A model generated the notes under the pieces. That model made no database searches. It saw nothing but the letters and a program-made list of their open reading frames with translations, and was not told the origin of the DNA. The position numbers were made by a program, and so were the translations under genes. Shown piece after piece: positions 1 to 45,582 of a stretch of DNA of 45,582 nucleotides (positions are counted from its first letter, which is position 1; every line of letters starts with the position of its first letter). This DNA is from a virus, in IMG/VR virus record IMGVR_UViG_3300009155_000091, positions 1 to 45,582 of that record, one strand, 5' to 3'.

Positions 1-264
1 ATCTGTAAAATCAGATGGTGGACTATCGTTTCTACCTGGTAAAAATATTAAAGTAAAACCGTGATTACCTTCAAATTTTTCAGTTACTCTTTTACCACAG
101 ATTTCATCAATATAAATCCAGGGAAAGTTTCCTGATAGTTTTACATCAATACCAATTTTTTTTAATCTCTCAACAAACCTTGTGATCTTATCACCGGTTA
201 GTTTTGTTGCACTTTCCGTTTCCATTTCTATATAAGTCCCAAATTTAGTTTCTATTGTTCTCAT
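1..264 (-). CDS. Conserved small phage-type protein (3' end cut by window)
   Basis: An open frame of 88 codons runs from ATG at 264 to the window edge with no stop, so the C-terminus lies outside. The product begins MRTIETKFGTYIEMETES and contains a WIYIDEICGKRVTEKF segment followed by a hydrophobic FTLIFLPGR stretch. I do not recognise a named domain. The ATG overlaps the TGA of the upstream membrane gene (ATGA), which supports the start and translational coupling. Confidence 0.75.
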   Translation of the reverse strand, partial: MRTIETKFGTYIEMETESATKLTGDKITRFVERLKKIGIDVKLSGNFPWIYIDEICGKRVTEKFEGNHGFTLIFLPGRNDSPPSDFTD

Positions 265-524
265 TTCATTAACTCCAAAAATATTATAACAACAACGGAC
301 CCAAACAAATATCCAAGACCCGAACATAATGCCAATCTCATTCTTTCCTTCCAAGTTTTTGACTCAACCATAAATCCCACGAAAGGTAATGATAAAAATG
401 GTCCGATGAATGCAAAAAATAACATTCCAATGTAGTTCTTGTCGGCAACTACCGTGATATAAAATGTGCTTCCAATCTCTAATATAAGAGCAGATAAGAA
501 AACAATCAAATACCTTTTAATCAT
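261..524 (-). CDS. Small multi-pass membrane protein
   Basis: The 87-residue product has about three hydrophobic segments: residues 4-24, 32-50 and 66-85. A charged ESKTWKERMR loop separates the last two. It looks like the small inner-membrane proteins common in large phages, but no family was assigned. It overlaps its neighbours by 4 nt on each side, so it sits inside a tightly coupled minus-strand operon. Confidence 0.75.
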   Translation of the reverse strand: MIKRYLIVFLSALILEIGSTFYITVVADKNYIGMLFFAFIGPFLSLPFVGFMVESKTWKERMRLALCSGLGYLFGSVVVIIFLELMK

Positions 525-742
525 CGAAGAACATATTGGTGTATTACTATCACTAATTTTCCTTCGACTATAGCCCTATCGTTTTTTATTTCAATATCCA
601 TCCAACCCAAATCCTCTTTGAGTCTATTTGCTTGAACTTGAATTTCGTGTTCGGCATCTTCTTTAGTTTTGAAGAATCCAAAATATGTGTCGCAAGATCC
701 TGTCTTATCACAAACTCCGTAAATTATTTCTCTATTATTCAT
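521..742 (-). CDS. Hypothetical protein, 73 aa
   Basis: A soluble mixed alpha/beta product. It starts NNREIIYGVCDKTGSC and ends in a hydrophobic strand (KLVIVIHQYVLR). A central helix carries several E and K residues. No domain was recognised. It overlaps the downstream membrane gene by 4 nt and the upstream gene by 8 nt, so it belongs to the same operon. Confidence 0.65.
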   Translation of the reverse strand: MNNREIIYGVCDKTGSCDTYFGFFKTKEDAEHEIQVQANRLKEDLGWMDIEIKNDRAIVEGKLVIVIHQYVLR

Positions 743-938
743 CTTTATATCTTTTTTTTGATTCTTCTTTTAAACCTCTTAATAAACCTTTTTTATATGC
801 AATATAATCTTCCTCGTATTTGCTCGGCCAAGCAATTAAGTAAGTATTTCTTTCACTTTTTGGATAAGTATAGAAATCTTTTTCTAATCTTTTTTTAGTT
901 TTTCTTGGTAATCTAAACTTTTTCTTTTTTTGATCCAT
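735..938 (-). CDS. Basic hypothetical protein, 67 aa
   Basis: A very lysine- and arginine-rich product starting MDQKKKKFRLPRKTKKRL, suggesting nucleic-acid contact, though no domain is recognisable. I chose the ATG at 938 because it gives the shortest overlap with the upstream gene (26 nt). ATGs at 956, 959 and 965 are in frame and would add up to nine residues. Confidence 0.55.
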   Translation of the reverse strand: MDQKKKKFRLPRKTKKRLEKDFYTYPKSERNTYLIAWPSKYEEDYIAYKKGLLRGLKEESKKRYKDE

Positions 939-1095
939 AACATTCAAACTTTTCATCATTAACATTCCACAAATCTTTTACCCCTTCGGTCATATGACAA
1001 TTATGACGTTTGCCGGTCCTACGACCAAAATCAACAATCATATCATTATGACGATTACGAATTAAGTGTGGGCATTCTTTACAGGGTTTTTTCAC
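913..1095 (-). CDS. Small cysteine-rich protein, DUF6283-like
   Basis: The 60-residue product opens MKKPCKECPHLIRN and later has an HNCH segment and a C-terminal ECYG. This Cys/His spacing resembles the small putative zinc-binding proteins grouped as DUF6283 (PCxxCPxR near the N-terminus) found in many phages. The family call is by eye only. A TATCTTTG element lies 5 nt upstream of the ATG, so the mRNA would be nearly leaderless. Confidence 0.65.
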   Translation of the reverse strand: MKKPCKECPHLIRNRHNDMIVDFGRRTGKRHNCHMTEGVKDLWNVNDEKFECYGSKKEKV

Positions 1096-1099
1096 CTTA

Positions 1100-1107
1100 C
1101 AAAGATA
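1100..1107 (-). promoter_or_regulatory. Bacteroidetes-type -7 element TATCTTTG
   Basis: CAAAGATA on the plus strand reads TATCTTTG toward the Cys-rich gene. It matches the TAnnTTTG element of Bacteroidetes primary-sigma promoters. No TTG is visible at the expected -33 distance, so this is a half match. Confidence 0.4.
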
Positions 1108-1137
1108 AGAAATTAATTTGAATGAATAGAAATTATT

Positions 1138-1341
1138 TTAATTAAAAATTTCATTATTTAGTAAATAACAAAGAAATACTGTCTTATAATAAACAAATAA
1201 AAATAACGAAAACAGAATTAAGACAACTAAAAACACACCATATAAAAAGTTTAGTCTGATAAAAGTATATAATATCTCAACAAGATCTCTTACAAAATAA
1301 ATCAATACGATAATAAAAAACCCAAGGGTTATTATTTCCAT
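1138..1341 (-). CDS. Small membrane protein, 67 aa
   Basis: Almost the whole product is hydrophobic: residues 3-20 and 33-62 form two likely membrane segments around a short RLNFLYG turn. It directly follows the large secreted-protein gene, with 1 nt between that gene's end (1343) and this ATG (1341), so the two are probably co-transcribed. A role in holding or exporting that protein is possible but unsupported. Confidence 0.6.
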   Translation of the reverse strand: MEIITLGFFIIVLIYFVRDLVEILYTFIRLNFLYGVFLVVLILFSLFLFVYYKTVFLCYLLNNEIFN

Positions 1342-1342
1342 A

Positions 1343-4099
1343 TTATTTAATTATTTGTTTCAAGGTATTAGTTGAAAACTCGTTTGATGTTACTTTTATA
1401 TAATATACTCCTGACACAATATTTAACATATCAAGATTATATAAATTAATACCTCCCTTTATTTCAATTTCTTTTTCTAAAACAATTGACCCCTTTGAAT
1501 CTTGAATTTCAATTTTACCATTTCCGATCATGTTTTTATTGTTCAACACAACTTGAAACGATTCTGAACTTGGGTTTGGAAATGTTGAAAAATACCCTTT
1601 TGAATTTCCATTACAAATAACATTGATTGGTCCGTATTCATCACTAACCCCATCTATATCATATTGGATTAATTTATAATAATTGTTTCCGTCAATTGCG
1701 TTTTCATCTTCTGTAGAATAACTTAATTCTTGAGTTGAGTTACCAGCAGAGTTCAACGTTGTTAATTTAGACCAATTCTCACCATCTCTTGATTTAAGAA
1801 CATCAAAGTGAGATGTGTTGTGTTCAGTGGCAGTTCTCCAATTTAAAGTAATAAGATTATCATTACAAGTTCCGTCAAAAGATAATAATTCCACAGGTAA
1901 TGCTCCGTTTGTTATTATATTAAAAAATCTAACTTGAGTTCCACAATTCGATGAATTTGAAACCGTAACTCTAACAGATCCATTAGTTGTTGTTTGAGGC
2001 CAATAAAAAGATATTGATGGTGTATTAGAGTTTGGTATGTTATTCCATAAAGGTGCTGTAACTGACTCTGTGTATGCCCATTGATAATTTGCGTTTGGAA
2101 CAGGTGTTATTGAATATGTTTCTTGTGTTCCTGCAATAATTGTGTTGTTTCCTGATATTGTTGATACAAATCCAACAGACGGATTAACATTTATTGTTGT
2201 TGATGTTGTATTTGAACATCCATTTGATGACACTGTTAGTGTGTATGATTGAGTTGTTGTCGGTGAAGCAAAAGGGCTTGGTGCATTTGGATTTGTTAGT
2301 CCTGTAGATGGAGACCATGAGTATGTTATTGGAGGTGTTGTCGTGCAAGACGAAACAACTTGATTAAAAGCCTGACCTCCACCTAAACTTCCACTTGAAA
2401 TAGTAGTTCCATTACAAGTGATTGTATAATTTGCCGTATTGTCATTCCAAGTTCCTTGTGTTTCAATAAAAAATGTGTAAGGTCCATTTGCCGATGTTCC
2501 AATAGATATAACATTTGTTGTTCCGGTTCCATAATTTCCACCTGAACCTATTATTGATCCCAAATTATTATATAATGTCCAACTTGTTTCATCCATAAAT
2601 CCACCACTTGATATATTAACAACTAAATTACCAGGAGCAGATAAACCACTAACATTAGAAACTAATTGAGTGCTTGATCCATCACATATAGTATTAGAAA
2701 CCGGAGTTACTGTAACCGTTGGTGTTGGGTTAACGGTAACCGTAGTCGAGACACATCCATTACTAAAAAGACCTCCGTTGAAATTTCTAGCATTATAAGT
2801 AGTGGTTGTAGTAGGAGACACCGTGATGGAATTTCCAACACCAATCTGAGTTACACCACATCCATTAATATACCAATAAACCGTTCCAACGGCGCCATTC
2901 GCAGTTAAAGTGGTTGATCCTCCCGAACAGATTGGATTACTTGACTGCGTGATTGATGTTGGTGAAGGGGGTGGTGGTGTAGCACAAGTTAATGCAATTG
3001 AAAATGGACTTGTAGTGCTATACCCATGAACTAATATGTAATAATTTACCCCTACCGATGAATTCCAAGTATAAGACGCAGATGATGAAGAACATATTGG
3101 GCCCCAATCATCATTTCCACCAACACAAGTTAGTGATGAACAATTAGGGCCACTAAATACCGATATTTTACTATCCCATGCGGTTGCACATAATGAAGCC
3201 GTCATTTGTTGTCCATTACCACTAACAACATACCACACACCTGGTTGTGTTTGTGATACATTACAAAAATTATTTTCACCAACACCTGAATTTGTGGCAT
3301 TTACAGTAGTTCCACTTAAACTTTGTCCACAAACAATTGGAGTTGCGTTACAGACTAAATCATTTACAGGTGCTGCAGGTGCCGAACAAGAAAGACATTC
3401 AATGGTTGTTGTCCCACAATTAGATGCTGTCCCGCATGATGAATTGGTATTGTAATGAATATAATAAGTTCCTGACACAGGAGCTGTCCATGTTAAGGGT
3501 GAAAAACCAGCAGCAACCACAGTCCCGTTAGGTGAAGTATGTCTCACTGTAATATAACCACCTAAATTATATGTCGATCTATATTGTCTTCCCGAAACAA
3601 CACTAAAAATGGTATTATACTCCGATTGAAAGGTGCATGAACTTATAATTTGAGCACCTGGTATAGATGGTGCGGTTAACGACCCATAAGAATATATATT
3701 AACACATCCTCCACCACCACCTCCACCAGAACACGAAGCGATACAAGTATGACCTCCAAATGTTGAACCACCAGTAGTTGGTTGTACAGTATTAAGAAGA
3801 ATTGTTCCCGTATTATTTCTAATTTGAACTCTCATTTCAATTGGGTAAATCCCCGATACTGTTCTCCAAACTCTAATTGTTTGCCCACTACTTGCAGTAA
3901 AATTAAATATTGCAGGGCCTAAACCAGATGATAGAGTTATATTACTTAAAACTGTCATTCCATTAACTGAAACTGAAACGGCACCTCCGTTCCAACCATC
4001 ACCCCAAGTGTCCGTTAAATAAATTTGATGTGTGCAAGATTGAGATAAAGTGACGAAACTTGCAAAAAAAACAAAAATTGATAATAATAAATTCTTCAT
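1343..4099 (-). CDS. Large secreted protein with type IX secretion C-terminal domain
   Basis: A 918-residue product. Residues 1-20 (MKNLLLSIFVFFASFVTLSQ) are a signal peptide, so I start here rather than at the ATG at 4120. Next come a DTWGDGWNGG motif seen in Bacteroidetes surface proteins, a G-rich linker, a PPC-like beta domain (GVWYVVSGNGQQMTASLC), and Ig/PKD-like modules rich in T, S and N. A LPVELLSFDGTC...LNWRTATEHN module and a final YFSTFPNPSSESFQVVL...SGVYYIKVTSN segment follow. That last segment is the typical type A sorting domain of the Bacteroidetes type IX secretion system. The expected fate is export through Sec and then T9SS to the surface or medium of the infected cell. Its style is that of a host gene and it is unusual among phage genes. 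Confidence 0.85.
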   Translation of the reverse strand: MKNLLLSIFVFFASFVTLSQSCTHQIYLTDTWGDGWNGGAVSVSVNGMTVLSNITLSSGLGPAIFNFTASSGQTIRVWRTVSGIYPIEMRVQIRNNTGTILLNTVQPTTGGSTFGGHTCIASCSGGGGGGGCVNIYSYGSLTAPSIPGAQIISSCTFQSEYNTIFSVVSGRQYRSTYNLGGYITVRHTSPNGTVVAAGFSPLTWTAPVSGTYYIHYNTNSSCGTASNCGTTTIECLSCSAPAAPVNDLVCNATPIVCGQSLSGTTVNATNSGVGENNFCNVSQTQPGVWYVVSGNGQQMTASLCATAWDSKISVFSGPNCSSLTCVGGNDDWGPICSSSSASYTWNSSVGVNYYILVHGYSTTSPFSIALTCATPPPPSPTSITQSSNPICSGGSTTLTANGAVGTVYWYINGCGVTQIGVGNSITVSPTTTTTYNARNFNGGLFSNGCVSTTVTVNPTPTVTVTPVSNTICDGSSTQLVSNVSGLSAPGNLVVNISSGGFMDETSWTLYNNLGSIIGSGGNYGTGTTNVISIGTSANGPYTFFIETQGTWNDNTANYTITCNGTTISSGSLGGGQAFNQVVSSCTTTPPITYSWSPSTGLTNPNAPSPFASPTTTQSYTLTVSSNGCSNTTSTTINVNPSVGFVSTISGNNTIIAGTQETYSITPVPNANYQWAYTESVTAPLWNNIPNSNTPSISFYWPQTTTNGSVRVTVSNSSNCGTQVRFFNIITNGALPVELLSFDGTCNDNLITLNWRTATEHNTSHFDVLKSRDGENWSKLTTLNSAGNSTQELSYSTEDENAIDGNNYYKLIQYDIDGVSDEYGPINVICNGNSKGYFSTFPNPSSESFQVVLNNKNMIGNGKIEIQDSKGSIVLEKEIEIKGGINLYNLDMLNIVSGVYYIKVTSNEFSTNTLKQIIK

Positions 4100-4262
4100 T
4101 TGTATAAAATTAAAATGCATTAATTGTTATACTCACTTGAAGAATCCTTTTTGGAAACCCCCATCTACCATGGGCCGGTCGAGTTACTATAATAAATACA
4201 AAGAACTACTTGATTGTTGTATATTAATTATCGTGTATTGAGCAAACCACCTATTTCATTTA
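4100..4262 (-). other. Leader region upstream of the secreted-protein gene
   Basis: No gene was found in these 163 nt. A TATTTAT motif (4192-4198) would give a leader of roughly 90 nt. That leader contains a short hairpin, CCCAT(4160-4164)-CTACC-ATGGG(4170-4174), in an otherwise AT-rich stretch. Leaders elsewhere in the window are far shorter, so the hairpin could be regulatory, but this is inference. Confidence 0.35.
4192..4198 (-). promoter_or_regulatory. TATTTAT motif (candidate late promoter)
   Basis: Reads GTATTTATTATAG toward the T9SS-cargo gene. It matches the motif found before many putative virion genes here. Confidence 0.35.
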
Positions 4263-4670
4263 TTATTTTCTAATCTCAACCGTATCAACAGGAATAAGGG
4301 TCACATTTATAACACCTTTTTTTAGAAAATTAAGTTTTTTGGCCGTTCCATAACTTAAATCAATTATCATTTTTGAAGATTTAGGTAATCGATCATTTAC
4401 CTTAACGTAACAAATTGAATCATTATGATGGTTAATAACTTTTAGTATTGTTCCAAACTTGAAGTGTTTGTGTGCGGCGGTTAAACTATCTGCGTAAAAT
4501 CTTTCTCCTGATGCTGTTAATCTTCCCGTCCAATGTTGTCCGTAGTAAGTTGCCAGTCCTTTGTATTCTGGTTTTGTTAAAATAAACGATAATAATAAGA
4601 GTGGTATAAATACCAAAAGTTTATTTAAGATTCCAATTTTTAATTTTAGTTTCAATTTTTCTTTTTCCAT
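4263..4670 (-). CDS. rlpA-like: RlpA-like lytic transglycosylase / double-psi beta-barrel protein
   Basis: The 135-residue product has a basic N-terminus, one hydrophobic anchor (about residues 15-32), then an RlpA-like barrel. The barrel carries GLATYYGQHWTGRLTASGE, TAAHKHFKFGTILKV, VKVNDRLP and IDLSYGTAKKLNFLKKG. The Asp of the VNDR motif and the IDLS segment are conserved in RlpA family members, several of which cleave peptidoglycan glycan strands. Here it would be membrane-anchored and act in the periplasm during lysis or entry. The first 50 nt overlap the end of the upstream gene in another frame; no later Met could replace this start. Confidence 0.8.
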   Translation of the reverse strand: MEKEKLKLKLKIGILNKLLVFIPLLLLSFILTKPEYKGLATYYGQHWTGRLTASGERFYADSLTAAHKHFKFGTILKVINHHNDSICYVKVNDRLPKSSKMIIDLSYGTAKKLNFLKKGVINVTLIPVDTVEIRK

Positions 4671-5871
4671 ATTTTTTTTCCATAATTTGTTGGTGAAGAT
4701 CCCAATTTATAATCGATTCACTAACTTGTTCGTCGTCTTTTGCCATTGCATATAGTTTAGAAATTTTCTTTAACATTTTGTTTGCAATATAATTAAATTC
4801 TTCAAATTTGTCCTCAAAAAACTTAGTTGGATTTTTTTCATACCTCATAGTTCGTGATAAAAACTTTTGTCTAATCTCATTTGTTTTTTGAAGTTGTTTC
4901 ATTTTTTCTTCAGATCCTGGTGGTATCATTCCAAGTTGTGCTCCAAATGTTAAAAAGTCATCCATAGGACCTTGAGTCATTTGCATAAAAAAATCCATTC
5001 TGTTATTTACTAAATCAACATAAACAAGTTCTAACACTTTGTTTATTTTTTCATCAATAGACATGTCAGATGGGTCTTCACCGATGTGTTCTAAAAGAGC
5101 ATCCAATCTATCTTCTTGTTGTTTTAAATCTTGTATAAAATTATCAAAAGTGTAGTTTTTTATTCTTAATAATTCTTTATAAACTATATTGTCCTCTAAA
5201 AAGTCTTTGAATTGTGATTTTGTAATGTTCTTTCTCTTCATAGAATATGCAACCTCTGTTGGTCTAACAAGGTTTTCAATTGCGTGAATGTAATACATAA
5301 ATCTATAAAAAACTCTATCGATTGCTGGTATTGCAAAATTCCCTTTTTGTTGTGTTGCTTGATAAACCGCATCAGGGCCCATACGACTATATTCTTTAGC
5401 TTGTTTATCGTATTTATGTTTTATCTCATGAGCCAAAGCCGATACATGTTCGTCTCTTTCCTCTTCCATTTTAGCGATAAGTTCTTCTGGTTTCCAATTG
5501 TCACCAACAGCAAAAGTTATATCTAAGTTCAAGATGGTTGAAGGTTCATTTATTTTTAAATAAACATCTCTATCAAAACCAAATCTTCCTCCCATACCCA
5601 TTGAAATGATGTCTAAAACCCCCTCTTCATCTTCCATTTCTTCGATTTTTACATTAAGCTCATAAGAGTCGATTCTTATTTTCTTTTTATCACCCAATTC
5701 AAAATCAATTTTACCCTTAAAATTATATCCATCTTGAATGTCGTCTATTGATCTGATGTCATTTTCAACAACATCATATAACATGTCAGCGGCATCCAAA
5801 ATATTTTCAGGAACACCCAAGGCTTCGGTAATCAGTCTTAATTGACTTTCGGTAATAATGATATTTTTCAT
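4621..5871 (-). CDS. Putative head-packaged protein with HEXXH metallopeptidase-like motif
   Basis: A 416-residue product starting MKNIIITESQLRLITEALG. This segment is shared with many genes in the window and ends in an ITE|A site like those cut by T4-type prohead proteases. Around residue 148 is ALAHEIKHKYDKQ, an HEXXH zinc-protease signature inside a predicted helix. About 55 residues later ENLVRPTEVAYSMK could supply a Glu ligand, as in gluzincins. The rest is acidic and helical. A TATTTAT motif lies 5 nt upstream of the ATG. What is seen is the motif and leader; peptidase activity and packaging are inference. Confidence 0.65.
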   Translation of the reverse strand: MKNIIITESQLRLITEALGVPENILDAADMLYDVVENDIRSIDDIQDGYNFKGKIDFELGDKKKIRIDSYELNVKIEEMEDEEGVLDIISMGMGGRFGFDRDVYLKINEPSTILNLDITFAVGDNWKPEELIAKMEEERDEHVSALAHEIKHKYDKQAKEYSRMGPDAVYQATQQKGNFAIPAIDRVFYRFMYYIHAIENLVRPTEVAYSMKRKNITKSQFKDFLEDNIVYKELLRIKNYTFDNFIQDLKQQEDRLDALLEHIGEDPSDMSIDEKINKVLELVYVDLVNNRMDFFMQMTQGPMDDFLTFGAQLGMIPPGSEEKMKQLQKTNEIRQKFLSRTMRYEKNPTKFFEDKFEEFNYIANKMLKKISKLYAMAKDDEQVSESIINWDLHQQIMEKKYGKRKIETKIKNWNLK

Positions 5872-5875
5872 AATA

Positions 5876-5882
5876 ATAAATA
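5876..5882 (-). promoter_or_regulatory. TATTTAT motif (candidate late promoter)
   Basis: Reads CATATTTATTATTATG into the start codon of the HEXXH-protein gene. Confidence 0.4.
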
Positions 5883-5897
5883 TGTTGGAGTTATGGT

Positions 5898-6554
5898 TTA
5901 TCCCACAACCCCAACCAAATCATCCAAATGGTGGTCATTGTTTAGATCTGAACCAATTTTTCGACGATCCATCATATGAACAATTTCACTTAGACTATAT
6001 GGGTGATAATTATTACCATCCATACCAACATCTAATCGTTTTCCATTACCCCATTTGTTCTGAGCGGATAAGTGAACGTGTCCGTGAAGATGTATTACGC
6101 CTTTGTTTAATCCATTCCAACTTGCAAATGGGTAGTGACTTAAAACAAAGTTCTCTCCGTTGATATTGGCTTCCAAATAATTTTGGACAGATAAGAACAT
6201 ATCCTGAATCCCACCTCGATTATTACTGATGTGGTGATCGTGATTCCCAAGAACCAAATGGATATTTTTACATATCAATCGGTCCAAGAAAATTGTAATG
6301 TTTTCAAACCCACCAAACGCAATATCACCCAACATTATTAACGTATCGTCCTGACCCACTTTTGAGTTGATATTGTTAACGATCATATCGTTCATTAGAT
6401 CCAACGTTGGGAAATCTCTTGTACTCGATACTGGTACCTTTCCATCCGTCGTTCTCCAACCAGTTACCCCTCGACAAAGATTTTTGTGTGAAAAATGACA
6501 ATCCGAGGTTATAAACACATTTCCTGACGTTAATAATTTTTTAAATTTTAACAT
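5898..6554 (-). CDS. Metallophosphoesterase (calcineurin-like)
   Basis: The 218-residue protein has the canonical metal-binding blocks in order: SDCHFSH (DxH), LGDIAFGG (GDxxxGG-like), LVLGNHDHH (GNHD), VLSHYPF, and LHGHVHLS (GHxH). These define the two-metal phosphoesterase fold. Phages often carry such enzymes; the substrate (nucleotide, phosphodiester or protein) cannot be read from the sequence. The start overlaps the end of the HNH gene by 14 nt. Confidence 0.9.
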   Translation of the reverse strand: MLKFKKLLTSGNVFITSDCHFSHKNLCRGVTGWRTTDGKVPVSSTRDFPTLDLMNDMIVNNINSKVGQDDTLIMLGDIAFGGFENITIFLDRLICKNIHLVLGNHDHHISNNRGGIQDMFLSVQNYLEANINGENFVLSHYPFASWNGLNKGVIHLHGHVHLSAQNKWGNGKRLDVGMDGNNYHPYSLSEIVHMMDRRKIGSDLNNDHHLDDLVGVVG

Positions 6555-7482
6555 ATTTATATTCTTTTATCTTATTCATATATTCATTTTTATCATATCT
6601 ATAACCTCTATTATATCTTTTTATTAATTCAATAGATAATGACTGTTCAAAATATTCTAATTTCCAATTTATAATTTTATTAAAAAGTTCATTTAATTCT
6701 ATTTCAGTATCATTATTTTTAAACGATTTCCTTACGTTGTCCCCATGTGTTATTAATTGACAATTTGCCGGATGTCTAATAATTTCCGGAAAAACCCCCA
6801 AATTAAAACCATTTTTTCTGCCAAAAATATGATCTCTAACATATAACGGTTTATTTTTATCTTTATTTTCCTTATTGAATAATATACCATTTTTTAAATT
6901 TTCAATACCAATAGTGTTTTCAGTTATAACTTGTCCAACCCAATTAGAAATATCACGATAAAACTTATAATCGTCTTTATTTTCTAATGGAATCCAAACT
7001 CCATTTTTTTCGTTTATAATTCTCATTTTTTGTTTATATTCTTCGGTAAATTTAGAAGAAGATTTTTTACCGATTTTTTCCTTTGTTATTTCACTCATTT
7101 CCGGTTTGATGTATCCGTTCAATAGTTTCAATTCATTTGTTATTTTTCTTTTACGTTTAGTATTTTCTGAAACTTTTTTTCCTTTCATCCCTTTTGAACA
7201 ATTTTCTCTGAATTTTTCATCAACTTTACTTTTTTGATATTCAGAAAATTGTTTTTTTTTATCTTCAGTCCATTTTTTACCATAATTAGGGTTACCAACA
7301 CCGTTTAATTTACATTGTTTACATTTAAAAGTATTTAAATCAATCCTTCTAATATATCCTGGACTCAATTCACATTCTTTGTTACATTTTTTACATAATA
7401 TCTTATGTTTTATATAAGAACAGACATTACATAAAAATTTTGACTTTCCGATTAATTCTATTTTACATATTTTACATTCCAT
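6541..7482 (-). CDS. HNH homing endonuclease with zinc-finger pairs and NUMOD3-like motif
   Basis: A 313-residue, very Lys-rich protein. The N-terminus has four CxxC pairs (CKIC, CNVC, CKKC, CKQC), probably two zinc knuckles. These are followed by NPNYGKKWTEDKKKQ, a NUMOD3-type DNA-binding motif. The C-terminal part carries VRDHIFGRKNGF...HPANCQLITHGDN, an HNH-like nuclease core (D-H...N...H). This is the pattern of free-standing homing endonucleases that move between phage genomes. No interrupted gene or intron was seen around it. Its own TATTTAT motif lies 14 nt upstream. Confidence 0.85.
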   Translation of the reverse strand: MECKICKIELIGKSKFLCNVCSYIKHKILCKKCNKECELSPGYIRRIDLNTFKCKQCKLNGVGNPNYGKKWTEDKKKQFSEYQKSKVDEKFRENCSKGMKGKKVSENTKRKRKITNELKLLNGYIKPEMSEITKEKIGKKSSSKFTEEYKQKMRIINEKNGVWIPLENKDDYKFYRDISNWVGQVITENTIGIENLKNGILFNKENKDKNKPLYVRDHIFGRKNGFNLGVFPEIIRHPANCQLITHGDNVRKSFKNNDTEIELNELFNKIINWKLEYFEQSLSIELIKRYNRGYRYDKNEYMNKIKEYKYVKI

Positions 7483-7495
7483 AGTTCCTTTTAAT

Positions 7496-7502
7496 ATAAA
7501 TA
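7496..7502 (-). promoter_or_regulatory. TATTTAT motif (candidate late promoter)
   Basis: Reads AAATATTTATATTAAAAGG toward the HNH gene. Confidence 0.35.
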
Positions 7503-7541
7503 TTTCAAGTTATACTAAAAGTCAGTGTCAGTGGTATTTCA

Positions 7542-7931
7542 TCATAATTTTATTTCAAAACGGTTTTTCATTTGTTCTATTTTTTCTTCAGGAACACCAT
7601 GTTCATTTATTCCTTCGTGTCTATTCTCAACAATAATTGAAAAGACTTTATACTTATATTTTTTTGCTAATTCAAAATAAGGTTGCATTTCCCACTCTTG
7701 TGTAAATGTGTTTGAAACGACAATTTTTGGTATTTCTTTTATCATATCCATATAAACCATATCGTGACACCACTCGTGAGCCCATTTAATTTTTGATCCA
7801 TCAAATTTATATTCACCGTTCCCATCTATAAAAAACATATCGGCTTCGTAATGTTCTCCACCCAAAGTTTTTGAAAATGTTGATTTACCCGATCCTGGCA
7901 AACCTCTCACTAAATAAATTATTTTTTCCAT
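7542..7931 (-). CDS. P-loop kinase of the AAA_33 / polynucleotide kinase type
   Basis: A 129-residue protein with a Walker A GLPGSGKST at residues 10-18, an acidic EADMFFIDGNG segment and a KIVVSNTFT strand. It ends in a lid-like helix (GVPEEKIEQMKNRF). The size and motifs fit the short AAA_33 kinases related to the kinase domain of T4 Pnk; the target (nucleic-acid 5' end or small molecule) is unknown. It stands alone between a terminator upstream and the HNH gene downstream. A TATCTTTG element 5 nt before the ATG implies a nearly leaderless mRNA. Confidence 0.85.
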   Translation of the reverse strand: MEKIIYLVRGLPGSGKSTFSKTLGGEHYEADMFFIDGNGEYKFDGSKIKWAHEWCHDMVYMDMIKEIPKIVVSNTFTQEWEMQPYFELAKKYKYKVFSIIVENRHEGINEHGVPEEKIEQMKNRFEIKL

Positions 7932-7935
7932 AAAA

Positions 7936-7943
7936 CAAAGATA
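7936..7943 (-). promoter_or_regulatory. Bacteroidetes-type -7 element TATCTTTG
   Basis: TATCTTTG-TTTT-ATG: the element is separated from the kinase start codon by only 4 nt. No TTG lies at the -33 distance. Confidence 0.4.
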
Positions 7944-7960
7944 AGAAAAAATATCGCATA

Positions 7961-7984
7961 AAAAAAGGGAGTTAAACTCCCTTT
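7961..7984 (-). terminator. Rho-independent terminator
   Basis: On the minus strand AAAGGGAG-TTTAA-CTCCCTTT is followed by a T tract. The 8-bp perfect stem ends the transcript of the peptidoglycan-binding-like gene cluster. Confidence 0.85.
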
Positions 7985-8002
7985 ATGTGAATTCTAAAAA
8001 TA

Positions 8003-8164
8003 TTATTTCGATATATTAATACCGAGATGTTTCATAATTGCGTCTGCGGTTTTGGGTCCTAGTTTTCCGTCAACAACTAAACCTGCATTAAAACAACTAT
8101 TTAATTTACTTTGAACTTCTTTAATTTGACTCATGGTCTGCTCTAATAATCTTCTCTTTTCCAT
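8003..8164 (-). CDS. Small peptidoglycan-binding-like peptide, 53 aa
   Basis: The short frame from ATG 8164 encodes a 53-residue product. Its core (LNSCFNAGLVVDGKLGPKTA, then DAIMKHLGI) matches the VDGxxGpkTxxAI pattern of the PG_binding_1 fold. It has no signal peptide. A similar pattern occurs inside the 9984-10412 product two genes upstream. It starts 5 nt after the stop of the 8170-9141 gene and is followed directly by a terminator, so it is the last gene of that unit. Confidence 0.7.
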   Translation of the reverse strand: MEKRRLLEQTMSQIKEVQSKLNSCFNAGLVVDGKLGPKTADAIMKHLGINISK

Positions 8165-8169
8165 ATTTT

Positions 8170-9141
8170 TTAATTTTTAAATAGTGTATTCATTGTTTCT
8201 GAAGAAACTTTGGTATCTTTTGTTGGTTGATTTACGTCAGTTACGCTCCATTCAATATTTTGAATTTCTTCTCCACCTCCACCAGGTGTAGGTGTTCCTT
8301 TACACTTGGATTTAATTGCGTTTATTATTACTTCAAAATCAAAGGAGTATCCTCCACCTCCAGGAACAGGACTCGGTGGGTATGGACTTGGATTAGGATT
8401 TGGGTTAGGATTTGGGTTAGGATTTGGTTTTTTATTTTTTGGACATCTCCATCCTGAATTTCTATAACCATCAATATCACTACCCCAACCACATTTCTTA
8501 GCATTTTCTTTTAACTTGGAGGGATCTACTTTTTTTGTGTTTTTTGTTAATTCAGAAAGTGGAACCCATACAAAATCTCTCCATTCACCATCTTGGTCAA
8601 TATCGCCATTTAATGCGTCAAATAAAGTTTCACTATATCTTTGATTATACACTTGACTCAACTTACAAAGATCTGGAATTGTTTTGAGTTTTCTAAGATT
8701 TTTTGCAATTAAAACTTCATCAGTTCCAAGACCTGAAACTGCGGATCTTAGATTGTCTGCAATATCTCTAATTCTATCTATTGAATTTACAGGTTTAGTT
8801 AAATCTGATCTGTGATCTCTGCAAAATTTAAATAATTTTTGAACTCTTTCGGCATATCCACCTCCTGTTGTTAACCAACCTGCCAAAGCGCCAACTCCAG
8901 CACCCATAACGGCTCCAAGTGCGGTTCCAACAACTGGAACTACTGAACCAATACCGGCACCGAGTGCGGCTCCACCTCCAGCACCTGCCATGATTCTACC
9001 TGTAGATTGTCCTGGATCAACATCTTCTTCAATGTCTCCATTTTGTTCTTTGATAATTTTTCTTTCTTTATCAATTCTTTCTTTGTGAAGCGAAAGTATT
9101 CTTTTCATTTCACTTTCTGTCATATGTAACTTATTTTTCAT
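8170..9141 (-). CDS. Putative head-packaged protein with glycine zipper and annexin-like segment
   Basis: A 323-residue product. The N-terminus MTESEMKRILSLHKERI belongs to the leader family shared with 9984-10412 and 27161-27919, with a likely processing site IIKE|Q near residue 33. Residues about 48-92 form a long Gly/Ala stretch with repeated GxxxG spacing (glycine zipper), typical of membrane-inserting segments. Residues about 120-185 (SAVSGLGTDEVLIAKNL...LCKLSQVYNQRYSETLFDAL) resemble an annexin repeat. A PNPNPN linker and a C-terminal SSETMNTLFKN follow, the last shared with the neighbour. An ejected membrane-channel role is plausible but inferred. Confidence 0.65.
   Translation of the reverse strand: MKNKLHMTESEMKRILSLHKERIDKERKIIKEQNGDIEEDVDPGQSTGRIMAGAGGGAALGAGIGSVVPVVGTALGAVMGAGVGALAGWLTTGGGYAERVQKLFKFCRDHRSDLTKPVNSIDRIRDIADNLRSAVSGLGTDEVLIAKNLRKLKTIPDLCKLSQVYNQRYSETLFDALNGDIDQDGEWRDFVWVPLSELTKNTKKVDPSKLKENAKKCGWGSDIDGYRNSGWRCPKNKKPNPNPNPNPNPNPSPYPPSPVPGGGGYSFDFEVIINAIKSKCKGTPTPGGGGEEIQNIEWSVTDVNQPTKDTKVSSETMNTLFKN
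8389..8427 (-). repeat. 12-bp tandem repeat encoding a PNPN linker
   Basis: About three copies of GGATTTGGGTTA-type units on the plus strand. On the coding strand they give the PNPNPN spacer in the glycine-zipper protein. Confidence 0.7.
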
Positions 9142-9154
9142 TTCTTTTTTTTTA

Positions 9155-9161
9155 ATAAATA
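9155..9161 (-). promoter_or_regulatory. TATTTAT motif (candidate late promoter)
   Basis: Reads AATATTTATTAAAA about 14 nt before the start of the glycine-zipper gene. Confidence 0.4.
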
Positions 9162-9181
9162 TTATATAAATTATTTATATT

Positions 9182-9979
9182 TTAAATATATAAATCAATA
9201 TCAGGTGGAAGTGCTGTAGAAGATCCTCCTCCTTTCGAACCAGATGTATTAGTTCCACCACCTCCACCAACTACGTTTGGTGCCGGGGTTTCAGATTTAC
9301 ACAATTTTGCCGATAGTGTTTTAGATAAAGTATCACTAGTATATTTAACTTTATTTATTACAAAGTTTTTAGTTTTACAATCAAACCAACCAAAATCATT
9401 TCCAAGTTTAAAACTAGCACCAGTACCATCTTTTTTAGGAACAAAACCTGTCCCTTTTGGTATTGTCATTTTTGTACCATCTTGACTTGTTATTGGTTGA
9501 TCATATTTTTGTGTATAACCTAAACCACCTCCAACGGCTTCAGTGCCAAAAGTTGTGGATAAGTTTTTCTTAATCTGAACAGACTTACAAATCTCAGAAA
9601 CCAAGTTTTTATCAGTAATTTTATATTTTTCTCGGCCGTTCATAAGTTCACCTGTTTTACACATAAAATATACCTTAGTTTTGTTGTTCACATATGGAGT
9701 TGGGAATCCTGTATTAGTAATTTTAAGTAATACTTCACCTCCAACATTTCCTTTTGTCGTTGGATATAATTTTGTATTATTACCTACTATTTCAATATCT
9801 TTTTCTTTTCCATCAGCCCCTTTAGCTTTGAATTTTAAATCTTTGGTTAAGGTTACAAATCCTGTTTTATTATCTATTGTAACATTCTGTTCAAGTAAAA
9901 AAGATTTAGTTATTTCACTTTCAACTAAAAAGTTTTTTATTCTTGAATATTGGTTTTCTGTTAGTATTATATTTCCCAT
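9182..9979 (-). CDS. Putative head-packaged protein, 265 aa
   Basis: It starts MGNIILTENQYSRIKNFLVE, a variant of the shared leader. Two candidate processing sites follow, FLVE|S and FLLE|Q, at about residues 20 and 30. The body is rich in beta-strand segments with three similar KLGNDFGWFDCKTKNF-type stretches and several Cys residues. The end is a Gly/Ser-rich tail (GGGGGTNTSGSKGGGSS). No known domain was recognised. It starts 5 nt after the preceding gene stops, so it is co-transcribed with it. Confidence 0.6.
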   Translation of the reverse strand: MGNIILTENQYSRIKNFLVESEITKSFLLEQNVTIDNKTGFVTLTKDLKFKAKGADGKEKDIEIVGNNTKLYPTTKGNVGGEVLLKITNTGFPTPYVNNKTKVYFMCKTGELMNGREKYKITDKNLVSEICKSVQIKKNLSTTFGTEAVGGGLGYTQKYDQPITSQDGTKMTIPKGTGFVPKKDGTGASFKLGNDFGWFDCKTKNFVINKVKYTSDTLSKTLSAKLCKSETPAPNVVGGGGGTNTSGSKGGGSSTALPPDIDLYI

Positions 9980-9983
9980 CTTT

Positions 9984-10412
9984 TTAACTATTAAACATTT
10001 GATTCATTGTTTCTTGACTTGTCGTATTGTCTACCGCCGGTTTTTGATCGGTAGGGTTTGTTGGTGCTTGTTTTGTTGGTTTTAATTTACCTTTACAAGC
10101 TTCCCACGCTGTCGAACTTTTTGCTCCCCAAGCTCCATCTTCAACAAGTTTTGTGGTCAAGACTTCAGCAGGACATTCATCATTCATTCTAATTTGAATT
10201 TTTAAAACTTTTTCTTGGCAGTTAGGTTTTTTTCCTGCACAAGTTGCTGTTGTGTATCTTGCTGCTGTAGGTGTTGTAGGTGTAGCAGCCACTGTAGTTG
10301 TGGTTGTTGTTGTGTTATCTTCAAACAAATATTTGTTTTTGGTTGCCGTTATATGCATTTCCAAAATTCTATTTCTGTCTTCTTCGTTGATTTTGAAAAG
10401 ATCTTTTTTCAT
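9984..10412 (-). CDS. Putative head-packaged protein with Thr-rich linker and PG-binding-like core
   Basis: A 142-residue product from ATG 10412; the frame extends upstream to 10439 but the leader family supports MKKDLFKINEEDRNRILEMH as the start. A candidate processing site KYLFE|DN is followed by a poly-Thr/Pro/Ala linker. The compact domain that follows (IQIRMNDECPAEVL, then VEDGAWGAKSSTAWEACKG) resembles the DGxxGxxTxxA pattern of peptidoglycan-binding folds. The tail ends TSQETMNQMFNS, like that of the 8170-9141 product. A TATTTAT motif sits 16 nt upstream. Confidence 0.6.
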   Translation of the reverse strand: MKKDLFKINEEDRNRILEMHITATKNKYLFEDNTTTTTTTVAATPTTPTAARYTTATCAGKKPNCQEKVLKIQIRMNDECPAEVLTTKLVEDGAWGAKSSTAWEACKGKLKPTKQAPTNPTDQKPAVDNTTSQETMNQMFNS

Positions 10413-10428
10413 AAATGATATTTTTAAT

Positions 10429-10435
10429 ATAAATA
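10429..10435 (-). promoter_or_regulatory. TATTTAT motif (candidate late promoter)
   Basis: Reads GGTATTTATATTAAAAATATC upstream of the 9984-10412 gene. Confidence 0.4.
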
Positions 10436-10449
10436 CCATGAAAAATAAA

Positions 10450-10475
10450 AAAGGTGAGAAAATTTCTCACCTTTA
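10450..10475. terminator. Bidirectional hairpin terminator
   Basis: AAGGTGAGAAA / TTTCTCACCTT forms a long perfect stem, with T/A-rich tracts on both sides. It lies downstream of the lipoprotein gene and just upstream of the next promoter. Confidence 0.8.
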
Positions 10476-10536
10476 TTTTTGGTCGACACTGAATGTGTCA
10501 TTTCTCCACCACCTTGTTTTTAAAAGAACAAGGAAA

Positions 10537-10971
10537 CTATTGTTTTTCCATCCAAATTCTAACACTATTTTGTCCTGTAAAATAGTTTTTAAATTGGCAA
10601 TTTTCAATTAAACCTTGTGTTAAGTTGTAATCATATATAGTTCCACTAATATGACCCCAAGGCGTGTTGTTCAAAGTTAAAGAATATCCGAAAGCGTTTG
10701 AATACAAGTTATATGTTGATTGAACTCCATTGAAAGAATACACATTATTTGAAATAAAAACAAGTGTGTCTGATCTAAGTTCTTGATTGAAGTTAGTATT
10801 TAAAATCTTTGTAATAACCCAAGTTGTGTTTTTTAGACTTATGGTAGAGTCCACAGTTATTGTATCAGTGATTATGGGTTGTGGTGGTAATGGTTGTTGT
10901 GGTGTTACATCTTCTTTCACACAAGAAGTAATTAGTAAAACCAATAAAAAAAGTGATGTTATATGTTTCAT
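10537..10971 (-). CDS. Lipoprotein with possible Bacteroidetes surface-export signal
   Basis: The 144-residue product has a type II signal peptide ending LLITSC, so Cys 17 would be lipidated. The mature start CVKEDVTPQQPLPPQP has Lys followed by two acidic residues, matching the K-(D/E)2 lipoprotein export signal described for Capnocytophaga. The rest is a Thr/Ser/Asn-rich beta domain resembling small lipocalin-like Bacteroidetes lipoproteins. Placed on the surface of an infected cell it could affect superinfection or adhesion, but no function is shown. It follows the 10972-11247 gene with no gap and ends before a strong terminator. Confidence 0.75.
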   Translation of the reverse strand: MKHITSLFLLVLLITSCVKEDVTPQQPLPPQPIITDTITVDSTISLKNTTWVITKILNTNFNQELRSDTLVFISNNVYSFNGVQSTYNLYSNAFGYSLTLNNTPWGHISGTIYDYNLTQGLIENCQFKNYFTGQNSVRIWMEKQ

Positions 10972-11247
10972 TTATACTAATGTTTCAATTTTATTTCTTA
11001 CTTGTTCTGCAATAGTTACCTCTTTCACATTGGTCAATACTACAGATTCTTTTAATATTTTGGATGGGATGTGAACTAAAAATGTGTTTCCATCATAATA
11101 CGAAAGATCTTCATTTAGGTTCAACGCACCATCCACCATTTTTAAAAATATTTTGAATTGTATCGGGTCTACAAAAGACTCGGACAAAAGATTTCCGAAT
11201 TTCTCGTTCATAATGGTGATTGTGTGATGGAAAGTTGTTTTTATCAT
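10972..11247 (-). CDS. Hypothetical protein, 91 aa
   Basis: A soluble product with two start choices: ATG 11247, or ATG 11211 giving MNEKFGNLLSESFVDPIQ. Amphipathic helices are followed by beta segments (NTFLVHIPSKIL, ESVVLTNVKEVTIAEQ). No domain was recognised. A TTG-N20-TATATTTG promoter lies 17 nt upstream of the longer start. The gene abuts the lipoprotein gene and probably shares its mRNA. Confidence 0.65.
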   Translation of the reverse strand: MIKTTFHHTITIMNEKFGNLLSESFVDPIQFKIFLKMVDGALNLNEDLSYYDGNTFLVHIPSKILKESVVLTNVKEVTIAEQVRNKIETLV

Positions 11248-11263
11248 TTGTTTTATATTTCTA

Positions 11264-11294
11264 CAAATATAATAAACTTTTAATTATACTTCAA
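11264..11294 (-). promoter_or_regulatory. Host-type promoter TTG-N20-TATATTTG
   Basis: CAA at 11292-11294 and CAAATATA at 11264-11271 read TTG-N20-TATATTTG toward the 10972-11247 gene, matching the Bacteroidetes consensus. Confidence 0.55.
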
Positions 11295-11295
11295 A

Positions 11296-11712
11296 TTATT
11301 TCAAAACTTTTTTAATAATTTCCATCAATTCTTCATTACCTTCTTGTTCAGGTAGTTCTTCTTTTTTGTAATATCTACAAGATGTATGTTCAAATCCGTC
11401 TTGAGCCTTTTCTAAATCAGGTTCTTGTTTTTCTTGGGCTTCGGACTTGAAGACAAACATATGTCCTTTTTTTGTTCCGTCTTTTTTATATTTAGTTATA
11501 AAACCAATCAAATCAATTTTTCGATCAAGTTCAATATTCGTTTCCTCATAAAACTCTCTTAAAGCAGAATAACCCGGTGATTCACCATCTTCCATTTTTC
11601 CTGACGGTATTGACCAAGTATTTGGTAAAGACTTTTCGGGTGCTCTTTTACATAACAAAACCTCATCGTTATGTTTTAAAATTATACCAGCCCATTTTTT
11701 AAATTTAACCAT
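11296..11712 (-). CDS. NUDIX hydrolase
   Basis: A 138-residue protein with the NUDIX box GKMEDGESPGYSALREFYEE, then TNIELD, close to the consensus GX5EX7REUXEEXGU. The first strand ILKHNDEVLLCKRAP and the WSIPSGKME approach are also typical. These enzymes cleave nucleoside diphosphates linked to another group, such as oxidised dNTPs, ADP-ribose, dinucleotides or RNA caps. The substrate is not evident. It is divergently arranged with the DUF192 gene across 14 nt that contain a perfect palindrome. Confidence 0.92.
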   Translation of the reverse strand: MVKFKKWAGIILKHNDEVLLCKRAPEKSLPNTWSIPSGKMEDGESPGYSALREFYEETNIELDRKIDLIGFITKYKKDGTKKGHMFVFKSEAQEKQEPDLEKAQDGFEHTSCRYYKKEELPEQEGNEELMEIIKKVLK

Positions 11713-11714
11713 AG

Positions 11715-11728
11715 ATATTTATAAATAT
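11715..11728. promoter_or_regulatory. 14-bp palindrome carrying TATTTAT on both strands
   Basis: ATATTTATAAATAT is a perfect palindrome. It presents the candidate late-promoter motif to both the NUDIX gene (minus) and the DUF192 gene (plus), whose ATG lies within it. Confidence 0.45.
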
Positions 11729-12071
11729 GAAGGTTAAAGTAAATGATAGTCTTTTTGACGTTAAAACATTATTAACATCAAAAGACATACAAAAAGGTAT
11801 GATGGGAAAAAGATTTGACGGATCATTTGATGGTATGTTATTTTTTATGGATGATGAACCTCACTCTTTTTGGATGAAAAATTGTTTGGTTCATTTAGAC
11901 ATAATTTTTATCAACGATGATGAGATTATAAAAATTCATCATAATTGTAAACCTTGTATCACAGATGAATGTGATAGATATGAAGGAAGTGGTAATCTTG
12001 TTTTAGAACTTCCAGGTGGATCTTGTAAGAAATACAATGTCAAAGAAGGTGATAAAGTAGAATTAATCTAA
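11727..12071 (+). CDS. DUF192 family protein
   Basis: The 114-residue product has the family pattern: KGMMGKRFDGSFDGMLFFM, then HSFWMKNCLVHLDIIFIND (consensus FWMKNTxxPLDIxFI), IKIHHNCKP and a C-terminal GDKVEL strand. DUF192 proteins are small beta proteins of unknown biochemical role found in bacteria, archaea and many phages, usually secreted in bacteria. This copy has no signal peptide, so it would be cytoplasmic. Its 3' end overlaps the convergent methyltransferase gene by 9 nt. Confidence 0.88.
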   Translation: MKVKVNDSLFDVKTLLTSKDIQKGMMGKRFDGSFDGMLFFMDDEPHSFWMKNCLVHLDIIFINDDEIIKIHHNCKPCITDECDRYEGSGNLVLELPGGSCKKYNVKEGDKVELI

Positions 12072-12917
12072 CTCTTCAACTTTCACTTTTGTTTTTTCAT
12101 CAACAAAAGACTGAACTCGTCCTCTTGCAATATCACAATAATTTGGTGACAATTCTATTCCCAACCATCTGCGATCCAAGATTTCTGCGGCGACCAAACT
12201 AGTTCCCGAACCAGCGAAAGGATCAAGAATTACATCATTCTTATATGACAATATCTTAATCGCCTTTGTTGGTATATCCATTGAAAAGGTTGCTTTAGTC
12301 AATGACTTTGTATCTGCAAAATAGTTCCACTGACCAAAAACAAGTTCCATAAATTCTTTCTTGTCGTTTTCATCATAAACCATTTTATTTCTTTTAGACC
12401 CATCTTCTTTTTCAACTTCAGTCATCTCTCCTGTCCATTGTGGTTGACCCTTAACCTTTTTAATATGTTGTTTTTTGTATGCCAAAATTACACACTCCTT
12501 TGGGTTATAAATGTATGGTGAACTCGGGCTCATCCAAGAACCCCAAGCTGTTGTCTTACTTCTATGTGGTGATTGTTCTTCTAAATCAACAATACCAAAG
12601 AAACCAAACCCGATCTCTTTCATAATCTGCCACATTTCTGACACAAAAAAGATACGACCACCTTTTTTCTGTCGATTGATTTCATACGGAATATTCAGAC
12701 TAATTCTACCATCATCTTTCAATACTCTGTATGCTTCCGACAACCAAGATTTTGCAAACTCAACGTATTCGTTAAATTCAACATCATCTTCATGGACATC
12801 ATAATCAATCCCAACACCATAAGGCGGGCTAGTTAAAACCAAATCTACAGACCCTTCCGGTAATGTCTTCATTACCTCAATACAGTCACCGTTTATTATT
12901 TTTCCTGTTTCAATCAT
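12063..12917 (-). CDS. DNA methyltransferase (N4-cytosine or N6-adenine, beta group)
   Basis: A 284-residue enzyme with catalytic motif IV LTSPPYGVGIDY near the N-terminus and the SAM-binding motif LDPFAGSGTSLVAAEI near the C-terminus. This order (IV before I) defines the beta class. NGDCIEVMKTLPEGSVDLVL precedes motif IV, as usual. TSPPY is found in both m4C and m6A enzymes, so the modified base is undecided. No restriction partner lies beside it, so it may serve to protect the phage genome or be an orphan. The start overlaps the upstream gene by 8 nt. Confidence 0.92.
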   Translation of the reverse strand: MIETGKIINGDCIEVMKTLPEGSVDLVLTSPPYGVGIDYDVHEDDVEFNEYVEFAKSWLSEAYRVLKDDGRISLNIPYEINRQKKGGRIFFVSEMWQIMKEIGFGFFGIVDLEEQSPHRSKTTAWGSWMSPSSPYIYNPKECVILAYKKQHIKKVKGQPQWTGEMTEVEKEDGSKRNKMVYDENDKKEFMELVFGQWNYFADTKSLTKATFSMDIPTKAIKILSYKNDVILDPFAGSGTSLVAAEILDRRWLGIELSPNYCDIARGRVQSFVDEKTKVKVEELD

Positions 12918-13449
12918 TTTTATATTCTTGTTTTAATGTGTAATACATGCCTTTACTATCTGTTGTTCCATATCCTTTGTATATTTCAAAATCTTGACCT
13001 TCGTAAGAAATACCTTCAACAATTTCAATTCTTTCTGAAATGTCTACAACTTTGAATTTTAATTTGGAAATGTCAAATTCTTCCTCTAAAGGAATATCAT
13101 AAACTATATGTTGTCCTTTACAATAATCTTCAATAAAGAGATATTTTTTATTTTCATTATATAATTCTCTATAACTACACTTGTCATAATCGACACCTTC
13201 AGTTTCATATAAGATAACACCGTTTAAATCCTCGACTCTCATATAGAGCTCTTCTGTGTATGGCCCCATAATGGTCTCATTTATACAATCAAAATATGAT
13301 TCGATATTTAAAATTTGACATATATCATCATAATCTAAACCATCAGTTTCAACATTCCCATCAAGAAGACTTTCATATTGTTCTTCATTCAATTCGAAAG
13401 GATAAACTTCGGATCCTCGACCACCAAGTATAATTTTGTAATAGTCCAT
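12910..13449 (-). CDS. Acidic hypothetical protein, 179 aa
   Basis: A soluble product very rich in Asp, Glu and Tyr (VETDGLDYDDICQIL, EGVDYDKCSYRELYNEN), with no recognisable domain. Acidic tyrosine-rich proteins of this kind are common in phages and include DNA mimics, but there is no specific support for that here. It lies between a small membrane protein and the methyltransferase, and overlaps the latter by 8 nt. Confidence 0.65.
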   Translation of the reverse strand: MDYYKIILGGRGSEVYPFELNEEQYESLLDGNVETDGLDYDDICQILNIESYFDCINETIMGPYTEELYMRVEDLNGVILYETEGVDYDKCSYRELYNENKKYLFIEDYCKGQHIVYDIPLEEEFDISKLKFKVVDISERIEIVEGISYEGQDFEIYKGYGTTDSKGMYYTLKQEYKND

Positions 13450-13450
13450 G

Positions 13451-13846
13451 TTATAAAAAATTTGATATTATTTGTGCCAATTTATACCCTGTAAAAGCAC
13501 CTGCCGCTGCTGATCCAGGAAGAATGATAAACTTACCTAATATAGTTTCATACTTATTTCTATTCACAATATAAGAAATTAAAATGTAATAAACAATATA
13601 GTTTATTAAAACTAAAAAGTCCAGTTCTTTTGCAACAAAAACAACAATAGAATTTCCTAAAAACCCCCAAGTAAAGTTGATAAGGGTTTCACGAATTAAT
13701 TCGTTTGGTGTGGTGATCGCATCTAAGATGTTAATCTCTTGATTCAGAGTTGATTTTTTGTTCGAGTTGTTCGATGTGGTGTTCGAGATACCAGAGACCT
13801 TTTCTGAGGTCTTGGAGTTCTTTATCTTTTCCTTTTTTTCCTGCAC
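13451..13846 (-). CDS. Small membrane protein (start uncertain)
   Basis: The last 85 residues contain three hydrophobic segments (NFTWGFLGNSIVVFVA, LVLINYIVYYILISYIV, KFIILPGSAAAGAFTGYKLA) and look real. The first 38 codons overlap the DUF3310 gene in another frame and are low in complexity (SGISNTTSNNSNKKST). The only long start is GTG at 13846. There is no Met after the DUF3310 stop at 13731, so the true start is unclear. Confidence 0.5.
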   Translation of the reverse strand: MQEKKEKIKNSKTSEKVSGISNTTSNNSNKKSTLNQEINILDAITTPNELIRETLINFTWGFLGNSIVVFVAKELDFLVLINYIVYYILISYIVNRNKYETILGKFIILPGSAAAGAFTGYKLAQIISNFL

Positions 13847-13976
13847 GACTTATATATTTTATTGTATTTCCTAAACTAAACCCTAGATCCCAAGCATCAA
13901 TCACTTTGATCGCTTCATATTCATTATTTTTTCCTCCGTAATGTTGTGGGTGATTTACATGTTCTTTATTTTCCAT
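13731..13976 (-). CDS. DUF3310 protein
   Basis: The 81-residue product has the complete DUF3310 pattern: HVNHPQHYGGKNNEYEAIKV, AWDLGFSLGNTIKYISRAGK, then DLRKGLWYLEHHIEQL. Such proteins are widespread in tailed phages and are thought to be nucleotide-kinase-related or accessory to nucleotide metabolism. The Bacteroidetes-phage context and the strict motif match make the assignment firm, though the biochemical role is not settled. Confidence 0.93.
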   Translation of the reverse strand: MENKEHVNHPQHYGGKNNEYEAIKVIDAWDLGFSLGNTIKYISRAGKKGKDKELQDLRKGLWYLEHHIEQLEQKINSESRD

Positions 13977-13977
13977 T

Positions 13978-14328
13978 CTATTTCCAAAATAATTGTATTA
14001 TTAAAATTCCTATTGCTAAAATCAAACAAACTATGGTTTTTAATGTTAAGGGTTCTTTAAAAATCAACCAACTTAACCATGTAAAAACAACCGCTCCAAT
14101 ACTAAACCCAATCAACCTTGAAGGCCACATTTGACCATTGTATGCGATTATCATATTCTTAACTGAATACATAAACAACATTGATATTGGAATTCCCATC
14201 ATTACCATTGTCCAATAATGATTTTTAATCCATTCATACTTTAAAGGTCCTTGAAGTTGAAAGAATGTTCCAATTTGTGCTAAAAATCCAAAAAATATCC
14301 CCACTAATAACGCCCATCCATTAACCAT
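13978..14328 (-). CDS. SMR/EamA-like four-TM membrane protein
   Basis: A 116-residue product with four hydrophobic segments (about residues 4-24, 36-56, 70-90 and 96-115). The end, WLIFKEPLTLKTIVCLILAI, is typical of small multidrug-resistance/EamA half transporters, which have a Glu-Pro-Leu motif before the last helix. It starts with a TAATG overlap at the stop of glutamine synthetase, so the two are translationally coupled. A shared role, such as moving a nitrogen metabolite, is possible but speculative. Confidence 0.7.
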   Translation of the reverse strand: MVNGWALLVGIFFGFLAQIGTFFQLQGPLKYEWIKNHYWTMVMMGIPISMLFMYSVKNMIIAYNGQMWPSRLIGFSIGAVVFTWLSWLIFKEPLTLKTIVCLILAIGILIIQLFWK

Positions 14329-15449
14329 TATTCTTCTTCTCTATATTCTTTTAACAATTCATCATTAGACATAGTTCCATACTTTTCACTAAGACCATTC
14401 AAATCAACTTCTTTATTGATCATAGTTTTTGTATCATAAAGTAGTTGCGTAACATCTAATGATTTAACAATTTCACAAATGATCTTATATGGATCGGCAT
14501 TTGACCCCGGTCTTCTATCTTCAACATATCCTTTCCATTCTTTTGCGGTGTCCTGTGGAACTCTAATTGACGCTCCACGATCAGATACACCCCAACTAAA
14601 CTTATCAATTGATTGTGTTTCATATTCACCAGTTAGTCGTAAGTGATTGTTCGATCCATAGGCTTTGATGTGATCTTCATGTCTTGATTCAAATGCATTG
14701 AATAATGCCATAAAGTATTCTTCGTTCCCATCAAGTCTCATAATGTCTGTTGAAAAGTTTGTATGAAGACCTGATCCGTTCCATTCTCCGTGTGTGATTG
14801 GTTTTGGGTGAAGGTCAATATGATAACCGTATTTTTCTGCGATCTTGAATAGAAAATATCTTGTCATCCAAAGATCGTCTCCACCTTTTAATTTTCCTTG
14901 TGATAATACTTGATATTCCCACTGACCTAAAGCAACCTCAGCGTTGATTCCTGTGATGTTAATACCATAGTTCAAACACATATTTAAATGTTCATCAACA
15001 AACTCACGACCAACAACATTATGCCCAACACCACAATAGTATTCACCTTGACCTTTTAGAATATTTCTTTTGTGACCCAAAATGTTTCCATTAACTTCTT
15101 CTCGAATGAAATACTCCTGTTCAAAACCAAACCAAAGATCTTCAAATCCTTCACCAATACTAGATCTTTTATTTGATTCGTGTGGTGTTCCATCTGGGTT
15201 TAACACCTCACATAAAATATAGATTGTTGATTGCATGTCTTGAACATAATGTCTAACAGGTTTCAACAAACGATCTGAATTTCCGGTATTTGCTTGTGAT
15301 GTGGATGATCCATCAAAGTTCCATATTGGAAAATTTCCATCAAGAAATGCTGTGGAAACGGAATCATAATCAACAATTTTAACTTTGCTTCTTAAATTTG
15401 GTTCTGGTTTGTATCCATCTAGCCACACATATTCTAGTTTCAGTTTCAT
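14328..15449 (-). CDS. glnII-like: Type II glutamine synthetase
   Basis: A 373-residue, apparently intact GSII enzyme that would make glutamine from glutamate, ammonia and ATP. The family blocks are in order: WNFDGSSTSQA, FGFEQEYF (metal ligands), YYCGVGHNVVGRE, GINAEVALGQWEYQ, WNGSGLHTNFST, HIKAYGSNNHLRLTG, DRGASIRVP and EDRRPGSNADPY. The length fits the family (about 340-375 aa). It lies among phage genes, coupled to an SMR-like membrane protein downstream. It would be an auxiliary metabolic gene altering nitrogen supply during infection. No regulatory sequence other than the short gap to the upstream gene is seen. Confidence 0.95.
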   Translation of the reverse strand: MKLKLEYVWLDGYKPEPNLRSKVKIVDYDSVSTAFLDGNFPIWNFDGSSTSQANTGNSDRLLKPVRHYVQDMQSTIYILCEVLNPDGTPHESNKRSSIGEGFEDLWFGFEQEYFIREEVNGNILGHKRNILKGQGEYYCGVGHNVVGREFVDEHLNMCLNYGINITGINAEVALGQWEYQVLSQGKLKGGDDLWMTRYFLFKIAEKYGYHIDLHPKPITHGEWNGSGLHTNFSTDIMRLDGNEEYFMALFNAFESRHEDHIKAYGSNNHLRLTGEYETQSIDKFSWGVSDRGASIRVPQDTAKEWKGYVEDRRPGSNADPYKIICEIVKSLDVTQLLYDTKTMINKEVDLNGLSEKYGTMSNDELLKEYREEE

Positions 15450-15471
15450 AACAATTTAATTAAATTTTCTT

Positions 15472-16215
15472 TTATAAAGTTTTTGATTGTGAAATAAATC
15501 CTGATATTCTTCTTTTAAACATTGGAAGTAAAGTTTCTTCTATTGGAAACTCACCTGAACATGTCATTTGAAAGATTGGTGCGGATCTTCTCTCTTCAAC
15601 CGTGAATGTTGAAAAGTTATTTATTATTTTTGAAATAGTCAAATCATTTACTTGGCCAGAATAGACCAAAGTTACGTTTGTCATTTGTTGGGGATTAGAT
15701 TTTGTTTGTTTTTTTATCGTGTATTCCCAAACATAATGTTTTTTTGAATTGTCGATAAAGTAAAAGTATCCTTTGGGATTTACAACATTTTTCTTGTTTC
15801 GTCTAATTTTCATATCCAATGAATCGAAAACAATTGTCCATACAGATTTTGCAATATTGAAGTATTCCATAATTCTTGGTGCCGAATAACTTAAAATGGA
15901 AATGAATTCTTTTTGTTCTTCTTCTGTTAATTTTGGAATTTCTTTAACTTTGAGGTCTTTAACTAATAATTCATCATCAATATTGTTTAGTTTTTTATCG
16001 GTATAAACAATTTTTTGATCTCTCATTAAAGCCTGAACATTCATTAAATGTAATGACAACTCAATGAATCCTGGGTATAACTCCAACTTGTCGAGTTTTT
16101 CTCCCATCTTTTGAAAATAAGAAAGTAATTTGTATTCTTTATATTCTCGATCGATTGGTTTTTCAAACATCCAATCGGTATTTAATAAAAATTCTATTTT
16201 TTTTCTTCTTGCCAT
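15472..16215 (-). CDS. Hypothetical protein, 247 aa, possibly virion-associated
   Basis: A soluble basic product beginning MARRKKIEFLLNTDWMFEKP. A helical middle (KEFISILSYSAPRIMEYF) leads to a beta-rich second half (YFYFIDNSKKHYVWEYTIKK, VTLVYSGQVNDLTISKI). No domain was recognised. It lacks the leader found on the putative packaged proteins. The size and strand-rich end would fit a structural or baseplate-like protein, but there is no positive evidence. Confidence 0.65.
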   Translation of the reverse strand: MARRKKIEFLLNTDWMFEKPIDREYKEYKLLSYFQKMGEKLDKLELYPGFIELSLHLMNVQALMRDQKIVYTDKKLNNIDDELLVKDLKVKEIPKLTEEEQKEFISILSYSAPRIMEYFNIAKSVWTIVFDSLDMKIRRNKKNVVNPKGYFYFIDNSKKHYVWEYTIKKQTKSNPQQMTNVTLVYSGQVNDLTISKIINNFSTFTVEERRSAPIFQMTCSGEFPIEETLLPMFKRRISGFISQSKTL

Positions 16216-16258
16216 CTCTGTGTTAAAAAGTAATACAAAAAGATGAACAAATAAAGTC

Positions 16259-17464
16259 CTAACTCGTTCTCATTACAAAATACCAATCACCATTTACCTG
16301 TGTTTCAAACATTTCTCCATCATATGAATTTAATAAAGCTCCATATCCATCACTATTTACGACAATATCCGTAACCTCATCTAAATCAACAAAATCCATT
16401 ATGAAATTTTGTTCATAACCGTAATGTTTAATAAAATCATCAATATCATCAACATATTCATTAACTCTATCTGTGATTTCATTCTCTATGGAACTTTCAT
16501 CATAACCACCTTGTGGGTCTTCTTTGATGTCTTCTATTGTCTCTTCTAACCCTTCTATTTTTCCTTCAATTTTTTCGAATTCTTCGTCAGACAATTCCTC
16601 TTTTTCTAATCTATTATTTAGATTTTCTATAGTTTTTGTTAATTGATTAACTTGATGTTGTTGATTTGTAGATAATTCAAGTCCTATATCGTAGTTTTCA
16701 GGATCATCTCTAACTATATCTTCAAAAAAATCTTCTAACCAACTTTGCCATTGTCCTTTATCGATTGCTTGATCCCATACCCAACTTGTAAATGCCTCAT
16801 AACCCATGTCATCAACCGAATTTTCAACATATCTTTTAGCTGCAACATCTAACTCATCTTGAGTATAAACATCATATGTGTCTGGTTGTAAAGTATCACC
16901 ACCCAACCATTCGTATTGTTTTCCAACACCATGAGTTCCACGACCACTAGGATAAATAAAATACTTATCTTCTTCTATTTCATTTCCTTCTTCGTCTTCA
17001 TATAAAGTAGGAATACCTTCTTCTACTAAAAATTCATATAACGCTTCAGTTCTTTCAGAGTCATCATAATTATTTTCGATATTCCACTCATCGTCTTCTC
17101 TATAATCGGCTAATTCTGAAAGTTTTTTATTTCTTTCTTTTTTTAATTGATTTGTATGCATTGTTGAACCCCAATCACTAACGTATCGATCAACAGTAAC
17201 ACCATCAAGATGTGGAACGTTGGTTCCAGAAATATCTAATCTTCCCATAACTCTTACAATACCTGTAAGTGGTCCAACAGTTTTAAATTTTCTAAGATCT
17301 AAATCACCGTTAATTACAATACCCTTACCACGATAAGGTTTTAGATTCGAAACTCTTGCGGCAATTCCACCAACATCTTCTAATGTATCCAAATACTGTT
17401 CAGGAGTTAATGTGACAAGATTCTCATCTTGTTCTAATATAAAATTTTTTAGAAAGTCTCTCAT
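16259..17464 (-). CDS. Putative head-packaged acidic protein, 401 aa
   Basis: I start at ATG 17464 (MRDFLKNFILEQDENLV); the longer frame relies on TTG. FILE|Q at residues 8-12 matches the proposed processing site. Residues about 50-90 contain a right-handed parallel-helix-like stretch (KGIVINGDLDLRKFKTVGPL, GIVRVMGRLDISGTNVPHLDG). A long acidic helical middle with a predicted coiled coil (LTKTIENLNNRLEKEELS) follows, and the end is aromatic (GDWYFVMRTS). No known family. A TATTTAT motif 5 nt upstream of the ATG supports this start. Confidence 0.65.
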   Translation of the reverse strand: MRDFLKNFILEQDENLVTLTPEQYLDTLEDVGGIAARVSNLKPYRGKGIVINGDLDLRKFKTVGPLTGIVRVMGRLDISGTNVPHLDGVTVDRYVSDWGSTMHTNQLKKERNKKLSELADYREDDEWNIENNYDDSERTEALYEFLVEEGIPTLYEDEEGNEIEEDKYFIYPSGRGTHGVGKQYEWLGGDTLQPDTYDVYTQDELDVAAKRYVENSVDDMGYEAFTSWVWDQAIDKGQWQSWLEDFFEDIVRDDPENYDIGLELSTNQQHQVNQLTKTIENLNNRLEKEELSDEEFEKIEGKIEGLEETIEDIKEDPQGGYDESSIENEITDRVNEYVDDIDDFIKHYGYEQNFIMDFVDLDEVTDIVVNSDGYGALLNSYDGEMFETQVNGDWYFVMRTS

Positions 17465-17469
17465 ACTTG

Positions 17470-17476
17470 ATAAATA
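17470..17476 (-). promoter_or_regulatory. TATTTAT motif (candidate late promoter)
   Basis: Reads TTATATTTATCAAGTATG into the start of the 16259-17464 gene. Confidence 0.4.
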
Positions 17477-17533
17477 TAACAAAATAAAAATAATTGATTT
17501 TTATTTTTTTTGAATTAAAGTTGTTTGTAGTGA

Positions 17534-17540
17534 TATTTAT
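17534..17540 (+). promoter_or_regulatory. TATTTAT motif (candidate late promoter)
   Basis: Reads GATATTTATAAACAAATAA, 29 nt before the Gln-rich peptide gene. Between this site and the divergent gene at 17464 there is only AT-rich sequence. Confidence 0.4.
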
Positions 17541-17569
17541 AAACAAATAAACCATTAAAAATATTAAAC

Positions 17570-17734
17570 ATGGGTTGTGGATGCAAAAATAAAGGAAACC
17601 AAGCGCAACAAGGGCAACAGACTCAACAAGGTCAACAAACTCAACAAGCTCAACAAAGTGCAAGTGCCGCTCAAAATAGAACTAATGTTCAAGAGTCGGT
17701 AAAAAAAGTAATTAGCAAATACTACAGAAGATAA
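17570..17734 (+). CDS. Gln-rich small protein with MGCGC N-terminus, 54 aa
   Basis: A short plus-strand gene encoding MGCGCKNKGNQAQQGQQ, repeated QQT/QQG/QQA units, then SASAAQNRTNVQESVKKVIS and a KYYRR end. The Cys-Gly-Cys start could be a metal site or a lipid-modification-like feature, but there is no signal peptide. It is supported as a gene by a TATTTAT motif upstream and its own rho-independent terminator downstream. The function is unknown; small MGCGC proteins recur in large phages, from memory. Confidence 0.7.
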   Translation: MGCGCKNKGNQAQQGQQTQQGQQTQQAQQSASAAQNRTNVQESVKKVISKYYRR

Positions 17735-17755
17735 TATTTGCGTATCATCGAAAAT

Positions 17756-17785
17756 AAGGTGTTCTATTTGGGGCACCTTTTTTAT
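17756..17785 (+). terminator. Rho-independent terminator
   Basis: AAGGTG-TTCTATTTGGGG-CACCTT followed by TTTT. It ends the Gln-rich peptide transcript. Confidence 0.8.
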
Positions 17786-17793
17786 TTAATTGA

Positions 17794-17800
17794 TATTTAT
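17794..17800 (+). promoter_or_regulatory. TATTTAT motif (candidate late promoter)
   Basis: Reads GATATTTATACCATATG, ending 5 nt before the start of the 371-aa gene. Confidence 0.45.
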
Positions 17801-17805
17801 ACCAT

Positions 17806-18921
17806 ATGAGTTCAGAAAGAGCAAGACAATTAGTTGATTCATTTAATGATGGTGAATTTGAAGATGAAATTGAGCCGTATTTTAACGACCTTATTACTTT
17901 TTTTAAGTTTGTTAAAAAATATGGTCTTTTAGATGAAATTGATTTAGAACAAATAGGTTATCGTAATTGGGATGAAGAAATATTAGAATTCTTAGATGAA
18001 AATGGTGTTTTAACTAATCTTAGTTATGATGATGCACCTGAAGAACTAAAAAATATATTACTTTTAAAAGGTTTAGAAGAAAATTACGAAGACACAGTTT
18101 ATTATATAGTCAAAAATTTAATTACCGATGTTGAAATTAGAAATGGTGGTTTTTATCTAAGTTTAAGAGATAGAGAAGAGTTAAGTGAATATTTTTGTAG
18201 TGGTAGTAGAAGAAGTGATAGTGACCCCAGACATGTTGCAAAATTAATTTTAAGTGAAGATGGTTTAGGTCACGATTGGTATTTTGATTCTAGTATGACA
18301 CCACATGATACAATACATGATTTAAATGATTCTAATATTACACATCTTAAAGATGTTATTTATAAAAAAATAGGAAATCAAGAAATGTCTTTGGAGGATT
18401 ATGATTCGGACTTTTTTGAACATTTGTCTGAAATTCAAGGAACTGAAGGTTATTTTAGAATAAGACCTGAAGATTTAAACGACCTATTAAACGATAGTGA
18501 CGCATCAAACGAACTTTTCAAAAATGATTTAGAGGATTTGGGTTCTGAGTTAAGAAGTATCTATTACAACTCTGAAAATCAAGCATACGAAGATGAGATT
18601 TATGACGCCGTTTATAAAGGTCTTAGTGAATACTTCGAGGGTCGTATTGATGAGGTTCCAAGAAAGGTTGGTGAAAAAACTAAATACGACCAATATATTA
18701 AAATCAGAGATTTTATTGGAATTATAAAAACATTTTTAGAAAATAACAAAGGCGGAACTTATAGTGATTCATTTTTAGAATACTTTGGTGGATACACAAC
18801 ACTTATAAATAATATGATTTATAATGATGAAATAGAATGTATTGATATTAGAGTCCCCGATTATCCTGATTGGGATAGAACAAGAAGAAACATAAACGAA
18901 ATGTTTTTAGATTATATTTAA
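17806..18921 (+). CDS. Acidic hypothetical protein, 371 aa
   Basis: A soluble, strongly acidic and helical product (many Asp/Glu/Tyr, e.g. DGEFEDEIEPYFNDLI, EDLGSELRSIYYNSENQAYE). The Ser/Arg-rich stretch CSGSRRSDSDPRHVAK at about residue 131 and a DYPDWDRTRRNINEMF end are its only clear landmarks. It lacks the leader seen on the packaged-protein candidates but follows the same promoter motif. In acidity it resembles the divergent 16259-17464 product. Unknown function. Confidence 0.7.
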   Translation: MSSERARQLVDSFNDGEFEDEIEPYFNDLITFFKFVKKYGLLDEIDLEQIGYRNWDEEILEFLDENGVLTNLSYDDAPEELKNILLLKGLEENYEDTVYYIVKNLITDVEIRNGGFYLSLRDREELSEYFCSGSRRSDSDPRHVAKLILSEDGLGHDWYFDSSMTPHDTIHDLNDSNITHLKDVIYKKIGNQEMSLEDYDSDFFEHLSEIQGTEGYFRIRPEDLNDLLNDSDASNELFKNDLEDLGSELRSIYYNSENQAYEDEIYDAVYKGLSEYFEGRIDEVPRKVGEKTKYDQYIKIRDFIGIIKTFLENNKGGTYSDSFLEYFGGYTTLINNMIYNDEIECIDIRVPDYPDWDRTRRNINEMFLDYI

Positions 18922-18971
18922 CTCTTTATAGTTTCATTTAATTCTCATATTCATTATACAAAACCAAGAAT

Positions 18972-19667
18972 ATGAGAAAATTAGAAAAAAACACAAGACG
19001 GTATTTTGTAAATCTATTTGCAGACTTCATCCTGTCAAAATTCGACAAAAAAGATAACACAATTATTCAAATAACAGATTGTGAAACATTTATTGTTGTT
19101 AATGGTCAAACAACAAGTAAAATTGTTTTGGAACTTAACACACTTAAAGTGGAGTTCATAAAATCAAACAAAGAATTATTCGAATCTTTAAACAAAGAAG
19201 ATCTTAACATTATTGATATAATCAAATATGATCAAGAAATTACAGATTTTTCAAAGTCATGGATCACAGTTAATAAATCTCTTTATGTTACAGAATACGA
19301 ACCCATTTCAGAAATTAACATTTCATCAGAGTTTCCTTATGGACATAGTTTAGGATGTGGGAGATCAATCTTCTATTATTCACATTATATCTTTAATCAA
19401 ATGTATTCTTTGTTGGGAGTGAATCAATTATACTTTCGTTACTCAAACGATCTTAATGAAAATGAAGATTATAAAATTAAAGTAATTTGTGATTCCCGAC
19501 TTTCAAAGACTTCCATTGAAAGTCTTGTTTTAGATTGTTTTGATATGGATTTAACTGAGTTCAACGAAAGACTATCTAATTATGACTTCACAAACGATGT
19601 GACGAATCAAACCACAGAGAAACCATACCTGGTTCAAGACCGACTAAAAGACATAGTATTAGTATAA
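18972..19667 (+). CDS. Hypothetical protein, 231 aa
   Basis: A soluble alpha/beta product starting MRKLEKNTRRYFVNLFADF. It includes ITDCETFIVVNGQTTSKIVL and a Tyr/Ser-rich middle (YGHSLGCGRSIFYYSHYIFN). No domain was recognised. It follows the 371-aa gene by 50 nt and ends at a strong bidirectional terminator shared with the convergent glutaredoxin gene. Confidence 0.7.
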   Translation: MRKLEKNTRRYFVNLFADFILSKFDKKDNTIIQITDCETFIVVNGQTTSKIVLELNTLKVEFIKSNKELFESLNKEDLNIIDIIKYDQEITDFSKSWITVNKSLYVTEYEPISEINISSEFPYGHSLGCGRSIFYYSHYIFNQMYSLLGVNQLYFRYSNDLNENEDYKIKVICDSRLSKTSIESLVLDCFDMDLTEFNERLSNYDFTNDVTNQTTEKPYLVQDRLKDIVLV

Positions 19668-19672
19668 AAAAC

Positions 19673-19700
19673 AAACCCCACTTTAAAGGTGGGGTTTTTT
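19673..19700. terminator. Bidirectional terminator between convergent genes
   Basis: AAACCCCAC-TTTAAAG-GTGGGGTTT with a T tract on the plus side and an A/T-rich flank on the other. It separates the plus-strand 231-aa gene from the minus-strand glutaredoxin gene. Confidence 0.85.
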
Positions 19701-19701
19701 A

Positions 19702-19989
19702 TTATCTTTCGTAAAACTCTTTGATTATTTTAAGTCCGTGATCAATATCTTCAAAATCTCGATCAGGAGCAAATAAACCTGTTGTTGGTGTTTCGCTATC
19801 ATAATTTTCAATTAACATAAACGCAGGAACAAAATCATTACCTGTTGCTTCAACAAACATATCATATTCTTCTTCAAATTCTTCAATGTCTCGATCAATA
19901 TAACTTATGTCTTCTTTATCTAACATCTCTTTTAACATACTACAAAAAGGACATGATTTCATACTAAAAATAACTGCTATCTTATCCAT
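19702..19989 (-). CDS. Glutaredoxin-like thiol oxidoreductase
   Basis: A 95-residue product with AVIFSMKSCPFCSMLKEMLD, the CPFC dithiol active site at the start of the first helix. FVPAFMLIEN provides the cis-Pro strand of the thioredoxin fold, and the IDRDIEEFEEEYD segment resembles NrdH/glutaredoxin geometry. It would reduce disulfides, perhaps for ribonucleotide reduction, though no reductase gene lies in the window. It overlaps the thioredoxin gene by 8 nt, so both are made from one mRNA. Confidence 0.88.
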   Translation of the reverse strand: MDKIAVIFSMKSCPFCSMLKEMLDKEDISYIDRDIEEFEEEYDMFVEATGNDFVPAFMLIENYDSETPTTGLFAPDRDFEDIDHGLKIIKEFYER

Positions 19990-20296
19990 TGATCAATTCC
20001 GTTAAAAGATTATTTATCTGTCCTTCATTTAAAAGTCCAACTTTTGTTTCAACAACTTCTCCTGAATTGAACATTTTAATTGTTGGAATACTTCTAATTC
20101 CAAGACTAATTGCGGCCTCTTTATTTTCATCAATATCCATAGTATACATTTGAACATCAGATGTATTTTCTTTTGCAATTTTTTCAAAAATTGGTTTCAT
20201 TAAACGGCAGGGTCCGCACCAAACTCCATGAAATTCAATCATTAATTTTTCACCGGCATTTATTTTTTTTTGTAATTCTACACTACTAATTTCCAT
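19982..20296 (-). CDS. trxA-like: Thioredoxin
   Basis: The 104-residue length is typical of thioredoxin. The active site is FHGVWCGPCRLMKPIFEKIA (WCGPC). MYTMDIDENKEAAISLGIRS, then IPTIKMFNSGE contains the conserved cis-Pro, and the usual Gly-Leu end (KVGLLNEGQINNLLTEL) follows. It is a general disulfide reductant in the cytoplasm; some phages also use thioredoxin as a polymerase processivity factor, but nothing here shows that. It overlaps neighbours on both sides (8 and 11 nt). Confidence 0.95.
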   Translation of the reverse strand: MEISSVELQKKINAGEKLMIEFHGVWCGPCRLMKPIFEKIAKENTSDVQMYTMDIDENKEAAISLGIRSIPTIKMFNSGEVVETKVGLLNEGQINNLLTELING

Positions 20297-20630
20297 CTTT
20301 TTTTAATTTTTTTAAGTTTAAGATAAAGAACTCAACGTCTTTCTTTCTATTAACAGGATAATAAATTTTACAAAAAAATGTAGAAATCATTGCTTCTGTT
20401 TTAGATAAATATATATAAATGTTATTGTCATACAGGAAAATTGCATCCATATATACCACCCCACTTGAATATTCAATACCATCCAACATGAATTCAAAAA
20501 ACTTTGGTTTATCAAATAGGTTTTGTGGACTCAGACCGTGAGAGTCGTTTAAGTTTATTGTTGAATATAGCTCACCAGTTTTTTCGGTGATAATATTTAA
20601 AAATCTTTCTTCGTGTTTAAATTTTTCCAT
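20286..20630 (-). CDS. Hypothetical protein, 114 aa
   Basis: A soluble product with alternating strands (GIEYSSGVVYMDAIFLYDNN, IYIYLSKTEAM) and a basic helical end. It overlaps the thioredoxin start by 11 nt, so it is the first gene of a three-gene unit with thioredoxin and glutaredoxin. No domain was recognised. Confidence 0.65.
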   Translation of the reverse strand: MEKFKHEERFLNIITEKTGELYSTINLNDSHGLSPQNLFDKPKFFEFMLDGIEYSSGVVYMDAIFLYDNNIYIYLSKTEAMISTFFCKIYYPVNRKKDVEFFILNLKKLKKDGN

Positions 20631-20640
20631 AATCTAAAAT

Positions 20641-20657
20641 GGGGGTCAATGACCCCC
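20641..20657. terminator. Hairpin, probable terminator
   Basis: GGGGGTC-AAT-GACCCCC, 11 nt after the DUF932 stop in the minus direction. It is a strong GC stem in an AT-rich genome; the T tract is short on the minus side. Confidence 0.65.
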
Positions 20658-20668
20658 GTTTTTATTTG

Positions 20669-21430
20669 TTATACCAAAACTAATTCCTCAGCGGCTTCCC
20701 AAAGTTTGGTGTTTAATCGGTGGGACGCTTGAATACTTTTAATTCCTCGTAGTTTAGTTGTTCGACCTCGTGGTGTTTGATAAGAGAATCCACCTCTCAT
20801 CATTTTCTCTTGGATCACATTAAATACGGTCCAAAGATCACTTCCTTCATCTTCAGGTCGAAATGGTGTTAGAAGGTCGTTGATGTCAAGTGCTGAAGGA
20901 GCACTACCCAAAGCCCATCGAATCTCAACTGCCTTTTTGATTAGACGAAGTTTTTCTTTCTCGGTCATTTCTTTTTCCATCATTCGAGAAACCGAAGCCT
21001 CGATTTTTGGAAGTTTTTTAGAAAAGTCTTCTGCTAATCCTTTAACCTCATCTAAAGAGAAGTGGTTGTGACGAAGTGAAAAACGTTCTGCAACTGACGT
21101 TGGAACTGTGAGTCCGTTGGAACAACAAAGCCTAAATAATCCAGCCGCCATAGAGAATGTTGCAGATCCATCATGAGAGTTACGGATAATTGCTTCAACA
21201 ACCGTATCACCAACTTTGGGTAGTTGTCCGTTACGATATTTTAATTCATGAACGTTATGAATTCCTCTACCTGTTTGTTTTACAGATGAAAGTTGCCAAC
21301 CTTCGCGATCGAACATTTCCATAACCTCGTGTGTTGGAACAAACTCATACTTGTTTGTCATTTTTGAAGATGGTGATGTTGCAAATACTGCCGGGGCGAT
21401 TGATTTGATTAATTCTGGTGTGTATATCAT
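20669..21430 (-). CDS. DUF932 family protein
   Basis: A 253-residue product from ATG 21430 (MIYTPELIKSIAPAVF); the frame runs on to 21514 but that part overlaps a small upstream gene. Landmarks are NKYEFVPTHEVMEMFDREGW, LFRLCCSNGLTVP and NQxHR-like SFSLRHNHFSLDE variants, matching the DUF932/phage-plasmid-like family often found near recombination or partition genes. The role is unknown. It is the second gene after a good host-type promoter, so it is likely expressed early. Confidence 0.85.
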   Translation of the reverse strand: MIYTPELIKSIAPAVFATSPSSKMTNKYEFVPTHEVMEMFDREGWQLSSVKQTGRGIHNVHELKYRNGQLPKVGDTVVEAIIRNSHDGSATFSMAAGLFRLCCSNGLTVPTSVAERFSLRHNHFSLDEVKGLAEDFSKKLPKIEASVSRMMEKEMTEKEKLRLIKKAVEIRWALGSAPSALDINDLLTPFRPEDEGSDLWTVFNVIQEKMMRGGFSYQTPRGRTTKLRGIKSIQASHRLNTKLWEAAEELVLV

Positions 21431-21434
21431 AGTT

Positions 21435-21551
21435 TTAATTATTTTCCTTGTTTTTGTGTTTTTGTTTTCGAGAATACGTTTTCTTACTCTTCTGAATTGA
21501 AGGTCGGGTTGCAACCCATATTTCTTTCATAGTAAGTTCAACTGTTTTCAT
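21435..21551 (-). CDS. Small basic peptide, 38 aa
   Basis: A short frame from ATG 21551 encoding MKTVELTMKEIWVATRPS, then a Lys/Arg-rich end (KSKKTYSRKQKHKNKENN). It starts 24 nt after a near-perfect host-type promoter and stops 4 nt before the DUF932 start, which supports a real leader gene of that operon. The charge suggests nucleic-acid binding. No family was assigned. Confidence 0.6.
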   Translation of the reverse strand: MKTVELTMKEIWVATRPSIQKSKKTYSRKQKHKNKENN

Positions 21552-21574
21552 TTTGTTTCTCGTTTATCACATTA

Positions 21575-21604
21575 CAAAGATAAATAACTTTTTATAAATA
21601 CCAA
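21575..21604 (-). promoter_or_regulatory. Host-type promoter TTG-N19-TATCTTTG
   Basis: CAA at 21602-21604 and CAAAGATA at 21575-21582 read TTG-N19-TATCTTTG toward the small peptide and DUF932 genes. The spacer also contains TATTTAT (21594-21600), so both motif classes overlap here. Confidence 0.65.
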
Positions 21605-21616
21605 ACATTTTCATAA

Positions 21617-21646
21617 AAAAAAACCACAGTTTTCTGACTGTGGTTT
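21617..21646 (-). terminator. Rho-independent terminator
   Basis: On the minus strand AAACCACAGT-CAGAAA-ACTGTGGTTT is followed by a run of T. It ends the 21667-21948 transcript just upstream of the DUF932 promoter. Confidence 0.88.
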
Positions 21647-21666
21647 AATTAATCGTATTCTAACAA

Positions 21667-21948
21667 TTAATTCAAATTAATTTCTCCCCATTTTGTGGTC
21701 TGAATATAAGATTCAACACTTTCTTCAGTTAGTTCAGGTATTTTCAAATTTAAAACGATGTTAATCATTTGATCTCTTGAGATTATATGATCTTCACCTT
21801 TTTTTGAATTTGTTTCGCATTGTTCTCGTAACGCATCGTAAAACTGTTCCTTTTGAACCTCACCAATTAGTGACATTAAATCATTAGGATTGTTTTCAAA
21901 AAAAGTTATAAGTTGGCTTATGTAGATTTCGCAGTCAATATTTCCCAT
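21667..21948 (-). CDS. Hypothetical protein, 93 aa
   Basis: A helical, acidic product (MGNIDCEIYISQLITFFENN...), with EVQKEQFYDALREQCETNSK and ELTEESVESYIQTTKW. No domain was recognised. It is the last gene before a strong terminator, and is separated by about 40 nt from the next gene upstream (21988-23238), so it may belong to that transcript. Confidence 0.65.
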   Translation of the reverse strand: MGNIDCEIYISQLITFFENNPNDLMSLIGEVQKEQFYDALREQCETNSKKGEDHIISRDQMINIVLNLKIPELTEESVESYIQTTKWGEINLN

Positions 21949-21987
21949 AAGTTCAATAATAGTATATTTATGAAACTAAGTCAAAAA

Positions 21988-23238
21988 TTATAAATCAAGA
22001 TCACTCAAATCAACATCTCCATAATCATCACCATAGTCTTCATCTTCATCGTCGTAACCCATCGCATCTTTGTAATCTTGTTCTTTTAATTCTTTAACGA
22101 TGTCATCAACCATTCTTTGAATGATTCTCTGTCCTTCAGGTTCTCCTTTAAGGATCTTTTTAGCCAACGTCATGAACTCCTCAGCATTTAACGCTGAAAA
22201 ACGCATAAACAAATAATGTTGGATATGTTTCATATCATCTTCGAATAACTCAATTGGGTATGTCGAAACAAACTTTTCCCAAAAAATTGGTCCCAAACGA
22301 GAATCCCAAATTTCTGATGGTAATGAATCTTCAGCACTTAACACCATTTCAGCTTGTCTTGGGTCATCAGGTAGTCCGTGTGTTCCAAATACCTCGTAAA
22401 CCCCTTTAACTAACTCATGAACAAGTAATGGGAATGTAACGGCTCTTGCTTTAACTGTTGGTGGATCTGTTTCAGGATCGAATTCAGATTGTCCCATTTG
22501 ACCACCACCACCTCCGGCCATTCCTTCCATATCAGGAAATATCCAATAAGCGTGTTCCATTAAAGATTGAGTTACAGCATATAGATTCATTAATTGTGGA
22601 TTGATGTCATTAATCTCATCTCTAACCATAACATACATATGACCACCTTTAAAAGCGGCTCCCTGAATTAATGAATTGATAAATCTTCTTTTTGCTCTTT
22701 CCAAGTTAAAGTTTTCAATGTCTCCCATAAGTTCTTCAACTTCTTCTTCACTTGGCATTTCAGGCTCACTTTTCATTCCTTCAGCAGCACCCATAGGTTG
22801 CATCATAAGTTGAGCATCGAATTGCATCGCCCCATCAGGAATACCCAATTCATCTTTAACAAGTTTAACTGCAAGTGCTTCAAGTTCCTCGGCATTTTGA
22901 GATTGGATCATAATTAGTCTTTGCATCGCTTGACCTACGGTTCCCATCAACTGCATAAGAGCATTTTGTCCTTGAATGGTTCTTGTGTCTCCCATTGCCA
23001 TTCTAACTTTATCAACTGAGTCCTTGAATCTTTTAGAAGATATTAACTCAATAAAGTCTCTATCCATTTCTGGCATAGCAGGAAAATTATGAAACGGTGT
23101 TTGTTTTCCTGTAATCTTTCTCTCGACATCTCCGGCCATCCTTTCAGGTCCTTCGTAGTCGATTGGGGCTTCCATAAGTCTTAATAAGTCTTTTTTGGAT
23201 ATACCCTCAGTATATAATTTTTTTCTAATATTTCTCAT
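21988..23238 (-). CDS. Putative virion protein with processed leader, 416 aa
   Basis: I start at MRNIRKKLYTEGISKKDLLR (ATG 23238), 1 nt after the stop of the upstream gene; an ATG at 23268 is also in frame. LRLME|APIDYEG near residue 24 fits the proposed site. The body is rich in Met and Gln (LMQLMGTVGQAMQRLIMIQS, MMQPMGAAEGM). It also has a Gly run, a mostly helical second half (DDMKHIQHYLFMRFSAL) and a highly acidic tail (DDEDEDYGDDYGDVDLSDLD). The composition suggests a scaffold or internal-head protein, but no homolog was recognised. Confidence 0.65.
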   Translation of the reverse strand: MRNIRKKLYTEGISKKDLLRLMEAPIDYEGPERMAGDVERKITGKQTPFHNFPAMPEMDRDFIELISSKRFKDSVDKVRMAMGDTRTIQGQNALMQLMGTVGQAMQRLIMIQSQNAEELEALAVKLVKDELGIPDGAMQFDAQLMMQPMGAAEGMKSEPEMPSEEEVEELMGDIENFNLERAKRRFINSLIQGAAFKGGHMYVMVRDEINDINPQLMNLYAVTQSLMEHAYWIFPDMEGMAGGGGGQMGQSEFDPETDPPTVKARAVTFPLLVHELVKGVYEVFGTHGLPDDPRQAEMVLSAEDSLPSEIWDSRLGPIFWEKFVSTYPIELFEDDMKHIQHYLFMRFSALNAEEFMTLAKKILKGEPEGQRIIQRMVDDIVKELKEQDYKDAMGYDDEDEDYGDDYGDVDLSDLDL

Positions 23239-23239
23239 C

Positions 23240-23812
23240 TTATTCAAAATCAATTCCAAGTTCATCAAAGGTCAACCAAGTTGGCATGTCACCTTTTCTT
23301 TTTCTTGCCTTAGGATCAGGTTTTGGTCCAGGTTTTGGTTTATAAGGTGTGCTTGGAGTTTTAGGTTTGGTTCCAGGTTTTACCTTCGTTCTTTCTTTTT
23401 CTTTTGTTCCCGGTAACATTACAGGTAAATCCATTTCTTCATCAATTTCCATATCTATGTCTCTCCTGTCCCTTTCTCTTGCTTCAGGAGTTCTATTGTC
23501 CATATCTATGTCTCTACTGTCCCTTTCCCTTTCTTCAGGAGTTCTAGTGTCCATGTCACCCATAGGTTTTGCCATACCTAAATATTTTCCACTAGAGCTA
23601 GAACTATCGAATGAAGGAAGCGTTTCTTCGGCGTTAGGATCAACCATATAATCATATTCTTCATAGTCATCACCATAGTATGGGTTATACATACTTAAAT
23701 TACGATAATCATCTTCAGATTCAAATTGTTCTTGTTCAGAAATTACACGACCTCTATTGTAATTAAAAAGATATTTAATATCCTTCAATTCTTCATTTAA
23801 TTTATTTTTCAT
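23240..23812 (-). CDS. Putative head-packaged proline/charge-rich protein, 190 aa
   Basis: It starts MKNKLNEELKDIKYLFNYNR with a candidate site GRVISE|QEQ at about residue 26. A Tyr/Asp-rich stretch and two near-identical 17-residue repeats (TPEERERDSRDIDMDNR and TPEARERDRRDIDM) follow. A basic Pro/Lys/Gly linker (PGTKPKTPSTPYKPKPGPKP) leads to the end. Overall it looks disordered. It precedes the 21988-23238 gene with 1 nt spacing and has its own TATTTAT motif, so the two probably form a virion operon. Confidence 0.6.
   Translation of the reverse strand: MKNKLNEELKDIKYLFNYNRGRVISEQEQFESEDDYRNLSMYNPYYGDDYEEYDYMVDPNAEETLPSFDSSSSSGKYLGMAKPMGDMDTRTPEERERDSRDIDMDNRTPEARERDRRDIDMEIDEEMDLPVMLPGTKEKERTKVKPGTKPKTPSTPYKPKPGPKPDPKARKRKGDMPTWLTFDELGIDFE
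23450..23551 (-). repeat. 51-bp tandem repeat, two copies, in a coding region
   Basis: Copies at 23450-23500 and 23501-23551 differ at only a few positions. In frame, they give a duplicated 17-residue charged unit. Confidence 0.88.
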
Positions 23813-23827
23813 AGATATTTTTTTATT

Positions 23828-23834
23828 ATAAATA
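23828..23834 (-). promoter_or_regulatory. TATTTAT motif (candidate late promoter)
   Basis: Reads GATATTTATAATAAAAAAA upstream of the 23240-23812 gene. Confidence 0.45.
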
Positions 23835-23844
23835 TCAAGGTTTT

Positions 23845-24129
23845 TTATTCTGGCACCATATAATATTGATGACCCAAAGAATAATACAAAAATTTACCTT
23901 TTTGTCTTAAAACATTATTTATATTTTCTTGATTATCAACTTTAACACCAACAATTTTTTTGTTTTTTGGCAATTTTCTTCCAGGATGCGTGTTTAACAC
24001 ATCTTCAACAGGATCCAAATAGTATTTGAGTTTTTTAACTAAAGTTTTTTTATCACCAACAACACTAATACCATATTGTTTGCAAAGTGATTTAATTTCG
24101 GGTAATTCGAGTTTGTTTAAGTCTTCCAT
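23845..24129 (-). CDS. SAP-domain protein, 94 aa
   Basis: Residues 1-38 (LNKLELPEIKSLCKQYGISV, then KKTLVKKLKYYL) match the SAP helix-extension-helix motif, which binds AT-rich DNA. The second half (KIVGVKVDNQENINNVLRQK, then FLYYSLGHQYYMV) is not recognised. A small DNA-binding role such as nucleoid or recombination accessory is likely. TATCTTTG lies 5 nt upstream of the ATG with a TTG at N20, so it should be made from a host-type, nearly leaderless promoter. Confidence 0.75.
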   Translation of the reverse strand: MEDLNKLELPEIKSLCKQYGISVVGDKKTLVKKLKYYLDPVEDVLNTHPGRKLPKNKKIVGVKVDNQENINNVLRQKGKFLYYSLGHQYYMVPE

Positions 24130-24133
24130 ATTA

Positions 24134-24164
24134 CAAAGATATGAAAATTATTTGATTTAACCAA
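24134..24164 (-). promoter_or_regulatory. Host-type promoter TTG-N20-TATCTTTG
   Basis: CAA at 24162-24164 and CAAAGATA at 24134-24141 direct transcription into the SAP gene. The -33 part lies inside the 3' end of the upstream gene. Confidence 0.55.
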
Positions 24165-24387
24165 ATTTAATTTTTGACAAATAACATATATACTTACGTT
24201 CAAAGTAGTTCAAAGTCGCCCTACGGTTCATTTCTTTGTCGTGGTAACCTTTTTGATAAGCATCATTAACAATTCGTTTCTCGTCTTCTCTGATCTGATT
24301 TTTAATCATAGTTAAAGCCATTACGGTTTCTTCAGAAAGTCCTTCAGTTTTAGATAATTCTAATATTTTTTTTTCAATTGGTCCCAT
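24157..24387 (-). CDS. Hypothetical protein, 76 aa
   Basis: A helical charged product: MGPIEKKILELSKTEGLS, a MIKNQIREDEKRIVNDAYQK segment and an aromatic basic end (NYFERKYICYLSKIKFG). The NDAYQKGYHD stretch resembles small phage proteins with amphipathic repeats, but no family was assigned. It lies between the leader-bearing gene array and the SAP gene. Confidence 0.65.
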   Translation of the reverse strand: MGPIEKKILELSKTEGLSEETVMALTMIKNQIREDEKRIVNDAYQKGYHDKEMNRRATLNYFERKYICYLSKIKFG

Positions 24388-24406
24388 AGTAATAATAATT
24401 ATATGT

Positions 24407-24994
24407 TTAAAATTCTTTTAGATCAAGATCCACATCAATTGGGATTCCGTATTTTTCTAACTTTTTATAAAAAAAGTTATAAACCTCATGTCTTAAATAA
24501 GCTAGAAGATCTCCAGTCTCATAATTACCTTGAGACTCTAAATAAGCCGATTCAATTGTATCATTTACTTCTATTTGATTATCAGTTCCTTCTTCAAACA
24601 CGTTGAAGTCCATTGTTCCTTGATCATCAACATACACAAAAATATAAACTCCAAAGTTTTCTCCTAATCTACCAAACTGATTTACTTCAATAACTTCAAT
24701 TCTTGTATCAAGATTACCCCAATCACTTTTTAGATCGTATATTTCACCGTCAATTTCATTTTTCAGTTTTTCAACTAAATTCTTAAATCCACCGTTGTAT
24801 TCATACCAAATGGGTCTAATAAGTTGGAAGTCTTCGTTTGTATTTTTTCTAATTCCAGATATATCATAAATCACATCATCAAGATGTGGTTCTTCACCTC
24901 TCTTTTTTTGTTGGTTCCATACCGTATAGCAAAGTTTTCGAAGGTTATCTTCGGTCAGTTTGTTATATTGTGATTCTGTAATTATTATTTTCAT
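24407..24994 (-). CDS. MKIIITESQ-leader protein, 195 aa
   Basis: The start is ATG 24994, overlapping the TAA of the preceding gene by 1 nt (TAATG); the frame could begin six nt earlier only at TTG. The leader MKIIITESQYNKLTED is followed by a two-strand/helix body (IEVIEVNQFGRLGENFGVYI, FVYVDDQGTMDFNVFEEG) and a LRHEVYNFFYKKLEKYGIPI end. The body pattern recurs loosely in the next gene (IIYIDTIFDTFDVGD), suggesting divergent paralogs. It is the last of six consecutive genes with this leader. Confidence 0.7.
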   Translation of the reverse strand: MKIIITESQYNKLTEDNLRKLCYTVWNQQKKRGEEPHLDDVIYDISGIRKNTNEDFQLIRPIWYEYNGGFKNLVEKLKNEIDGEIYDLKSDWGNLDTRIEVIEVNQFGRLGENFGVYIFVYVDDQGTMDFNVFEEGTDNQIEVNDTIESAYLESQGNYETGDLLAYLRHEVYNFFYKKLEKYGIPIDVDLDLKEF

Positions 24995-25344
24995 TACCAA
25001 TCTGTTCTTGGATTTTCGTTTATAACATTAAGTAATTTGAATTTGAAATTATTTTTCCCTAAATAGTTTTCCAAATTTAATTTCAAGTCCCACAAATAGT
25101 CACCAACATCAAATGTGTCAAAAATTGTATCTATATAAATAATTATTCCTAACTCAACAACATTATCAGTCTTGTATGCCGTTACCACATCAATTTTTGT
25201 GATTGCTTCGTAGTTATCTCCATATCCACCTTCATCATAATAATCTTCTTCTTTTATGTTATCAGCAATGTCTTTCCAAGCCATATCAACCGCATTTTGA
25301 AATGTTATAGTTTTTAATTGTGATTCTGTAATTATTATTTTCAT
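24994..25344 (-). CDS. MKIIITESQ-leader protein, 116 aa
   Basis: Leader MKIIITESQLKTITFQNAVD. The DNA for the first nine codons is identical to that of the 24407-24994 gene, including the preceding TG, which suggests recent duplication or recombination at the leader. The body resembles its neighbour in strand order (VELGIIIYIDTIFDTFDVGD, then YLWDLKLNLENYLGKNNFKF). Function unknown. A TATTTAT-like TACTATTTATTAG lies just upstream, within the end of the preceding gene. Confidence 0.7.
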   Translation of the reverse strand: MKIIITESQLKTITFQNAVDMAWKDIADNIKEEDYYDEGGYGDNYEAITKIDVVTAYKTDNVVELGIIIYIDTIFDTFDVGDYLWDLKLNLENYLGKNNFKFKLLNVINENPRTDW

Positions 25345-25346
25345 TT

Positions 25347-25898
25347 CTAATAAATAGTAACTAAAGGAACTGTTACATCATATCCTGTAACAGGTAAAAT
25401 TATTTCATTCATGCAATCTTGAACAACATCATTAACTTCTTCTTGGATTTCCCAACCTATATCTTCATCCTCCAAGGCTTGATCTAAGGTTAGATTTCTT
25501 CCATCCTCCATAAGTGTTACGGAACCCCCAGGTAGAGTTTTTCCATATAGAAAAACATCATAATCTCTATATTCCATATTAGTGATTTCCCACTCAAAAT
25601 CATAACCACCAACTGATCTCTCACTAAAATCTTTTGTCGAGAATTTCTTGTTTTTTAATGTATTTATAAATTTTTTAACAAATACCTCATCCCCTACAAG
25701 TTCTTGAAATTCTGTTTGAGCATGTAACTTATCGGTAAATTCGGTTATACCCCAAAATTCAAGTTCATCTCTATCAAATCTAATTTTGTTACCTTTTTCT
25801 AACTCTTTTTTCCAATACTTAATAACCGCACCAATACCTTTATTTCGGTAAGATTCTTTAATAAGACTATATTGTTTATTAGATATTATTATTTTCAT
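25347..25898 (-). CDS. MKIIISNKQ-leader protein, 183 aa
   Basis: Leader MKIIISNKQYSLIKESYRNK with a candidate site LIKE|S. The body is acidic, with FDRDELEFWGITEFTDKLHA, a DYDVFLYGKTLPGGSVTLME strand pair and EVNDVVQDCMNEIILPVTGY near the end. The order (helix, strands, C-terminal helix) is similar to its array neighbours, but identity is low. It overlaps the upstream gene by ATGA. Confidence 0.7.
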   Translation of the reverse strand: MKIIISNKQYSLIKESYRNKGIGAVIKYWKKELEKGNKIRFDRDELEFWGITEFTDKLHAQTEFQELVGDEVFVKKFINTLKNKKFSTKDFSERSVGGYDFEWEITNMEYRDYDVFLYGKTLPGGSVTLMEDGRNLTLDQALEDEDIGWEIQEEVNDVVQDCMNEIILPVTGYDVTVPLVTIY

Positions 25899-26209
25899 GA
25901 CTCCGCTTTGATATATTTTACATCAACATTAAATTTATTTTCAAAAGAGTTTTTAATCATATCTAACACTTTTTCTTTTTTGATTGGGAACCAAGATTCT
26001 AAGTTGTTTAAATATTTTTTTGATATCCACAATCTACCATCAGATTTATCATATTCAATAAACGTGTTCCAAACATCAGTTTTATCCCAAATAACAATAT
26101 AAGAATCAACATAAAAAGGTTTGTTTTCATCTAAGGTATCATCTACGAGTGATTTTATAAAATCATTCAATAGTTTTTTTTTCTGTGATTCTGTAATTAT
26201 TACTTTCAT
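25895..26209 (-). CDS. MKVIITESQ-leader protein, 104 aa
   Basis: Leader MKVIITESQKKKLLNDFIKS. The leader DNA again matches that of the 24994-25344 gene almost base for base. The body contains FYVDSYIVIWDKTDVWNTFI and a C-terminal helix followed by a short strand (FENKFNVDVKYIKAES). It has the size and strand pattern of a minimal member of this family. Start and stop are set by 2-nt spacing upstream and an ATGA overlap downstream. Confidence 0.7.
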   Translation of the reverse strand: MKVIITESQKKKLLNDFIKSLVDDTLDENKPFYVDSYIVIWDKTDVWNTFIEYDKSDGRLWISKKYLNNLESWFPIKKEKVLDMIKNSFENKFNVDVKYIKAES

Positions 26210-26211
26210 AA

Positions 26212-26586
26212 CTATATAATATTGGACCCACTTACCTCTTTTATTTCAACATCAGGAAAAAGTCCTTTGAAGTAATCATAAACTGCGTTTTTTAAGTGTC
26301 TTGATATTATATGATAAGGAATATAATCTTCCATCTCTTTATCTATTGAATAATCGTAATATACGGTTTTTGATGGTATTATATATACAAATAAAGGTTC
26401 TCCAGTTTCGTTCATTAGATAAATTGATCCTGGCCATTCACCCCAACCTTTAACATCTTTAGAAATGGTCTTTAAAAACAACTTCTTATATTTTGGGTAT
26501 TCATCTTCATACTTAGCATCAAAACGATCCCTTTTATAAGTTTCGTTGATTAAATCAAGTTGATGTTGGGTTACAATGATTTTCAT
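26212..26586 (-). CDS. MKIIVTQHQ-leader protein, 124 aa
   Basis: Leader MKIIVTQHQLDLINETYKRD with a candidate site LINE|T. The body has a PGSIYLMNETGEPLFVYIIP strand pair, YYDYSIDKEMEDYIPYHIIS and a C-terminal helix-strand (YFKGLFPDVEIKEV), matching the general layout of the array. A TATTTAT motif lies 5 nt upstream of its ATG, so a promoter may fire inside the array here. Confidence 0.7.
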   Translation of the reverse strand: MKIIVTQHQLDLINETYKRDRFDAKYEDEYPKYKKLFLKTISKDVKGWGEWPGSIYLMNETGEPLFVYIIPSKTVYYDYSIDKEMEDYIPYHIISRHLKNAVYDYFKGLFPDVEIKEVSGSNII

Positions 26587-26591
26587 ATAAG

Positions 26592-26598
26592 ATAAATA
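26592..26598 (-). promoter_or_regulatory. TATTTAT motif (candidate late promoter)
   Basis: Reads AGTATTTATCTTATATG into the 26212-26586 start. The same 17-nt string precedes the 26621-27082 gene. Confidence 0.45.
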
Positions 26599-26613
26599 CT
26601 TCGTTATATAAAA

Positions 26614-26712
26614 ACTCCCCTTAAATTGTAGACCTCAGACAACCCTCACATTGGAACGGGTCATCGTATAAAAGGGGTTTTACTCCCCTTAAATTGTAGA
26701 CCTCAGACAACC
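26614..26712. repeat. 31-bp direct repeat, 68 bp apart
   Basis: ACTCCCCTTAAATTGTAGAC... (31 nt ending CAGACAACC) occurs at 26614-26644 and 26682-26712. The copies straddle the 3' end of the 26621-27082 gene. The 68-nt spacing is not a multiple of three, so the second copy is read in another frame and changes the C-terminus. Confidence 0.92.
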
Positions 26713-27082
26713 ACTCTTCTGTAAGTTGTTGTATTTCAAAGTAGTTAAGTCCAAAAACTTTTTCTAAAAATGACCAAATCTTATGATAATCGATGAAAAC
26801 ATAGTCATTTTTTCTATCGTAAATCATCATATTATTCCCTTTTTCATAACGATATAATTCCAAATCAGGTTTTTCTTCACTCTGAACAACATCCAAATCG
26901 GTAAAAATGTTTAAAAAATCAATAGGAGTTTTAATCTCAACAAGGGTTTTTAAGTTTTCACTACCACCAACCATGTCAGCCGCAGATTCCCAACCTTCGT
27001 ATTTAATCGTATCAATTAAAACTTCATTTCGTTTGTTTTCAAACAATACATTTTTTTGTCTTTCTGTTATGATGATTTTCAT
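26621..27082 (-). CDS. MKIIITERQ-leader protein, 153 aa, with rearranged 3' end
   Basis: Leader MKIIITERQKNVLFENKRNE with a candidate site VLFE|N. The body includes GWESAADMVGGSENLKTLVE, DLELYRYEKGNNMMIYDRKN and the C-terminal helix LEKVFGLNYFEIQQLTEEWL. The end is odd: SEVYNLRGV is followed by KPLLYDDPFQCEGCLRSTI, which comes from a 31-bp direct repeat and its spacer. Without the insertion the protein would end EVYNLRGVFI. It is the first of the six-gene array and has its own TATTTAT motif. Confidence 0.7.
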   Translation of the reverse strand: MKIIITERQKNVLFENKRNEVLIDTIKYEGWESAADMVGGSENLKTLVEIKTPIDFLNIFTDLDVVQSEEKPDLELYRYEKGNNMMIYDRKNDYVFIDYHKIWSFLEKVFGLNYFEIQQLTEEWLSEVYNLRGVKPLLYDDPFQCEGCLRSTI

Positions 27083-27087
27083 ATAAG

Positions 27088-27094
27088 ATAAATA
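27088..27094 (-). promoter_or_regulatory. TATTTAT motif (candidate late promoter)
   Basis: Reads AGTATTTATCTTATATG into the first gene of the six-gene array, just downstream of a terminator. Confidence 0.5.
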
Positions 27095-27108
27095 CTTTGT
27101 AAAACAAA

Positions 27109-27140
27109 AAACCCCCGATCAAAAGAAAGAAGGGGGGTTT
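27109..27140 (-). terminator. Rho-independent terminator
   Basis: On the minus strand AAACCCCC and GGGGGTTT flank a 16-nt loop and are followed by a T run. It ends the 27161-29303 transcript and isolates the array promoter downstream. Confidence 0.85.
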
Positions 27141-27160
27141 AAAAGAATATAATTAATTTA

Positions 27161-27919
27161 TTATCCGATTTGTTGTTTTAATTTACCAATTTCTTGTAGA
27201 TAAGCTGTATTATCTTGTGAACTCATCTTACTTTTTAATCTGTTATATTTATTAACCATTTGATTGTAATGTCTTATCGCTTTATTTTTATCTCGTTTAC
27301 CTTGTCTAAATTCTTGTCTAATTTGTGATGCGGTTTTTAAATCTGCTGCTATTTCAGGGTTTTGTGATGTAGGTGTTGTTGGTGTTGGTGTTGTTGGTGT
27401 TGTTGTCGTTGGTGTTGTTGTCGTTGGTGTTGTTGTCGTTGGTGTTGTTGTTCCAGCAGTTTGAACCGGTGCGTCAAAAGTCTCATCACTACCATCAACA
27501 TTTGTTGGTGCTTGGAATGCCGCTGCTGTTGATAATGCGGGTAGTTGTGAAATCTTTTTTATAGCGTCTGGTTTAGTTGCTGGTGTCCAATTTTTAAATT
27601 TTCCTTGTGTTTTATATCCTTTAGCACCAACACTTGTAGGATTTTCCTTTAACTTGAAATAATATTTATCTCCCACTTTTTTATAATCGTAATCCGTATC
27701 CGTACCTTGAAGTAGAACTTCATTGTTTGGTTTTGATGTAGGAGCCACAGTTGTTGTTTGAGTTGTTGTAGGTGCCACAGTTGTTGTTTGAGTTGTTGTA
27801 GGTGCCACAGTTGTTGTTTGAGTTGTTTGTTCAAATAAAACCTCTTTTTTAATTGCCGATTTGTGAAGATTTAAAATTCTATTTTTTTCTTCTTCATTAA
27901 TTATTAATCTTTTGCTCAT
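27161..27919 (-). CDS. Putative head-packaged Thr-rich protein, 252 aa
   Basis: I start at MSKRLIINEEEKNRILNLHK (ATG 27919), 1 nt after the upstream stop; the longer frame begins inside that gene. The leader is close to those of 8170-9141 and 9984-10412 and ends at EVLFE|QTT. Two low-complexity linkers (three TTTQTTTVAP units, later a TTTPTTTTP run) flank a small domain (YDYKKVGDKYYFKLKENPTS...). A basic coiled-coil end (KAIRHYNQMVNKYNRLKSKM) closes it. Looks like a processed, linker-rich internal protein. Function unknown. Confidence 0.65.
   Translation of the reverse strand: MSKRLIINEEEKNRILNLHKSAIKKEVLFEQTTQTTTVAPTTTQTTTVAPTTTQTTTVAPTSKPNNEVLLQGTDTDYDYKKVGDKYYFKLKENPTSVGAKGYKTQGKFKNWTPATKPDAIKKISQLPALSTAAAFQAPTNVDGSDETFDAPVQTAGTTTPTTTTPTTTTPTTTTPTTPTPTTPTSQNPEIAADLKTASQIRQEFRQGKRDKNKAIRHYNQMVNKYNRLKSKMSSQDNTAYLQEIGKLKQQIG
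27370..27450 (-). repeat. 18-bp-type tandem repeat encoding a TTTTP linker
   Basis: Repeated GGTGTTGTTGTCGTT units on the plus strand, about four copies, coding Thr/Pro. Confidence 0.75.
27742..27827 (-). repeat. 30-bp tandem repeat, about three copies
   Basis: GCCACAGTTGTTGTTTGAGT units repeat every 30 nt and encode TTTQTTTVAP decapeptides just after the leader. Confidence 0.88.
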
Positions 27920-27920
27920 T

Positions 27921-29303
27921 TTATGAATGTGTGAATAAGTTGAAGTCCTCATCCTCTTCAGCTCTTCTGAACACAGATTGTGGTAGAACTTGTTGTGGAT
28001 TAGATCCTCCTAAGTTTAAAACCATAAGGTTTGGCATGTCACCAATACATTCTGGTAACATTTGTAAATCTGGGTTATTAACTAACGACAAATATTGTAG
28101 GTTTTCTAAACCACAGATTGCTTCAGGTAGAGATGCAACACATCCAACGAAGTTAATTGCGTTTAGTTGTTTGAATCTCCCAATATCATTAGGAATATTA
28201 AGTGAGATCTTATCTCTTGATGTATTTTTAAAAGTAAGTCTTTTTAAAGTTGTAGGAAGAGTGGCAAAAAACTCATCGAATCCGTAAAGTGCAATAAACT
28301 TAGATGCCGAATCACTTGGATAATCAATCACAATTTTTTCACCTTTATCTCCTGATAATGATTTCATAAACTCAGGTTTGAAGAATTGCTTTAAACCTTC
28401 TTCATTTGTATTTAAGAACTCAATTAAATTGATTTGTCTGTCATCGGCATCCATGAATTGATTATCAGGGAAGTGGAATTGATAACGATTTGCTGGAAGT
28501 CCTGAAACCTCACCAGTTTCTTTTCCGTAAGTTTTGAAAGTTGTTGGTGTGTTTGGAATTACAACATATAAAGGTCCTTTGGCAATGTATCTTTCAAACC
28601 AAGTATATCCAGGTGATGAGGTGCACCAATTTGTTTCTCCTCTTCTTGCCTCATTATGAGATCCACCGTAGAAACAAGCGGCCTCTTTTCCTAATGGTCC
28701 TGTGTTTGAGATTTTAGCAACCGTCCAATCTTGACCTCTATAAACGATGTCGGCTCCAGGGTGAGCAAATGTCTGAGAAGCCTCTTTTTTCTCTGCCGCA
28801 GTTGCCTTAGTTTTTTCTAAACTAAAATCTTTAACTTGGTCATATAAAGTTTCAGGTGTTAGTTTATTGATGTCTCTAAACTCTTGAGATAATCTATTTT
28901 TAAATCTTTCAAACTTTTGAAGGTTTGTTGTTGTCTTATACAAATCCTCCATGAAAAGGTCTTGGAATGACTTTAAAGCCGCCTTATATTGACCTGATTG
29001 TGGATCAGTAATCATTAATGGGTGATCTGCCGGTAACTTAGGTGTAACAAAGTTTTTTAATAACCACTGAGCGTATTTTCCAATTTTAACCTTCTCCATT
29101 TGTTCAGGTTTAACATTATCAATATCCATCCCATCAGGGACCTTTGTAGTTGGATCGGCAGCGATAAGTGCGAATAATGTTTCAAAAGGCATAATACCTC
29201 TTTGACCTCTTTCTTTTGGTTTTACGAACTTATCGAATAATACTTGAAATCTTGAACTTTCAACAATAAGATCTCGTAATAGATTAGTGAATCTAAGTGA
29301 CAT
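27921..29303 (-). CDS. Putative head-packaged protein with C-terminal leucine-rich repeats, 460 aa
   Basis: It starts MSLRFTNLLRDLIVESSRFQ with a candidate site LIVE|S at residue 14. The middle has a conserved-looking domain: EARRGETNWCTSSPGYTWFE, then YIAKGPLYVVIPN and NRYQFHFPDNQFMDADDRQI. Similar segments occur in other large phages, from memory. The last 110 residues hold three to four leucine-rich repeats (GRFKQLNAINFVGCVASLPE, GLENLQYLSLVNNPDLQMLP, DMPNLMVLNLGG). An LRR would give a protein-binding surface, so an injected host-binding protein is a reasonable guess. Confidence 0.7.
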   Translation of the reverse strand: MSLRFTNLLRDLIVESSRFQVLFDKFVKPKERGQRGIMPFETLFALIAADPTTKVPDGMDIDNVKPEQMEKVKIGKYAQWLLKNFVTPKLPADHPLMITDPQSGQYKAALKSFQDLFMEDLYKTTTNLQKFERFKNRLSQEFRDINKLTPETLYDQVKDFSLEKTKATAAEKKEASQTFAHPGADIVYRGQDWTVAKISNTGPLGKEAACFYGGSHNEARRGETNWCTSSPGYTWFERYIAKGPLYVVIPNTPTTFKTYGKETGEVSGLPANRYQFHFPDNQFMDADDRQINLIEFLNTNEEGLKQFFKPEFMKSLSGDKGEKIVIDYPSDSASKFIALYGFDEFFATLPTTLKRLTFKNTSRDKISLNIPNDIGRFKQLNAINFVGCVASLPEAICGLENLQYLSLVNNPDLQMLPECIGDMPNLMVLNLGGSNPQQVLPQSVFRRAEEDEDFNLFTHS

Positions 29304-29319
29304 AATAATTTTTTTATTA

Positions 29320-29326
29320 ATAAATA
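29320..29326 (-). promoter_or_regulatory. TATTTAT motif (candidate late promoter)
   Basis: Reads GAATATTTATTAATAAAAAA upstream of the LRR protein gene. Confidence 0.4.
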
Positions 29327-29344
29327 TTCGTAAATAGTAAAAAA

Positions 29345-30184
29345 TTAATAATTCATAATCAATAATTCTTCCCCCATATTCTGTTTCTCACCTTTCTTGG
29401 CAGAAGCCGCTTTTGCAAACTCTTTTTTAACCCAAGTGTATTGATCTTCAGGAAACCATTCGTGAAGTAATTCAAAGTCGTAATATGACAATGAGAACTT
29501 ACCTTGAACTCCATGTAGAACATTTGCCAACCTTTCGTGATCTTGACGATCAAAATCGTGGTTGGAGTAATAATTTTCGGTTTTCCAATACGGTGGATCC
29601 AAATAAATGTAAGTTGATGGTGAGTCATACTTATTGATAACATCTGCGAAATCCATATTTTCAACATCAGTAATCTTTAAAAAGTGATCCAACCAATCAG
29701 GTTTAGATAACTTATCTCTAAACGTAAGATATTTTGATTTGTATTTTCCTTTAAGGTCAATAAAGTTAGATGTTTCAGGTTTTGATCCACTGAAAACTTG
29801 TGTTAGAATATAAACGTATTTGGCCGCCACCTCGTAATCGCCAGGTTCTACGCTGAAACCTTCATTAAAAACTTCAGCCTGAAAGTTGATAAATTGTTGT
29901 TTGTATATTTCAGGTGTAAGATCCACACCTTGTTTTTGACAATCAATTGAGTTGATTGCTCTTAACAATTCAGTTGGGTTTTGAACACACTTGAATAAAT
30001 TATAATTTAGTGGGTTGAAGTCGTTATAAACCACTTTATTTAAATTAGGAAATTGTTTTAGGTCCATATTATAGAAACACCAAAACATTCCCGAAAAGCC
30101 CTCTAAATAGACCTCCATATTTTTGTCGTAGAATGGAACAATCCATTTACCAATTTTACTCTTACCTCCGATATAGCTTAACAT
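29345..30184 (-). CDS. dam-like: Dam-like DNA adenine methyltransferase (D12 class)
   Basis: A 279-residue enzyme with the N-terminal SAM motif MLSYIGGKSKIGKWIVPF, a YLEGFSGMFWCFYNMD segment and the catalytic YIYLDPPYWKTENYYSN (DPPY). The order (FxGxG-like first, DPPY later) marks the alpha/D12 class, which makes N6-methyladenine. The FSGMF motif is a variant of the usual FxGGG. The recognition site is unknown. It has its own TTG-N20-TATATTTG promoter with a 4-nt leader, so early expression to protect phage DNA is plausible. Confidence 0.9.
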   Translation of the reverse strand: MLSYIGGKSKIGKWIVPFYDKNMEVYLEGFSGMFWCFYNMDLKQFPNLNKVVYNDFNPLNYNLFKCVQNPTELLRAINSIDCQKQGVDLTPEIYKQQFINFQAEVFNEGFSVEPGDYEVAAKYVYILTQVFSGSKPETSNFIDLKGKYKSKYLTFRDKLSKPDWLDHFLKITDVENMDFADVINKYDSPSTYIYLDPPYWKTENYYSNHDFDRQDHERLANVLHGVQGKFSLSYYDFELLHEWFPEDQYTWVKKEFAKAASAKKGEKQNMGEELLIMNY

Positions 30185-30188
30185 GATA

Positions 30189-30219
30189 CAAATATAGTTT
30201 TTTAAATATTTATTTTCAA
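30189..30219 (-). promoter_or_regulatory. Host-type promoter TTG-N20-TATATTTG
   Basis: CAA at 30217-30219 and CAAATATA at 30189-30196 read toward the Dam-like gene, 4 nt from its ATG. Confidence 0.55.
30207..30213 (+). promoter_or_regulatory. TATTTAT motif (candidate late promoter)
   Basis: Reads AAATATTTATTTTCAACTG toward the plus-strand TM peptide, lying within the divergent Dam promoter. Confidence 0.3.
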
Positions 30220-30243
30220 CTGAATAGTAATTAAATTATAGGT

Positions 30244-30405
30244 ATGGAAGAAAAAAAAGCAACAGAAGTTAAGTGTAAAGCTTGTGAAGATAGTAGACAA
30301 GTTAAAAATACCCAAAGATTTGTTTTGATTGGTGGTGGGATATTTTTCTTTTTTGGACTATACGGTATTGTATCGTTTATTAAAGATATTATTTCCTTTT
30401 TTTAA
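30244..30405 (+). CDS. Small CxxC-TM protein, 53 aa
   Basis: A short plus-strand gene: [20 protein letters not shown] with a CKAC pair, then one hydrophobic segment ([20 protein letters not shown]) and an FIKDIISFF end. The CxxC before a single TM helix suggests a metal or redox site at the membrane face. It is convergent with dnaJ and overlaps its stop by 4 nt. Confidence 0.7.
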
Positions 30406-31328
30406 TCCCGATCGAATTTAACAAACTGATTTACAATTAAATCACCAACACTATCTAATTTGAATCCTTTTGATTTCACTCTCAAAGGTTTTGACGTGTC
30501 AATGTTTTTTGGTAGTTTAATATTCAAACTACTTTCAGGATGTGGAATAGTTATTGCCCCACTTTTTAACTCATCAATATTCATAAAACAATCATACACC
30601 AAATGATTTCCAACTTTGTTGAATCCGTTTTGTGGTTTTAGATCAACTCTAATTATTAGATCACCATACATTCCATTTTTAAAATCTCCAATTTGAGATA
30701 ATCTTAAAAATTGTCCATTATCAATTCCGTGCGGAAGTCCCACTTCAATTGTTTTCATTTCAGGTCTTGATCCAATACCATAACATAAAAAACAAGGGTT
30801 TATTAAAATATGACCTCTACCTTGACATGACTCACAAACCGATTGCGCAACTTGGGTGAACATTCCTGATCCAAATTGTCTTAAAATCACACCAGATCCA
30901 TTGCAAGACACACAGGTTCTCTTATCACCACCTGATCCATTACAAGGATCACATTTAATTTGTCTTTTATAAGTTAGATTATGTTTTTTTGCCAAATACG
31001 AATCCAAAACACCAATATTTACGGTGATATTTGTAACATGAGCTTGTCGATTTTGGGGTCTTTGTTTTTGACCAAATAAGTCATTAAACATTTCGTTGAA
31101 GTTAAACCCTCCTCCACCAAATGGATTTTTTCTTTGTTGGTCGTATTGTTGTCTTTTTTGTTCATCACCCAATACATCATAAGCCGATGATATTTTTTTA
31201 AACAGGTCTTCATTTCCACCAATATCGGGATGATTTTCTTTTGCTAATTTTCGATACGTTTTTTTGATTTCATCTTGTGTTGCGGTTTCGCTAACACCTA
31301 AAACGTCATAAAAGTTTTCATTATTCAT
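30402..31328 (-). CDS. dnaJ-like: DnaJ-type co-chaperone
   Basis: A 308-residue J-protein. The J domain is at residues 5-68 with HPD at 33-35. A Gly/Phe stretch ([14 protein letters not shown]) follows, then four CxxCxGxG-type motifs ([32 protein letters not shown]) and a beta substrate-binding region ([15 protein letters not shown]). It lacks the full C-terminal dimerisation part of host DnaJ (about 370 aa). It would recruit host DnaK to phage substrates, perhaps during assembly or replication. It overlaps the convergent TM peptide gene by 4 nt. Confidence 0.95.
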
Positions 31329-31357
31329 TTATTTATTAAAAAGGGTATATTTTGTAT

Positions 31358-31999
31358 ATGAACTATTTAGTAGTATTGTTTAAAAATAAAGAAAGAAAAA
31401 AAATAATCAATAAGTTTCAGACATTTGAAAGATGTAATGAATTTTATAATAACCTATTAAAAAACAACGAGTCTGTTATTTTTGATAAAAAAATTGAAAA
31501 CGCAAAAGATTGTGTATTTGAACTTGGTTTATTAGAAAAGACTGATTCCAACTTTGATTCGTTGTTTGTTAAAGACAATATGGGTAGACAAGTTAAAGTT
31601 GAAATTGACGATCCTGAATATAAGATTATAAAAATTTCAAACTACAAACTTGAAGAGATGTTGTTTGACGTATCTTTAAATAAAAAGATTTCTGTTGATT
31701 TTTTTATAAAAAAGTATCTACCAAAAAATTCAATTAAACTTATTTCTTGTTTAAATAACAAGATAGTCCTTCAAAATGATAGTGATATTAATTTGTTTTC
31801 TTTGAAGAATGAATTTGAATCGGAAAGATTTCTAATGTCGTTATCTAACTATATGATTTCTCAAAATAGATCGGACACCATTTTAGTTAGTGAAAGTTCT
31901 AAAGAACAAAAAAAATATTTATATGATTTGTTAAATGGTATGGGTATAGATAAGAAAATCTTATACCGGAAATCAACTACGTTTAAAGAAAGAAAATAA
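31358..31999 (+). CDS. Hypothetical protein, 213 aa
   Basis: I start at ATG 31358 (MNYLVVLFKNKERKKIINKF); the frame upstream only has a TTG at 31352. A soluble basic alpha/beta product: early LVVLFKN strand, FERCNEFYNNLLKNNE, central KIIKISNYKLEEMLFDVSLN and a late KKYLYDLLNGMGIDKKILYR. No domain was recognised. It diverges from dnaJ and converges with the 31973-32281 gene (27-nt overlap). Confidence 0.7.
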   Translation: MNYLVVLFKNKERKKIINKFQTFERCNEFYNNLLKNNESVIFDKKIENAKDCVFELGLLEKTDSNFDSLFVKDNMGRQVKVEIDDPEYKIIKISNYKLEEMLFDVSLNKKISVDFFIKKYLPKNSIKLISCLNNKIVLQNDSDINLFSLKNEFESERFLMSLSNYMISQNRSDTILVSESSKEQKKYLYDLLNGMGIDKKILYRKSTTFKERK

Positions 32000-32281
32000 C
32001 TTCTCTTTTAAAGTTTTTTTGGGGATCTTAACCTCTTCTTTGGGTAATGGTGTTTGGTAATCTTCGTGAATAAAAACGTGTTCAATACCAGATATATCTA
32101 TTGAAAACCTTTTATGTTGGTGGTCAATTTTTCTAAAATTGTTTTGGACTTTTTTGTAATCGTCATTATTAAGTTCGTAGACACATATCATCTTACCATC
32201 AGGAAACAATGACTGTAGTCCATCGGTAATAAGGGCCATGTTCTCTAAGATCCCATCAACACTCTTTTTATCCTCTTCCAT
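31973..32281 (-). CDS. Hypothetical protein, 102 aa (start uncertain)
   Basis: A soluble product: GMICVYELNN-like strand (KMICVYELNNDDYKKVQNNF), a SIDISGIEHVFIHEDYQTPL middle and a basic end (KIPKKTLKEKLFSFFKRS). The ATG at 32281 overlaps the upstream gene by 37 nt; ATG 32239 (MALITDGLQ) would remove the overlap. No domain was recognised. Confidence 0.6.
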   Translation of the reverse strand: MEEDKKSVDGILENMALITDGLQSLFPDGKMICVYELNNDDYKKVQNNFRKIDHQHKRFSIDISGIEHVFIHEDYQTPLPKEEVKIPKKTLKEKLFSFFKRS

Positions 32282-32445
32282 AATGATAACTCTTCTTTTG
32301 TTGGTATAATATCATCCTTTTTAATTTGTTTTAATGAGTCAATGATTCGTTTTTTCTCATTTTCAAGCTCTTTGTTATCTTTTTCCATTTCACTCTTCAA
32401 CCAACCCACTGCTTGTTCTTCTCGTGTCAATAATTTCTTCTCCAT
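32245..32445 (-). CDS. Small charged helical protein (start uncertain)
   Basis: Up to 66 residues from ATG 32445 (MEKKLLTREEQAVGWLKSEM), overlapping the upstream gene by 56 nt. The alternative ATG 32388 (MEKDNKELENEKKRIIDSLK) begins 1 nt after that gene's stop, in line with the spacing seen at other junctions here, and gives 47 residues. Helical, with no domain. Confidence 0.5.
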   Translation of the reverse strand: MEKKLLTREEQAVGWLKSEMEKDNKELENEKKRIIDSLKQIKKDDIIPTKEELSLWKRIKRVLMGS

Positions 32446-32818
32446 CGTCTAATTTTTCTTCAAAAATATCAAATTTTAATAATTGTAAACTTTCTAACTT
32501 TTCCTTTTCAAAAATCTTTTTAAGTTCATCAATTTTTTGTTTCAATAAACTTTCTTTCATTTCAATTTCTTTATTGTATGCTATAATATTTTTAATGTTT
32601 TCAACAGTTTTGTTTAAAACATCTTCATTAAACTCACTAACGAATGAAAAAAATCTTTTGTTTTCATTCACTTTTTGATTTTCAATTATTTTGTCTTCTT
32701 GAACATATTTTTTTGGGATTTTCCAATGATTAGGAAATTCAATATCCACAGTTAAATAATTTTTTAGTTTTCTAACTGAAACTAAATATTCGAATATATC
32801 TTTGAGTTCGTTATACAT
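32390..32818 (-). CDS. Coiled-coil protein, 142 aa
   Basis: A helical product: MYNELKDIFEYLVSVRKLKN, a long Lys/Glu coiled coil (LKQKIDELKKIFEKEKLESL) and an acidic end (EKLDDGEEIIDTRRTSSG). No known family. It starts 1 nt after the stop of the small membrane gene and is part of a packed minus-strand operon. Confidence 0.65.
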   Translation of the reverse strand: MYNELKDIFEYLVSVRKLKNYLTVDIEFPNHWKIPKKYVQEDKIIENQKVNENKRFFSFVSEFNEDVLNKTVENIKNIIAYNKEIEMKESLLKQKIDELKKIFEKEKLESLQLLKFDIFEEKLDDGEEIIDTRRTSSGLVEE

Positions 32819-32819
32819 A

Positions 32820-33020
32820 TTATAGATATTTTGTTAAAATATAGGTTATTAGATAAGTGATGAAAAAATAGTTGGATATTTTTTCCCATATTGAGTATTT
32901 CATTTCAGAAGGGTTCTGACTTAAAATGTTTTTAATAATTCTAAAAATCCCGTTCGTCACATAAAGTGTTGAAAGGATAAAAATAAAAAGGGAAAAAATA
33001 TCCAAACTAATCATAATCAT
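32820..33020 (-). CDS. Small membrane protein, 66 aa
   Basis: Two hydrophobic segments (IMISLDIFSLFIFILSTLYV and YFFITYLITYILTKYL) flank a basic loop (RIIKNILSQNPSEMKYS). No family. Its ATG overlaps the TGA of the histone-like gene (ATGA), so the two are translationally coupled. Confidence 0.65.
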   Translation of the reverse strand: MIMISLDIFSLFIFILSTLYVTNGIFRIIKNILSQNPSEMKYSIWEKISNYFFITYLITYILTKYL

Positions 33021-33187
33021 TTTTTTCTTTCTTCAAGAATTTCGCTTCTTAATTGTTGTAAAAGAGTTTTAAGGTCTTGAGATGATTTTCTTGCTCTTGT
33101 TCCGGCACTTTTGTTTCCAGAATAAAACTTTGTAACATCTAAGCTCAATTGTTCAGTAAGCTCTTTAATTTTCTCTAATGTTTCCAT
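33017..33187 (-). CDS. Histone Hc1-like / Bacteroidetes histone-like peptide, 56 aa
   Basis: A short frame from ATG 33187: METLEKIKELTEQLSLDVTK, then FYSGNKSAGTRARKSSQDLK and a TLLQQLRSEILEERKK end. The core GNKSAGTRARKSSQDLK is nearly the GNKAAGTRARKASLEL signature of the Hc1-like histone family carried by most Bacteroidetes. The family binds DNA as short helical basic proteins. In a phage it could compact or mark phage or host DNA. It is coupled by ATGA to a small membrane protein. The family call is by recognition of the motif, not by search. Confidence 0.8.
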   Translation of the reverse strand: METLEKIKELTEQLSLDVTKFYSGNKSAGTRARKSSQDLKTLLQQLRSEILEERKK

Positions 33188-33250
33188 TTGTTATTAAAAA
33201 TTATAGTTTATTTCACTAAATAATACCATTCAATATTATATTAGTAAAGT

Positions 33251-33724
33251 TTAGATAATAAGATTATTATCCAAAGATTTATATATGTTATAAATAAGAT
33301 CCAAATCAACTTGTGTAAATGGTTTATCTTTGTTAAACAAGTCATTGAAAAAAACGTCTATTGATTCTCTAATTTGTTCTTTTTCTTGTTTGTAGAATAT
33401 TTCATCAAACAACGTAAAAAAGTATTTGTAATGGTCACCATCGATTCTGAAGATAATACTTTCTTTTTTAAAGTTCTCTACTGTTTTTTTCCAACACCAA
33501 TCAAAATGATTAATATCATCCTCATTAGTCATTTTAACTAAGGTTTCATTTTTTTCATTTTTTGACCCTAAATACGTGCTTTTAATTAGTAGATGTAGAC
33601 TATAGGAAAAATCATAATACAACTCCATTTTTTCGGAAATTATATTATTAGACCTAAACCACGTATCAACGTCTTCAGGATTTAGATTTTTGGTGATATA
33701 GTTAAAAAAATTATCCATAGTCAT
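33251..33724 (-). CDS. Hypothetical protein, 157 aa
   Basis: A soluble acidic helical product with many aromatic residues (MDNFFNYITKNLNPEDVDTW, DDINHFDWCWKKTVENFKKE, IDGDHYKYFFTLFDEIFYKQ). Two starts are possible, ATG 33724 or ATG 33718. No domain was recognised. It stands between the histone-like gene and the 421-aa putative virion protein with about 40-60 nt on each side and no clear promoter motif. Confidence 0.65.
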   Translation of the reverse strand: MTMDNFFNYITKNLNPEDVDTWFRSNNIISEKMELYYDFSYSLHLLIKSTYLGSKNEKNETLVKMTNEDDINHFDWCWKKTVENFKKESIIFRIDGDHYKYFFTLFDEIFYKQEKEQIRESIDVFFNDLFNKDKPFTQVDLDLIYNIYKSLDNNLII

Positions 33725-33766
33725 TACTAACTATGGATAATATAGGTTAAGGTATTTTATTGTAAA

Positions 33767-35032
33767 TTATTGAGTTTTTCTGTTGTATCCCATTAAATCT
33801 TGAATTCTATCAAACTCTTCATTTAACTTCTTAGTTTCTTTCTCATTTACGTTTTCTTCTAACTTATTAAGAACAGATTGTGAGGTCTTTTTTCCTCTTT
33901 TTGTTTTTAAAGAACCTCTTTCTGTATGTTCTCCCGCTTGGTCTACAGGTTGTGGTTGTCTCTTATATGAAGCCTGTTGTTGTTCTTGACCATAAAGATT
34001 GTCTTTATAGTTTTTGAAGAACTTTTCTCCTGTGTCACTTGGAACAACATTACCTAAAGCGTTTCCATCTTTGTCAACTTGTGCGTTTCCTGTTCTTGAA
34101 GATCCTTTTAATAAATCCTCAATCCAATCTTCATTAGGTTTTATTTCATCATAAACTAAATTAGTTTGACCTGGATATGAAAAAGCGTCAATGTATTCAT
34201 CTACAGCGTCCGATGGTGTATATTTTTTTCTTTTACCACCATTTTCAGTCGGGAATTTTTGAGTTTCTTTCATTTCATATTTAGAATTTTTATCACTCAT
34301 GTTTTTTAAGTAATCGGTCATTTTTTTGGCAACACTTTTTAAATAATCTTCATTTTCTTTTTTATCTGCCTTATGAACTCTTTCATATTCTTTATAACCT
34401 TTAGGTTCTGATTTTCTGAATTTTTTATCTTCATTTACAATCTTTTCAATGAAGTCAATTAAATCTGTTTCAGTAAATAGAATACTTTCATTAACTTTTG
34501 CTTTTAATTTTTTTCTCATGTAAGATTCTTTAACGTCAAATGTTTCTCCATCCAACTCAAAAGTTTTTTTACCTTTCTTTTTAGCCATCATAGCAGCATA
34601 AGCGAATTCTTTACTTTCATCAGTTTCACCTTCTCCTACTTCTTTTTCAAACTCTACTTCATAAAGTTGTTCTGTTTCATCTTGTTGTTTTCTTAACATT
34701 TTGAAATCTTCGGAGTCAATTCTATTATTTTTGTTTCTATCAATTCTACTTTGATTTCCGTAAAGTTTTTCTTTCATTTCAAAATTGTCATCTTCAAATT
34801 CCATAACTTCAGATGAACCCTTCCATCCACACTCCATACATTCTTTTTCTGTCATTTCTGACCCACATTCTTCACATGTTTCACCCTCTTGAACATAATC
34901 AAACTCGTTTGTGTCATACAAATCTGTTTCTTTTTTAAGGTTCAATCTATTCATGATAGATTCAGCCTTTTCGTGAATACTTTCTTTAAGTATTTTTTCA
35001 AATCTTGATCTGATATATTGTTTTTGATTCAT
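33767..35032 (-). CDS. Putative head-packaged protein with zinc ribbon, 421 aa
   Basis: It starts MNQKQYIRSRFEKILKESIH with a candidate site KILKE|S at residues 13-17. Residues about 52-70 (GETCEECGSEMTEKECMECG) form a four-Cys zinc ribbon. The remainder is highly charged, Lys/Glu-rich and probably disordered (KKLKAKVNESILFTETDLID is a second leader-like helix). An FDRIQDLMGYNRKTQ end closes it. TATTTAT lies upstream. It heads a run of genes leading to the lysis cluster. Function unknown; structural or scaffold role inferred. Confidence 0.65.
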   Translation of the reverse strand: MNQKQYIRSRFEKILKESIHEKAESIMNRLNLKKETDLYDTNEFDYVQEGETCEECGSEMTEKECMECGWKGSSEVMEFEDDNFEMKEKLYGNQSRIDRNKNNRIDSEDFKMLRKQQDETEQLYEVEFEKEVGEGETDESKEFAYAAMMAKKKGKKTFELDGETFDVKESYMRKKLKAKVNESILFTETDLIDFIEKIVNEDKKFRKSEPKGYKEYERVHKADKKENEDYLKSVAKKMTDYLKNMSDKNSKYEMKETQKFPTENGGKRKKYTPSDAVDEYIDAFSYPGQTNLVYDEIKPNEDWIEDLLKGSSRTGNAQVDKDGNALGNVVPSDTGEKFFKNYKDNLYGQEQQQASYKRQPQPVDQAGEHTERGSLKTKRGKKTSQSVLNKLEENVNEKETKKLNEEFDRIQDLMGYNRKTQ

Positions 35033-35047
35033 TTTTCTTTTTATTTT

Positions 35048-35054
35048 ATAAATA
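35048..35054 (-). promoter_or_regulatory. TATTTAT motif (candidate late promoter)
   Basis: Reads GATATTTATAAAATAAAAAG upstream of the 421-aa gene, close to the 35060 stop of the gene before it. Confidence 0.45.
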
Positions 35055-35059
35055 TCTTA

Positions 35060-35803
35060 TTATTTTGTTTTAGTCATTTCTTGATAAAGTAATTCAAAAA
35101 TGTAGTTCTTATCCAACCCATAGTTTTTCGAGACACTGTCAACCGCACTTTTTACTGATTCATTTTCAAAAATGTTCAAAGCTCCAATATCACCTTGATT
35201 ACAATATGGAAACTTTTTACATTTCTTTTTTACTTGAACAAACTTTCCTCCTTTGTATAAAGGTTTTTTATAACCGGCAAAATCTTTTTTCTTTAGTGAT
35301 TTTGCCCAAATTGCGGGTTGTGAATATTGTCCTGAAGACGCTGATGTTGTGGCTTCTTTAGTTTCAGTTTTTTTCAATTCAGAATCTTCCAATTCTAAAC
35401 TTTCTCTTACTGTTTTTACACCTTTTGTAATATCTCCTTTTGTTGTTGAGAATAGTGGCATAGAATATCCACCAGCAGATCCTGCACCTGTAGCTTCAGT
35501 GTTTTCTTCTTTTTTTCCTTTTTCAGATAAAATTGATTTTAAAAAATCATTCAAGTCTTCAGGGTCATTTAAAAACTCTTTAATTTTTTTTCTGATTTGG
35601 TTATTTGATAATTTTTTATTTTTTATCAAGTTATAAATCTGAAGAAGATCATCTTCGTCTTTTAAAAAACTTAAATAATCTCTTTTTTTGTTTTTACCTT
35701 CTTTCATTTCAGCATCAATCAGTTTATTGATTTCGTATCTTTGTTTCGGCCTAACACCACCACTAACCAAACCTGACTGAAGTTTTTGTATTATATCTTC
35801 CAT
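35060..35803 (-). CDS. Hypothetical, possibly virion-associated protein, 247 aa
   Basis: A basic N-terminal helical half (KKLSNNQIRKKIKEFLNDPE) is followed by a small-residue linker (ATGAGSAGGYSMPLFSTTKG) and a second copy-like linker (TSASSGQYSQPAIWAKS). A Cys-containing basic segment (VKKKCKKFPYCNQGD) and a helical end complete it. The GSAGGYSMPLF style occurs in structural proteins of large phages. No firm family. It overlaps the upstream gene by 1 nt. Confidence 0.6.
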   Translation of the reverse strand: MEDIIQKLQSGLVSGGVRPKQRYEINKLIDAEMKEGKNKKRDYLSFLKDEDDLLQIYNLIKNKKLSNNQIRKKIKEFLNDPEDLNDFLKSILSEKGKKEENTEATGAGSAGGYSMPLFSTTKGDITKGVKTVRESLELEDSELKKTETKEATTSASSGQYSQPAIWAKSLKKKDFAGYKKPLYKGGKFVQVKKKCKKFPYCNQGDIGALNIFENESVKSAVDSVSKNYGLDKNYIFELLYQEMTKTK

Positions 35804-36048
35804 TACATGTTTCTAAATTTAGACTCCCAATATCCTTTTTGATGATACATCATGTTAAAGTATTCTTGAAAAGATTTTATGACGATGTCTTTTACGTGAT
35901 TTTTATATTTTCCTCTTTGAAGTTCTGTGGATATTTTATCCATTAGTTTATCTTCAAATTGTTTAGACGTGTTGGAATCAAGAAAACTTTTTATTTCTTT
36001 TCTGATCATTACTTCAATTTCATTCTTATCTGTTTGTGTTAGTGCCAT
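35803..36048 (-). CDS. Hypothetical helical protein, 81 aa
   Basis: A soluble helical product: TDKNEIEVMIRKEIKSFLDS, then EDKLMDKISTELQRGKYKNH and an aromatic basic end (FQEYFNMMYHQKGYWESKFR). Similar small helical proteins accompany structural genes in large phages, but there is no firm family. One-nt overlaps on both sides (TAATG upstream) place it in the lysis/virion operon. Confidence 0.65.
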   Translation of the reverse strand: MALTQTDKNEIEVMIRKEIKSFLDSNTSKQFEDKLMDKISTELQRGKYKNHVKDIVIKSFQEYFNMMYHQKGYWESKFRNM

Positions 36049-36461
36049 TATTTAAAAACTACCATATATGTTAATGGTGCTATGACCAACGCAGAGATTA
36101 TATTATATAAACCATTTTTGGTTTTAAGTCTTTTATTTTCTTTTTTCAAATCTTCATTTTCAGATTTATAAATGTCAATTGCCTTGTTTTTTTCACCAAT
36201 GATTTCTCTATTAAGGTTATCTTCTTTTTCCCACGAATCGTTTTCTTTTTGTAGAACTTGTGTTTTTTTGTTAAGTTCATAAATCTCCTCTTTATAAGTT
36301 TTTACAACCTCTTGCAACTTATCGTAGTTATTTAAATCCAATAGTATTTGTTTTGCCACAGGATAAGGAATACACATTTGAGAGGTGTCAGAGTTATTCT
36401 TTTGTGAAAGAAATCCTAAACACAAAAAAGTGAAAATGATAAGTAATATATTTTTTTTCAT
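36048..36461 (-). CDS. Secreted coiled-coil protein with C-terminal TM, spanin/holin-like
   Basis: I start at MKKNILLIIFTFLCLGFLSQ (ATG 36461), 1 nt after the preceding stop; the longer frame overlaps that gene. A signal peptide is followed by a Cys (QMCIPYPVAKQILLDL), a coiled coil (about residues 40-110, LQKENDSWEKEDNLNREIIG) and a C-terminal hydrophobic helix (IISALVIAPLTYMVV). This topology, next to an N-terminally anchored coiled-coil protein and an amidase, suggests lysis or spanin function. No sequence family was recognised. Confidence 0.65.
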   Translation of the reverse strand: MKKNILLIIFTFLCLGFLSQKNNSDTSQMCIPYPVAKQILLDLNNYDKLQEVVKTYKEEIYELNKKTQVLQKENDSWEKEDNLNREIIGEKNKAIDIYKSENEDLKKENKRLKTKNGLYNIISALVIAPLTYMVVFK

Positions 36462-36462
36462 A

Positions 36463-36816
36463 TTAAAAGTTATATCTTTTTTTAAACAAACTATCGATTT
36501 TTTTCTTGTCCGCACTTTTAATTTCGTCTTCCTTGATAGTGTAGTAATTATTAATTTCGTTTCGTTGTAATTTAATCTTTGAAATTTTTGTATCAATATC
36601 TTTAATTTGTGATCTATATAATTTTATAGAATCTCTAATATCCTTTTGAAGTTTTTCAATATCTTTTACCTTTTGATCAATTTGGTCCAACTTATATTTA
36701 TTCAATTCACTATGATCCGGTGTTGGTGTAAAAACTCGAACTAATAGATAGACAAAAATCACTCCCAATATTGTAAGAGTGATTGTTTTCCAATTATATA
36801 CAAAAAAGTCCTTCAT
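36463..36816 (-). CDS. Membrane-anchored coiled-coil protein (Rz-like candidate), 117 aa
   Basis: One N-terminal TM helix (ITLTILGVIFVYLLVRVF) is followed by a long periplasmic coiled coil (LDQIDQKVKDIEKLQKDIRD, then SKIKLQRNEINNYYTIKEDE) and a basic end. This is the topology of i-spanins (Rz), which link inner and outer membranes at lysis. The partner would be the adjacent 36048-36461 product. It starts with a TAATG overlap on the gene before it. Confidence 0.6.
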   Translation of the reverse strand: MKDFFVYNWKTITLTILGVIFVYLLVRVFTPTPDHSELNKYKLDQIDQKVKDIEKLQKDIRDSIKLYRSQIKDIDTKISKIKLQRNEINNYYTIKEDEIKSADKKKIDSLFKKRYNF

Positions 36817-37409
36817 TAATCTTCAAGTCTTGATGAGACAATTTTACTCCATTTATTTTTAAATTTTTCGTAGAATGATTGAATCTTGGGAATCATCTCC
36901 AAATATTTCTCATCCAATTTCATCATATCACCATTAATATAGATTCCATTTGGTTCTTTAATTGTATAAAAGAACTCCAAATCTAATTCCAAAATTTTAC
37001 CTGACCATTCAACATTATCTTGGTAAACTTTTAACTTATCAAACTCTGCTAATTCGGCAACATCATTTCTAAATTCATCAACGGTTTCAACAAACGCATT
37101 TTTCTCATCTGTTGTTAATTGAATGTCAGCCTCTGTTTTACCATTTAAAACCAACAAATTACCTTGAATTTTATATGTTTTTTGTTTGTCTTTTGGTTTT
37201 CCGATTTCATCAGAATCTTTTTTTGGTTTTTTATCATCAAAAGTTTCTTCAGCGTCAATCTCAAAATCAACTTCTTCTTCTTCTTCATTTTGTTCAATTA
37301 ATAAACCATATTGTTTTCTGATTTGTTTTTTTGAACTTTCATTAATGTTTTTAGAAAGAACCTTTCTTGATGCTTCAATTAAATTTTTTATTTCTTCGTA
37401 GTTATTCAT
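36816..37409 (-). CDS. Putative head-packaged acidic protein, 197 aa
   Basis: It starts MNNYEEIKNLIEASRKVLSK with candidate sites NLIE|A (residue 12) and GLLIE|QNEEEEE (about residue 39). The second is followed by an acidic linker and a compact domain (KIQGNLLVLNGKTEADIQLT, then LELDLEFFYTIKEPNGIYIN). The domain is not recognised. It overlaps the amidase gene by 8 nt, so it is in the lysis operon. Confidence 0.65.
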   Translation of the reverse strand: MNNYEEIKNLIEASRKVLSKNINESSKKQIRKQYGLLIEQNEEEEEVDFEIDAEETFDDKKPKKDSDEIGKPKDKQKTYKIQGNLLVLNGKTEADIQLTTDEKNAFVETVDEFRNDVAELAEFDKLKVYQDNVEWSGKILELDLEFFYTIKEPNGIYINGDMMKLDEKYLEMIPKIQSFYEKFKNKWSKIVSSRLED

Positions 37410-37995
37410 TTTTCAATAATTTATTAAACTTTTCAAAGTCAAATGCCGGACTTAAATCCGTAACATTTGAATCAAAATTTGCTCTTGTTATAATACCCAT
37501 AAAAGTTTCAATTCCTTTTATTTTTGTATTATGTCCAACAAAATTTAAATTTATGTTATGTTTTTTTGACAATTCTATACAAAGTTCTGCAGTTTTTTCA
37601 TATTGAACTTCAGTATAAGGTTGCCAAAAATAATTATCCCTCCACTTTTTCTCCACCACTTTGTCTTTATAAATATTACCAATCCAATTAATGTGATACT
37701 TTCTTAAAGGAACTTTTTCTAACCAACCTAAATTTTCTAAACTAATTACGATAGATTTGTAGTTAATTGTGACACTATTGAAATAATTACCATTAACGTT
37801 GTCATCCAAAAGTTGAATGACTTTCCCATCTTGACCCACAATATAATGTGGTAATTTTTGTGGGTTTCCATTGTATCTAGTTTTTAAAGATACAACATAG
37901 TCGAACAAACTTCTTGACGTATGAACCAAGACAATTTGTTTTTTATTATCAATTTTAGAAAAATTTGTATCAAATAATTGTTTAATTATTTTCAT
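37402..37995 (-). CDS. N-acetylmuramoyl-L-alanine amidase (Amidase_2/PGRP type), endolysin
   Basis: The 197-residue product has the Amidase_2 layout: QIVLVHTSRS (first metal His 25), PHYIVGQDGKVIQLLDDN, VISLENLGWL, TEVQYEKTAELCIELSKKHN and LNFVGHNTKIKG with the second His in GHN. The third ligand is uncertain, the usual DPG motif being replaced by NFDSNVTDLSPAFDF. It cleaves the lactyl-Ala bond of peptidoglycan to lyse the host. There is no signal peptide, so release would need a holin or membrane partner; the 37999 gene next to it is a candidate. Confidence 0.82.
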   Translation of the reverse strand: MKIIKQLFDTNFSKIDNKKQIVLVHTSRSLFDYVVSLKTRYNGNPQKLPHYIVGQDGKVIQLLDDNVNGNYFNSVTINYKSIVISLENLGWLEKVPLRKYHINWIGNIYKDKVVEKKWRDNYFWQPYTEVQYEKTAELCIELSKKHNINLNFVGHNTKIKGIETFMGIITRANFDSNVTDLSPAFDFEKFNKLLKNE

Positions 37996-37998
37996 ATT

Positions 37999-39339
37999 TT
38001 ATTTTTTATAAGATAATACTTTCCTATTAGATTCTTCATTTTTTTTCTCTAGTTTGACTTTGTCCATCATATTCCCTTCTTGATCTAAAATGTCACCATT
38101 TTCTTTAACATAATAGTTTACAGGAACTTCAATTACTCTGTCAACAGGGACATGAATTATTTTTTCAATTTCCACAGGAACTTCAACAATTTTTTCAACC
38201 TCCTTAATTACTTCAACAGGTATTTCTCTAACTATCTCAACAATTCTATCTACGGGAACTTCACGAACAATTTCAACCAATCTATCTACGGGAACCTCAA
38301 CGATTCTCTCAACCTCTTTAATTACCTCTACAGGAACCTCAACAATTCTGTCTACGGGAACTTCAACGATCTTTTCTACTTCAACGATTGTTTCAATTAC
38401 TTCGGGTTCAACTTGGGGGGTGACTTGGGGGGTGACTTGGGGGGTAGAATTTGCAAAATAACTTTCAGGAATTTCAACTTCTTCCTCTTCAAAAATTTCT
38501 TCAATAACAGGTTTAATTTCTTCTTCCTCTTCTTTTTTTCTTCTATAAGCAATGAATGCCTGATTTGTGGATACAACAAGAGCAATTGCCAATGGGTCAA
38601 ATACGAATATTAAAGTTAGAATAAAAAAGTTGGCAGTTTTTTTAATGTTCCATCCTGTAATCTCACTTAAATATTTAATGGATCCTAACTCACCAGACTC
38701 AATTTCTTTTGACGCTATATCCAATATCTTTGTATCCAAACTTGTAATACTATCATTTATATTGTCTATTTTTTTTGATAAAGTATCTCTACTCTGTTGA
38801 GCAATTTTTAATTGATTTTCAAAAGATCTTCTATTTTGATTATTCGCTTTAGTAATAACAATTCCCGTTTGTCTATCAACAGATTGTGTTGTGGTGTTTG
38901 TTGAAAGTGCCATTCTAAGACTTGTTATGTCTTTATCTAAAATGGATTTTTCTTTTTGGGTTTCTTTTTTGATTTGTTCGAATCTTTTCTTTTTTACTTC
39001 GATGTTTTCAATTTTTTTATTTTGAATCTCCAATCCTGCAATACTTTTTTGAAATCCTGTAGATAAAAGTCCATATATACCAACAGATGTTAGAATCGAT
39101 AAGATTACAATTGCAAAAGTTAAATATATCTTTAACGATCCATAAATGTTTTTCCAACTATTATGAAGATAAGTGGCAATTGATAATTTGGATACTTCCA
39201 AAAAACTTCCCATTATGATTACAGGAATTGCAACTCCTGAAAATATGATGGATAAACCATAAACACTATAATAAGCCGCAGTTCCCGAAAGACCTAACGC
39301 GCAAAATAACAATAACCAGGGTAATAATTTTCTATTCAT
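37999..39339 (-). CDS. Four-TM membrane protein with coiled coil and EVPV repeats, 446 aa
   Basis: Hydrophobic helices at about residues 5-25, 28-48, 70-92 and 238-262. A long coiled coil (about 95-215) lies between the third and the fourth. After an acidic region and a TPQVTPQVTPQV linker comes a long run of IVEVPVDRIVEVPVEVIKEV units (about residues 305-415). Such EVPV repeats recur in membrane proteins of large phages. A role in lysis timing, holin-like function or host-envelope remodelling is plausible from its place before the amidase gene, but not shown. A TATTTAT motif lies 17 nt upstream. Confidence 0.7.
   Translation of the reverse strand: MNRKLLPWLLLFCALGLSGTAAYYSVYGLSIIFSGVAIPVIIMGSFLEVSKLSIATYLHNSWKNIYGSLKIYLTFAIVILSILTSVGIYGLLSTGFQKSIAGLEIQNKKIENIEVKKKRFEQIKKETQKEKSILDKDITSLRMALSTNTTTQSVDRQTGIVITKANNQNRRSFENQLKIAQQSRDTLSKKIDNINDSITSLDTKILDIASKEIESGELGSIKYLSEITGWNIKKTANFFILTLIFVFDPLAIALVVSTNQAFIAYRRKKEEEEEIKPVIEEIFEEEEVEIPESYFANSTPQVTPQVTPQVEPEVIETIVEVEKIVEVPVDRIVEVPVEVIKEVERIVEVPVDRLVEIVREVPVDRIVEIVREIPVEVIKEVEKIVEVPVEIEKIIHVPVDRVIEVPVNYYVKENGDILDQEGNMMDKVKLEKKNEESNRKVLSYKK
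38110..38385 (-). repeat. Degenerate repeats encoding EVPVDRIVEVPV units
   Basis: Roughly 21-36 bp units (plus strand: ACAATTCTATCTACGGGAAC and variants) encode the EVPV-rich tail of the membrane protein. Confidence 0.75.
38411..38446 (-). repeat. 12-bp repeat with three G6 runs (plus strand)
   Basis: ACTTGGGGGGTG units give G6 at 38415-38420, 38427-38432 and 38439-38444. They encode TPQVTPQVTPQV on the minus strand. Such G density is exceptional in this AT-rich genome. Confidence 0.88.
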
Positions 39340-39356
39340 TTAATTTGTTTTATAAT

Positions 39357-39363
39357 ATAAATA
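39357..39363 (-). promoter_or_regulatory. TATTTAT motif (candidate late promoter)
   Basis: Reads GATATTTATATTATAAAAC before the four-TM protein gene. On the other strand AATATTTACATACATG leads into the divergent plus-strand gene. Confidence 0.4.
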
Positions 39364-39385
39364 TCAAAACATAATATTTACATAC

Positions 39386-39808
39386 ATGAGTCTGATAACT
39401 GAAATAGTAAGAAAACATTTATTATTAGAAAAGAAGATTGCCCAAATTATTACAAATATGGATGTCAAATTTAATTTTGAATTTTTTACAGGTAGTCATG
39501 CATCATCAAGAAAAACAAGACCTGAACAGGGTGAGGAATATAATCAAAGGGAAATTTCAAATAAAGAACTAAAATTTTTTATTGAAAATTTTGTGAAATA
39601 TCAGATTGCTGAAGGAATTATCAATCAATCAATTATAAATGGTCGACCATTTGTAATAAAATCATTAAAGTGGGAATTGGCATTTCCGGTATATCCTGAA
39701 CATCAAGAAGGATCGTATTGGGTTATGAATATTGGAACTTTATGGAGGGAGAGTTTGACAAACCCATTTAGGGTTTCTAAAAATCAATTTGTAATTTGGG
39801 TGGATTGA
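39386..39808 (+). CDS. Putative head-packaged protein, 140 aa
   Basis: It starts MSLITEIVRKHLLLEKKIAQ with a candidate site LLLE|K. The rest is a compact alpha/beta domain: VKFNFEFFTGSHASSRKTRP, NKELKFFIENFVKYQIAEGI, then LKWELAFPVYPEHQEGSYWV and a strand-rich end (NQFVIWVD). No family was recognised. It is alone on the plus strand, divergent from the four-TM gene and convergent with a candidate small transcript. Confidence 0.65.
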   Translation: MSLITEIVRKHLLLEKKIAQIITNMDVKFNFEFFTGSHASSRKTRPEQGEEYNQREISNKELKFFIENFVKYQIAEGIINQSIINGRPFVIKSLKWELAFPVYPEHQEGSYWVMNIGTLWRESLTNPFRVSKNQFVIWVD

Positions 39809-39930
39809 GTAGGATAGTTATTTAGTATCTTAATCGTTTCCCATTCTCCTATCAACTTGAGACTCTTTAATCCCAAGCCACTTCTACTCATCCAGTCAGT
39901 TAGATATCATTCTGACCTTTACCCGTTGTT
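39784..39930 (-). ncRNA. Candidate small RNA or 35-aa ORF downstream of the sigma gene
   Basis: An exact TTG-N19-TATCTTTG promoter (39938-39967) would start a minus-strand transcript here. The region contains an 8-bp inverted repeat (GAGTAGGA at 39807-39814 with TTCTACTC at 39882-39889, one G-U) that could fold an RNA of about 80 nt. It also holds an ATG frame (39891 to 39784) coding MSRSGLGLKSLKLIGEWETI, then KILNNYPTQSTQITN. I cannot tell which is right. A tRNA fold was not found. Confidence 0.4.
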
Positions 39931-39937
39931 TGTGATA

Positions 39938-39967
39938 CAAAGATAAGTGTTTTTTTTAAACCGCCAA
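39938..39967 (-). promoter_or_regulatory. Host-type promoter TTG-N19-TATCTTTG
   Basis: CAA at 39965-39967 and CAAAGATA at 39938-39945, exact spacing, pointing away from the sigma gene that ends at 39975. One of the best promoter matches in the window. Confidence 0.65.
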
Positions 39968-39974
39968 AACTTTT

Positions 39975-40775
39975 TTATAAATAATCGAATAATTCTGAAG
40001 AATCATTTCTAAGTCTTCGAAGAGCCTTTTCTTTGATCTGACGAACACGTTCTTTGGTTAATCCAAAATCCGAACCGATGTCTTCCAATGTTCTTGGAGT
40101 CCCTGTTAGACCAAAGTAATCTCCAACAATCGACTTTTCACGATCGTCCAATACGTTTAGAAGTTTTAACATTTTATCTTTTAAAATGTCTTTGGTGTCA
40201 AATACCGCATCAGGTAATTCTGCATCCTTATTTGAAATCATATCCAATAACGTATCTCCATCTTCGTTGATATTCATATCTAAGTCTATCATTGAAGGTA
40301 GTGACGCAAACTTGTCTTCAAGTTTTTTACCTGATTGCTCAACTTCTTTTTTTGCTCGTTGAAGATCTTGAACAACATTGACTGGTAGTCGAATGGTTCT
40401 TGAATTGTCATTTAGAGACTGAATGATAGATTGTTTTATCCACCACACACCATAAGATATAAATCGAAGATCTTTGTTCCAATCAAAGTTTTTAATGGCC
40501 TTCATAAGACCAAGATTTCCTTCAGCAATTAGATCTGATAAATCAAGACCTTGATTTTGATATTGTTTTGCCACCGTAATAACAAAACGAAGATTTCCTT
40601 CAATTAACTCTTGTTCGATTCTTCGTCTTTCGGACATTGGCGTATCTTCTGACTTCATTTTTTTAGCCAGTTCACGCTCCCGTTCTGCGGTCATTACCTT
40701 AATTTTTCTAATGTCTTTAAGGTAATGCGAAATTTCCTCCTGATTAATAGGTGCTCCTGTGTTTTTGTCCTTCAT
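39975..40775 (-). CDS. rpoD-like: Sigma-70 family RNA polymerase sigma factor, Bacteroidetes-primary type
   Basis: A 266-residue sigma factor with region 1.2/2.1 (SHYLKDIRKIKVMTAERERE), core-binding region 2.2 (DLIAEGNLGLMKAIKNFDWN), region 2.3-2.4 (RFISYGVWWIKQSIIQSLND), and region 4.2 HTH (TLEDIGSDFGLTKERVRQIK). Region 3 is shortened and hard to align. It is close in layout to the SigA of Bacteroidetes, so it could direct host polymerase to phage promoters, playing the part gp55 has in T4. The target motif is unknown; TATTTAT sites are candidates. It follows the 174-aa gene by 9 nt. Confidence 0.95.
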   Translation of the reverse strand: MKDKNTGAPINQEEISHYLKDIRKIKVMTAERERELAKKMKSEDTPMSERRRIEQELIEGNLRFVITVAKQYQNQGLDLSDLIAEGNLGLMKAIKNFDWNKDLRFISYGVWWIKQSIIQSLNDNSRTIRLPVNVVQDLQRAKKEVEQSGKKLEDKFASLPSMIDLDMNINEDGDTLLDMISNKDAELPDAVFDTKDILKDKMLKLLNVLDDREKSIVGDYFGLTGTPRTLEDIGSDFGLTKERVRQIKEKALRRLRNDSSELFDYL

Positions 40776-40784
40776 ATATTTGTT

Positions 40785-41309
40785 TTAAAGTGATTTTGAG
40801 TATTCGTCTAATTTTTGTTTTTCAAGTTCAGATAATGATTCCATACCTTCACTACCAATTTTATCAAGTAATTCATCAAGAGTTAGATTACAAACATTTG
40901 GTTTTTTGAAATGTGCAAATAAATCAGAAAGGTCCATAAATGTGTCTTCACCATTTAGATCTTTTGTTCTTAATCTTGGTGGTGTTGGCTTACGTTTTTT
41001 TGGTGTTGTGTTTTTTAACGACATTAAATGATTTAGGTTGTCTTCATCAAAGTTTGAAGAGTAATCTTTTGATTTTTTTGTAATGAAGTATTCAAACCCT
41101 TCAAGTTCTTCATTAATAAAAAACATTACATCTGAAACGTCTTGAAAATCTCCTTTGTATGCGAAATGGAAAATTGCGTGTCTTTCACCATACATGAACT
41201 TAACTTGACCGCTAGTCATGTGATCCGCCAATTTGATTCCGATTTCTTGTGTTTTTTCTTCTGTGTTTTCTACTGTGTCGTTGTAATATACAAAAAGTAA
41301 GTAATTCAT
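40785..41309 (-). CDS. Hypothetical protein, 174 aa
   Basis: The N-terminal part is a beta-rich domain (MNYLLFVYYNDTVENTEEKT, then VKFMYGERHAIFHFAYKGDF), followed by a basic Pro-rich linker (PKKRKPTPPRLRTKD). The end LTLDELLDKIGSEGMESLSE, then LEKQKLDEYSKSL is a short helical motif common at the ends of Bacteroidetes proteins. It lies just before the sigma gene, so an anti-sigma or sigma-partner role is thinkable but unsupported. Confidence 0.65.
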   Translation of the reverse strand: MNYLLFVYYNDTVENTEEKTQEIGIKLADHMTSGQVKFMYGERHAIFHFAYKGDFQDVSDVMFFINEELEGFEYFITKKSKDYSSNFDEDNLNHLMSLKNTTPKKRKPTPPRLRTKDLNGEDTFMDLSDLFAHFKKPNVCNLTLDELLDKIGSEGMESLSELEKQKLDEYSKSL

Positions 41310-41331
41310 ATGTGTTTTTTTAATTGTTCTA

Positions 41332-41339
41332 CAAATATA
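41332..41339 (-). promoter_or_regulatory. Bacteroidetes-type -7 element TATATTTG
   Basis: CAAATATA reads TATATTTG toward the 174-aa gene and the sigma gene, 22 nt from the start. The nearest TTG is at N22, longer than consensus. Confidence 0.4.
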
Positions 41340-41365
41340 CGAATAAAGTTGGGATTTGTTTCAAA

Positions 41366-42172
41366 TTACCCAATTCTTTTTTGTGAAATTTTAAAATACT
41401 CTTCAGATATTTCAGAACCTAAAAAATTTCTTTCAGTTTGAATTGCAGCCTTTGCTGTTGTTCCACTTCCCATAAATGGATCATAAACCAAATCATTTGG
41501 GTTTGTCCAACTTATTATATGATCTTTAACAAGTTGTATCGGAAATATTGCGGGATGTTTATATGCAATTTCATCTTCTTGACCATTTTTTGATGTTTTA
41601 TATGTCCAAACGTTATATCTCTGACCATATTCTTGTATTATTTTTTTCTTCCGTTCAATCATAGTCCCATCTACTTGTCTTGAGGTATTTTTTCCCCAAC
41701 TACCTACTTGTCCTGCATAAACATTTTTTCGATCCTTTATTGAATTAAATGTTTTTGGTTTACCCTTAGATAAAATAAACATATACTCAAAAATTTGATG
41801 GTATCTATTTGAAGATGGGTTTGAAAAATTATTTTTCATATAAATCATTGTATCATGAATATTAAATCCAATTTCTTTGAAAAATAATGCCTGTCTAAAA
41901 GATGTTCCTGTTTCACTACCTTTCTCCGTTCCATCTCCCACAACCCAAACTAAAATTCCACCTTCTTTAGTAACTCTTAAAAGTTCTTTTGCAATATTTT
42001 CAAAATCAAAAGAATATCCATTAAATTCTGTTTTTTTACCGGTAACATAATTATTATATGATCGTAAATCATCATAAGGTGGTGAGGTAACAGTTAAATC
42101 TATGGTATTGTTAGGAATTTTAGATAAGGTATTTAAACAATTTTCATTGTAAATTTTATTGAGTTCTATCAT
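41366..42172 (-). CDS. DNA methyltransferase, beta class, paired with a candidate nuclease
   Basis: A 268-residue enzyme with motif IV LTVTSPPYDDLRSYNNY near residue 28 and SAM motif VYDPFMGSGTTAKAAIQ near the C-terminus. NENCLNTLSKIPNNTIDLTV precedes motif IV. TSPPYDDLRSY is typical of type II modification enzymes. It overlaps the upstream 153-aa gene by 17 nt, the usual arrangement for a modification/restriction pair. The modified base (m6A or m4C) is unknown. Confidence 0.92.
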   Translation of the reverse strand: MIELNKIYNENCLNTLSKIPNNTIDLTVTSPPYDDLRSYNNYVTGKKTEFNGYSFDFENIAKELLRVTKEGGILVWVVGDGTEKGSETGTSFRQALFFKEIGFNIHDTMIYMKNNFSNPSSNRYHQIFEYMFILSKGKPKTFNSIKDRKNVYAGQVGSWGKNTSRQVDGTMIERKKKIIQEYGQRYNVWTYKTSKNGQEDEIAYKHPAIFPIQLVKDHIISWTNPNDLVYDPFMGSGTTAKAAIQTERNFLGSEISEEYFKISQKRIG

Positions 42173-42617
42173 ATATTTTAAAAAATTTATTTGCGGCCAT
42201 GGATTTGTTCTTACCCAAATTTAAATTTATTATGTCTTCTTTTGTCACTTCAATGAATGAAAGTTTCCCATCGACTATTTGTCTTTTATCTATTAATACA
42301 TACCTATCTAAAGAATTTAATTTTTCATTAAATCCCTCTTCAGTAACATTTCTACCAAATCCAACTTCTTTAGAGGATGCAAAACTAACACTATCTGTTA
42401 TAGTTCTAATTTCACTTTTAGTTCCGTCAGATTCTTTAACATCAAATGAAGAATTTTCATTTTGTCTAATACCGTTTTCAGATCTTTTATGTATATATTC
42501 ACCAACCCTACCTAACATTCTTCCGTCATTGAACATTTCTATTGTGTCTTTTACACTTAACCCAAAACCTTTTGCAACTAAATTCCAATCTACATTGTGT
42601 TCATTTATTTTTTTCAT
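42156..42617 (-). CDS. Candidate restriction endonuclease partner, 153 aa
   Basis: A soluble product: MKKINEHNVDWNLVAKGFGL, RMLGRVGEYIHKRSENGIRQ, then ENSSFDVKESDGTKSEIRTI and SVSFASSKEVGFGRNVTEEG. The spacing Glu (GEYIHK)...Asp (SFDVKES)...ExR (SEIRT) could be a PD-(D/E)XK nuclease core, and SFASSKEVGFGR looks like a DNA-contact loop. Gene overlap with a methyltransferase supports a restriction partner. The nuclease call is inference; it could be a target-recognition or inhibitor protein. Confidence 0.5.
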   Translation of the reverse strand: MKKINEHNVDWNLVAKGFGLSVKDTIEMFNDGRMLGRVGEYIHKRSENGIRQNENSSFDVKESDGTKSEIRTITDSVSFASSKEVGFGRNVTEEGFNEKLNSLDRYVLIDKRQIVDGKLSFIEVTKEDIINLNLGKNKSMAANKFFKIYDRTQ

Positions 42618-42663
42618 AATATTTTATTCTATATTAAAACAAATCTAACAATAATATTTCAAT

Positions 42664-45036
42664 CTACAAAACTTTTGACAAATTATTTTCTTTTTTAATT
42701 TTTACCACATGATCACCCCATGATGACACAGCACTATTATGCGATATAACAAACACTTTTTCAAAATAATCTTTAATCTTTACAAAGAATTCATAAACCA
42801 TATCTAAGTTCTCAGGAGATATTTTACCAAAGACTTCGTCTAATACAACCAAGTTGGGAGTTGGTAAACTACATATCTTAGTCAATACCGCTCTTAACGC
42901 TAATGATGATAAAGTCTTCTCATATCCACTTCCTGATGTCATTAGTTTTTCAACTCCGGTTCCATTATCGATCATCATAAACTCAACTTCATTTTTGTCG
43001 TTAATTTTTATTTCCATTTTGAAATAACATGAATCTTCCATAAGTCTTTGAAGTTCTGTGTTGATTAGTGGCATCATAGTTTTCATAATCATTTTTGAAA
43101 TACCATTCTTACCATAAAGTTCCAAATAAATTTTAAAGATTTTTTCTTTCTCTTCTTCCTCTTTAATTTTAACAATCATTTTTTTGTTGTTATCAATCTT
43201 TTCATCAAGTGATTTAATTAACCCCTCGTTTGTTAAAATTGAATTACTGATCGTTCTTCTTTGAAGTTCCAATTCATCCAATCTAACGTCAGCTTTGATC
43301 AACAACGAATCAATCTTTTGGTTTTCAGAAATCTTATCTTGTATTTCTTCCCAACGTTTAATCTTATCGTTTAATGAACCGATCTTTAAATCACAACTTT
43401 CAATCGAGATTTCATATTTTTCTTTAACCAACTTATTTTTTTCATATTCATCAAACTCTTTTTTAAGTTTCACAAAACTTTGTTCTTTGTTGGATAAATC
43501 CGTCATAAGTGTTGTTTTTGTGTTTTTTTGCACAATAAGTCCATCAAGTTCTGCGATTTTAGCGTTTGTGATCGCCGCATTCATTAACTCAATTCCACAG
43601 TGTTCGCATTTGATTCCACCTTCTACTGAAGATTTTAATTTGTTGATTGATGCGATTTCAGTATCAATTTGAATAACCTCTTTATAAACATTGTTGTATT
43701 GTTCTTTAACCTCATCATGTTTATCCTCATGGTAAAACTCAGATGGTTCAACGACTTTGATTTCAGATATTTTTGTTAAATAACCTGACTTCTCACGTTC
43801 AATTTCTTTTATTTCATCTTTGGTTTTATCAGGATTTAATAAACTTAATTCTCGATCAATGTTGGTATGTTTTCTTTTTAACATATCATCACGATATGTT
43901 TTTCCTTTTACAATTGCATCATCAACTTCAGATAAACTTTTTTTGCTTTCGGCGATTGTATTCTTTAATTCTATGATTGAAGTTTGGTGTGTTTCAATAT
44001 CATTTTTTAATTGTTCTGAAGAATATAGATTTGATATTTTTTGTTTTGAAAACTCTGAATAGATTTCTTTTGCAACTTCTTCTTTTCTTTTCAAAAACTC
44101 AAGACCCATAAATCTTGATAACACCTGACCTCTTGCCGTTGGTTTTGATTCCAATAAATCTTCAAGGTTTGATCCTGTTGTAAGGATCGTCATTAAAAAG
44201 TCTTCTTTTGTTCCAATTGAATTTTTAATGAAGGCTTCTGTTTCCCTTCTTTGTTCTCCTGTGAAATTTAATAAAGAACCATCTGACAACTTTTTAAAGA
44301 AGTCCAATTCGGTTTTGACATTCCATTCACCTTTTTTGGACATCTTTCTTTCGATGTTTCTAACAATGACATAATCTTCACCATCAATTGTGATTTCACC
44401 TTTAACATGAACTTTGTCTTTGTTTGAAAATCGGTTAAATATTTCTTCGGCCTTTGTTGTCTTTGTTGTTTCGTTAAAAAACAAGAACATTAAAAGATCC
44501 ACCGTTAATACAGTTTTTCCACCAAAATTAGGAGGATCAGATTCAACCACCACAATACCATTCAACGCATCAAAATTTAATCTTTGGTTTTCACCATAGG
44601 ATAAAAAGTTTGAAAACTCAATATTTCTGATATACCATTTCTTAAATTGTGCTGAAGTTTCTTCATCACCAGACATCTTATTCTCAACCATTCTGTTGAT
44701 GTTTAATACATCATCAGTTTTGTCTTCATGTCCTTTCGATTTAAGGTAATTGGTAATAAGATCAAGTTGGTATTGTGTGTCAGCAATATTCACCGACACA
44801 TCAATACTTTGCATAGTTTCACTTTCAACGTTCTTTGCCTTTGTTAAAACATTAACGTTTGTTGTATTATACTTTTTGGAAAAATAATGCTTTACACTTT
44901 TGATTTTATCTTGTGTAAAGTTTTCTGGTAAATCTTCCCAAACAACTTGTATGATGGGATTTTCAAATTTTGAAAAGTCCAAATCTTTTATCATAATATT
45001 ATAATTGAATAATTTTGGTGGATTGAATAAATCCAT
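42664..45036 (-). CDS. 46-like: gp46/Rad50-like SMC-type recombination ATPase, 790 aa
   Basis: The ATPase head begins near residue 130 (WYIRNIEFSNFLSYGENQRL) with a divergent Walker A (SDPPNFGGKT, about residue 172). Long coiled coils surround a zinc hook CEHCG (about residue 475). The C-terminal half has a signature-like TSGSGYEKTLSSLALRAVL (about 700), Walker B NLVVLDEVFG (about 730) and an FVISHNSAV switch. T4 gp46 is about 560 residues, so this protein has an extra N-terminal region of about 130 residues. With gp47 it should process DNA ends in recombination-dependent replication; a gp47 gene was not seen in the window. Confidence 0.92.
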   Translation of the reverse strand: MDLFNPPKLFNYNIMIKDLDFSKFENPIIQVVWEDLPENFTQDKIKSVKHYFSKKYNTTNVNVLTKAKNVESETMQSIDVSVNIADTQYQLDLITNYLKSKGHEDKTDDVLNINRMVENKMSGDEETSAQFKKWYIRNIEFSNFLSYGENQRLNFDALNGIVVVESDPPNFGGKTVLTVDLLMFLFFNETTKTTKAEEIFNRFSNKDKVHVKGEITIDGEDYVIVRNIERKMSKKGEWNVKTELDFFKKLSDGSLLNFTGEQRRETEAFIKNSIGTKEDFLMTILTTGSNLEDLLESKPTARGQVLSRFMGLEFLKRKEEVAKEIYSEFSKQKISNLYSSEQLKNDIETHQTSIIELKNTIAESKKSLSEVDDAIVKGKTYRDDMLKRKHTNIDRELSLLNPDKTKDEIKEIEREKSGYLTKISEIKVVEPSEFYHEDKHDEVKEQYNNVYKEVIQIDTEIASINKLKSSVEGGIKCEHCGIELMNAAITNAKIAELDGLIVQKNTKTTLMTDLSNKEQSFVKLKKEFDEYEKNKLVKEKYEISIESCDLKIGSLNDKIKRWEEIQDKISENQKIDSLLIKADVRLDELELQRRTISNSILTNEGLIKSLDEKIDNNKKMIVKIKEEEEKEKIFKIYLELYGKNGISKMIMKTMMPLINTELQRLMEDSCYFKMEIKINDKNEVEFMMIDNGTGVEKLMTSGSGYEKTLSSLALRAVLTKICSLPTPNLVVLDEVFGKISPENLDMVYEFFVKIKDYFEKVFVISHNSAVSSWGDHVVKIKKENNLSKVL

Positions 45037-45037
45037 T

Positions 45038-45367
45038 TTATTTTTCTAAACCTAAATCTTGATTAATTGAAATGAACTCAGGATTTTCTTCTTTAAATGC
45101 GACATTCCCCCCAAATTCATTATTAATTTTTGAAGATGCTTCATCATTTGGAATGAAACTAAATGCTGTGTCAACAATCTTGTCTTGAACAACATCATAG
45201 TTCATTTCTTGTCCATTTGTTTCAATTTTTAATTCATCTTCTTTTAACTTTGCAAGTTGTTGTTGAACCAACATGTCAAATGCTTTTTGCATTCCTGATT
45301 TTTGTTGTGCCAATCTTGCGTTACGTTTAGCAACTTTTTTTTTGTGTTCTTTAGCGTTCTTCCCCAT
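45038..45367 (-). CDS. Hypothetical protein, 109 aa
   Basis: A basic helical N-terminus (MGKNAKEHKKKVAKRNARLA, then QKSGMQKAFDMLVQQQLAKL) followed by an acidic half (YDVVQDKIVDTAFSFIPNDE, FGGNVAFKEENPEFISI). No domain was recognised. It ends 1 nt before the gp46-like gene starts and overlaps the next gene upstream by 17 nt, so it is in the same operon; a replication-accessory role is a guess. Confidence 0.65.
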   Translation of the reverse strand: MGKNAKEHKKKVAKRNARLAQQKSGMQKAFDMLVQQQLAKLKEDELKIETNGQEMNYDVVQDKIVDTAFSFIPNDEASSKINNEFGGNVAFKEENPEFISINQDLGLEK

Positions 45368-45503
45368 TTTCTTGTGTGTTTAAATTATTATTTTCTTCAT
45401 TAGTTTCTTCAACTTCGTCATTAACTACGATCTGAATTGGTCTTGGAAATAATTGATCCATTCCAACTCCGAGATTTACTTCGATAACTTTTTTTGTTTC
45501 CAT
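45351..45503 (-). CDS. Small acidic protein, 50 aa
   Basis: A short frame from ATG 45503: METKKVIEVNLGVGMDQLFP, then RPIQIVVNDEVEETNEENNN and a hydrophilic end. It overlaps the 109-aa gene by 17 nt. No family. Its short strands followed by an acidic tail do not suggest a function. Confidence 0.65.
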   Translation of the reverse strand: METKKVIEVNLGVGMDQLFPRPIQIVVNDEVEETNEENNNLNTQENGEER

Positions 45504-45513
45504 TTATTTATTT

Positions 45514-45582
45514 TTAATTGTTATTAGGTCTATTTTCTTCAAACCACTCTATTACACCATTCAACGCCCAAACGGCACCTGC
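45514..45582 (-). CDS. C-terminal end of a protein (5' part outside window)
   Basis: An open frame enters from the window edge and stops at 45514, coding AGAVWALNGVIEWFEENRPN, then NN. The WALNGVIEWFEENR segment looks like a real helix. It stops 10 nt before the next gene's start. No identification is possible from 22 residues. Confidence 0.6.
   Translation of the reverse strand, partial: AGAVWALNGVIEWFEENRPNNN

Follow-up and report, generated by a model that had tools for sequence, protein, structure and literature searches.

The cargo gene and its domains

The window, by which is meant the whole stretch of 45,582 nucleotides analysed in this study, comes from an IMG/VR virus record without terminal repeats (G000). 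On its minus strand lies a gene whose product carries the signals of a type IX secretion system (T9SS) cargo, and a conserved leader precedes it. The start equal to the ATG at 4099 is used by most relatives when the homologues are compared, and 4099 is likely the start of the gene. The features of the cargo gene are as follows.

1343..4120, minus strand: T9SS cargo gene; the open reading frame 4120..1343 gives 925 aa, the ATG at 4099 gives 918 aa
4043..4099, minus strand: signal peptide, residues 1-19, with Gln20 at +1 (hydropathy/charge heuristic)
3725..4036, minus strand: DTWGDGWNGG domain, residues 22-125, kept in the phage family and in host T9SS cargo
2984..3724, minus strand: two Cys-rich beta domains, residues 126-372, PPC-like, unnamed by Pfam
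2726..2968, minus strand: Ig_7 (CHU_C-associated) domain, PF19081
1580..1900, minus strand: LPVELLSF module, residues 734-840, with an FnIII-like fold
1346..1582, minus strand: T9SS type A C-terminal domain (CTD), TIGR04183 and PF18962 over cut-off, dN/dS 0-0.45

The sequence-only reading had proposed a product of 918 residues at 1343-4099 with a signal peptide, a PPC-like domain, Ig/PKD-like repeats and a T9SS C-terminus. The product held (ATG at 4099, or at 4120 with 925 aa), as did the signal peptide by the heuristic, and the DTWGDGWNGG, LPVELLSF and FPNPSSESF...GVYYIKV motifs are present as it had written them. The Ig/PKD-like repeats held in part, with Ig_7 called by Pfam at 31.9 bits. 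For the PPC-like domain, Pfam made no such call in the cargo at E<=1. In addition, the protein matched no PHROGs family at E<=0.01, structural families included.

The N-terminus of the cargo, MKNLLLSIFVFFASFVTLS-QSC, has a positive n-region and a hydrophobic core of 3.08 by the same heuristic, and Q20 is invariant across 26 homologues. Gln at +1 is the pattern of Bacteroidota SPI substrates (PMC5837995), and the cargo, with Gln at its likely +1, resembles them. The C-terminus passed the profile check with two curated models: PF18962 (Pfam) scored 30.7 bits against a cut-off of 27 (E 3.9e-7) and TIGR04183 (NCBIfam) scored 29.5 bits against a cut-off of 23. By these two models the type A sorting domain occurs only once in the whole record. 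The gene product is a T9SS type A-labelled protein with a Bacteroidota-type signal peptide. This is shown for the signals themselves, while export, surface location and function are inferred.

The AF2 model of the CTD is all beta (pLDDT 78). Residues 941-1156 of PorU are among its best matches (Z 9.7 over 161 residues), but the rmsd is 10 and similar scores are reached by many FnIII chains. Confidence in the full-length AF2 model is modest, and fold searches give generic matches. For example, Foldseek with the full model returned only generic Ig/FnIII chains with low TM-scores, the best being GhpA of Aureispira, so nothing was inferred from it.

Against ten relatives the cargo has a dN/dS of 0.14-0.27 overall and below 0.5 in each domain. 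Purifying selection acts on all of its domains, the CTD included. Relative to L007 the Ig_7 region is near-identical (dS 0.08) and the CTD is far (dS 1.8), and with L009 the opposite is seen. Because divergence jumps from domain to domain in this way, the domains have been swapped between phages, across lineages too.

Evidence for a phage gene

Homologues of the cargo were found at 16 viral loci with a single-protein query and at 56 with an alignment query. More than 50 IMG/VR contigs carry them, in contexts of up to 436 kb. The window's lineage has a fixed gene order (methyltransferase, NUDIX, lipoprotein, kinase, phosphoesterase, gene 1, RlpA-like, cargo, small genes), in which the cargo neighbours metabolic rather than virion genes. 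The record also encodes an SbcC/gp46-like protein, a sigma factor and DNA methyltransferases, together with a DnaJ-like protein and a glutamine synthetase homologue, the last two named from their sequences without a named profile. Homologues occur in several unrelated contexts as well: L007/L110/L134 (152-436 kb), where the slot lies behind a 744-aa structural-looking protein; L121-L123, where it lies directly behind a gp23-like capsid gene; and L103/L107, L015/L131/L139, L109 and L113. Genes for gp23-like capsid proteins are present in large relatives, and none was found within the 45.6-kb window.

The codon use and GC3 of the cargo gene agree with the phage. Among cellular sequences, the nearest homologue lies on the chromosome of a Flavobacteriia MAG (JAPLEV010000019.1, L018), a genome that also has 12 PorP-family and 40 type B matches. 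The homologue is 67% identical over 484 aa (residues 5-487) and, like the cargo, has the LPVELL module and ends in a type A-like tail. However, it differs in being 1200 aa long, in adjoining RecJ-like and subtilase-like genes and in lacking the leader. In the tree the phage sequences and this homologue form one clade with moderate support, apart from other Bacteroidota. The possibility that the region is host DNA in a chimeric assembly was rejected, given the conserved synteny in tens of contigs and the phage-like codon use.

Several other observations were made on these genomes. Immediately upstream of the leader, the window (4263-4670, minus strand) and many relatives encode an RlpA-like protein of the double-psi barrel type with a single TM segment; named by sequence only, this is a possible lysis or envelope gene. 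A small lipoprotein (10537-10971, minus strand, lipobox LITSC) is conserved in about 25 relatives and is a candidate superinfection-exclusion lipoprotein. Many otherwise different window proteins share an N-terminal peptide, MKIIITESQxxxLIxE or ..INEEEKNRILxLHK (minus strand, 4621-5871, 9182-9979 and 24407-27082; also 8170-9141, 9984-10439 and 27161-27952). This peptide is also found in the relatives L145 and L146 and could be a head-targeting or prohead-protease leader. Lastly, T9SS-cargo-like proteins were seen in two non-Bacteroidota bins, a Candidatus Gracilibacteria contig (L029) and a Neisseriaceae MAG (L027), which are probably mis-binned.

The conserved leader

The sequence CTCGACCGGCCCATGGTAGATGGGGGTTTC(N)GATTCTTCAAGTGAG upstream of the gene is near-invariant in every viral lineage. 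It belongs to an element of about 55 nt, of which the hairpin noticed in the sequence-only reading forms part. The features of this region, all on the minus strand, are as follows.

4191..4198, minus strand: TATTTATT, late-promoter-like motif, about 8 nt 5' of the leader
4123..4193, minus strand: conserved leader, match to model R1 at 91.4 bits, one copy; single copy by pattern too
4132-4183, minus strand: structured core of the leader (RNAalifold and pair counts)
4183-4181/4134-4132, minus strand: P1, 3 bp
4180-4177 and 4174-4170 with 4164-4156, minus strand: P2, 9 bp, GG bulge at 4176-4175
4155-4153/4147-4145, minus strand: P3, 3 bp
4144-4135, minus strand: junction strand, conserved, 10 nt

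When all IMG/VR contigs were scanned, the two patterns used matched 61 and 59 stretches with a single copy in each, on about 65 contigs combined. With the covariance model, every leader-bearing phage record that was tested showed a single strong copy, the 635-kb LR745206.1 among them, and LR756500 and LR756502 had none. Outside the phages, no leader was found by pattern with 3 mismatches in any of 399 Flavobacteriales genomes. The model gave a single weak match over 395 Bacteroidota genomes (29.9 bits, within a coding gene), which was taken as chance. No Rfam family exceeded its gathering threshold, the best being snoZ118 (24 against 48 bits, E 0.069).

RNAalifold of 27 distinct leaders gave a three-way junction in which 98.5% of cells pair, with a P2 loop of GG[UAC]A[GU]. 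Two-sided changes numbered 16 against 4.8 in shuffles; most fall at one P3 pair, and the kinship of the sequences weakens the counts. Compensatory changes occur in P1 and P3, and indels (-1 and +3) occur only in the P3 loop. It is likely, from this comparison, that the leader forms a three-way-junction RNA structure with covariation. Folding of the single 163-nt leader was no better than shuffles (z -0.29), so the hairpin held by comparison of leaders and not by single-sequence folding. A pseudoknot between the loop GG[U]AG and the junction CUUC showed no covariation by eye. An upstream ORF, M[VEA][DY]GG[FS], was rejected, as it is the first and second codon positions that change, third positions are near-fixed and the -1 indels break the frame; stop patterns also count against a leader peptide. 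The claim that an unusual leader points to separate regulation is strongly borne out by the conservation of the leader, in the absence of expression data.

The motif TATTTAT[AT] lies 13-15 nt ahead of the leader in most phages, and also ahead of genes for the tail sheath, the tube and the capsid region. Where loci contain structural genes, TATTTAT was found upstream of 41 of 78 genes, compared with 7.1 in shuffles and 4 inside genes. The reverse complement, too, was fairly frequent (18 of 78). Most simply, the motif could be read as a late promoter and the leader as the 5' end of the mRNA, an inference made without expression data.

Proteins behind the leader

By the hydropathy/charge heuristic, each of the 40 distinct starts that follow a leader was signal-peptide-like, compared with 5 of 68 window ORFs. 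The picking of starts among downstream ATGs, with signal peptides preferred, favours the count of 40. Most leader-led proteins are homologues of the window's cargo. The other passengers include unrelated multi-domain proteins with the short tail described below (L153, L203), proteins of 318 and 357 aa with this tail (L166, L202), a protein with a CUB domain that follows the capsid gene (L171, L175, L189), an SprB-type repeat protein of more than 1463 aa (L209) and a fibre-like protein with no known tail behind a capsid gene (L211). In LR745206.1 the passenger has only 117 aa, consisting of a signal peptide and TIGR04183 (24.2 bits, cut-off 23). Because unrelated signal-peptide proteins also follow the leader, it marks a slot for exported proteins and not one family. 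Two endonuclease-like (homing-type) genes were seen between the capsid gene and the leader slot in L171 (1626-4077), and also in L175 and L189.

About half of the phage homologues and most of the unrelated passengers end in a shorter tail, ...NLxGQEVxxxxxGIxIEIYEDGSxKRxIR, which is missed by the T9SS models. The same module, at full length, is common in Flavobacteriales, where it ends proteins of many lengths, and for this reason the tail is regarded as host-type. That it acts as a T9SS signal is inferred and not proven.

A second cargo with a type B tail (TIGR04131/CHU_C) scored above cut-off in 9 phage records, made up of two shorter contigs and every one of the seven in the first set that reach 150 kb; it was also above cut-off in LR745206.1 and G431. 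In most records the protein is conserved, has a signal peptide and measures about 815-820 aa, and SprB repeats with CHU_C were found in the one copy scanned. With genes named from their sequences, it lies between the tail tube/sheath and baseplate genes in G010 and directly before the type A gene in G022. No homologue of the PorP/SprF partner was found in the phages. It is like the SprB-type gliding adhesins of Flavobacterium in its SprB repeats and CHU_C/TIGR04131 tail, but differs in its size (about 820 aa), in being phage-encoded and in having no SprF/PorP partner. A conserved phage protein with SprB repeats and a type B tail was also noted in L145 (8470-10917), L146 (7756-10215), L147 (7515-9974, inside the tail module), L149 (5545-7767), L150 (7769-10207) and L212 (5947-8145). 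In L007 (10461-12669) three more signal-peptide proteins follow the cargo, one with a glycine-rich ALK/LTK domain and the last with a type B tail.

Discussion

Phage genes for T9SS cargo are already known. Type A sorting domains in Cryophage genes were called a unique occurrence, and use of the host system was proposed (PMC7468147, 2020). The window's gene resembles these in its type A sorting domain and highly variable cargo. However, the Cryophage cargo (an endoglucanase, GH39 and a PA14 protein) is encoded by flexible genes, whereas here a core gene has Ig/Cys-rich domains. This gene is preceded by a conserved RNA-like leader and has a type B partner in the large relatives, and no leader is described in the relevant sections of PMC7468147. 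ORFs with BACON and T9SS sorting domains also occur in crAss-like phages of Bacteroidota, near head genes (PMC6949934, 2019), but these are gut phages with other domains and with no leader in the sections of that paper that bear on it. BFVD has a viral entry that takes its name from the sorting domain. The moraphages, which are large T4-related phages of aquatic Flavobacteriia (PMC12619734, 2025), are like the window in being freshwater, T4-like phages of a Bacteroidota host with glutamine synthetase and DnaJ; this is a likeness only, based on the two shared genes and without marker-gene placement. In contrast to the window, no T9SS cargo was found in searches of PMC12619734. Neither the type A/type B pair nor the leader was found in the literature searched, which is no proof of novelty.

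The reading favoured here, with a probability of about 0.62, is that the gene encodes a phage-made T9SS cargo serving as a surface adhesin or shield, with the leader as a cis-acting RNA. Late in infection the transcript would start just upstream of the structured leader. The product would cross the inner membrane via Sec, the signal peptide would be cut before Gln20, and the type A tail would direct the product to the host T9SS for delivery to the cell surface or the medium. There its Ig/Cys-rich beta domains may have an adhesive or shielding role, most likely in blocking superinfection, or may take part in cell-cell attachment. The leader would govern the stability or translation of this single mRNA. 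The signals, selection, synteny and leader conservation with covariation are the directly supported parts of this reading, while late timing, export, display and function are inferred. The earlier claim that the phage uses T9SS to place the protein on or outside the cell is supported to that extent. In F. columnare, resistance to phage is accompanied by a loss of gliding, and components of the gliding machinery are the suspected receptors (PMC7345892). Superinfection exclusion or receptor masking is plausible on these grounds. The contigs are metagenomic, and many of them overlap in origin and are fragments. Points against this reading are the shorter tail of many homologues and passengers, the passenger L211 with no known tail and the missing PorP/SprF partner. 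Also against it, Immuto, a complete isolated T4-like Flavobacterium phage, has neither the leader nor the type B cargo, so the system is dispensable for some phages of this kind. In Immuto (L244, 7127-8767) a 547-aa Ig-like repeat protein without a clear signal peptide occupies the slot, two genes after the capsid gene.

Four other explanations were considered. First, the protein may be a virion component (a capsid or tail decoration, or a tail fibre) whose signals are relics of a host surface-protein origin. The slot directly behind the gp23-like capsid gene (L121-L123, L211) or the 744-aa protein (L007/L110/L134), the type B cargo within the G010 tail module and the frequency of Ig/FnIII domains in phage tails favour this. 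However, the signal peptide is kept in 40 of 40 cases, the CTD is under purifying selection, exported proteins would be unavailable for cytoplasmic assembly, and in the window's lineage the gene sits among metabolic genes. The argument of the sequence-only reading that a tail fibre would not need such signals is reasonable and untested, and the same slot adjoins capsid or tail genes in other phages. A virion role is unlikely but cannot be excluded.

Secondly, the CTD protein could be a decoy that floods the T9SS translocon or shuttle, blocking export of host adhesins and so removing phage receptors and gliding. Of the rivals this one is of most interest, since in LR745206.1 the passenger, the smallest of all, is a bare tail behind a signal peptide. 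The large phages of the set also bear both type A and type B tails. Nevertheless, large variable passengers under purifying selection would be needless for a pure decoy, and this explanation is improbable.

Third, the leader could be a conserved joint for cassette recombination and not a regulatory RNA, which would account for the differing passengers. The slot and the leader stay the same while the passenger changes (L121, L171, L211), and domains are mosaic between phages. Base pairing is not needed for such a joint, however, and the compensatory changes in P1 and P3 and the restriction of indels to the P3 loop count against it, so that it too is doubtful.

Lastly, a recently gained host gene carried passively without phage function, as the 67% identical Flavobacteriia homologue might suggest, is very unlikely given the phage-like codon use and GC3, a dN/dS well below 1, the fixed synteny and a single phage clade with the host sequence inside it.

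Beyond the favoured reading of a phage-made surface cargo, a bolder one could as easily be wrong as right. In it, the leaders form a new class of cis-regulatory RNA in phages: each genome would have one late mRNA with this compact three-way junction at its 5' end, and the junction would mark a dedicated "surface display" slot. The exported protein behind it would be regulated via a conserved host factor, and the phages would swap cargo (adhesins, CUB proteins, SprB-repeat proteins, bare T9SS tails) to remodel the surface of the infected cell. The leader offers a testable new RNA element, without a counterpart in Rfam or the host genomes searched (apart from the weak coding-gene match), and a sequence handle for finding such genes whatever the protein. 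If the favoured reading is right, many large Bacteroidota phages would, besides lysing their hosts, dress infected cells with their own surface proteins via host secretion as a conserved trait.
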